From: Elusimicrobiota bacterium
GTDB taxonomy: Bacteria; Elusimicrobiota; Elusimicrobia; UBA1565; UBA9628
DNA length: 35,470 bases
Direction of reading: 5' to 3'
Assembly: GCA_003151975.1 (NCBI GenBank)
Contig: PLZD01000059.1
Coordinates: forward strand, 59,099-94,568
Shown here: positions 1 through 35,470 of the stretch, piece after piece
How positions within the stretch are numbered: the first letter of the stretch is position 1
Layout of the letters: every line of letters starts with the position of its first letter
Position numbers and translations under genes: made by a program
Notes under the pieces: generated by a model
Databases searched by the model: none
Told to the model about the DNA's origin: nothing
Seen by the model: the letters and a program-made list of their open reading frames with translations, nothing else

Positions 1-1697
1 CCGTCGCCCGTCATGCCGGTCACGTGGCCGGCGTCCTGAAGGCGCTTCACGACGGTATATTTGTCCTCCGGGAACACCTCCGCGAAGCCGTCGGCGCCGG
101 AGAACAGATCGACCGTGCTGCCGCCGGCCTTCAATTCGGCCATGTGTTTGATATTGGGGAGACCGACTTCTTTGCCGATCTCGCAGGCCACCGGCAGGGC
201 GTCGCCGGTGAGCATCTTGACCGGAACGCCTAAGGACAGGAGTTTGGAGATCAACTGCTTGGCGTCCGGCCGAGGCGGATCGTAGAGCGTGACCAAACCG
301 ACCAGCGCGGGAGCGCCCGTCTCGGGCCCGCGGGCGACTGCGAGCGCTCGGTATCCCTTAGATGCGGCCTCACTCACGCGCGCCTCCAAAGCCTCAATGG
401 CCGGCGGCTGAAGCCCGCAAGCCTCGGCAATGGTGCGCACGGCGCCTTTCATCACGCGCAGCTTCTGCCCGTTCTGTTCGACCACGGCTTCCGTGCGCCG
501 GTTCTTGGCGTCAAACGGCGCGAACGAGACAGGCGAGACCTTGGGCTGGTTGTCGAAGACCTTCCGCTCTTTTGCCGCGGCCAAGAACGCGAGGTCGATG
601 GGATCTTGGTTGGCCTCCTGCGACGCCAGCGCGCCGGCAAACAACACGTCGGCCTCGGTCGCCTTCTCCAGCGCGATCACGCCGGTGACGGCGAGCTTAT
701 TCATCGTGATCGTGCCCGTCTTGTCCACGCAGAGAACGTCCATCGTCGCCGCGTCTTCGGCCGCGCTCAGGCGCGTGACCAGCACGCCGGACTTGGCCAA
801 TTCCTTGGCGCCTACGGCCATGCTGACGGTGAACATGACGGGAAGGGCGACCGGCACGGCGCTCATCAAAAGGACGAGCATCAGGGAGATCATTCCGACG
901 AGCGGCACTCCGCGGACAAGAGAAAGGACGACCACGACGGCCAGCAGAGATCCGACGATGACGAAAAGCCAGCGGACCACCTTGGCCACCACCGCTTCGA
1001 TATGGAGCTTCGGACGCGCCTTCTGCACGAGTTCGGTCGTCCGGCCGAAGTAGGTCTTTGCCCCGGTCAGCATGACCACGCCGTTGCCTTCTCCCCGGCG
1101 GACGATGGAGCCCGATGAAAGCACGCCGCCGGGGGCCCTATCGACGTCCTTTGACTCGCCCGTGAGGGCCGACTGGTCGACGCTCATCTCGCCGTTGAGG
1201 AGCTTCACGTCTGCCGGGACGATGTCTCCCGGCCGCACGCGGATGATGTCGCCGGGAACAAGCTCCCGGGCGGGGATGACCTGCCAGCTCGAATCGCGCC
1301 GAACGCGCGCGCTAACCTGCAGCCGCTTCCTGAGGGCCTCGACGACGCCTTCGGCCCGACGCTCCTGCATGAAGCTCAGAACCGCGTTGATTACCAGTAA
1401 GGCGCTTACCACCGCAAGGTCGGAAAATTTGCGCAGAACGGCCGAGAGAACGATGATCAGCTCAAGCATCCAAGCCGAGATTCCCCAGAATTTTTTTAGG
1501 AATTTCAGGACCGGGTGTCTTTGCTGCTCGGCCACTTCGTTGTAGCCATGCTCCTTGCGGCGAGCGTCGACATCCGCTTGCGCGAGTCCTTTTTTCGGGT
1601 CCACCTTAAGCATTGCCAGCGTGTCGGGAACCGAAGCGGATGATATGTCGGGTGGTTGGGCGCCGGCCGGCTTCGCGGGCGCTTGAATCTCTTTCAA
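1..1697 (-). CDS. P3A-type proton-exporting P-type ATPase, N-terminal ~565 residues (gene runs off the window)
   Basis: ATP-driven cation pump of the plasma-membrane H+-ATPase class (P-type, subclass 3A), expected to export protons across the inner membrane. Visible on the minus strand in order: a short variable N-terminus, a KFLKKFWG-type segment before the first membrane hairpin, the actuator motif TGES (about 1152-1163), the phosphorylation motif DKTGT (711-725), and the hinge GMTGDG just before the window edge. The C-terminal membrane helices lie outside. I place the start at TTG 1697, because AGCAGGA lies 5-6 bases upstream (about 1703-1709) and the family normally has some 25-30 residues before the first conserved segment. 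An internal ATG at 1614 has no ribosome site. No neighbour on the same strand is visible, so it is probably transcribed from the gap shared with the cytochrome gene. Subclass is assigned from motif flavour; Mg2+ or Ca2+ pumping is less likely. Confidence 0.9.
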   Translation of the reverse strand, partial: MKEIQAPAKPAGAQPPDISSASVPDTLAMLKVDPKKGLAQADVDARRKEHGYNEVAEQQRHPVLKFLKKFWGISAWMLELIIVLSAVLRKFSDLAVVSALLVINAVLSFMQERRAEGVVEALRKRLQVSARVRRDSSWQVIPARELVPGDIIRVRPGDIVPADVKLLNGEMSVDQSALTGESKDVDRAPGGVLSSGSIVRRGEGNGVVMLTGAKTYFGRTTELVQKARPKLHIEAVVAKVVRWLFVIVGSLLAVVVVLSLVRGVPLVGMISLMLVLLMSAVPVALPVMFTVSMAVGAKELAKSGVLVTRLSAAEDAATMDVLCVDKTGTITMNKLAVTGVIALEKATEADVLFAGALASQEANQDPIDLAFLAAAKERKVFDNQPKVSPVSFAPFDAKNRRTEAVVEQNGQKLRVMKGAVRTIAEACGLQPPAIEALEARVSEAASKGYRALAVARGPETGAPALVGLVTLYDPPRPDAKQLISKLLSLGVPVKMLTGDALPVACEIGKEVGLPNIKHMAELKAGGSTVDLFSGADGFAEVFPEDKYTVVKRLQDAGHVTGMTGD

Positions 1698-1750
1698 AGT
1701 GATTCCTGCTGGACCATAATCGCGTATTCATTCTCGCATACGGAGTTGGG

Positions 1751-1781
1751 ATTGTATATGTCTTGATAGCCGTACCCGCAA
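1751..1781 (-). promoter_or_regulatory. Possible promoter of the P-type ATPase gene
   Basis: On the minus strand TTGCGG (1776-1781) is followed after 17 bases by TATACA (1753-1758); a TACAAT reading two bases further on is also possible. This leaves a leader of about 45 bases before the TTG start. Assigned only from sigma-70 resemblance. Confidence 0.35.
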
Positions 1782-1790
1782 TCCGAAGAG

Positions 1791-1818
1791 TTTTGCGCTT
1801 CATTAAACTTGCTAAGAT
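1791..1818 (+). promoter_or_regulatory. Possible promoter of cytochrome/puuD-like pair, leaderless type
   Basis: TAAGAT at 1813-1818 lies 8 bases before the ATG at 1827, with TTTTGC (1791-1796) 16 bases upstream as a weak -35. The expected transcription start coincides with the ATG, and no Shine-Dalgarno sequence precedes it. The same arrangement recurs at other genes in the window. Confidence 0.35.
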
Positions 1819-1826
1819 TGCCTCGC

Positions 1827-2465
1827 ATGGCGTGGTCGACGATTCTTATCCTGCTTCTCGGCCTTACGACGGCCTTCGCCGAGGACAATCCCGGCCGCGC
1901 TCGCTTCGACGCGATGGGCTGCCGCGCCTGCCACTCGATCGGCAATGTCGGCGGCAATTCCGGCCCGGACCTGACCTTCGTTGGCTTTCGCCGCACGCGC
2001 GAGTGGCTCGACATGTGGCTGAAGGATCCGAAAGTGTGGAAGCCCGACACGAAGATGCCCAACTTTCGTCTCAAGGACGCCGACCGCGGCGCCATCGTGG
2101 AATATTTGACCACTCTCAAAGGCCAGGACTTCGCTGGCAAGCCGCCGTGGAAGAATGGGGAGGAGATTTACCGGCTCGCGGGCTGCGTCGCCTGCCACGG
2201 ACCGCAGGGTCGCGGCGGCATGCCCCAGAATAATTTTCACGGCAACCAGATCCCGGCCGTCTACAAGGTGGCCGAAGGATACACATTCGACGAACTGGCA
2301 AAGCGCATACGCAGCGGACGCATTCCGGAGCCGCAAGACCCCTCGCTGCCGCCGCCCAAGGTTGCGATGCCGGCGTGGGGCAAGGTCCTCGACGACGGCG
2401 AGATCGCGAGCGTCGCGCAATATCTCATGTCGCTGGCGCCGCCGAAACCCAAGGACGACTTTTAG
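1827..2465 (+). CDS. Periplasmic diheme c-type cytochrome
   Basis: Electron-carrier protein of 212 residues with an N-terminal signal peptide (hydrophobic stretch at residues 4-17, then AFAED). Two class-I cytochrome c domains follow. The first has CRACH at residues 32-36 with a probable axial Met near 77 (KMPNF). The second has CVACH at 120-124 with a probable axial Met near 181 (AMPAW). The ATG at 1827 was chosen over a TTG at 1809 because it places the signal peptide at the N-terminus. The stop codon TAG forms part of the AGGAGG ribosome site of the next gene, a PuuD-like membrane protein, so the two are surely co-translated. In canonical PuuD proteins a cytochrome c domain is fused to the C-terminus of the membrane part; here the cytochrome appears to be a separate upstream gene. 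Electron donor and acceptor are unknown. Confidence 0.88.
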   Translation: MAWSTILILLLGLTTAFAEDNPGRARFDAMGCRACHSIGNVGGNSGPDLTFVGFRRTREWLDMWLKDPKVWKPDTKMPNFRLKDADRGAIVEYLTTLKGQDFAGKPPWKNGEEIYRLAGCVACHGPQGRGGMPQNNFHGNQIPAVYKVAEGYTFDELAKRIRSGRIPEPQDPSLPPPKVAMPAWGKVLDDGEIASVAQYLMSLAPPKPKDDF

Positions 2466-2472
2466 GAGGACC

Positions 2473-3291
2473 ATGGACATCAACTGGCTCGAATGGGCGA
2501 ATCTCTTCACGCGCTGGTTCCACGTGATTGCCGGCATCACCTGGATCGGCCAGACCTATCTGTTCAACTGGATGGAGCGCGCGCTCGAGGCGGCGCCGGA
2601 CCCCGCGGCCAAGCCCAACATCTCGGGCGAGCTGTGGATGGTGCACGGCGGCGGCTTTTATCTCGTCGAGAAGCAGAAGTGGCCCGAGATCATGCCGCGG
2701 ACCCTGAATTGGTTCAAATGGGAGTCGGCCCTGACCTGGATTTCCGGCGTGCTGCTGCTCGGCATCGTCTATTGGGCCGGGGCGCCGCTCTTGCCGTACG
2801 GCTCGGCGTTCTCGCAGGCGCAGGGAATCGGAATCTCGCTGGGCGTGCTCGTCGGCGGCTTTCTCGTCTACCGTCTCATATGGGACACGCCGCTCGGCAA
2901 GAACGAGCCGGTCGGCGTTCTGATCTCGTGGGCGATGATCGTCGCTTTGGCCTACGGCCTCAATCAATACTTAAGCAACCGCGCGACGTATCTTCACATC
3001 GGCGCGATGTTCGGCACGATCATGGTCAGCAACGTCTGGATGATCATCATCCCGAATCAGAAGAAAATGATCGCGATCGCGAAAGCGGGGGAGCCGCCTC
3101 GGCCGGAGCTCGCCAAGCGCTCGGCGCGCTGCTCGCGGCACAATACCTACATGTCGGTCCCGCTGATCTTCACGATGATCTCGAATCACTTCCCCGACGC
3201 GACGTTCGGGCGCGACTGCGGTTGGGCGATTCTTGGCGGGTTGGTGCTGCTGGGTTTCGGCGCCGCGAAGATCATCCGCGACTATCTTTAG
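2473..3291 (+). CDS. PuuD-like (urate hydroxylase family, DUF989) membrane protein without cytochrome domain
   Basis: Multi-pass inner-membrane protein of 272 residues resembling the N-terminal membrane half of PuuD. Family hallmarks are the N-terminal RWFHVIAGITWIG segment, the HGGGFYLVEKQK segment after the first helix, and the N.WMIIIPNQKKM loop near residue 200. About seven hydrophobic segments are visible, with conserved histidines that could bind heme. PuuD of Agrobacterium-type bacteria carries a C-terminal cytochrome c; this protein stops after the membrane part, and the partner cytochrome is encoded 8 bases upstream. A perfect AGGAGG precedes the ATG. No purine-catabolism gene lies nearby, so urate oxidation is not supported. 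A membrane redox protein delivering electrons to, or taking them from, the upstream cytochrome is the safer reading. Its stop overlaps the stop of the convergent methyltransferase gene (TTAG). Confidence 0.8.
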   Translation: MDINWLEWANLFTRWFHVIAGITWIGQTYLFNWMERALEAAPDPAAKPNISGELWMVHGGGFYLVEKQKWPEIMPRTLNWFKWESALTWISGVLLLGIVYWAGAPLLPYGSAFSQAQGIGISLGVLVGGFLVYRLIWDTPLGKNEPVGVLISWAMIVALAYGLNQYLSNRATYLHIGAMFGTIMVSNVWMIIIPNQKKMIAIAKAGEPPRPELAKRSARCSRHNTYMSVPLIFTMISNHFPDATFGRDCGWAILGGLVLLGFGAAKIIRDYL

Positions 3292-4511
3292 CTCCGGGCT
3301 TCTCCGAGCGGCTTGCGCATGCAGCCCAGATAGCCGACGCGCGTCGAACGCGTCAGCGTGAACGTGAAGTCTGGGTGCACGCGCCGGTGCAATAAAGACG
3401 ACGCGAACGCCGCGTTGAGCGCCGGCCGGATGCCGATCAGGTCGAGAGGCTCTAGCCCGCACGCGCGGCCGGCGGCCTGAAGTTCGGCGGGCGTGACGAA
3501 CATCCGGTACGAGTGCACGTTGCTTGGGCCCTCGCGCGTGACAAAGCCGATGCCCTTGACCGCCAGCAGCCAGGCCTCGAAGGTCCGGTTGAACGTATGG
3601 AAGACCAGGACGCCTCCGGGCTTGAGCGCGCGCGCGGCCTCGGCCACCGCCCGCGCCGGCTCGTCGAGGTGCTCGATCAGGTCCATCATAAGAACCGCGT
3701 CGTAGGAGGCCGGCGCCTCAGCCAGCGACAGCGCGTCGCCGACGGCGTACGTCGCGTCGGCGGCGAGCGGGACGCGCGTGCGCGCGGCGTCCAGAGACCG
3801 CGGTGAACGGTCCACGCCTTTCACGCGGAAGCCGTCCCCCGCGAGCGGGTTGGAGAGGAAGCCCCCACCGCAGCCGATGTCCAGAATCCGCGCGCCCGGC
3901 CCAACGCCCGCGCGCGCAAGCGCTCCGCGGACGTACGCCAGGCGCGTCGGCGTCTCGGCGCGCAGCAGCGCGATAGGATGCGCGTCGCCTTCGTGCCAAC
4001 TTTCGCCGAGCTCGTCGTAGAACTCGTTGTCTACCAGCGGCCCGGTCTCCCGACGGAAGCGACGACCGCCGATCCAGTAAAGCCATTGATAAAAAGAATA
4101 GGCGGCGACCACGGCCGGCAGGCCCGCGCGCAGGAGCCCATCCTCGCCGCGCGCCCACAACGCGCCGACCGCGAGCAGCACGCACGGATGCAGTACGAAG
4201 AGCAGAGCGTGGAGCCACTGCTCGGTCCCGCCGCACTCTCGCGCGTGGATCCACTCGTCCTTGGTCACGAGAACCGTTGAGGCCGCAGCTAGCGCCGCGT
4301 AGAGTAGCGCAGCACCCCGCGTCGGCGCGAGCAGGGCGGCCGGGGCAAGCGCCGCCGCGAAGACGGCCGAATCCGCGACGTGGCCCCAGCTCTCCCATTC
4401 GCCGAGCGTGCGCGCACGGTGGAAGACGCGCTCATCGACGATCATCAGCGCGGCCTGAAGCCCGGCCAACGGCGCGGCCGAAGCGGCAAGCGCGCCGACG
4501 AGGGGCATCAT
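3288..4511 (-). CDS. Membrane-domain/UbiG-type SAM methyltransferase fusion, type III PKS partner
   Basis: Protein of 407 residues in two parts. Residues 1-150 are hydrophobic, with about four membrane segments. They carry charged residues set as in metal sites: DERVFH (26-31), WGH..D (42-47), KDEWIH (84-89), E97, H101 and H108. Residues 160-400 are a class I methyltransferase of the UbiG/Coq3 kind, with DNEFYDELGESW before the core, motif I DIGCGGG at 211-217, a DLIEHLDEP segment and a LKPGG loop. The start at 4511 gives an ATGA overlap with the polyketide synthase stop, so translation is coupled. Inference: it methylates the phenolic or pyrone product of the synthase at the membrane. Whether the N-terminal part is a second enzyme, such as a metal-dependent oxidase, or only an anchor cannot be decided. 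Its stop overlaps that of the convergent puuD-like gene. Confidence 0.82.
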   Translation of the reverse strand: MMPLVGALAASAAPLAGLQAALMIVDERVFHRARTLGEWESWGHVADSAVFAAALAPAALLAPTRGAALLYAALAAASTVLVTKDEWIHARECGGTEQWLHALLFVLHPCVLLAVGALWARGEDGLLRAGLPAVVAAYSFYQWLYWIGGRRFRRETGPLVDNEFYDELGESWHEGDAHPIALLRAETPTRLAYVRGALARAGVGPGARILDIGCGGGFLSNPLAGDGFRVKGVDRSPRSLDAARTRVPLAADATYAVGDALSLAEAPASYDAVLMMDLIEHLDEPARAVAEAARALKPGGVLVFHTFNRTFEAWLLAVKGIGFVTREGPSNVHSYRMFVTPAELQAAGRACGLEPLDLIGIRPALNAAFASSLLHRRVHPDFTFTLTRSTRVGYLGCMRKPLGEARS

Positions 4512-5647
4512 CGGCGTTTGCGCGCGCGCAGGAGATTGGCGACCAGGGTCAGCCCCGGCCCGAAGGCGAGCGACAAGATCAGTTCCCCGTGGCGCACGTC
4601 CGGATCGTCGAGCATCTCGCCCCAAACGTGCGGGAGGGTGGCCGACGACATGTTGCCGCGGCGGCGCAGGAGGGCGCGGCTGTGGCGCGCGGCGTCCTCG
4701 GGCAGGCCCAGCGCTCTTAAAACCTGGTCGATCACGCTCGGACCGCCGGGATGGATGGCGAAGCGCGAGACATCGCGGAGGCTCCGCCCCGAGCGGCGCA
4801 GGAAGCGCTTCGTGAAATCCGCGACCGCGCCGCCGACCAGAGCGGGCACGGCGCGGCTCAGCGTCATTTCGAAGGACGAGTCCTGCAGGCGCCAGGTCAT
4901 CTCGCGCGCGGAGCGGGGGAGGATTTCCTCGGCGGAATCGAGCAGGGCGAGCGACCGGGGGACGGGCGCTGCGCTCACGTCGAAACGGACCGCGCCATCG
5001 GCGAAAAGCGAGTTGACGACGACCTGCTCGTCGGTGGAAGCACCCGGCTTTAGGTGCAAAGTGCAGAGCTCGGCAAAGAAGAGCGCGACCCGGGCGCGCG
5101 GGCGACCCGTCGCGGCTTCGCCGCGCGCGATCTTGGCCGCCATCGCGGCCGCGGGCACCGAGGCATAGCAGCCCATGTGGCCGACGTGAAGCACGCGAGA
5201 GTCCCAGCCGCGGCGCGAAACGACGCGCTGAATCGCGTGCGGCGACGCGTAGCCCGTGCAGGAGACCTGGACGGCGTAGTCCGGCGCGCGTTCGCCGGGA
5301 CGAAATGCCCGCCCGGCCAGCCGCAGAACCGCGTCCTCGTAAACTTGCATCCGCGCCTGCAAAGCGGGGCGGTGCCAGGGAGCGTCCGCGCCGGCTTTAA
5401 ACAGCGTCATCTTTTTCCAATCGCGCCGGGAGTAGTCGGCGAGCGCGCTGACGCGCGTCTGGATCGCGCCGCCGCGGCCGAGACGGTCGTACAACGACGA
5501 CGCCCTGCGATCCTGGACGTCGAGGCGGCCGCCGCGCGTCCGCGTCAAAGCTTGCTTCAGCCAGGACGCGATATCCGCCTGCGCCAGCGGCGCGCCGACC
5601 GTGAGGGGTCTGAAATCATGCAAAAACGCGACCGGCTCCGGCTTCAT
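4508..5647 (-). CDS. Type III polyketide synthase (chalcone/stilbene synthase superfamily)
   Basis: Thiolase-fold homodimeric enzyme condensing an acyl-CoA starter with malonyl-CoA units. The protein has 379 residues, usual for bacterial members. The catalytic triad can be read: Cys160 in HMGCYAS, His299 in FAIHPGGPS and Asn332 in GNMSSAT. VSCTGY at 128-133 corresponds to the conserved segment before the active-site helix. The ATG at 5647 has GGGAGG (5653-5658) six bases upstream, the strongest ribosome site around. The gene is first in a two-gene minus-strand operon with the fused methyltransferase. The pairing suggests a methylated alkylresorcinol, alkylpyrone or phenolic lipid product, as in Azotobacter ars or Bacillus bps loci, but the starter and chain length cannot be read from sequence. 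The gene is divergent from argR and shares its upstream region. Confidence 0.9.
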   Translation of the reverse strand: MKPEPVAFLHDFRPLTVGAPLAQADIASWLKQALTRTRGGRLDVQDRRASSLYDRLGRGGAIQTRVSALADYSRRDWKKMTLFKAGADAPWHRPALQARMQVYEDAVLRLAGRAFRPGERAPDYAVQVSCTGYASPHAIQRVVSRRGWDSRVLHVGHMGCYASVPAAAMAAKIARGEAATGRPRARVALFFAELCTLHLKPGASTDEQVVVNSLFADGAVRFDVSAAPVPRSLALLDSAEEILPRSAREMTWRLQDSSFEMTLSRAVPALVGGAVADFTKRFLRRSGRSLRDVSRFAIHPGGPSVIDQVLRALGLPEDAARHSRALLRRRGNMSSATLPHVWGEMLDDPDVRHGELILSLAFGPGLTLVANLLRARKRR

Positions 5648-5736
5648 TTCCGCCTCCCGCCTTCCGCGTACTATCGCATATTCAACGGCAGAGGATCAGC
5701 CCCAACATGAAATCCTAAAAGGCGGTTAAGGCGGCG

Positions 5737-5772
5737 TTGACATCGAGCGACCTATTGTGTATAATTATGCAC
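5737..5772 (+). promoter_or_regulatory. Consensus sigma-70 promoter of the arginine operon with overlapping ARG-box-like palindrome
   Basis: TTGACA (5737-5742), 17 bases, TATAAT (5760-5765): both hexamers match consensus exactly. The -10 lies inside GTGTATAATTATGCAC (5757-5772), an inverted repeat with one mismatched pair and the AT-rich centre typical of ARG boxes bound by ArgR. A second weaker half-site (ATGAATAAGTATG, 5778-5790) follows. ArgR bound here would cover the -10 and start site, so arginine-dependent autorepression of the whole operon is inferred. Confidence 0.75.
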
Positions 5773-5777
5773 TAGTT

Positions 5778-6242
5778 ATGAATAAGTATGCCAACAGAGA
5801 CGAGCGCAAATCGGCCCGGCAGGCCGCCATCCTCGAGGTCATCGCCAAAGAGGCCGTCGCGACGCAGAACGATCTCGCCAAGGCGCTTAAATCTGCCGGC
5901 ATCCACGCCACGCAAGTCTCGCTCTCGCGCGACATCGCCGAGCTCGGACTCGTGAAGGCGGGCGGAAAATACCAGTCCGCGCCCTCGATGACGGGCGCCG
6001 CCGATCCGGAGCTTCCCCTGCGCACCTCTTTGCGCAGCGCGGTGGCCGCCGGACCCAATCTCGTCGTTCTGCGCACCGACACCAGCGCCGCCCAGCCCGT
6101 GGGCCTCGTGATCGATCGCATGAGCATGCCCGGCATCGTCGGTACGATCGCGGGAGATGACACCGTTTTCGTGGCGGTCGCAAACCAAGCGGCCAGCAAG
6201 AAGCTGCTCGACTATCTCAACGCGAGGATCAAAAGATCATGA
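5778..6242 (+). CDS. argR: Arginine repressor ArgR
   Basis: Hexameric arginine-sensing regulator of 154 residues, the normal family length. The N-terminal winged helix-turn-helix contains the recognition segment TQVSLSRDIAELGLVK. The C-terminal arginine-binding and oligomerisation domain ends in the hallmark GTIAGDDTVFVAV. The ATG at 5778 was chosen because the in-frame GTG at 5757 lies upstream of the predicted transcription start, within the promoter. From the -10 hexamer the ATG is 12 bases away, so the message is nearly leaderless and has no ribosome site. Its stop overlaps the argG start (ATGA). The palindrome over its own promoter suggests autorepression, and because argR heads the operon it would control all arginine genes after it. 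Confidence 0.93.
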   Translation: MNKYANRDERKSARQAAILEVIAKEAVATQNDLAKALKSAGIHATQVSLSRDIAELGLVKAGGKYQSAPSMTGAADPELPLRTSLRSAVAAGPNLVVLRTDTSAAQPVGLVIDRMSMPGIVGTIAGDDTVFVAVANQAASKKLLDYLNARIKRS

Positions 6243-7483
6243 AGCGCCCCAAGATCATACTGGCTTTCAGCGGAGGTCTCGACACGACCTTCTGCGCGCT
6301 CTGGCTCAAGAACGAAGTCGGCGCCGAGGTCGTGACTGCGACCGTGGACACCGGCGGCTTCACGAAAAAGGAGCTTGCCGCCATCAAGGCCGGCTCCAAG
6401 GCTCTGGGCGCAAGCGCCCATTACGAGCTCGACGGACGAGATGAAGTCTTCGCGCGCTTCATCGTCCCGTTGATCCAAGGAAACATCCTGCGAGGGAGAG
6501 TTTATCCGCTTTCGGTCGCGGCCGAGCGCGTGCTTCAAGCCGAGCTCGTCGCCAAGCTCGCCGTGAAACTCGGCGCCGAAGGCGTCTGCCACGGTTCGAC
6601 GGGCGCGGGAAACGATCAGATTCGATTCGACGGCGTGTTCCAGGCGGTGGCTCCGAAGCTCAAGGTTCACACGCCCGTGCGCGATCTCGGCTGGTCGCGC
6701 GCGCAGGAGACGGAGTATCTCGCCAAGCACGGCGTCAAGGTTGCGCCCAAGACCGAGGCGTACTCGGTCAACGCGGGACTTTGGGGCACGACGGTCGGCG
6801 GCGGCGAGACCCACGATCCGTGGATCGAGGTTCCCGACGCCGCATATCCCGGTGAAAGCGGCTCTATTAAAGGAACGAAGGACCTCGTGATCGGTTTCGA
6901 GAAGGGCATTCCGGTCTCGCTCGACGGCAAGGCCATGTCGGGTGCGGCGCTCGTGCATGCGGTCGGCGAGCTCGGACGCTCGTACGGCCTCGGCCGCGGC
7001 GTGCACATGGGCGACACGATCCTCGGCATCAAGGGACGCATCGGCTTTGAGGCCTCGGGGCCGCTGATCCTGATCGCGGCGCACTCTGAGCTCGAGAAGC
7101 TCGTGCTCACGCGCTGGCAGTCGTTCTGGAAAAACCACATCGCCGATTTCTACGGCCAGATGCTGCACGAGGGTCTGTATTTTGATCCCGTTATGAGGGA
7201 TATCGAAGCCCTGATCACCTCCAGCCAACAAACCGTCACGGGACAAGCCCGTGTGCGGCTGCGATCGGGCCGCTTCGACGTGACCGGCGTGAAGAGCCCT
7301 TACAGCCTCGTCTCGGCGGGCGCATCCTACGGCGAGACGAGCAAGCTTTGGACGGGCGCGGAAGCCGCGGGCTTTGCCAAGCTGCACGCTTTGCCCATGA
7401 CGTTGGCGAGACAAGCGCGATTGAAGGCGGAGATGACCGAAGGGAATGGTTTGACTCCGGTTGGCATAGGGAGAAAACCATGA
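6239..7483 (+). CDS. argG: Argininosuccinate synthase
   Basis: Cytoplasmic enzyme joining citrulline and aspartate with ATP to give argininosuccinate, the penultimate arginine step. It has 414 residues. Motifs: N-terminal PP-loop AFSGGLDTTF at residues 9-18, HGSTGAGNDQIRFD (ATP and citrulline contacts) near 120, and YSVNAGLWGTTVGGGE near 180, the last in the form seen in Bacteroidetes-type enzymes rather than the NLWGR form of Proteobacteria. Second gene of the operon, translationally coupled to argR and, by another ATGA overlap, to the P-loop gene behind it. Placing argG at the front and argH at the end of the operon fits a cluster that makes arginine from glutamate, apart from the first acylation and carbamoyl phosphate supply. 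Confidence 0.95.
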   Translation: MKRPKIILAFSGGLDTTFCALWLKNEVGAEVVTATVDTGGFTKKELAAIKAGSKALGASAHYELDGRDEVFARFIVPLIQGNILRGRVYPLSVAAERVLQAELVAKLAVKLGAEGVCHGSTGAGNDQIRFDGVFQAVAPKLKVHTPVRDLGWSRAQETEYLAKHGVKVAPKTEAYSVNAGLWGTTVGGGETHDPWIEVPDAAYPGESGSIKGTKDLVIGFEKGIPVSLDGKAMSGAALVHAVGELGRSYGLGRGVHMGDTILGIKGRIGFEASGPLILIAAHSELEKLVLTRWQSFWKNHIADFYGQMLHEGLYFDPVMRDIEALITSSQQTVTGQARVRLRSGRFDVTGVKSPYSLVSAGASYGETSKLWTGAEAAGFAKLHALPMTLARQARLKAEMTEGNGLTPVGIGRKP

Positions 7484-8538
7484 AAGTAACGCTCGATAAG
7501 ATCGCATCGGCCACGAAGAACGCGCGCATACCGCGCGAGGTCCTGCTCAGCGAGGACGTGCCGGCCCAAGAGGGCATGGTGCTCGCCGTGCGCGTGCACG
7601 GGACCAAGACCGTCTACAACCAGCTCGAGGACACGCACGGCCGCATGATCGGCCTCAACGACGGCGACGTGATCGCGGCCGTGCTGGGATCGCGGCGCGC
7701 GCTGCGCGGCTACGCGGGTATGGTTCCGCAAAGCGTGAAAGTCGGAGACAAGCTCGACATTCTGAACCTCGGCGGCGTCATCGGGCGCTGCACGTCGACC
7801 AACATCGAGCTCGGCCGGCCTCTCCAGGCCGAGGTGCTCGGCCAGGTGCTGACCTTCCCGTTTCTCGGAGAGCGCGAGGGCGTCCCTGCATCAATAAGAA
7901 CGAACGCCATTCCTTGGAGCGAGACGCTGGATCATTCCGCTCCTATCGTCTATGTCGCTGGGACCTGCATGAACGCCGGCAAGACCTTCGCCTGCGGCGA
8001 GATCATCCGCTACCTCACGCGCAAAGGCTACCGCGTCTGCGGCGCCAAGCTCACCGGCGTCTCGCTTTTGCGCGACACGCTGAGCATGATCGACCGGGGC
8101 GCTATCGCCAGCCTCTCGTTTAACGACGCGGGGGTCGTTTCGACGACCGACGCGGTCTCGATGCCGGTCTCGAAAGGCCTGCTGAACGCTCTTAATAAGG
8201 AAGAGCCCGACTGTTTGGTCGTGGAGCTCGGCGACGGCATCCTGGGAGAATACGGAGTCCAAGCCATTCTCGCCGACGACGAGCTCATGGCTCCGGCCGC
8301 CGCGCACATACTTTGCGCGACCGACCCCGTGGCCGCGTGGGGCGCCGTCGAGCTCTTCAAGAACCGCTTCAAGCGCGAGGTCAGCCTGATCTCGGGGCCC
8401 GCCACCGACAACGCCGTCGGCAAGGACTTCATCGAGAAGCAGATCGGAGTCAAGGCGCTCAACGCGCGCATCGAGTACGAGCAGCTCGGCGCGTTCGTCG
8501 AGGCGGCGGTCTTCGGGAACAAGAATGAAGAAGCTTAG
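7480..8538 (+). CDS. P-loop protein of unknown function in arginine operon (BioD/MobB/DUF1611-like)
   Basis: Not a named arginine enzyme. The 352-residue protein has two parts. Residues 1-125 are beta-rich with many glycines (EGMVLAVRVHG, GLNDGDVIAAVLG, VGDKLDILNLGG). From about 155 there is a nucleotide-binding core: Walker A GTCMNAGKT at 161-169, then CGAKLTG near 187-193, PDCLVVELGDGILGEYG near 243-259, and a late CATDPVAAWG segment. The order P-loop, A-x-x-TG, then an acidic strand with G-x-G recalls DUF1611/DgcN and BioD/MobB proteins. DgcN has been reported to N-acetylate D-glutamate (from memory). It is locked between argG and argC by 4- and 14-base overlaps, with GGGAG before its ATG. 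No glutamate N-acetyltransferase is recognisable in the operon, so a role in glutamate acylation is an attractive but untested inference. Confidence 0.7.
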   Translation: MKVTLDKIASATKNARIPREVLLSEDVPAQEGMVLAVRVHGTKTVYNQLEDTHGRMIGLNDGDVIAAVLGSRRALRGYAGMVPQSVKVGDKLDILNLGGVIGRCTSTNIELGRPLQAEVLGQVLTFPFLGEREGVPASIRTNAIPWSETLDHSAPIVYVAGTCMNAGKTFACGEIIRYLTRKGYRVCGAKLTGVSLLRDTLSMIDRGAIASLSFNDAGVVSTTDAVSMPVSKGLLNALNKEEPDCLVVELGDGILGEYGVQAILADDELMAPAAAHILCATDPVAAWGAVELFKNRFKREVSLISGPATDNAVGKDFIEKQIGVKALNARIEYEQLGAFVEAAVFGNKNEEA

Positions 8539-9556
8539 AATCGGCATCGAGGGCGGCGCGGGATTTGCGGGCGGCGAGCTCATACGGATTTTGCTCTCGC
8601 ATCCGAAGGTGCAGATCGCGCAGGCGACGTCGTCGACTTTCCCCGGCCAGCCCGTCTTCATGGCGCACCCGAACTTGCGCGGGAGAACCGACCTCAAGTT
8701 TTCACTGAAGCTCGACTATGACCGCCTCGACGTCTTGTTCATGGCCGGCGGCCACGGCGACGCGATGGGCGAGGTTCCGGCCATCATCCACCAGGGCGCC
8801 AAGAAGCTGCGGATCATCGACCTGTCAGGAGATTTTAGGCTCAAAGATCCGGCGCTCTATCCCGAGTGGTACGGGCGCACGCATCATTCGCCGGAACTGC
8901 TGAAGAGTTTCTCGTACGGGCTCACCGAGCTCAACCGCAAGAACATCGCCAAGGCGCGCTGGATCGCAAATCCAGGGTGCTTCGCGACCGCGGCCGCGAT
9001 CGCGCTGGGGCCGCTGGCGCGCGGCGGCGTGACGGGCACGGTCGCGGTCACGGCGGTCACGGGCTCGTCGGGCTCGGGCGCCTCGCCGTCTCTCATCACG
9101 CATCACCCTACGCGGCACGCCAACATGAAGGCCTACAAGCCGTTCCGGCATCAGCACGTGCCCGAAGTCGAGATGATCCTCGAGCAGTTGGCAGGCCGCA
9201 AAGCGCTTAAGCTTTCATTGGTTCCGGTGTCCGGCCCGTTTGCGCGCGGCATCTACGCGGTCTGCCAGACCGACCTGCCCAAGGGCTGGACGCTCGAGAC
9301 GGTCAAGAAGCTCTACATCGATCTTTACGGCGGCAGTTCGTTCGTGCGTCTCGTCGAGGAGCCTCCGACGCTCGGCGCCGTCAACGGCAGCAATCATTGC
9401 GACGTCTACGTCACGGTCCAGGACGGCCGCATCGGCGTCATCTCGGCCATCGACAACCTGATCAAGGGCGCTTCCGGCCAAGCGGTGCAAAACCTCAACG
9501 TGATGATGGGCTGGGACGAGAAAACGGGCTTGGACTTCGCGGGGCACTATCCATGA
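8525..9556 (+). CDS. argC: N-acetyl-gamma-glutamyl-phosphate reductase
   Basis: NADPH-dependent reductase converting N-acyl-glutamyl phosphate to the semialdehyde, third step of arginine synthesis. The protein has 343 residues. The N-terminal Rossmann segment reads IEGGAGFAGGELIR, where IxGAxGYxGxEL is usual, so it is slightly variant. IIDLSGDFRL (near 98) and the catalytic Cys in ANPGCFAT (near 148) are intact, as is the later HQHVPE segment. The ATG lies 14 bases inside the end of the P-loop gene, and its stop overlaps the next start (ATGATGA). It shares the pathway intermediate with argB and argD products encoded downstream. Confidence 0.95.
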   Translation: MKKLRIGIEGGAGFAGGELIRILLSHPKVQIAQATSSTFPGQPVFMAHPNLRGRTDLKFSLKLDYDRLDVLFMAGGHGDAMGEVPAIIHQGAKKLRIIDLSGDFRLKDPALYPEWYGRTHHSPELLKSFSYGLTELNRKNIAKARWIANPGCFATAAAIALGPLARGGVTGTVAVTAVTGSSGSGASPSLITHHPTRHANMKAYKPFRHQHVPEVEMILEQLAGRKALKLSLVPVSGPFARGIYAVCQTDLPKGWTLETVKKLYIDLYGGSSFVRLVEEPPTLGAVNGSNHCDVYVTVQDGRIGVISAIDNLIKGASGQAVQNLNVMMGWDEKTGLDFAGHYP

Positions 9557-10716
9557 TGGATTGGAAGAAAGAAGAAGATAAATTCGTCCTGCCGACGTAC
9601 GAGAAATTCCCGTTCGTCCTCGAGCGGGGGGAAGGCTGCTTCGTTTGGGACGACGAGGGGAACAAATACCTCGATCTGTACGGCGGCCACGCGGTCTGCG
9701 CGTTGGGGCACTCGCCCAAAGCCGTCTGCGATGCGATTTCGGAGCAATCGAAAAAGTTGCTCTTCTATTCAAACCTGGTCTACCACCCGGAGCGAGCGAG
9801 AGCGGCCCAGCGACTCGCGGACCTCTGCGGCGGCGGCCAGGTCTTTTTCTGCAACTCGGGCGCCGAGGCCAACGAGAACGCGATGCGCGTGGCGCGCTTG
9901 GTCACCGGCAGGCCGATGATCCTGGCGACGATGGGCTCGTTCCACGGACGCACGGCCGGCGCCATGGCCGCCACGGGAAACCCGAAGTACATGAAGCTCT
10001 CGGGCCTGGGCGCTTCCGTCGCGCACGTGCCGTTCGGCGACATCGCGGCGGCGTCGGCCATGATCGACGAGCAGACCGCGGGCGTGCTGCTCGAGCCGAT
10101 CCAAAGCATGGCGGGCATCGTCGAGCCGCCCGAGGGCTACCTCGAGGCGCTCGAGAAGCTCTGCCGCGAGCGCGGCGCGCTTTTGATCTTCGATGAGGTC
10201 CAGACGGGCCTCGGCCGCGTCGGCGCGCGGAGCGCCGCGGAGCTGTTCGGCGTGAAGCCCCACTTGCAGACCTTCGCGAAGGCGCTCGGCTCGGGCGTTC
10301 CCGCCGGCGCCGTTCTCGCCTCGCCGGAGATCGCGGCGAAAGTAAAACAAGGCGATCTCGGCTCGACCTTCGGCGGCGGGCCGCTGGCCTGCGCCGCGGT
10401 CTCGGCCACGCTCGGTGAAATCTCTGGGCGCAAACTTTGGGAAAACGCAGCGAAGATGGAAGCGCTCGTACGGGAAACCTTCAAGCTCCCGCGCATCAAA
10501 GCGATCCGGGGCAAAGGCCTTTTGCTCGGCATCGTTTTGGACGGCCCATCGAAGGCCGTGCGCAAAGCTTTGCTCGAGAAGCGCATACTCGTCGGCGGCG
10601 CGGACGATCCAAACGTGATCCGTTTGCTGCCGCCGCTGACGGTGACGGAGAGCGAGATCCTAACGCTCAGGAACGCCTTGGCCGAAATATTCGCCGGCGA
10701 GGCCGTGGCGGCATAA
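9553..10716 (+). CDS. argD: Acetylornithine aminotransferase (class III PLP enzyme)
   Basis: PLP-dependent aminotransferase giving N-acylornithine from the semialdehyde and glutamate. It has 387 residues and starts at the ATG overlapping the argC stop; a second ATG follows at once at 9556. Landmarks are LDLYGGHAVCALGHS near the N-terminus, FFCNSGAEANENA (PLP phosphate site), SFHGRTAGAMAATG, the IFDEVQTGLGR strand with the PLP-pairing aspartate, and TFAKALGSGVPAG, which contains the Schiff-base lysine. The class also includes succinylornithine and ornithine aminotransferases; operon position decides for arginine synthesis. Only two bases separate it from the carbamoyltransferase gene. Confidence 0.93.
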   Translation: MMDWKKEEDKFVLPTYEKFPFVLERGEGCFVWDDEGNKYLDLYGGHAVCALGHSPKAVCDAISEQSKKLLFYSNLVYHPERARAAQRLADLCGGGQVFFCNSGAEANENAMRVARLVTGRPMILATMGSFHGRTAGAMAATGNPKYMKLSGLGASVAHVPFGDIAAASAMIDEQTAGVLLEPIQSMAGIVEPPEGYLEALEKLCRERGALLIFDEVQTGLGRVGARSAAELFGVKPHLQTFAKALGSGVPAGAVLASPEIAAKVKQGDLGSTFGGGPLACAAVSATLGEISGRKLWENAAKMEALVRETFKLPRIKAIRGKGLLLGIVLDGPSKAVRKALLEKRILVGGADDPNVIRLLPPLTVTESEILTLRNALAEIFAGEAVAA

Positions 10717-10718
10717 CC

Positions 10719-11747
10719 ATGAAGCACTTCACGCATCTGCGCGATTTCAGCAGCGCGGAGTTCGTCGCGCTGGCCGAGGAAGTCTTGCGGCTCAAGAAAA
10801 ATCCGCCGACGGACAAGCCGCTCGCGGGCAAGACCGTGGGTCTCTGCTTTATGAACCCGTCCTTGCGCACGCAGGTCTCGACCGAGGTCGCCGCCGTGTC
10901 GCTTGGCGCGCACGCCATCGTGCTGGCGCTGGGCACCGATACCTGGAAGATGGAGTTCGAGGACGGTGCCGTCATGGACGGTGCTGCCGCCGAGCATTTG
11001 AAGGAAGCCGTGCCGGTCCTTTCGCGCTACTGTCAGGCTTTGGGCCTGCGCTCTTTTCCGAACGGCGCGAGCTGGGCCGAGGACAAAAAGGAACCGTATT
11101 TGTCCGCGTTCAAGAAATACGCGACGGTGCCCGTCGTTAATCTTGAGTCCGCCACCGGCCATCCATGCCAGGCCTTGGCGGATCTTGCGACGATCAAAGA
11201 GCGCATGAAGCCGAAGGGCAAGAATTTCCTGCTGACCTGGGCGCCGCACATCAAGGGCCTGCCGATGGCGGTGCCGAATTCGACCGCCGAGATGGCCGCG
11301 GCGGGCGGAATGAACGTGACGATCGCGCGGCCCGAGGGTTTTGACCTCGATGGCGAGATCATGAAGAATGTCCGCGCGCGCTGCGAGGAAAACGGTTCCT
11401 CGCTGACCGTGACCGACAAGGTCCCCGAGGCTTATGAGGAACAGCACGTGGTTTACGCGAAGTCGTGGGGCTCGATTAAGGACTACGGCAAACCTCTTCC
11501 GTCGGATGCCGCCTTCCGCGCCAAGTGGATGGTCACGCCCGATAAAATGAAGAAGACCGATGACGCCATCTTCATGCACTGCCTGCCCGTGCGGCGCAAC
11601 CTCGTCGTGCACGACGGCGTGCTCGACGGGCCGTGGTCGGTCGTCGTCGACCAGGCCGAAAACCGCCTGCACGCCGCCAAAGCCGTTTTGCTCAATTTGC
11701 TCGCGCCCCATAAACTCGAAACCGCCGCAAGGAGACACGCTCGATGA
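10719..11747 (+). CDS. argF': N-acylornithine carbamoyltransferase (acetyl- or succinylornithine type)
   Basis: Transfers the carbamoyl group to an N-acylated ornithine instead of ornithine, giving N-acylcitrulline. The 342-residue protein carries NPSLRT (46-51) for carbamoyl phosphate, WKMEFEDGAVMDG (76-88), TWAPHIKGLPMAVPNS in the middle, and HCLPVRRN near the end, features of the Xanthomonas AOTCase and Bacteroides SOTCase family rather than classical OTCase. At the loop where, from memory, AOTCase has Glu92 and SOTCase has Pro90, this protein has Ala (DGAAAEH, Ala91). A lysine in RLHAAKAVL matches the position of the carboxylated lysine of AOTCase, which favours an acetylated substrate. 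The adjacent M20 deacylase and argB fit the pathway. Substrate choice remains inferred. Confidence 0.88.
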   Translation: MKHFTHLRDFSSAEFVALAEEVLRLKKNPPTDKPLAGKTVGLCFMNPSLRTQVSTEVAAVSLGAHAIVLALGTDTWKMEFEDGAVMDGAAAEHLKEAVPVLSRYCQALGLRSFPNGASWAEDKKEPYLSAFKKYATVPVVNLESATGHPCQALADLATIKERMKPKGKNFLLTWAPHIKGLPMAVPNSTAEMAAAGGMNVTIARPEGFDLDGEIMKNVRARCEENGSSLTVTDKVPEAYEEQHVVYAKSWGSIKDYGKPLPSDAAFRAKWMVTPDKMKKTDDAIFMHCLPVRRNLVVHDGVLDGPWSVVVDQAENRLHAAKAVLLNLLAPHKLETAARRHAR

Positions 11748-12691
11748 CCGACTCGCCCATCATGCTCAAGCAGGCCATTCCCTACATCCGCCTGTATAAA
11801 GGAAAGATTTTCGTCGTGAAAGTGGGAGGCCGCATCGTCGGCCGCCGCGACATGCTCGACAACTTGATCGAAGACATCTGCCTGCTCCAGCAGGTCGGCG
11901 TCAAGATCGTGCTCGTCCACGGCGGCGGGCCGCAGGCCACCGAGATGTCCCGGAAGTTGGGTCTCGAGCCCGAGATCATCGCCGGCCGCCGCGTGACCGA
12001 CGCCAAGACCCTCGAGGTCGCCAAGATGGTCTACGCGGGCACGCTCAACATCGACATCCTGTCCTCGTGCCGGACGCACCACAGCCCCGCCGTCGGCATC
12101 TCCGGCGTCGACGGCGGCCTCATCACCGCGCACAAGCGGCAGAAGGGCATGGTCGAGAAGACGCCGGGCGCCGAGCCCGTCGAGGTCGACTTTGGATTTG
12201 TCGGCGACATCGACAAGGTTAATCCCAAAGTCCTCAATCATCTTTTGGAAGGCGGCCTGACGCCCGTCGTCTCGTGCCTCGGCGCCGACGAGGAAGGCGT
12301 CATACTCAACATCAACGCGGACTCGGTCGCGCAGGCCATCGCGGGCGCTTTGGGCGCCGAGAAGCTCGTGATCGTGACCGACACCGAGGGCCTGCTCAAG
12401 GACGCCTCCGATCCGTCGAGCTTGGTCTCATACACGGATGCCGAGGAGATCGAGACCTTCAAGCGCGAAGGGCGCCTTACGGGCGGCATGTTGCCCAAGG
12501 TCGACGCGTGCGTGAAGGCGCTTCGGGGCGGCGTGCGCCGCACCCACATCATCAACGGCACCAAGCCGGGTGCCCTTCTTCGAGAAATCTTCACCAACGC
12601 CGGCTGCGGCACGATGATCGTCGAGCGCCGCGAGAAGCAGACTTACCAGCAGGCGGAGCTTGCGCCCGAGCCGCAGGCGGTCTCTGCGTGA
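11744..12691 (+). CDS. argB: Acetylglutamate kinase
   Basis: Amino-acid-kinase-fold enzyme phosphorylating N-acetylglutamate, usually the arginine-inhibited step. The 315-residue protein has FVVKVGGR near residue 22, LVHGGGPQ near 57 (substrate glycine loop), GRRVTDAKTLEVAKMVYAG, NINADSVAQAIAGALGAEKL, VTDTEGLL, and GGMLPKVDACVKAL near the C-terminus. It has a charged C-terminal extension of about 20 residues beyond the usual domain. The start overlaps the stop of the carbamoyltransferase gene (ATGA), with AAGGAG about 9 bases upstream. The substrate assignment (acetyl against succinyl) is tied to that of the preceding gene. Confidence 0.94.
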   Translation: MTDSPIMLKQAIPYIRLYKGKIFVVKVGGRIVGRRDMLDNLIEDICLLQQVGVKIVLVHGGGPQATEMSRKLGLEPEIIAGRRVTDAKTLEVAKMVYAGTLNIDILSSCRTHHSPAVGISGVDGGLITAHKRQKGMVEKTPGAEPVEVDFGFVGDIDKVNPKVLNHLLEGGLTPVVSCLGADEEGVILNINADSVAQAIAGALGAEKLVIVTDTEGLLKDASDPSSLVSYTDAEEIETFKREGRLTGGMLPKVDACVKALRGGVRRTHIINGTKPGALLREIFTNAGCGTMIVERREKQTYQQAELAPEPQAVSA

Positions 12692-13743
12692 ACGCCGTTG
12701 GGCTCCTTCGAGAGCTCGTCGCCATTTCCTCCGAGAGCGGCAAAGAGGACGCGGTCGTCTCGCGTCTTGAGGCCGTCTTTAAGGAGCTAGGCTGGTCGCC
12801 GATTCGAAGCGGGCGCAACCTGCACGCGATGCTGGGCTCGCAGGGGCCGCTGCTCTTGTTGAACTCGCACACCGACACCGTCCCCGTCGGCGAGAATTGG
12901 ACGAAGGACCCGCTCTCGGCGGCCATCGAGGACGGGAAGATCTACGGCCGCGGGACCAACGACGCGAAGGGCTGTCTTACGGCGATGATCCTCGGCGCGG
13001 CCAACGCTTTCGCCAAGAACGCGCCCAAAGGACGCGTTTGCGTGGCGGCGACTTGCGAAGAAGAGATTAATGGACACGGCCTCGAGACTCTAATCAAGGA
13101 GCTCCCGCGTCCCGACGCCGCCGTCGTCGGCGAGCCGACGGGCCTTCAGCCCGCCGTCGCGCAGAAAGGGCTCATGATCCTCGAAATCACGGCCGCGGGG
13201 CGTTCCGCGCACGCCGCGCACGGCGGCGGCGTCAACGCGATCGACGCCGCGGCAAAGGACGTTCTCGCGCTTTCGGGGCTCTCGTTTGATCGCGCGCACC
13301 CGTCGCTCGGCCGGCCGACTTTGGCCGTCACGCAGATTTCCGGCGGCACGCGGCACAACGTGATCCCCGACCGCTGCAAACTCGTAGTCGACATCCGCAC
13401 GACGCCCGACTACGCGCCCGAGGAGATCGTCGCGCAAGTGAAAAGTCTCGCGCGCGGCGAGGTCTCGGTGCGCTCGCAGCGCCTGGTCTCCGTCGCGACC
13501 GAAGTCTCCGAGCCCGTCGTAAAGGCCGCGGTGGCGGCCAAGCCCGGCGCCAAGCCCTATGGCTCGCCGACGCTCTCGGACTGGGTCTTCTTGAAGGGCA
13601 TCCCGACGGTCAAGGCGGGGCCCGGCGACTCCAAGCGCTCGCACACGCCCGACGAATACCTCGAGGTCGCCGAGCTCGAAGAAGGCGTGCTTTTCTACGA
13701 GAGCCTGATCCGGCGCTATTTCGAGCTGGCGAGCGGCAAATGA
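12688..13743 (+). CDS. M20-family deacylase, probable N-acetylcitrulline (ArgE/DapE-like) deacetylase
   Basis: Zinc-dependent amidohydrolase of 351 residues. Metal ligands of family M20 are in place: HTDTVP (His, near residue 59), GRGTNDAKG (bridging Asp), CEEE (catalytic Glu and ligand Glu), VGEPTG (Asp/Glu ligand) and SHTPDEYL near the C-terminus (His). The lid domain has the typical AHAAHGGGVNAIDAA segment. The start is GTG 12688, overlapping the argB stop (GTGA). Since the operon has an N-acylornithine carbamoyltransferase, the natural substrate is most likely N-acylcitrulline, giving citrulline for ArgG, as in Xanthomonas. Sequence alone could also fit acetylornithine or succinyl-diaminopimelate. 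Confidence 0.87.
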   Translation: MNAVGLLRELVAISSESGKEDAVVSRLEAVFKELGWSPIRSGRNLHAMLGSQGPLLLLNSHTDTVPVGENWTKDPLSAAIEDGKIYGRGTNDAKGCLTAMILGAANAFAKNAPKGRVCVAATCEEEINGHGLETLIKELPRPDAAVVGEPTGLQPAVAQKGLMILEITAAGRSAHAAHGGGVNAIDAAAKDVLALSGLSFDRAHPSLGRPTLAVTQISGGTRHNVIPDRCKLVVDIRTTPDYAPEEIVAQVKSLARGEVSVRSQRLVSVATEVSEPVVKAAVAAKPGAKPYGSPTLSDWVFLKGIPTVKAGPGDSKRSHTPDEYLEVAELEEGVLFYESLIRRYFELASGK

Positions 13744-15080
13744 AAAAACTTTGGCAGACCGAAGCCGGTCTCGATTCCGCTGTGGAGGCCTACACGGTTG
13801 GCAACGATCCCGAGCTCGACGCGCGGCTGCTCCCCTACGAAGTTTGCGGGTCGCTGGCGCACGCGGCGGGGCTCGTTAAAGCAGGGATTCTTTCAAAACA
13901 CGACCACGAGGGGTTGCGACGCGTCCTCCGGCGCGTCGCTCGACAAAACGGCGCTTTCAAGATCACGAGGGCGCAGGAAGATATTCATACGGCAATCGAG
14001 CAGGCGCTGGGGCCCATCGGTCTAAAAGTCCACGCGGGGCGCAGCCGCAACGATCAAGTTCAAGTCGACTTGCGGCTTTATCTAAAAGACACTCTCGGGC
14101 GGTTGATGGAGCTTTCCTGCGCGGCGGCCGCGGCTTGGGAAGAGTTCGGCCGCAGGCACGACGGCGCGGTCATGCCGGGCTACACGCACCTGCAGCGCGC
14201 GATGCCCACGACGGTAGGTCATTGGGCCGCCTCGCACGCCGAGGCTTTGCTCGAAGGCGTGCGCGCGCTCGAGTTCGCCTACAACGAGGTCGACGCGTGC
14301 CCGTTGGGCAGCGCCGCGGGCTTTGGCGTCGCCCTGCCGCTCGATCGTCCGTATGTCGCGCACCTCTTGGGCTTCTCGCGCGTGCAGCGCAACACCTTGC
14401 GCGTGCAATCCTCCCGGCCGCGGCTCGAGGCCGCCGTCGTCTCGGCGCTGGCGCTGGTCGCGCGCGACATCGGCACGCTGGCCTGGGACCTTTCGCTGTT
14501 CACGAGCGCCGAGTTCGGCTTTTTCTCCTTGGACCGCGCCTTCTGCACGGGCAGCAGCCTCATGCCGCAGAAGCGCAACCCCGACGTCGTCGAGCTCACA
14601 CGCGCGCGGGCGGCGATGTTCCCCGGCTGGCTGAGCCAAATCATGGCTATCGGACACCACTCCTCGGGCTATCACCGCGACTATCAGCTGACGAAAGGGC
14701 CGCTGATGGCGGCCGTCGACTGCGCCGGCCAGATGCTCGATATGACCTGCAGACTGCCCGGCGCGATCAGTGTCGACGAGAAACGCTGTGCCTCCGCCGT
14801 CACCAAGGACATGCTGGCCACGCACGAGACGCTGAGCCTGGTCAAGAACGGCGTGCCTTTTCGCACCGCCTACCGCCAAATCGCGGGCGGGGCGCGCAAG
14901 GCCGAGACCGCGCTTGAGCCCGCCGGCCGCGTGGAGCTGCCCTCATATCTCGGCGCTCCCGGCAATCCGGGCTGGTCCGAGATCGCGCGCGAGCGCAAAG
15001 CCATTCAGAAGAAGCTCTTGGCGCGCCGCAAACTCCTGCACACGGCATGGTCTCGCCTGCGCGAGCGCCCGCTGCGCTGA
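13740..15080 (+). CDS. argH: Argininosuccinate lyase
   Basis: Last enzyme of arginine synthesis, splitting argininosuccinate to arginine and fumarate; cytoplasmic tetramer of the fumarase/aspartase superfamily. It has 446 residues. N-terminal EDIHTAIE and HAGRSRNDQVQVDLRLY segments and GYTHLQRAMPTTVGHW form the active site. The superfamily signature GSSLMPQKRNPD contains the catalytic serine. The ATG overlaps the deacylase stop. It closes the operon: the stop lies only 6 bases from the stop of a convergent regulator gene, and I see no hairpin terminator between them. Confidence 0.95.
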   Translation: MKKLWQTEAGLDSAVEAYTVGNDPELDARLLPYEVCGSLAHAAGLVKAGILSKHDHEGLRRVLRRVARQNGAFKITRAQEDIHTAIEQALGPIGLKVHAGRSRNDQVQVDLRLYLKDTLGRLMELSCAAAAAWEEFGRRHDGAVMPGYTHLQRAMPTTVGHWAASHAEALLEGVRALEFAYNEVDACPLGSAAGFGVALPLDRPYVAHLLGFSRVQRNTLRVQSSRPRLEAAVVSALALVARDIGTLAWDLSLFTSAEFGFFSLDRAFCTGSSLMPQKRNPDVVELTRARAAMFPGWLSQIMAIGHHSSGYHRDYQLTKGPLMAAVDCAGQMLDMTCRLPGAISVDEKRCASAVTKDMLATHETLSLVKNGVPFRTAYRQIAGGARKAETALEPAGRVELPSYLGAPGNPGWSEIARERKAIQKKLLARRKLLHTAWSRLRERPLR

Positions 15081-15086
15081 TTTTCC

Positions 15087-15635
15087 TCAGATAATCTCGA
15101 TCGGCGCGTTTGCGAACGTGTAGACGCGAAACTCGATCTCAAACCCGTAGCGCTCCTCAAGACCCGCCGCAGTCATGTCCGCCATTTTTCGTACTTGCTC
15201 GAGATTTTCGTCGGTTGTGATTAAATCGACCGTGCCGACGCCCGTCATAACGTCCTTTAGCACGATCTTCCGGCACAACGGCTCGAACTCGCGATTAATG
15301 TCGCGGCCGATCTCGTTGACCAAGTGCCGCTCGCGGTCAAGCAGCGGCAGGACCAGCTCCGAGAGTATCGCATGATCGTCATTGAGTTTAACCGTCGCGC
15401 TCCGGCCCACCTTGGAGATCTCCAATAGTCGATATCGCGTCAGGAGTGACAGGACGTCAACGCAGGTCTTATGATGGATGCCAGCGATACGGGCGATTTG
15501 CCTTAGACTCAGGGGTGTATGGATGTACGCTAGCACACGAAGTACGGCGATAGCCGCCGGCGTCGGAAAAACTGCAGAGAGCGGATGAAGTCCGCCCGCG
15601 ACCGTGCGGCGAAAACTGTCTATTTTTCTAGCCAT
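15087..15635 (-). CDS. Winged-helix transcriptional regulator with degenerate nucleotidyltransferase-like tail
   Basis: Probable DNA-binding protein of 182 residues. Residues 25-95 form a MarR/ArsR-like winged helix (PAAIAVLRVLAYI, LRQIARIAGIHHKTCVDVLSLLTRYRLLE, then a GRSATVKLN wing). Residues 110-182 resemble the layout of minimal nucleotidyltransferases often fused to such helices: a TVDLITTDEN strand followed by a helix and a RYGFEIEFRVYTF strand. The GSRA(R/Y)G motif that should precede the acidic strand is missing, so no enzyme activity is expected; it may be a sensing or dimer domain. There is no ribosome site before the ATG. TATTTT lies 9 bases upstream on the minus strand, a possible leaderless promoter. 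It is convergent with argH and divergent from a secreted protein gene. Target unknown. Confidence 0.65.
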   Translation of the reverse strand: MARKIDSFRRTVAGGLHPLSAVFPTPAAIAVLRVLAYIHTPLSLRQIARIAGIHHKTCVDVLSLLTRYRLLEISKVGRSATVKLNDDHAILSELVLPLLDRERHLVNEIGRDINREFEPLCRKIVLKDVMTGVGTVDLITTDENLEQVRKMADMTAAGLEERYGFEIEFRVYTFANAPIEII

Positions 15636-15760
15636 ATGGCGGAAAAAATAGCCAATCTTTTGACTCCCATCGGCGGCCTTCCCATAAAGAGTATACGATT
15701 GAGGGGGGTAAAAAGTTCCGCTGTATTGGCAATTTCGAGCGCCCCCTGTCGGTTGAAGTG

Positions 15761-15769
15761 TGCTATATT
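15761..15769 (+). promoter_or_regulatory. Possible extended -10 promoter of secreted-protein gene
   Basis: TGC-TATATT (15761-15769) fits an extended -10 element; no good -35 is seen at 17 bases. The implied leader of about 25 bases contains a clear GGAGG (15793-15797). Confidence 0.4.
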
Positions 15770-15802
15770 GCGAATGACGGCGCTAAAAATTTGGAGGACT
15801 CG

Positions 15803-16645
15803 ATGAAATTTTCCGCGACCCTTTTGATCGTCTGCTTCCTGCCGATTCTGTCCAACGCCCAAACGCTCGAGACGCTTCCAACTTTCGGCTACGCCGGATT
15901 GACCCAGTTGCGCCAGACCAAGGCCGACTTGCCTCCCGTGGCGGCGCGCGCCGCGGACGCCATCACGCGCGACAATCTTCTTCTGCAGGCGGGCAAGGCC
16001 GTCCTATTCGGCTACGCCAAGACCGATGCCGAGTTCCATGAGGCGCTGGCCTACTGGACGCCGGTCTTGTCGGCGGCCGGGATTTCGGTCGGGGCGGCGA
16101 GCTTCAACACGGAGACGGGGATGTACCAGATTCCTTACGCCGCGCCGGGCGGCAAGGTCGTGCGCGCGTTTCTCGCCGAGGCGCGGCAATTCCCGCCGAA
16201 GGACGAGGCGGGCCTGCGGGCGAACATGGCGCTGGCGCAGGACGCGCTGGCCAAGGCCGGACTGACGGTGGTCGCGGCGCGCGTGGTCAATCTCGATGTG
16301 CTCCTGCCGACTTACTCTTTGCTTTATCTCGCCAAGGCCGACGAAGTCCCCGAGCACGAGCGGCTCTTGCGCGTGCTCAAGCCCGGCGACGACATCGACT
16401 TGGACATCATCAAGACGGCCGCCGTCACGATCGTGCAGACGCCGGAGACTTGGATGCTGGTCTACATCGGCCCCGAACTCGGGATGGTCGGCATGGCCGC
16501 GCACGACCAGGACGAACTCGACAAGAAGATTCAGAAGCGCAAGGACTTCCTGCTCCAAGAGGGCAAGGTCCTGATCGGCCAGAAGATCGTGCCGCTCGAC
16601 GACCCGGAATGGAAGTTGGCGGTGAATCTCTACTTCTACCAGTAA
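15803..16645 (+). CDS. Secreted or periplasmic protein of unknown function
   Basis: I do not recognise a family. The 280-residue product begins with a good signal peptide: Lys at position 2, hydrophobic residues 5-15, and probable cleavage after SNA near residue 18. The mature part is alpha/beta, without cysteines, repeats or membrane segments. It alternates helices rich in alanine with strands such as VVAARVVNLDVLLPTYSLLYLA and ends in an aromatic strand (AVNLYFYQ). GGAGG sits 5 bases before the ATG, which decides the start over an in-frame ATG at 15758. It stands alone on its strand between a divergent regulator and the convergent signalling operon; no partner is evident. Confidence 0.75.
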   Translation: MKFSATLLIVCFLPILSNAQTLETLPTFGYAGLTQLRQTKADLPPVAARAADAITRDNLLLQAGKAVLFGYAKTDAEFHEALAYWTPVLSAAGISVGAASFNTETGMYQIPYAAPGGKVVRAFLAEARQFPPKDEAGLRANMALAQDALAKAGLTVVAARVVNLDVLLPTYSLLYLAKADEVPEHERLLRVLKPGDDIDLDIIKTAAVTIVQTPETWMLVYIGPELGMVGMAAHDQDELDKKIQKRKDFLLQEGKVLIGQKIVPLDDPEWKLAVNLYFYQ

Positions 16646-16662
16646 AGCGCGCCTAGCGCTTT
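16644..16662. terminator. Hairpin between convergent stop codons, possible bidirectional terminator
   Basis: AAAGCGC (16644-16650), five-base loop, GCGCTTT (16656-16662): a perfect 7-bp stem that takes in the end of both flanking stop codons. There is no run of T behind it, so strength as an intrinsic terminator is doubtful. Confidence 0.4.
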
Positions 16663-17360
16663 CAGGAAGGCGTGGTCGCCGGAGCGGCGACCGGACCCTT
16701 CTGGCCCGACCACTGCACCGCGTAATACACGAGCTCTACCGCATTCTTTAGGTCGAGCTTTCGCTTGATGTTCTCGCGGTAGGTCTCGATGGTCTTGATG
16801 CTGCGTCCCAGGCGCTCGGCGATGCGCCGCGTGGTCATGCCTTGGCCGAGCAGCTGGAAGACCTCGAGCTCGCGGTCGCTGAGACGCTCGACCGGAGAGG
16901 ACTCGGGCTTGTTCGAGGGCCCGGTGAGGCGCTTGAGAAGCTTCGTGGTGAGCCCCTGGCCGGCGAAGACCTGCCCCGCCAGGATCTGCCGCAAGGCCTC
17001 GGCGACTTTCTCGACGGCCTCGGACTTCATCAAGTAGCCCTTGGCCCCGGCGCGCAGGGCGCGCTCGGCGTAGAGCGACTCCTCGTGCATCGAGAGGACG
17101 AGGATCGGCAGCTCGGGGCGCTTGGCGTGAATCTCGCGGATCAGATCGAGCCCGCTCATGTCCTTGAGATTGAGGTCGACGATGACCGCGTCGGCCTTGA
17201 GCGAGCCGATGTGCTCGAGCGCCTGCCGACCGCCTTCCGAGTGGCCGGCGATGGTGAAATCCTTCTGTCCGGAAAGGAATTGAGAGAGACCCTCGCGGAC
17301 GATGGGGTGATCGTCGATGATGTAAATTCTATTCTTACCGCCGGTGGTTTTCTTGGCCAT
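16662..17360 (-). CDS. NarL/FixJ-family response regulator
   Basis: DNA-binding response regulator of 232 residues. Receiver domain 10-130: acidic pair Asp16-Asp17, phosphoacceptor Asp62 in VIVDLNLKD, and the conserved lysine in KGYLMKSEA. The C-terminal LuxR-type helix-turn-helix reads LSDRELEVFQLLGQG, MTTRRIAERLGRSIKTIETYREN. The start at 17360 is supported by GAGGAA about 8 bases upstream and by its fit to the receiver fold. It begins inside the last 26 bases of the histidine kinase gene, so the two are coupled and surely partners. Target genes are unknown; nothing in the sequence shows which signal is sensed. Confidence 0.92.
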   Translation of the reverse strand: MAKKTTGGKNRIYIIDDHPIVREGLSQFLSGQKDFTIAGHSEGGRQALEHIGSLKADAVIVDLNLKDMSGLDLIREIHAKRPELPILVLSMHEESLYAERALRAGAKGYLMKSEAVEKVAEALRQILAGQVFAGQGLTTKLLKRLTGPSNKPESSPVERLSDRELEVFQLLGQGMTTRRIAERLGRSIKTIETYRENIKRKLDLKNAVELVYYAVQWSGQKGPVAAPATTPS

Positions 17361-18789
17361 TGGAGTTCCTCGCCTGAGACTGCATGGTACCATTTTTCGT
17401 CGGGACGCTGACCCGGCACACGACGACCGTTCCGCCTGAGGCATGGGGCGAGACGCTGACTTGCCCGCCGATGAGGCTGGCGCGGTAATTCATGATGCGC
17501 AGGCCCATGCCGCCTCCCTTCGGCGGCTCCGGCGGGATGCCCGTTCCATCGTCTGTCACCGTCATCGTCACCGCGGCGGGACCGACTTCGAGGCTGATCG
17601 CGATTTTCTTGGCTTTTCCGTGCCGGACCGCGTTGTGGATCGCCTCTTGAGCGATGTGGTAAAGCTGTGCCGAGACGACGCTGTCGGGAGATTGCGTGTC
17701 CGCCGCGGCGTCGAGCTTTCCTTCGATTCCAAAAAGCAGGCGCGCGTCGTCGAGCAGCTGCTTGAGCGCGGGCACGAGGCGGTTGGCCTCCAGGTCGGCG
17801 GAGTAGAGGCCGCGGGCGAGTCTGCGCGTCTCGTTGCTCGCCTCGGCCAACTGCTTGCCGAGCACGGCCGCTTCCTTGGCCTCCGGGCGCTTCTGCGCGG
17901 CAAGGCGCTCCTCGAGCGCCTTGGCCAGCAGGCCGATGCCCGTCAAGCGCTGGCCCAGGCTGTCGTGCAGGTCTTGGCCGATGCGCTTTTGCTCGCGCTC
18001 GGCTATCTCGAGGAGCTTCTGCTCCAAAATGAGTTTCTCGGTGATGTCGCGCCGGATGCAGACGAAGCCGCGCAGCCTCCCGGAGGAATCGCGCAGGGCG
18101 CAGAGGACCGTGTCGGCGTAGAAACGGGAGCCGTCCTTGCGCACGTGCCAGCCTTGCTCCTCGCAGCGGCCCTTGGACTCGGCGATGATGAGCGTCGCGT
18201 CGGGCTTGCCTAAGCGGATGTCCTCGGGCGTATAGAAGCAGGAGCAGTGGCGGCCGACGATCTCGTCCTCGAAGTAGCCGGTGTTGCGCTGGGCGCCCTC
18301 GTTCCAGGTCAGGACGCGGCCTCCCGAGTCCAGGAGAAAGACGCCGTAGTCCTTGCTGCCTTCGACCATCAGGCGGAAGAGCTCGTCTTTTTCCTTGAGC
18401 GCCTCCTGGGTCGTGTGGTGCTCCGTAATGTCGCGGATGAGAGCGAGTATGGCCGGCTTGCCCTCGTGCTCAAGAGTGTGGCGGGTGACGCTGACGGTCA
18501 TGATCGAGCCGTCTTTTCTTTGGTGGCGTCGGATGCCGACCTCCTGGAGCCCTTCGACCTCCATGTCCATCGTTTCCAGAAAGCGGGGACGATCGGCCGG
18601 GGGCCATAGATCGGGCAGGCGCATGCCGAGAAACTCCTCGCGCGTGTAGCCGTAAGCGTGCAGGGCGGCTTCGTTGACCGCGAGGAACAAGAAGGACTCG
18701 CGGTCGATGATGAACATCGGCTGCGGATTGGTATCGAAGAGGAGGCGGTAGGCCTCCAGCGACTTCGGCGATTGTTTGGTCTTGTTCAT
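17335..18789 (-). CDS. PAS-PAS NarL-type sensor histidine kinase (soluble)
   Basis: Cytoplasmic sensor kinase of 484 residues with no membrane segment. Two PAS domains occupy about 13-125 and 135-255, each with a PAC-like end (ALIRDITE, CIRRDITE). The HisKA_3 dimerisation helix carries the phosphorylated His275 in QDLHDSLGQRL. The ATPase domain has the N-box Asn386 (EAIHNAVRHG), DDGTGIPP and GGGMGLRIMNYR. The second PAS domain holds a cluster HCSCF (181-185) and Cys209, possibly for a cofactor, but the usual heme or flavin signature is not evident. The start overlaps the stop of a small upstream gene (4 bases), and the end overlaps the response regulator start. Confidence 0.92.
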   Translation of the reverse strand: MNKTKQSPKSLEAYRLLFDTNPQPMFIIDRESFLFLAVNEAALHAYGYTREEFLGMRLPDLWPPADRPRFLETMDMEVEGLQEVGIRRHQRKDGSIMTVSVTRHTLEHEGKPAILALIRDITEHHTTQEALKEKDELFRLMVEGSKDYGVFLLDSGGRVLTWNEGAQRNTGYFEDEIVGRHCSCFYTPEDIRLGKPDATLIIAESKGRCEEQGWHVRKDGSRFYADTVLCALRDSSGRLRGFVCIRRDITEKLILEQKLLEIAEREQKRIGQDLHDSLGQRLTGIGLLAKALEERLAAQKRPEAKEAAVLGKQLAEASNETRRLARGLYSADLEANRLVPALKQLLDDARLLFGIEGKLDAAADTQSPDSVVSAQLYHIAQEAIHNAVRHGKAKKIAISLEVGPAAVTMTVTDDGTGIPPEPPKGGGMGLRIMNYRASLIGGQVSVSPHASGGTVVVCRVSVPTKNGTMQSQARNSNGQENHRR

Positions 18790-18986
18790 CGGCTGTCTCG
18801 ACCCGGGTTCAACGACTCCTTAAGCTTATCAGGCCTTACAATTTCCATCAAGCCCTCCGCCGGAACGAACCGCGTGAAGCAAAAGGGAGCCAGCCGCTCG
18901 AGCTCCTGCGGAGGCAGCGAGCTGAACGGCTTGATATCCGCCAAGACCGAGGCGATTGCGGTTTTCATGACTAATGGCTGCGACAT
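18786..18986 (-). CDS. Small protein resembling the first third of a cyclic-nucleotide-binding domain
   Basis: A 66-residue product whose residues 12-45 read like the start of a cNMP-binding domain (LADIKPFSSLPPQELERLAPF, then RFVPAEGL); the rest of that domain, including the phosphate-binding cassette, is absent. GAGGA lies about 9 bases before the ATG at 18986, and the stop overlaps the kinase start by 4 bases, so it looks translated and coupled. It may be a remnant of a CRP-like or cNMP-binding regulator truncated by deletion, or a docking peptide for the kinase. It has no nucleotide-binding capacity that I can see. Confidence 0.55.
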   Translation of the reverse strand: MSQPLVMKTAIASVLADIKPFSSLPPQELERLAPFCFTRFVPAEGLMEIVRPDKLKESLNPGRDSR

Positions 18987-19118
18987 TGTGTGCTATCCTC
19001 GCGGGCCTGTCGATGATCTGCGTCACTTATGTCCGAGCGCCGGACTTCAGGGGGGTACCTCCATCATACCACCGAATCCCTTGTTTGCGGCGCGCGCTTT
19101 CTGGTACCGTGTCTTCGG

Positions 19119-20654
19119 ATGACTACCACATTGCAGCTGGGCTGGCTCGATGGCAGCATCCTCGTCTGCTATGTGATCGTGCTCGCCTCCATCGGCTGGT
19201 GGGCGGCGCACAAGACCGCCAAGACGACCGACGATTATTTCTTGGCCAGCCGCTCCATCCATTGGCTCGTCACGACGGCGAGCTTTTTCGCGACCTGCAT
19301 CTCGGCATTGACCTTCGTGGGCACCCCGGGCGAGGGCTATTCCGCCGACTATCGCTACCTGTTCAGCAACTTGGGAGATATCGGCGCGACGTTCTTCATC
19401 GCTGCGGTCTTCCTCCCTCATTTTCAGCGGCTGCGCGTGACCTCGATCTACCAAGCGGTGGCCGAGCGCTTCGGGCCGGAAGCCCGGACCGCGGCGTCGG
19501 GCTATTTTCTGATCACGCGCACTTTGGCCTCGACGGTCCGGATCGTGGCGATCGCCAAGGTGCTGGAGGTCGTAAGCGGCGGCGCGATCCCGTACTCCGG
19601 CTGCGTCGTCATCACGGTGGGAGCGATTCTCTGCTATACGACGCTTGGCGGCGGGCGAGCGATCGCCTACACCGACCTCATGCAGTTCTTTCTGCTTTTT
19701 GGCGGGTCCGTGGCGGCTCTGGTGTATATCGTCTGGCATGTCCCCGGAGGCGTTTCCGGGATCATCGAGGTCGGTCGCCATGCGGTCAAGCCTGACGGAA
19801 CGGTCTACAATAAATTCAATTTCCTGGAACTGCTGAAGCCCGACAATCTCTGGCTGCTCTTCTTTCTGACCCTCTGGGGCTTCTTCAACTCCTCGGCCTC
19901 CTACGGAAGCGATCAGGACATGATGCAGCGGCTGCTGGCCTGCAGCGACCAGCGCAAGGCGCGCTGGAGCCTGCTCATCTGGGGACTGGCCGGCATTCCC
20001 GTCACTTTCCTTTTCTTGAGCATCGGCGCCTCGCTCTACGCCTACGCTCACTTCTTCCCATCGTTCATTCAAGGAATGACCGACACCGACCATGTCTTCC
20101 CGCGCTTCATCCTCAGCGTCATGCCGCACGGCCTGCGCGGCCTTCTTTTCGCCGCGATCGCCTCGGCCGCCATGGGCAGCGCCGACTCGGCTCTAGCTTC
20201 CCTTTCGACGGCATTCACGATGGACTTCTATAAGCCCTTTTGGGGAAAGAACGCCTCAGAGGAGCAGTGCGTTAAGGTTTCCAAGATGTCCTTCGTCGGC
20301 TTCGGAGTTCTGTTCCTCGTCTTCGCGCTATGCTTGAGAAATCTCGACAGCCTGCTCTGGCTGGCTTTCCGCCTCATATCCTTCACCTACGGCCCGCTCT
20401 TCGGTTTGTTCATAGTCGCCATCATGACCGACTGGAAGGTCAAGGCGCGCAAGATCCTTCCCGTCATGTTCGGCTACACCGCGGTGACTTTCGGCATGGC
20501 GATGTACGCCTGGCATGTGAAGACGACGGGCTTCTCGGCGCTGGGCGCGGCCGAGTTTTGGAGCAAGCTCCATACCGACTGGTGGCGCTGGTACATCATC
20601 GGCGGAGCGCTGACCGTGCCGGCGTTCGCGCGGCTGCTGCGCGAGACGGATTAG
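19119..20654 (+). CDS. Sodium:solute symporter (SSS family)
   Basis: Inner-membrane Na+-coupled transporter of 511 residues with about 13 hydrophobic segments, the LeuT fold expected of the family. Visible landmarks are DDYFLASRSIHWL after the first helix, ATCISALTFVGTPGEGYSADY in helices 2-3, the YTTLGGGRAIAYTDLMQFF segment, and SAAMGSADSALASLSTAFTMDFY, where the Ser residues of the family's Na2 site lie. The substrate cannot be told (sugar, acid, or vitamin). ATG 19119 was chosen because the first helix begins about 12 residues later. No ribosome site is present, and TGG-TACCGT ends 8 bases before it, again suggesting a leaderless message. The stop overlaps that of the convergent zinc-ribbon gene (TTAG). 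Confidence 0.88.
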   Translation: MTTTLQLGWLDGSILVCYVIVLASIGWWAAHKTAKTTDDYFLASRSIHWLVTTASFFATCISALTFVGTPGEGYSADYRYLFSNLGDIGATFFIAAVFLPHFQRLRVTSIYQAVAERFGPEARTAASGYFLITRTLASTVRIVAIAKVLEVVSGGAIPYSGCVVITVGAILCYTTLGGGRAIAYTDLMQFFLLFGGSVAALVYIVWHVPGGVSGIIEVGRHAVKPDGTVYNKFNFLELLKPDNLWLLFFLTLWGFFNSSASYGSDQDMMQRLLACSDQRKARWSLLIWGLAGIPVTFLFLSIGASLYAYAHFFPSFIQGMTDTDHVFPRFILSVMPHGLRGLLFAAIASAAMGSADSALASLSTAFTMDFYKPFWGKNASEEQCVKVSKMSFVGFGVLFLVFALCLRNLDSLLWLAFRLISFTYGPLFGLFIVAIMTDWKVKARKILPVMFGYTAVTFGMAMYAWHVKTTGFSALGAAEFWSKLHTDWWRWYIIGGALTVPAFARLLRETD

Positions 20655-21058
20655 TTCGGCTCGACCTTCTTCTTGTCCAGCTGGACGGGGTAGCGCACCG
20701 GCGGGCGGTCATTCGGCCTGAAGAACTGGGTGAAATTGCGCAAAAGCGGCCGTTTGCCTTCCGCGTCGTAGGTTTCGTCATAGGACCTGACCTGCGCGTC
20801 GATCAAATTCTTGAGAAAATGCGGATGCGTCGCGACGGCGACGATGAGCGTCGCCGCGGCCACGAAGCCCGCGAAGAGAAGCTCCTCGGTCTTGAGCAAT
20901 TGGCGCGCGACCGGCGGCTCGTGGCGCCACCTCTCCCCGCAAGAGGGACAGAAGCGCCGCTTGCTGCGGTTGAGCACTCGGCCCAAATGGCTCACGATTG
21001 AGGCCGAGCGCCGCACGCCGCCGCGGCCGCACTTGGGACATCGCTCCCGCGTGATCAT
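20651..21058 (-). CDS. Zinc-ribbon single-pass membrane protein, copy 2
   Basis: Unknown function. The 135-residue protein has a zinc ribbon formed by CPKC (Cys7, Cys10) and CPSC (Cys37, Cys40), one membrane helix near 60-77, then a conserved ATHPHFLK and a QVRSYDETY tail. It is clearly a paralogue of the product encoded just upstream on the same strand, with the same order of parts. Its ATG overlaps the stop of that copy (4 bases), so both are made together, probably as a pair. The C-terminal tail, likely on the far side of the membrane, differs and is rich in proline and lysine. Confidence 0.7.
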   Translation of the reverse strand: MITRERCPKCGRGGVRRSASIVSHLGRVLNRSKRRFCPSCGERWRHEPPVARQLLKTEELLFAGFVAAATLIVAVATHPHFLKNLIDAQVRSYDETYDAEGKRPLLRNFTQFFRPNDRPPVRYPVQLDKKKVEPN

Positions 21059-21441
21059 TTTTTGTGGTGCAGGCCGTAGTCGTTGGTCGCGGCGTTGTGC
21101 CCGCCGTAGAAGCCGCCGAGATCATGCCAAAGGTGCGCCTGGCTTTGAGCGCCGTATTTTCGGTCGTAGTACGAGCGGACCTGGGTCTTGAACCAGTCTC
21201 TCAGAAAATAGGGATGCGTCGCCACGGCGATCAGAATCGGCACGGCGATCACGCAGGCGACGATTAAAATATCCTCCCTGCGGAGCAGATCGCCGATGGC
21301 GGCGGTTTCGACGTGCCATTTTTCTCCGCAGGCGGCGCAGTAGCGTTTGCGGCTGCGCGCCAGCAAACGGCCCCAATGGCGCAGCCGCGAGGACGCGCGC
21401 CGAACCTCCGTGCTTTCGCACTTGATGCATTTCTCCGGCAT
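21055..21441 (-). CDS. Zinc-ribbon single-pass membrane protein, copy 1
   Basis: Unknown function; 128 residues. Zinc-ribbon cysteines are at 5, 8, 35 and 38 (CIKC, CAAC), followed by GEKWHVE, a membrane helix at about 56-74, then ATHPYFLRDW and TQVRSYYDRKYG, matching copy 2. The C-terminal tail is instead rich in Gly, His and Asn. No strong ribosome site is seen. It follows the fused spermidine-synthase-like gene by 35 bases on the same strand, so it is probably part of the operon starting with the KimA-like gene at 25612. Domain layout resembles small zinc-ribbon proteins that assist larger membrane complexes, but no partner can be named. Confidence 0.68.
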   Translation of the reverse strand: MPEKCIKCESTEVRRASSRLRHWGRLLARSRKRYCAACGEKWHVETAAIGDLLRREDILIVACVIAVPILIAVATHPYFLRDWFKTQVRSYYDRKYGAQSQAHLWHDLGGFYGGHNAATNDYGLHHKK

Positions 21442-21476
21442 GGCTACTAGAAGGTTATCCCCATCGAGAAGCCGTG

Positions 21477-23633
21477 TCAAGGAGAAGCGGCGCGGCGCAG
21501 TTCGGCGATGTTGAAGGCCGCCATGCCGTCGGGCGAGCCGAAGCGGTCCCTGACGCGGTCGACCCCGGAATACTCCAATTTGGGACGATCGTCCGACACC
21601 GGGGGTGTGCCGCCCGCGTAGCGCCGGCAGCCTTCCGGATCTAAAATGAATTCCGCCTTGAGATTTGTCTGCGCGAGCCGCCGGCGCGCGGGATCGAGGC
21701 CCTTGGGTGAGCTGATCACGATCGCCGTCTCGCCGCCCGGCGCCAAGGCGACCCAGGTCTCGGGAAACACCGCCAAGGCGGCGGCGACGATCTCGCGCGC
21801 GTCGCGCGGCGCGGTCAGGTGCAGCGGGAGCCATTGGGCCATGATTCCGTCATCGGCGAGCCGGCGGCGCGCCAAACGGTAGTACTCGACCGAGTAAAGC
21901 GCCGCCGTGCCGGCGAAGTACGGAGGCATGGGCTCCTGCGTGATCACGTCGTAGCTCGGGCCGTCGCGGCGCAGAAAACGCCGGCCGTCTTCCACGAAGG
22001 ACTGCGCGCGGGCCAGCAGAGCCTCGTTTGCGCGGCCGAAAGCCGGCGCGCAGGCGAAGACGTCCGGGTTGACGTCGACGATGTCGAGGGCAGTCTCGCG
22101 CCACAGCGCGACGGCGCGCGCGGTGGCTCCGCCGCCGAGGCAGATCACGAGCGCGCGCTTGGGAGCGGGATGCAAGGTCATGGGCAGGCTCCCCATGAGC
22201 GCCATGTAGCTCGAGGTCGCGGATTCTCCGGCGGTCACGAAGCCGTCGATGAAGAGCGTGCGAAAGCCCGTGCTCAGTTCTTCCGCGACCTCGGTCGTGG
22301 CGAGCGCGCCCTCGCGGTAGCAGCGGACCCGGTAGTCGGCCTCGCGGCCCATGAGGTGTTCGGGAACCAGCGTGCCCTCGCCGGGCGGCGCGCCGATGAC
22401 GGGCGGGCGCGCCCACAGCATTCCCCCGAGAACGATGGCGGCGCCCGCGGCCCAGCCCGCGCGTCTTTGAGCCAGGTAAGCGCCCGAAAGCGCGAGCAAG
22501 GCGGCGACCGCCGAGATCGAGCCGCGCAGGCCCAACAGCGGCGGGAGCAAAAAGCCCGCGGCCAATGAGCCGGCCGCGGCGCAGAGCGTGTTGATGAGAA
22601 AGACGCGGCCGGTGCTCGCGCCGGGCCGATCGGACCTCACGAAGCACGCCGCCGCCAGCGGGAAAGCGAGGCCGAGCACGACGGCGCTCGGAAGCAGCAG
22701 GACGGCCGCCGTCACGGCTTCAGTCGCCAGTCTTATCCCCCAAGACGCGCTGGCTCCGCCAAAGGCGCGGCTCAGAGCGGGGGCGAGCGCCAAGGAGAGG
22801 GCCGCCCCGGCCAACAGAACGGCGCCAAGCTCGGCCAACGGGTTCTTCGATTTTTTCAGCCCGGCCGAAAGCAGGCCCGCCCCGAGCGCCAGGCCGCCGA
22901 TGAAGCAGGCCAGGATGATCGCGAAGGCGTGCGTCGTCGCGTGGAAGCCGTGGATCAGCAGGCGCGTGTCGAGAACTTCCAAGGCCATGACGCCGAAGCC
23001 CGAGACGCCCGCGGCGAAAAGGGCCGCGGAGCCTCCGGCTTTCTCGGTCGCGTGAACAGGGGGCTTCGTTTTTTCCTGTTTTCCGGCGAAAGCCAGCCCG
23101 GCAAGACCAGCGGCCGCGCTGAGCGCGCTTGCGCAAACGACCGAGCCGAAGAGTCCGAAGCTCTCCACGAGCCAGAAGCCCGCGGCCAAGGTCCCCGCGA
23201 CGGCGCCCGCCGTGTTGGCGGCGTAAAGTTTTCCTAGGCCCGGACCCAGCTTGGCGCCGCCGCGCGCGATGAGAGGGGCCAGCACCGGAAGAGTCGCGCC
23301 CATGAGCGCGTTGGGCAGCGCGACGACCAGCAGCAAGAGAGGCCAGGGCAGAGACAACTCGGCGGCATCGCGCAGGAGAACGGTCGCCAGGAGCGCGGCG
23401 GCCGCGACAGAGAGCTGGAGCGCTCCGAAGAGGCCAAGTCCGCCGCCGCGCCGGTCGGCGAGCCTGCCGCCGGCCTCGTTGCCGACGGCTAGGCCGAGCA
23501 TCGTGCCGGCCGCCACGACGGCGAGGCTTTGCGTCCCCGCGCCGAGCGCGAGCATCAACAGCCGAGCCCAGACGACCTCGAAGACGAGCGCCGCGGCTCC
23601 CGACAAAAAGACGAGAGCGCTCGCGAAAGCCAC
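21477..23633 (-). CDS. Membrane-transporter/spermidine-synthase-like fusion protein
   Basis: Protein of 718 residues. The first 420 or so form many hydrophobic segments resembling an MFS-like membrane unit (EVVWARLLMLALGAG at the start is typical of these fusions). The C-terminal 280 residues are a spermidine-synthase-type Rossmann domain: FIDGFVTAG, ICLGGGATARAVALW, VDVNPDVF and VEDGRRFLR. The catalytic aspartate segment of true aminopropyltransferases (DSTDP) is replaced by TQEPMPPYFAG, the SEPSNPWxAG form usual in the fused family, so polyamine synthesis is doubtful. The start lies 2 bases from the KimA-like stop, and the gene is second in the minus-strand operon. The actual substrate of such fusions is unknown to me. 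Confidence 0.8.
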   Translation of the reverse strand: MAFASALVFLSGAAALVFEVVWARLLMLALGAGTQSLAVVAAGTMLGLAVGNEAGGRLADRRGGGLGLFGALQLSVAAAALLATVLLRDAAELSLPWPLLLLVVALPNALMGATLPVLAPLIARGGAKLGPGLGKLYAANTAGAVAGTLAAGFWLVESFGLFGSVVCASALSAAAGLAGLAFAGKQEKTKPPVHATEKAGGSAALFAAGVSGFGVMALEVLDTRLLIHGFHATTHAFAIILACFIGGLALGAGLLSAGLKKSKNPLAELGAVLLAGAALSLALAPALSRAFGGASASWGIRLATEAVTAAVLLLPSAVVLGLAFPLAAACFVRSDRPGASTGRVFLINTLCAAAGSLAAGFLLPPLLGLRGSISAVAALLALSGAYLAQRRAGWAAGAAIVLGGMLWARPPVIGAPPGEGTLVPEHLMGREADYRVRCYREGALATTEVAEELSTGFRTLFIDGFVTAGESATSSYMALMGSLPMTLHPAPKRALVICLGGGATARAVALWRETALDIVDVNPDVFACAPAFGRANEALLARAQSFVEDGRRFLRRDGPSYDVITQEPMPPYFAGTAALYSVEYYRLARRRLADDGIMAQWLPLHLTAPRDAREIVAAALAVFPETWVALAPGGETAIVISSPKGLDPARRRLAQTNLKAEFILDPEGCRRYAGGTPPVSDDRPKLEYSGVDRVRDRFGSPDGMAAFNIAELRRAASP

Positions 23634-23635
23634 GC

Positions 23636-25612
23636 TCAGGCCGAGGCGGCCGTGAGCACCCGCACGGGCAGGACCATCGTGTTGAGCCCGGAGAACTGGA
23701 GGCGGCGCTGCAGCTGGTAGGCGGTCTCGTTGTGGAGCAAGCGCTGGAACCAGCGCTCTTGTTGGAAGACGAGCTTGCCGGCGAAGACGATGGAGCGCGG
23801 AAATTCGTGGCTGACCTCGAGGCAGAGCCGCTCCGCCTCGTCGAGGACCTCGGTGCTGACCGTCGTGCGGTAGTCGGCCGCCAGGCCCCAGCGGTGGGCG
23901 AGCTCGACGTAGCGCTGCAGCGACTTCTCGGTGGTCTCGCGCACTTCTTCGACGGCTTCGACGCCCTTGAAGGTCGCGGAATCTATCGTGCCGACGGAGA
24001 CGAAGATGAAGTTCTTGTAGTAATTAGGGAAGAGGCGCTGAATCGCCAGCAGCGAGTGCACGCCCAGGCCGCCGTAGCCGCCGACGAGCAGCACCGCGGT
24101 CGGCGCTTTGGGATCCAAGGGAGGCGCGGAGGCCGGCGATTCCGTGGGAAGCGCGGTCATAATCTCGTCGAGGCGCGAAAGGTTCCGTTTGACCCAGCCG
24201 TAGTGGCGCTTGATGAGCCCGCAGACGCCGATGAGGCACGCCGTCAGCGCGAGCGTGACCCAGCCGCCCTCCGTGAACTTCTCGAAGATGCTGACCATGA
24301 GGATCGAGAAGCACAGGCACCAGCCGGTGATGTGGACGCTGATCTTCTTCTTCCAGTCCGCGTGCTCGCGGCGGCCGGTGTACCAGAACTTGATCATCGA
24401 AGTTTCGGTCAGGCAGAAGGTTATGAAGACGTTGATCGAGTACATCAGCACGAGCGTCGTCGTGTCGCCGCGCGTGTAGGACAAGGTCAGCAAAGAGGCG
24501 GCCGACATCAGCAGGACGCCGTCCTGCATGGTGAGGCGGTCGGAGAGCGTCGCGTAGCGGTGCGGCAGCCACGAGTCGTGCGCCATGTTGGCCATCACGC
24601 GCGGGCCGTCGATGAAGCCGGCCTGAGCCGCGACGAAGAGCAAGGCCGCTTCCGAAAACAGCGTTATGATAGTAAAGACATGCGCGCGGTGGTGCCCTGT
24701 CCAGTGGATCGAGTCCATGAAGCTGTCGGTCAGGACCGCGTTCATCGTGCGGCCCTCGACGGGCGCGGCATGCACGAGCAGGTAGCCCAAGGTGATGCCG
24801 CCGGCGGTGAGAGCCAGCGAGACGGCCATGTAGATCATCGTGCGCTTGCCGGTCTCGACCTTGGGCTCGCGCATGATGGAAAGCCCGTTGGAGACGGCCT
24901 CGATGCCGGTATAGGTGCCGGCGCCCATGGAATACGCTCTCAAGAAAAGAGCCGCGATGCCCATGAAGCCCATCGTCGTCATGTCGAGCTGGAAGCCGTG
25001 ATGGACCTCGTGAGCGACGGCGGGGAGCTCGCCGAGCTTGAGGAAGACCGTCCCGAAGATCAGGATCATGTGTGTGAGCACGAAGACCATGAAGATCGGC
25101 ATGAGCGCCGTGACCGACTCTTTGACGCCGCGCAGGTTCAGGCCGGTCAAGACGATGATGGCCGCGAACTCGACGGGGAGCTTGAAGTGCAGATAATGGA
25201 GCGGCAGAAAACTGAAGAACGCGTCGGCGCCGGCCGCGATCGACACGGAGATCGTCAGCACGTAGTCGATGAGCAGAGCGCAACCCGAGACGACGCCGGC
25301 ATTCGCCCCGAGCAGGCGGGATGATACGATGTAGCCGCCTCCTCCGAATGGGAAGTGCTCGATAACGCGCGAGTAGGCGTACGAGATGATGAAGACCGTG
25401 CCGGCCACGGCCATGGCGAGCAGGACCGCCATCCAGTGGTGCGTGCCGAGCATCTTGAAGGATTCCTCGGGGCCGTAGCAGGAGGAGGAGAGGCCGTCGG
25501 CGCCTAGGCCTACCCAGGCCAGAAAGGCGATCAGCGCCATGCGGTGATGGACCTGCGGGTCCTCGATGTCGCGGGGCGCGCCGAAAAGCAGAACTTTCAG
25601 TTTTTCGAGCAT
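23636..25612 (-). CDS. KimA-like potassium transporter (APC superfamily), copy 1
   Basis: Probable proton-coupled K+ importer of the inner membrane, 658 residues. It has 12 or so membrane helices with the APC landmarks EHFPFGGGGYIVSSRLLG, GCALLIDYVLTISVSIAAG and a YTGIEAVSNG segment. A soluble C-terminal domain of about 170 residues follows, ending in LLHNETAYQLQRRLQF, the counterpart of the ILHN segment at the end of Bacillus subtilis KimA. In KimA this domain is the c-di-AMP receptor; whether this protein binds c-di-AMP is not known. A second copy is encoded at 27228-29195. There is no ribosome site before the ATG; TATAAT at 25631-25636 leaves a leader of about a dozen bases, too short for a ydaO-type riboswitch. 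It heads an operon with the spermidine-synthase-like fusion. Confidence 0.82.
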   Translation of the reverse strand: MLEKLKVLLFGAPRDIEDPQVHHRMALIAFLAWVGLGADGLSSSCYGPEESFKMLGTHHWMAVLLAMAVAGTVFIISYAYSRVIEHFPFGGGGYIVSSRLLGANAGVVSGCALLIDYVLTISVSIAAGADAFFSFLPLHYLHFKLPVEFAAIIVLTGLNLRGVKESVTALMPIFMVFVLTHMILIFGTVFLKLGELPAVAHEVHHGFQLDMTTMGFMGIAALFLRAYSMGAGTYTGIEAVSNGLSIMREPKVETGKRTMIYMAVSLALTAGGITLGYLLVHAAPVEGRTMNAVLTDSFMDSIHWTGHHRAHVFTIITLFSEAALLFVAAQAGFIDGPRVMANMAHDSWLPHRYATLSDRLTMQDGVLLMSAASLLTLSYTRGDTTTLVLMYSINVFITFCLTETSMIKFWYTGRREHADWKKKISVHITGWCLCFSILMVSIFEKFTEGGWVTLALTACLIGVCGLIKRHYGWVKRNLSRLDEIMTALPTESPASAPPLDPKAPTAVLLVGGYGGLGVHSLLAIQRLFPNYYKNFIFVSVGTIDSATFKGVEAVEEVRETTEKSLQRYVELAHRWGLAADYRTTVSTEVLDEAERLCLEVSHEFPRSIVFAGKLVFQQERWFQRLLHNETAYQLQRRLQFSGLNTMVLPVRVLTAASA

Positions 25613-25630
25613 CAGGTGAGAACGGGTCTG

Positions 25631-25639
25631 ATTATATCA
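25631..25639 (-). promoter_or_regulatory. -10 element of kimA copy 1
   Basis: On the minus strand TGA-TATAAT, an extended -10 with perfect hexamer (25631-25636), followed about 18 bases later by the ATG at 25612. The -35 position falls inside the 11-bp repeat element at 25653-25669, so the same regulator could act on both directions. Confidence 0.55.
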
Positions 25640-25652
25640 CATCGCCCGGGCG

Positions 25653-25686
25653 TTAACGGCTTTTTAACGGTTAGATAAGCTATATT
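25653..25686 (+). promoter_or_regulatory. 11-bp direct-repeat operator and promoter before ptsN copy 1 (site A)
   Basis: TTAACG at 25653-25658 and again at 25664-25669, exactly 11 bp apart, then 11 bases, then the -10 hexamer TATATT (25681-25686). There is no -35 hexamer at the usual place; the second repeat takes its role, as at PhoB- or KdpE-activated promoters. The same spacing occurs at three other promoters in the window. Confidence 0.75.
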
Positions 25687-25694
25687 TGGAAACG

Positions 25695-26150
25695 ATGACG
25701 TTGTCAGACCTGCTTTCGCCCTCTTCCGTCCGCGTTCCGCTCGAAGCCGTCGACCGAGAAACCGCTATTTCCTTATTAGTGGAAGCGTTGGCTCTGCCCG
25801 GGGCGCCGGACGACCTCGCTCAACTCAAGGACGCCATCTTGGCGCGCGAGCAGGCGGGCTCGACGGGCATCGGCAACGGGGTCGCGATCCCGCACGCGCG
25901 CTCGCGCTGGGCCGCCAAGCCTCTGCTCGCGGTGGGGCGGCTGGCCAAGCCGATCGATTTCTCGGCCGCCGACGCCAAACCCGTGTCCTTGGTCTTCCTG
26001 CTGGCCGTGCCCGAGACCGACCCCAAGTCGCACTTGAAGGTTCTCGCCGCGCTCAGCCGCCTGGCCTCCGACGCGAAGCTCCTGAAGGCGCTCAACAAGA
26101 CGCGCGCGCCGGAAGAACTCGTCGCCTTGATCGCCGGCGTCGCTCTTTAG
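25695..26150 (+). CDS. EIIA-Ntr-like PTS protein (PtsN family), copy 1
   Basis: Phosphocarrier-type regulatory protein of 151 residues, the standard length of PtsN. His67 in GVAIPHARS is the expected phosphorylation site, preceded by the family's REQAGSTGIGNG segment and followed by VSLVFLLAVPE and a C-terminal helix pair. Proteobacterial EIIA-Ntr controls K+ uptake through TrkA and KdpD; its position divergent from a KimA-like transporter suggests a similar job here (inference). No EI, HPr or sugar EII gene is in the window. The ATG at 25695 is 8 bases from the -10 hexamer, so the message is probably leaderless; an in-frame TTG at 25686 would overlap the promoter. The stop shares three bases with the stop of the convergent antiporter gene. 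Confidence 0.88.
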   Translation: MTLSDLLSPSSVRVPLEAVDRETAISLLVEALALPGAPDDLAQLKDAILAREQAGSTGIGNGVAIPHARSRWAAKPLLAVGRLAKPIDFSAADAKPVSLVFLLAVPETDPKSHLKVLAALSRLASDAKLLKALNKTRAPEELVALIAGVAL

Positions 26151-27238
26151 AGCGTCGAGCCCTGCACGATCAGCGAGAACGATCCCACCACGTAGGTCAA
26201 GGCGAGTATGAGTCCCTTGTCCGGTCCCTCGGGCAAGGTCAGCGCCAGCGCCAGCGGGATCGCCCCGCGCAGGCCGCCCCAAGTCAGCGCGCGAAACGTG
26301 CCCGGCAGGTAATCGCGCCAGGGGCGCAGGGCCCCCATCGGGAGCGCGACGGCCAGCGCCCGCCCGGCCAGCACGACCGGCACCGCGAGGAGGCCCGCGC
26401 CCAAGGCCGCCGGAGTCCATGGAATGGCGAGGACCTCGATGCCAAGGAGCGCGAAGATCACCGCGTTGAGGACGCCGTCGATTTCAATCCAGGCCGCCTT
26501 GAGCCGGATGCTGCGGTTGCCTATGCGGATGCCCGCGAGGATCACCGCTAAAATCCCCGAGACGCCCAGCGCGTTGACGCTCGTGTACCCGAGGAACGCG
26601 AGGACCGCAGTCGCGGCGAGTTGGGCCGGCAAAGATTCGAGAAAATCGACGCAGCGCGCGGTGATCTCGCCCAAGATCAATCCAAGGATGAGTCCGCCAC
26701 TGGTCTGCGTCAGGAAAAGGAGGCTCGCGCGCGGAAGCGAGACGGCTTGGCCCTCGACGGCGCCCAAGATCGAGGCGAACATCACGACGGCCATGCCGTC
26801 GTTGAACAAAGACTCGGCGCCGACGGTGATCGCCAGCGCCCGGGGCACCTTCGCGCGGCGGAAGATCGCCAAGACCGCGACGGGATCGGTCGGCGAGATC
26901 AAAGCGCCGAATAAAAGGCAGGTGAGATACGGGAGCTTCAACGCCCAGTGCAGGCCGGCGCCGACGGCGAGCGTCGCGATCACGACGCCGGCGGTCGACA
27001 GGACCGCGATGAAGCCGCCTTCCTGCTTGAGGCCCGGCGGATCGACGTGCAGGGCTCCGGCGAACAACAGAAACGGGAGCAGACCGCGCATCAGGATCGC
27101 ATTGAAGTCGAGCCGCAATGCCCAGTCTTGCCGGCCGCAAGCCGCTAGGATCGCGGCGCAGAAGAGCCCGCCGATCGTCGCGGCGACGGTCGGGTGCAGG
27201 CTGTGCCAGGCTGAGAGCGTCTTTTCTTTAAATGACAC
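26147..27238 (-). CDS. CPA1-type cation:proton antiporter, short C-terminus
   Basis: Na+(K+)/H+ antiporter of the inner membrane, 363 residues. It has about 11 membrane segments, including GALISPTDPVAVL and AESLFNDGMAVVMF, which holds the Asn-Asp pair of CPA1 ion exchange, and the late WGGLRGAIPLALAL segment. The sequence stops right after SLIVQGSTL, in the last conserved helix, where relatives usually continue with a cytoplasmic tail; it lacks any such domain but keeps the transport core. It begins 11 bases inside the end of the KimA-like gene (copy 2) on the same strand, so K+ import and cation/H+ exchange are encoded together. Confidence 0.85.
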   Translation of the reverse strand: MSFKEKTLSAWHSLHPTVAATIGGLFCAAILAACGRQDWALRLDFNAILMRGLLPFLLFAGALHVDPPGLKQEGGFIAVLSTAGVVIATLAVGAGLHWALKLPYLTCLLFGALISPTDPVAVLAIFRRAKVPRALAITVGAESLFNDGMAVVMFASILGAVEGQAVSLPRASLLFLTQTSGGLILGLILGEITARCVDFLESLPAQLAATAVLAFLGYTSVNALGVSGILAVILAGIRIGNRSIRLKAAWIEIDGVLNAVIFALLGIEVLAIPWTPAALGAGLLAVPVVLAGRALAVALPMGALRPWRDYLPGTFRALTWGGLRGAIPLALALTLPEGPDKGLILALTYVVGSFSLIVQGSTL

Positions 27239-29195
27239 GGATGGGCAGGATGATGCTCTGCAGGCCCTGGAATTGCAGCGAGCGTTGGATGGCGTAGGCC
27301 GTCTCGTTGTGCAGGATGAGATGGTAGAGCTTCTCTTCCGCGAAGATGAGCTTGCCCGTAAAGAAGATGGCGCGGGGGAAATCTTTAGGGATTTGTTTGC
27401 ACAGCGCGATGAGCTTGTCGACCCGCTCGGTGCCGATGTCCATGCGGCTCTCGGAGTGGAAGCCGTGGTGCCGCGTCCAATCGACGTATTTCTCGAGGTC
27501 CTGCTTGGTCTGCGCCTCGAGCCGCGCGATCTCGTGGACTCCCTTGAAATTGCCCGAGTCGACGATGCCCACCGAGACGAAGATGAAGTTCTTGAAGTAG
27601 TATGGAAATAGTTTTTGTATCGACAAGATCTGATGCAGGCCGAAGCCCGAGAAGCCTTCCACCATGACGACCGCGGTCGGTGCCTTGTGGTCGATGGGAG
27701 TCTTCGGGACCCGGTCCTCGCCGGGCACGCGGATGAAAGTGATCAGGCTGTCGAGCCGCTTGAAGCTGTTCTTGACCTTCTGGTAATGGCGATGGATCAG
27801 GAAGCAAAGCCCGACCGCCGCCGAGGTCAGCATCGCCGTGACCCAGCCGCCCTGCGTGAACTTCTCGTAAAGCGTCAAGGCGAGTATGCTCAGGCACATG
27901 AGCAGGCCCGTGCCGTGAATGGCGAGCTGGCTTTTCCAGCGCGGCGCCTTGTCGCGGTCGACGATCCAGTGCCGCGCCATGCCGAGTTCGGTCAGCGAGA
28001 AGGTGATGAAGACGTTGATCGAGTACATCACGACGATCGTGGAGACGTCTCCCTTCGTGTAAAGAAGTGCTGCGATCGCGGCCAGACCCATCACGTAGAC
28101 GCCGTTGTTCGTGACTAGACGGTCGGACAGCGTTGCGAAGCGGTGCGGCATCCACGAGTCGACCGCCATGTTGGCCAGAACTCGGGGTCCGTCGATGAAG
28201 CCCGTCTGCGCCGCGACGAACAGAAGTGCCGCCTCGGCGAAAAGCGTCGTCACGATGAGCGCGCGTCCGATGGCGAAGCCGCCCAAATGCCATGTCCCGA
28301 AAAGATTTTCGGTCAGCACCGCGTTGAGCGTCTTGTCCGGGACGGCGGAGACATGAGCCAGCAGATAGCTGAACAGGATGCCGCCCGACGTGAAGGCCAG
28401 CGAGAGAGCCATCAGCAGCATGGTCTTCTTTCCCGTTTGCACGCGCGGCTCGCGTAGGATCGTCACGCCGTTGGAAACGGCCTCGATGCCGGTGTAGGTG
28501 CCGCCGCCCATAGAATATGAGCGCAGTATGATGAAGGCCAGCGGCGCAAATCCCAGCGAGGAGACCGAGGTCCTGAAGTCGGTCGCCGCGCCGGTGAAGA
28601 GCGAGGGCATCGCCGTGAGGTTCGAGCCGACGGCGTAGAGGATCATGAAGGCGTGCGTCGCCGCGAAAAGCAGGAAGACGGGCACGATGAGCGTCACCGA
28701 CTCCTTGACGCCGCGCAAGTTGACGACGACCAGCAGCATGAGCAGGACGACTTCGGAGCAGAGCTTGTAGGGGATCATCCAATGCGGAAGAAACGACCAC
28801 AAAGCGTCGCAGCCGCAGGCGACCGAGACGGTGATGGTCAGGACGTAGTCGATGAGCAAGGCGCAGCCCGAGACCACGCCGGCCCTTTTTCCCAGAAGCT
28901 TGGTCGCGACAAGATAGCCGCCGCCGCCGCCCGGGAAGTGCTCGATCAAATTGGAATAGGCGATCGAAATGATGATGATCGTGATCGCGGTCAGGCCCGC
29001 CTCGACGATCGCCAGGTGCGTGTGCGCGCCGAGCGCGAGGAAGGACTCGTTGGGGCCGTAGCAGCAGGAGGAAAGTCCGTCGGCGCCCAGCCCGATCCAA
29101 GCGAGGAACGCCACCAGCGAGACCGTGTGGAAGATCTCGGGATCGGTCACGTCGCGCGGCGGGCCGAAAATGAGCTCTCTGATCTTGTCGAACAT
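27228..29195 (-). CDS. KimA-like potassium transporter (APC superfamily), copy 2
   Basis: 655-residue paralogue of the protein encoded at 23636-25612, co-linear over its whole length: LIFGPPRDVTDPE at the start, LGADGLSSCCYGPNESF, EHFPGGGGGYLVATKLLG, SGCALLIDYVLTITVSV, TYTGIEAVSNG, and a soluble tail ending LILHNETAYAIQRSLQF. A K+ import role is inferred from KimA. The extra Cys in SSCCYG and the CGCDALW segment distinguish it from copy 1. It is transcribed away from the repeat element at 29279-29334 and is followed by the overlapping antiporter gene. No ribosome site is seen before the ATG; TGC-TAGAGT (29260-29268, minus) may be its -10. Both KimA copies lie next to a PtsN-like gene on the divergent side. 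Confidence 0.82.
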   Translation of the reverse strand: MFDKIRELIFGPPRDVTDPEIFHTVSLVAFLAWIGLGADGLSSCCYGPNESFLALGAHTHLAIVEAGLTAITIIIISIAYSNLIEHFPGGGGGYLVATKLLGKRAGVVSGCALLIDYVLTITVSVACGCDALWSFLPHWMIPYKLCSEVVLLMLLVVVNLRGVKESVTLIVPVFLLFAATHAFMILYAVGSNLTAMPSLFTGAATDFRTSVSSLGFAPLAFIILRSYSMGGGTYTGIEAVSNGVTILREPRVQTGKKTMLLMALSLAFTSGGILFSYLLAHVSAVPDKTLNAVLTENLFGTWHLGGFAIGRALIVTTLFAEAALLFVAAQTGFIDGPRVLANMAVDSWMPHRFATLSDRLVTNNGVYVMGLAAIAALLYTKGDVSTIVVMYSINVFITFSLTELGMARHWIVDRDKAPRWKSQLAIHGTGLLMCLSILALTLYEKFTQGGWVTAMLTSAAVGLCFLIHRHYQKVKNSFKRLDSLITFIRVPGEDRVPKTPIDHKAPTAVVMVEGFSGFGLHQILSIQKLFPYYFKNFIFVSVGIVDSGNFKGVHEIARLEAQTKQDLEKYVDWTRHHGFHSESRMDIGTERVDKLIALCKQIPKDFPRAIFFTGKLIFAEEKLYHLILHNETAYAIQRSLQFQGLQSIILPIRVI

Positions 29196-29278
29196 TTTTC
29201 ACGGATGGCGGCCCGACCATCCCAAAAGACCTTCGGAGTTCTCTCTCCGAACCCGGCATACTCTAGCAGTTTCGCGCG

Positions 29279-29334
29279 ACAACGGCGTGTTAACGCCCGG
29301 CCAATGGCATCTTAACGATGAGGCGGGGTATCCT
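29279..29334 (+). promoter_or_regulatory. Four-copy 11-bp direct-repeat operator and promoter before small ORF/corA (site C)
   Basis: Hexamers ACAACG (29279), TTAACG (29290), CCAATG (29301) and TTAACG (29312) begin exactly 11 bp apart. The last ends at 29317; after 11 bases comes the -10 hexamer TATCCT (29329-29334). No separate -35 is visible. It lies between divergent kimA copy 2 and the small ORF. Confidence 0.75.
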
Positions 29335-29339
29335 GAACG

Positions 29340-29355
29340 CGGGCTCGATAGCCCG
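29340..29355 (+). other. Leader hairpin before small ORF/corA
   Basis: CGGGCT-CGAT-AGCCCG, a 6-bp perfect stem with a 4-base loop. It starts about where transcription from the TATCCT box should begin, so the 5' end of the message would be a hairpin, just upstream of the ribosome site (GGAG, 29355-29358). Confidence 0.4.
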
Positions 29356-29365
29356 GAGCTGGAAC

Positions 29366-29536
29366 ATGAAAGAGAACCTTTACGCCGAATACGTCAAGCG
29401 CGCGAGATTTTGGGGCAAGAAGCTCATGTCATCCGACGACTTCTTCGCCTCCGTCAACGAAATGAAAGACCTTTGCGCCAAAGATCCGTTGGAAGGCGGT
29501 CTTACTGAGGAGGCCTGGGAGCTCATCCTCTCATAA
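29366..29536 (+). CDS. Small acidic/helical protein of unknown function
   Basis: 56-residue product, charged and helical (LYAEYVKRARFWGKK, then DDFFASVNEMKDLCAKD), without signal peptide or membrane segment. GGAG lies 7 bases before the ATG. A longer reading from ATG 29318 would begin upstream of the predicted -10 hexamer and is rejected. It is the first gene behind the repeat-controlled promoter and 7 bases ahead of corA, so it is presumably co-regulated with Mg2+/K+ transport. No family recognised. Confidence 0.6.
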   Translation: MKENLYAEYVKRARFWGKKLMSSDDFFASVNEMKDLCAKDPLEGGLTEEAWELILS

Positions 29537-29543
29537 AGCTTCC

Positions 29544-30503
29544 ATGAACCAGACCGTCGAGTTCGACTTCGCCGCGCGGCAATGCCGCGCGATCTCATCC
29601 GAGGAGGCCGCGGCCTCGCTTAAGGCGGGGCGCTCCTGCTGGGTGGACATCGACTCCACCGACCGGGAAGCCGCGGCGCGAGTGCTGGGCGCGCTGGGGA
29701 TCGATCCGATGGCCGTCGAGAGCGCGCTGTCGCCTGACGCGGGCGGGCGGCTGGTCAATCACGCCGACTGCGCGCACATCGAGACAACCTCGGTGACCGC
29801 GGACCGCGAGGGACTGCGCTTCGGGCGCCTCGATCTGATCCTCGGCAAGGATCTCCTCGTCACGATCCACCGCGGTCCCTCCGGCGAGATCGCGCACGTG
29901 CTCGCGCATTACGAGCGCGACTTCCGGAACTTCGCGAAGTCGATGGGCTTCATGCTTTACGAGATCTTCGAGCCGCTGTCGGAAGGCTACCGGCGCGCCA
30001 TCCGCGTCGCGGAAGCCGACGTCGAGGAATTTCAGGCCCGCATCTACGGCGAGGTCGACGACGCGGTGTTCAACCACGTGGCCGAGACCAACCGCGAGCT
30101 CTTGGCCCTGCGCACGGCCTTGGTCTCCGTGCGCGACGTCCTGCACAAGCTGGTCACCCGCCGCTCGCACTTCGTCAGCGAGACGACCGTGCCCTTTTTG
30201 GAGAGCATCGGAGGCGCGCTCGACCGCATGAATGAGGACCTCGCCATCGCGCGCGGCACGCTGTCCGAAAGCCTGGACCTTTATATGAGCCTCGTCAGCC
30301 ATCGCACCAACCGCGTCGTGACGCGTCTGACCGCGGTCAACATGATCTTCCTGCCGCTGACCTTTCTCTGCGGCGTGTACGGCATGAACTTCCGCGCGAT
30401 GCCCGAGATTCAGTGGAAGTACGGCTATCTCTGCTGGTGGATCGTGGCGCTCGGCCTGACTTCGGCGCTGATTTTATTCATGAGGAGAAAAAAATGGCTT
30501 TGA
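29544..30503 (+). CDS. corA: CorA-family divalent cation channel
   Basis: Mg2+ (or Co2+/Ni2+) uptake channel of the inner membrane, 319 residues, normal length. A soluble N-terminal alpha/beta domain is followed by the long stalk helix (about 150-250) and two C-terminal membrane helices. The defining YGMNF motif lies between them (near residue 283), preceded by TAVNMIFLPLTFLCGVYG. The stalk ends in a lysine/arginine-rich cytoplasmic tail (MRRKKWL). No good ribosome site is seen; the ATG lies 7 bases after the small ORF stop and is probably coupled. Together with the neighbouring K+ genes it belongs to the repeat-controlled ion island. ZntB, which exports Zn2+, shares the fold; GMN does not separate the two completely. 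Confidence 0.88.
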   Translation: MNQTVEFDFAARQCRAISSEEAAASLKAGRSCWVDIDSTDREAAARVLGALGIDPMAVESALSPDAGGRLVNHADCAHIETTSVTADREGLRFGRLDLILGKDLLVTIHRGPSGEIAHVLAHYERDFRNFAKSMGFMLYEIFEPLSEGYRRAIRVAEADVEEFQARIYGEVDDAVFNHVAETNRELLALRTALVSVRDVLHKLVTRRSHFVSETTVPFLESIGGALDRMNEDLAIARGTLSESLDLYMSLVSHRTNRVVTRLTAVNMIFLPLTFLCGVYGMNFRAMPEIQWKYGYLCWWIVALGLTSALILFMRRKKWL

Positions 30504-30515
30504 TGTGGTCCTCTG

Positions 30516-30571
30516 CTAACGCCCCGACAACGCGTCGACAATGGTTTTCCAACGCAGTGCCCGGTTATCCT
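30516..30571 (+). promoter_or_regulatory. Four-copy 11-bp direct-repeat operator and promoter before ptsN copy 2 (site B)
   Basis: CTAACG (30516), ACAACG (30527), ACAATG (30538) and CCAACG (30549) begin exactly 11 bp apart; after 11 further bases comes the -10 hexamer TATCCT (30566-30571), and the ATG follows 6 bases later. Although only the first copy resembles TTAACG closely, phase and distance to the -10 are identical to sites A, C and D. Confidence 0.7.
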
Positions 30572-30577
30572 GCCTCC

Positions 30578-31027
30578 ATGAGGATCTCGGACATCTTGCT
30601 CCCGCGGGCCGTGGTGGTTCCGCTTTCCGCTGATAGCCGCGAAGAGGCGATCCGCCAGCTGGCGCGCGCGCTGCCCTTGCCATCTGATGGGCAGCAAGAA
30701 GTCGAGCTGTCGGCCTTGGCGCGCGAGCGGGCGGGCTCGACCGGCATCGGCGAAGGCCTGGCTTTGCCTCACGGCTCCTGCCGGAAGCTCACGTCCCCGA
30801 TGTTGGCGTTCGGACGAATGTCCGCGCCGATCGATTTCTGCGCTCCGGACGGCATTCTTGTCGACTTGGTCTTCCTGCTCGCCGTTCCACAGGAAAAATT
30901 CTATTGCCATCTTTATCCCCTGTCGATGCTCAGCCAGCTTCCCGCGTGCACCGAGCTGTTGGACCAGCTGCGTTCGGCCGAGTCGGCGGCGGAGATGTTC
31001 CAGTTGGTAGCCGCTTTACCGATATGA
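30578..31027 (+). CDS. EIIA-Ntr-like PTS protein (PtsN family), copy 2
   Basis: 149-residue paralogue of the protein encoded at 25695-26150. The phosphorylatable histidine is His65 in GLALPHGSC, with the same AGSTGIGEG lead-in and LVFLLAVPQ strand. Cysteines in the second half (CHLYPL, ACTELL) are not in copy 1. The ATG was chosen because it is 6 bases from the -10 hexamer, which implies a leaderless message; longer in-frame readings start inside corA. It lies between corA and the porin-kdp operon, each with its own copy of the repeat element. By analogy with EIIA-Ntr control of KdpD/TrkA, a link to K+ uptake is inferred. Sugar transport is unlikely without other PTS genes. Confidence 0.86.
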   Translation: MRISDILLPRAVVVPLSADSREEAIRQLARALPLPSDGQQEVELSALARERAGSTGIGEGLALPHGSCRKLTSPMLAFGRMSAPIDFCAPDGILVDLVFLLAVPQEKFYCHLYPLSMLSQLPACTELLDQLRSAESAAEMFQLVAALPI

Positions 31028-31033
31028 AGGATG

Positions 31034-31089
31034 TTAACGCCGCCTTAACGCGGCGACAATGGCGCTTTCATGTTCGCATACTGCATAAT
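31034..31089 (+). promoter_or_regulatory. Four-copy 11-bp direct-repeat operator and promoter of the porin-kdp operon (site D)
   Basis: TTAACG (31034), TTAACG (31045), ACAATG (31056) and TTCATG (31067) begin 11 bp apart; after 11 bases follows CATAAT (31084-31089), preceded by TG as in an extended -10. This is the promoter expected to be driven by KdpE, an OmpR-family regulator, so KdpE is the first candidate for binding all four sites. Confidence 0.75.
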
Positions 31090-31101
31090 TCTTTCGGTCC
31101 T

Positions 31102-31122
31102 AGTGTTGCGTAAACCAACACT
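31102..31122 (+). other. Hairpin in the leader of the porin-kdp message
   Basis: AGTGTTG (31102-31108) and CAACACT (31116-31122) form a perfect 7-bp stem with a 7-base loop, near the 5' end of a leader of about 55 bases. The ribosome site GGAG (31143-31146) is not covered. It may protect the message or be a protein site; it is too small for a known metabolite riboswitch. Confidence 0.4.
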
Positions 31123-31151
31123 CGGGTAATCTTTTGGAATTTGGAGTGGAA

Positions 31152-32630
31152 ATGAAAAAGTACGGGTGGAGTTCCTTCATCGTGATGTTTCTCGGCTGTC
31201 TCTCGCTGATCGGCAGGCCGTCCGCCGTTTTCGCGCAGGCCGACGACATGCGGCTGAAGAAAGAGGTCGAGGAGCTCAAGAAGCGTCTCTCAGATGTCGA
31301 GAAGAACTTGAACAACCCGCCTCGCACCGAAGCGGCGCCGGCGGAAGCGCGCGTTACGGTCCCGCAGACCAAGTCCGCGCCCTTCCCCGAGGATTTCACT
31401 TGGCTCAACGGCAACAGCCGGGTCAGCAAGCCGATGATCGACAACGACTGGTTCACGAGCCAGTTCATGGTGGACGTCAACTATACCTACGACATGAACC
31501 ACCCCAAGGACCACACCATCGACGGCTCCTGCGAGGTGGGCCGCTCCAACGAATTCCAGGTCCAGCAGCTCGGCATCGGAGGGGATCTCCATTACGGCAA
31601 CATCCGCGGCCGGCTCATGACCCAGTTCGGCATGTATTCGCAGATGACGCCGCGCAACGATTCCAGCCCGTCGCGGGGCCAGTGGCTGAATAACGGCAAC
31701 CCTTACCAGTACATCGCGGAGGGCAACGCCGGCTACCACTTCGACGTGATGCACGGGGTCAACGTGGACGCCGGCATCTTCATGTCCTATGTGGGCCTGT
31801 TCAGCTATTACCAGAATGAGAACTGGGCCTATCAGCCTTCCTATGTGTCGGCCAACACGCCCTGGTTCTTCAACGGCGTGCGCGTGCAGACTTTCCCCAC
31901 CGAGCATCTCAAGATCGAGTACTGGCTGATCAACGGCTGGCAGTCCTACGGCATGTTCAACGAGAATCCGGGCCTGGGCGGCCAGATCCTTTATCGGCCT
32001 CGGGGCTGGATCTCCATGCTGTCCAACAACTACTGGGGCTACGACACGCTCGGCAATCCCGCGCGCCAGCGCTTCCACACCGACAACAGCATCGAGATCA
32101 AGTACTACGACCACCGCACGGGCGAGATCAGCAAGGCGGCTTTCTCCGTCACGCTGGACGCCGGCTGCGAGAGCGGCGGCGGCGTTTCCTGCGCGGGCGT
32201 GGGCGACCGGCCCAAGCAGGATTTCCTAGGCTACATGATCTATAACCGCGTCTGGTTCCACCAGGACAAGTTCGCGGCGACCATCGGCGGCGGCGGCATC
32301 ACCAACCCGGGACGCTACCTGGCTCTCATGCCGCCCGTCAACGGCGCCACGGCCGCCTCGGGCACGCCCTTCTTCACGCAGAACCGCGGCGACTCGTTCA
32401 AGGCCTGGGATTATTCCTTCACGGGCGACTACATGCCCAACCAGTACATCACCTGGCGCGCCGAGTTCAACCACCGCGCGTCCAACGTGCCCTACTTCGC
32501 CGGTCCCGGCGGCATGACGCCTCCGGGCGGCAACACCGGAGCGGCGGGCTCCAACCCCGGCACGGGCTGGGTTCCCGATCTGGTGCGCGCGGAAAACCGC
32601 ATCACGCTGGCGATGCTCGTGAGGCTCTAA
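31152..32630 (+). CDS. Outer-membrane beta-barrel porin (OmpL-like, bbp2 type)
   Basis: Outer-membrane protein of 492 residues. A signal peptide (ends near AVFA, residue 30) is followed by a short coiled coil (RLKKEVEELKKRLSDVEKN, about 35-55), a proline-rich linker, and a long beta-barrel rich in Tyr, Trp, Asn and Gly with alternating strands (QFMVDVNYTYDMN, HFDVMHGVNVDAG). The end (RITLAMLVRL) is a terminal barrel strand. The layout fits the putative OmpL-like porin-2 family. It is the first gene of the kdp transcription unit, 3 bases before the first micro-ORF, which suggests it lets K+ or small solutes through the outer membrane when Kdp is needed. GGAG lies 5 bases before the ATG; an in-frame TTG at 31134 has no ribosome site. 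Confidence 0.82.
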   Translation: MKKYGWSSFIVMFLGCLSLIGRPSAVFAQADDMRLKKEVEELKKRLSDVEKNLNNPPRTEAAPAEARVTVPQTKSAPFPEDFTWLNGNSRVSKPMIDNDWFTSQFMVDVNYTYDMNHPKDHTIDGSCEVGRSNEFQVQQLGIGGDLHYGNIRGRLMTQFGMYSQMTPRNDSSPSRGQWLNNGNPYQYIAEGNAGYHFDVMHGVNVDAGIFMSYVGLFSYYQNENWAYQPSYVSANTPWFFNGVRVQTFPTEHLKIEYWLINGWQSYGMFNENPGLGGQILYRPRGWISMLSNNYWGYDTLGNPARQRFHTDNSIEIKYYDHRTGEISKAAFSVTLDAGCESGGGVSCAGVGDRPKQDFLGYMIYNRVWFHQDKFAATIGGGGITNPGRYLALMPPVNGATAASGTPFFTQNRGDSFKAWDYSFTGDYMPNQYITWRAEFNHRASNVPYFAGPGGMTPPGGNTGAAGSNPGTGWVPDLVRAENRITLAMLVRL

Positions 32631-32633
32631 GCC

Positions 32634-32717
32634 ATGAGCGATCTGCATTACCTCGCCGTGATCGTCGGCTTCTTCATCGTGTGCGAGCTTTACGCCAAGT
32701 TCTCAGAGGAGCTCTAG
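32634..32717 (+). CDS. KdpF-like micro-ORF (27-residue single-helix membrane peptide)
   Basis: ATG to TAG encodes 27 residues: a short N-terminus, one hydrophobic helix (YLAVIVGFFIVCELYAKF) and an acidic end. GAGG lies 9 bases upstream in the end of the porin gene, and its stop directly abuts the kdpF ATG. A similar peptide precedes kdpF in several bacteria (from memory). It may be a second small subunit stabilising KdpFABC. The intact frame and tight spacing argue that it is translated. Confidence 0.6.
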   Translation: MSDLHYLAVIVGFFIVCELYAKFSEEL

Positions 32718-32807
32718 ATGAACGCCTCAAATGTCGTGCTGATGATGATCAGCGGCGGACTGGGTGTGTATTTGTTCGTCGCGATGCTGTGGCCGGAGAA
32801 GTTCTAG
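32718..32807 (+). CDS. kdpF: KdpF, small subunit of K+-transporting ATPase
   Basis: 29-residue single-pass peptide with the family pattern: helix then LWPEKF at the end (compare LxxALLxPExF in typical KdpF). It stabilises the KdpFABC complex. GAGGAG sits 6 bases before its ATG, inside the previous micro-ORF, and its own TAG is part of the kdpA ribosome site (TAGGAG). Confidence 0.82.
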   Translation: MNASNVVLMMISGGLGVYLFVAMLWPEKF

Positions 32808-32816
32808 GAGACTGAA

Positions 32817-34544
32817 ATGACTTTTATGGGCTGGTCGTCGTTCTTCGCGGTCTTCATCGTGATCCTGGCCTGTGCCAAGCCGCTCGGCACTTTCATGGCG
32901 AAGGTCATGGACGGGGAGAAGACGTTTCTGTCGCCCGTGCTCGGGCCGCTCGAGAGGCTGATCTACCGCCTCTCGGGGATCGAGCCGTCCGAGGAGATGG
33001 GCTGGCGCGAGTATTGCGCCGCGGTGCTCATGTTCAGCGCCACCGGCGCCGTCGCGCTCTACGCTCAGCTGCGCCTTCAGCATAAGCTGCCGCTGAATCG
33101 AGCCGAGTTGGGTCCGGTCGATCCGACTCTCGCTTTCAACACGGCGGTCAGCTTCCTGACCAACACCAACTGGCAGGCCTACTCCGGCGAGTCGACGATG
33201 ACCTATCTCTCCCAGATGGCGGGCCTGGCTTACCACAACTTCGTCTCCGCGGCGACCGGCATCTCGATTGCCATCGCGGTCGTGCGCGGCTTCGTGCGCG
33301 CCGAGTCGAAGACGATCGGCAATTTCTGGGCCGATCTCGTGCGAATCACGCTCTACCTGCTGCTTCCTCTGTCCATCGTCGGCGGGCTGTTTCTGGTCTC
33401 GCAAGGCGTCATTCAAAATTTCAAGCCGTACGAGAAGGTCACAACGCTCCAGGGCACCGAGCAGGTCCTCGCGATGGGCCCGGTCGCCTCTCAAGAGATC
33501 ATCAAGCAGGTCGGCACCAACGGCGGCGGTTTTTTTAACGCGAACTCAGCCCACCCGTTCGAGAACCCGACGCCGCTCACCAACTTCCTTCAGATGTTCG
33601 CCATCTTCCTGATCCCGGCCGCGCTGACCTACCAGTTCGGGCGCATGGCCGGCGATCAACGACAGGGCTGGGCGATCTTCGCGTGCATGACCTTGCTTTT
33701 CATGGCGGGCTTCGCGACGGTCTACCATTTCGAGCAAAAGGGCAATCCGATCCTGACCAAGCACGGCGCGGATCAGACGCTCTCCGATACGCAGGTCGGC
33801 GGCAATATGGAGGGCAAGGAGGTGCGCTTTGGCATCGCCTCGTCTTCTTTGTTCGCCACGATCACGACCGACGCCTCCTGCGGCGCGGTCAACGCGATGC
33901 ACGACAGCCTGACGCCGATCGGCGGCCTCGTGACGATGTTCAACCTGATGCTCGGCGAGATCATCTTCGGCGGCGTCGGCGCCGGGCTTTACGGCATGAT
34001 GCTCTTCGTCGTCTTGACGGTGTTCATCGCGGGCCTGATGGTCGGCCGCACGCCCGAGTACCTCGGCAAGAAGATCGAGGCGCGCGACATGAAGTACGCC
34101 ACGCTCGGCATCTTGATCCCGTCGTTCGCGATCCTCGGTTTCGCGGCGTGGGCCAGCATACGGCCGACTGCCCTCTCGAGCCTGGCCAACAACGGGCCGC
34201 ACGGGCTGTCCGAGATCCTGTACGCCTACAGCTCGGCCGTCGGCAACAACGGCTCGGCCTTCGCGGGCTTGAACGCCAACACTTGGTGGTTCAATTACAC
34301 TTTGGGCTGGGCGATGCTGCTGGGCCGCTTCTTCATCATCGTGCCCGTGCTTGCTCTCGCCGGCAATTTGGCGGGAAAGAAACGGCTGGCGCAGTCGCTC
34401 GGGACCTTTCCGACGCACACGCCGCTTTTCGTACTGCTGCTGGCCTCCGTCATCATCATCGTCGGCGGCCTGACGCACTTCCCGGCGCTCTCGCTGGGAC
34501 CGATCATCGAGCATTTCGTCATGCTTACGGGGAAGCTCTACTAA
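32817..34544 (+). CDS. kdpA: KdpA, K+-channel-like subunit of the Kdp ATPase
   Basis: Channel-like membrane subunit that selects K+ in the high-affinity KdpFABC pump. It has 575 residues and ten or so membrane segments. Selectivity-filter-like loops of the four-repeat fold can be read: [19 protein letters not shown] in the first, [19 protein letters not shown] in the second, [23 protein letters not shown] in the third, and [20 protein letters not shown] in the fourth. These are all intact, so a working pump is expected. The ATG has TAGGAG 6 bases upstream. kdpB follows after 4 bases. Confidence 0.96.
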
Positions 34545-34548
34545 TAAC

Positions 34549-35470
34549 ATGGAAGAAGCTCTAGGACGTCATAAAATTCCCAAGCTCTGGCAGGGGCCCA
34601 TCATCAAGACGGCCGCCATCGACTCCTTTAGGAAGCTCGACCCGCGTCACATGGTCAAGAATCCCGTGATGTTTGTGGTAGAAGTCGGCTCGGTCGTGAC
34701 GACCTGGTTCTGGCTGCAGGGTTTGACCAAGGGCTCGTCGGAAACGGGCTTTGCCGGCCACATCACTTTGTGGCTGTGGTTCACCGTCCTGTTCGCGAAC
34801 TTCGCCGAGGCGATCGCGGAGGGGCGCGGTAAGGCGCAGGCCGACGCGCTGAGGCGCACGAAGTCCGACACGGTCGCCAAGCGCTTCCTGCCGAACGGCA
34901 AGACCGAGGAGGTCGGCGCCGGCTCCTTGCGCAAGGGCGACGTGGTGATGGTGGCCACCGGCGACGTGATCCCGGCCGACGGCGAGGTCGTCGAGGGCAT
35001 TGCCTCGGTCGACGAGTCCGCCATCACCGGCGAGTCCGCGCCCGTGATCCGCGAGAGCGGCGGCGACCGCTCGTCGGTCACCGGCGGCACGAAGGTCAAC
35101 TCCGACTGGCTCAAGGTCCGCATCACCGCCAATCCCGGAGAGGGCTTCATTGATAAGATGATCAGCCTCGTCGAAGGCGCGGAGCGCCAGAAGACTCCGA
35201 ACGAGATCGCCCTGAATATTTTGCTTGCGGGCATGACGCTGATCTTCATGGTTGTCCTCGTGACCCTACAGGCGTTCGCGGTCTATTCCGCATCGCCGGT
35301 TTCGGTGGTCGTGCTGGTGGCGCTTCTCGTCTGTCTGATCCCGACGACAATCGGCGGCCTGCTGTCGGCGATCGGCATCGCGGGCATCGACCGGCTGATG
35401 CAGAGCAACGTGCTGGCGATGTCCGGCCGCGCCGTTGAGGCGGCGGGGGACGTGGACACGCTGCTGCTGG
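34549..35470 (+). CDS. kdpB: KdpB, P-type ATPase subunit of the Kdp pump (N-terminal ~307 residues, cut by window end)
   Basis: Catalytic subunit (P1A-ATPase). Present are the N-terminal helix region, the actuator domain with [12 protein letters not shown], and the [18 protein letters not shown] segment in the membrane helix that couples to ion movement. The window ends at DVDTLLL, just before the phosphorylation motif DKTGT. kdpC and any kdpDE genes would lie beyond. Unlike the P3A pump at the other end of the window, this subunit works with KdpA for K+ import. Confidence 0.96.

Follow-up and report, generated by a model that had tools for sequence, protein, structure and literature searches.

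Results

A polyketide synthase gene overlaps a gene for a membrane domain fused to a UbiG-type methyltransferase

The window, a stretch of 35,470 nucleotides from an Elusimicrobiota genome (contig PLZD01000059.1), contains on its reverse strand, between positions 3288 and 5647, two open reading frames whose boundaries we have confirmed: a gene for a type III polyketide synthase (PKS) and, following it, a gene for a fusion protein in which a membrane domain at the N terminus (NT) is joined to a methyltransferase of the UbiG type (MT) (Table 1). The PKS frame opens with an ATG at 5647 and the fusion frame with an ATG at 4511, so that it shares 4 nt with the end of the PKS frame. A longer version of the second frame, starting from a TTG at 4625, was dropped since that codon lies inside the PKS gene; residues are numbered here from the ATG at 4511, which is also the start that fits the numbering used in an earlier note on this DNA.

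Table 1. Positions in the window of the two genes, their domains and their conserved residues
Feature	Position	Strand	Evidence
Type III polyketide synthase, 379 aa	4508..5647	-	ORF; PF02797 E=1.5e-18; 3vs9/3vs8 E=3.8e-46; NT-linked PKS clade 100/99
PKS catalytic Cys130	5258..5260	-	Aligned column C in 36/37, one gap
PKS catalytic His299	4751..4753	-	H in 37/37
PKS catalytic Asn332	4652..4654	-	N in 37/37
Fusion protein NT + UbiG-type MT, 407 aa	3288..4511	-	Translation; relatives in phylum
NT domain, aa 1-150	4062..4511	-	AlphaFold2; five predicted transmembrane helices and a short helix
Codons of 12 invariant candidate ligands D26, E27, H31, E40, H44, D47, D85, E86, H89, E97, H101, H108	4188..4436	-	Invariant in 43/43 PKS/MT-linked members
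UbiG-like SAM methyltransferase domain, aa 165-361	3429..4019	-	TIGR01983, 124 bits

The first gene product scores over the cut-off for Chal_sti_synt_C (PF02797) and retains the Cys-His-Asn triad in a chalcone-synthase-like protein, which makes it a type III PKS. Its best sequence matches among solved structures are the type III PKS entries 3vs9 and 3vs8, with the match limited to residues 96-371; we take these to be ArsC of Azotobacter vinelandii, and we know of no NT or UbiG partner for that enzyme. In the PKS tree the NT-linked synthases make up one side of a single, well-supported branch.

The MT domain exceeds the curated cut-off of the NCBIfam UbiG model (102.95 bits), carries the SAM motif DxGCGxG, and is the only UbiG over cut-off in the genome from which the window comes. 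Unlike UbiG itself (2-polyprenyl-6-hydroxyphenol / 3-demethylubiquinol O-methyltransferase), it occurs with NT, as a fusion or as a neighbour, and with a PKS. Seven other full-length relatives of the fusion protein occur within the same phylum (42-70% identity). The overlapping frames, the catalytic triad and the UbiG profile match bear out the earlier note's view of a type III PKS coupled to a methyltransferase with a membrane domain, and the family assignment of the MT is consistent with the phenolic or quinol substrate proposed there.

The membrane domain carries an invariant set of His, Asp and Glu residues

AlphaFold2 models NT with high confidence as a bundle of five helices (pLDDT 93.5, pTM 0.88), with predicted transmembrane helices at residues 12-34, 38-60, 65-83, 95-120 and 125-148 and a short helix at 86-92. 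In this model all of the conserved residues lie at one end of the bundle, an end of cytosolic type whose loops are rich in Lys and Arg (22.7% vs 8.3%). It had been suggested that a predicted structure of residues 1-150 would reveal whether the residues listed in the earlier note come together, and, judged from topology and helix faces, the model does place them at a shared membrane end.

Those eight residues (His31, His44, Asp47, Asp85, His89, Glu97, His101 and His108) had been put forward as a metal-site-like pattern, and they are present without exception in the 43 PKS/MT-linked relatives examined. The same holds for D26, E27, E40 and E86, which were absent from that list, as were R34, S78 and K84, which are as invariant as the His/Asp/Glu set in an alignment of 37 NT sequences with a mean column identity of 42%. 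His, Asp or Glu occupies 12 of the 17 invariant columns of this alignment against a background of 11% (binomial p=1.5e-8), a pattern of conservation far beyond chance. Paralogues of NT that are unlinked to a PKS retain the fold, and they have lost D85 in 12 of 12 cases and H44 and H89 in 11 of 12 each, naturally carrying D85N and H89Y. All 12 nevertheless retain D26, E27, E40, D47, E97 and H101, and part of the residue set may therefore be structural. The conserved His, Asp and Glu residues suggest that NT probably binds metal.

The earlier note had likened this residue pattern to that of membrane oxidases or desaturases, a likeness that finds little echo in profile or fold comparisons. Scans with Pfam and NCBIfam, for NT alone and for all 37 members, gave trivial scores and no family over cut-off, the best FA_hydroxylase score being E=0.046 in a single member; a search of PDB sequences with the NT profile returned no match at E 10. 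Foldseek with high-confidence models of two NT sequences gave best E values of 0.83-3.6, and VIA-align a best Z of about 10, to bestrophin. As such a Z lies within the range that unrelated helical bundles give, we do not read it as kinship with bestrophin, and neither program matched either model to a known oxygenase fold or convincingly to any fold in the PDB. Membrane di-iron fatty-acid hydroxylases and desaturases share with NT the general idea of a His-rich, cytosol-facing membrane site, but their residues are arranged in HxxHH boxes, of which the invariant NT columns contain none, the spacing in NT being a repeated E/DxxxH. Searches of the open-access literature for type III PKSs together with Bdellovibrio, Elusimicrobia, UbiG or diiron enzymes turned up no account of the NT domain.

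The three components form a cassette in at least six phyla

Stand-alone homologues of NT near type III PKS genes, which the earlier note had proposed to seek, do exist: in most relatives NT is a separate gene between the PKS gene and a gene for a UbiG-like MT. When loci were collected by a scan for the NT pattern only, a type III PKS lay directly upstream of NT in 36 of 39, and a UbiG-like MT was fused to it or directly downstream in 34 of 39. The PKS-NT-MT cassette is spread over six phyla or more, with the predator Bdellovibrio among its carriers, and we regard both the cassette and the dedicated association of its parts as firm. At three Bdellovibrio loci (L047, L054 and L067) the MT is not adjacent, and a homologue is encoded elsewhere in the genome (36-49% identity, E 1e-50 to 6e-75). 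Ahead of the PKS gene, B. bacteriovorus (L054) and L067 carry an NDH-2-like gene; beyond PKS, NT and MT, no conserved neighbour is common to many loci. The plasmids scanned held no NT.

Fusion of NT to MT is seen in Elusimicrobiota, in Holophagaceae (L065) and in some Bdellovibrionota (L116-L118); a tree neighbour of L065 is unfused, and the fusion has arisen more than once. Two Elusimicrobiota genomes encode the fusion with no neighbouring PKS, the only PKS match of the genome falling in another clade, and the substrate of NT may thus not always be the product of this PKS.

Discussion

We have found that a type III PKS and a UbiG-type MT are joined, across phyla, by a membrane domain that occupies the third place of an operon type known from elsewhere. 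The pkqABC operons of mycobacteria and Streptomyces and srsABC of S. griseus encode a PKS, an MT and an oxidising enzyme, and their alkyl-benzoquinone products are electron carriers (PMC9927152); planctomycetal and cyanobacterial (hierridin) operons are likewise tricistronic, comprising a type III PKS, a methyltransferase and an FAD-dependent oxidoreductase (PMC10896814). The cassette described here matches this plan in combining a PKS with an MT, but its MT is UbiG-type, unlike that of pkqABC/srsABC, and where those operons have an annotated oxidoreductase or hydroxylase it has an unrelated five-helix membrane protein and no flavin enzyme. The same flavin layout, with a different MT, occurs in other type III PKS clusters of Elusimicrobiota: of the 17 NT-less PKSs of the phylum 10 have a flavin oxidoreductase as neighbour, and at the 37 NT-linked loci none lies within 4.5 kb, a comparison that used few query types and loci that are not phylogenetically independent. 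Since the third slot of related operons holds an oxidoreductase, a role for NT in ring oxidation is favoured, and by this analogy we infer that NT replaces the flavin oxidoreductase of pkqABC/srsABC/hid-type operons and has oxygenation activity.

We therefore propose, with confidence a little short of even, that the products of the locus make a modified phenolic lipid in three steps. The PKS would condense malonyl units onto a long acyl starter, giving a lipid of the alkylresorcinol or alkylpyrone type, as its family suggests; the cytosol-facing His/Asp/Glu cluster of NT, probably with one or two metal ions, would hydroxylate or oxidise the ring; and the MT, acting at the same membrane face, would O-methylate the ortho-hydroxyl so introduced, as UbiG does on the way to ubiquinone. 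The product would be a methoxy-quinol or methoxy-quinone lipid resembling the polyketide quinones of actinobacteria. Support for such a pathway comes from the cassette, the dedicated association of NT with PKS and MT, the repeated fusion, the invariance of the residues and their decay in unlinked paralogues.

Other functions for NT deserve consideration. Small membrane hydrolases with His/Asp/Ser sites are known, as in the CREST superfamily, and the invariant S78, K84 and R34 that accompany the His/Asp/Glu set, together with the lack of an oxygenase fold match, would suit a metal-dependent hydrolase or another non-redox lipid enzyme, acting for example in release or cyclisation of the polyketide; type III PKSs, however, normally accomplish both unaided, and sister operons have an oxidoreductase in the third slot (PMC10896814), so that we think this unlikely. 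Slightly less probable still is a heme or electron-transfer protein, akin to a b-type cytochrome, that oxidises the quinol or couples the lipid to the respiratory chain: five invariant His lie in or beside helices, H44 and H101 sit at similar computed depth, and the NDH-2-like gene upstream in Bdellovibrio would fit, but a bis-His heme site would be unusual in a cluster that also holds seven invariant acidic residues, and paralogues that retain the acidic residues have substitutions at H44 and H89.

NT might instead serve mainly as an anchor or scaffold that recruits PKS and MT to the lipid, its conserved residues being structural, as could be taken to follow from the recurrent fusion to MT and from the orphan paralogues, which have the fold and some of the residues but no PKS. 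We consider this improbable, because an anchor has no need of 12 invariant His, Asp and Glu residues, because the loss of H44, D85 and H89 is confined to unlinked paralogues, which points to a functional site, and because NT is kept as a stand-alone gene across many phyla. Finally, dimetal membrane enzymes in general also carry out halogenation, desaturation or dealkylation, and NT could bind metal and act in the pathway through halogenation, alkyl-chain desaturation or dealkylation; the lone marginal FA_hydroxylase score would accord with this, but ring oxidation fits the UbiG-type partner and the operon slot better, and we give this possibility little weight. On sequence and analogy, NT is best read as a dedicated oxygenase of the membrane, probably metal-dependent, that stands in for the flavin hydroxylase of polyketide-quinone operons, and in it quinone-like lipids may have an oxygenase of a new kind.

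More tentative than the pathway is the broader proposal that NT represents a new family of metal oxygenases, embedded in the membrane, probably with a dinuclear centre and devoted to the lipids of type III PKSs, through which Bdellovibrio, Myxococcota, Chlamydiota, Elusimicrobiota and others would gain a polyketide-derived methoxy-quinone by the ubiquinone-like logic of hydroxylation followed by UbiG methylation. In actinobacteria, polyketide quinones have been described as serving respiration as alternative electron carriers; if the proposal is true, this biology would reach predators and lineages not yet cultured, in six or more further phyla, by way of a parallel cassette whose oxidising component is unrelated, and an enzyme family unnamed in any profile library would be added. 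It is directly testable, as the unlinked paralogues with natural D85N and H89Y substitutions are ready-made inactive-site controls.

We also considered whether the operon might be the sole quinone source of the genome from which the window comes. That genome gave nothing over cut-off for menD, mqnA or MpqE; UbiA-like genes are present. A terminal oxidase was dropped as a discriminator of NT carriers, as most relatives have one; the window's genome encodes COX1, and O2 respiration is thus available to this bacterium.

The gene pair and its neighbours

The first of the two genes encodes a type III polyketide synthase (PKS) that matches chalcone/stilbene synthases, its best solved relative being another type III PKS, 3vs9. 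The second encodes a fusion of an N-terminal domain of about 150 residues (NT) and a UbiG-type methyltransferase (MT), which scores above the curated UbiG cut-off and is the only UbiG in the window genome to do so. A TTG-started ORF of 445 residues from the mechanical ORF list was rejected as the second gene, its start falling within the PKS. The residue numbering of the earlier note agrees with the ATG given in the table.

The two minus-strand genes at window positions 3288-5647 and the genes on either side
Feature	Start	End	Strand	Remarks
Cytochrome c gene, then membrane Urate_ox_N (PuuD-like) gene	1809	3288	plus	Converging on the PKS/MT pair
NT-MT gene	4511 (ATG)	3288	minus	4-base overlap with the PKS stop
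Type III PKS	5647 (ATG)	4508 (stop)	minus	ORF
Arginine run: ArgR, argininosuccinate synthase, semialdehyde dehydrogenase (ArgC-like), amino acid kinase (ArgB-like)	5757	12688	plus	Adjoining and divergent from the PKS gene

NT is a family of its own

Two short NT patterns, with neither PKS nor MT as a query, were run against about 85,000 species genomes and matched 39 NT loci. By record title, which can err for metagenome-assembled genomes (as for L059, a locus titled Nitrosovibrio), these belong to Elusimicrobia, Bdellovibrionota groups, Myxococcales/Polyangiaceae/Kofleriaceae, Chlamydiae, Acidobacteria/Holophagaceae and Fibrobacteria, with a few further loci titled Pseudomonadota or lacking a named taxon. 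Of the 341 genomes of the window's phylum, 8 encode a full-length NT-MT relative; in the Bdellovibrio phylum 192 genomes were sampled, and 53 of them have an NT match. No NT member has a meaningful match among Pfam or NCBIfam models, and an NT profile found no match among solved chains. NT is thus a real family, undescribed in the open-access literature.

Seventeen columns are invariant in 37 NT sequences (D26, E27, H31, R34, E40, H44, D47, S78, K84, D85, E86, H89, E97, H101, L104, F105 and H108), and H, D or E account for 12 of them, where the background frequency is 11% (p=1.5e-8). The earlier note had picked out His31, His44, Asp47, Asp85, His89, Glu97, His101 and His108 as a metal-site-like pattern; all eight are among the 17. 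The observation was correct and is stronger than first put.

The AlphaFold2 models of the window protein's NT (pLDDT 93.5, pTM 0.88) and of an unfused member (95.2 and 0.88) are both confident and have five helices. Neither resembles a solved fold more closely than common helical bundles do. In the topology of the model, the invariant polar residues are all found at the same membrane end, where TM1 ends, TM2 begins, TM3 ends, a short helix spans 86-92 and TM4 begins, and the residues of the earlier note are accordingly predicted to share that end. The mean depth of the invariant polar residues is 9 Å, versus 17 Å expected (p=0.003). TM1 (p=0.01) and TM4 (p=0.015) each have a single face on which conservation is concentrated; the other helices show no significant bias of this kind. 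Loops at the polar-residue end are rich in Lys/Arg (22.7% versus 8.3%), which by the positive-inside rule makes this end the cytosolic one, and it is on this side that the MT domain continues.

NT travels with a PKS and a methyltransferase

The earlier note had proposed a search for stand-alone NT homologues near type III PKS genes, and such homologues prove to be the rule: most NT genes stand alone and encode about 145-190 residues, and a type III PKS lies directly upstream of NT in 36/39 loci. A UbiG-like MT is fused to NT or directly downstream in 34 of the 39. In Bdellovibrio bacteriovorus (L054) and two relatives (L067 and L047) the MT is apart from NT, each genome having a homologue elsewhere (36-49% identity); at L061 it is found upstream at a distance of a few kilobases, the short contig of L068 has no MT, and the L077 sequence begins within NT. 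The PKS, NT and MT distance matrices correlate (r 0.75-0.85), and in a maximum-likelihood tree a branch supported at 100/99 divides all 36 NT-linked PKSs from the remaining PKSs of the phylum to which the window belongs. Fusions occur in Elusimicrobiota, Holophagaceae (L065) and some Bdellovibrionota (L116-L118). L052, the tree sister of L065, is unfused. Fusion thus arose more than once, a classical sign of two proteins working together. Two loci of one Elusimicrobiota genus (L039 and L040) have the fusion without an adjoining PKS, and the sole type III PKS match in each genome belongs to the other PKS clade; here NT-MT may act on a substrate other than the NT-clade PKS product.

Divergent NT paralogues of the Bdellovibrio phylum (L104-L115), with no PKS or MT nearby, provide a natural control. 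All 12 keep D26, E27, E40, D47, E97 and H101; all 12 have lost D85 (usually D85N) and C93, 11 have lost H44, 11 H89 (usually H89Y) and seven H31. All twelve H/D/E residues are retained in the 43 PKS/MT-linked members, and one genome, G376, has a linked copy (L119) as well as an unlinked one (L110). This pattern divides the residues into a common core, which may be structural, and a subset (H44, D85 and H89) tied to the lipid pathway.

Possible role of NT

In published operons a type III PKS and its methyltransferase are accompanied by an oxidoreductase, and the products are alkyl-quinones serving as electron carriers (PMC9927152) or related alkylresorcinols (PMC10896814). Other Elusimicrobiota PKS loci share this layout: 10 of 17 that lack NT have a flavin oxidoreductase of one of two types, one of them close to 3-hydroxybenzoate 6-monooxygenase/salicylate hydroxylase models, most with a different methyltransferase. 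None was detected at 37 NT-linked loci with a handful of query proteins over 4.5 kb, some loci being cut by contig ends. The loci are not independent; treating them as if they were, a calculation by hand gives an exact probability of about 8e-7 for this difference. NT therefore takes the place that the oxidising enzyme has in those operons. We note that the Elusimicrobiota clusters L078-L093, whose PKSs are of the other clade, combine a flavin oxidoreductase with a PRK06202-like methyltransferase, a layout resembling that of planctomycetal and cyanobacterial operons.

UbiG methylates a hydroxyl adjoining another oxygen, a specificity that would fit a ring hydroxylated by NT. Given this partner and the slot that NT occupies, the reading we favour, tentatively and at somewhat short of even likelihood, is that NT is a membrane, metal-dependent ring oxygenase; that it binds a metal of some kind is more probable than not, judging from its residues. 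The earlier note's suggestion of a protein that both oxidises and methylates the polyketide is plausible, and PKS-NT-MT would be a further version of a lipid pathway of known type, with a membrane protein family not described before at its centre. The window genome encodes an oxygen-reducing terminal oxidase and complex I, and so oxygen chemistry is possible. In two related Bdellovibrio genomes only, a gene for an NDH-2-like flavoprotein lies directly upstream of the PKS-NT pair (L054, 3549-4820; L067, 3562-4815), hinting at a quinone product and a link to quinone reduction. Searches of the window genome for menD, mqnA and MpqE gave nothing above cut-off; UbiA-like genes are present.
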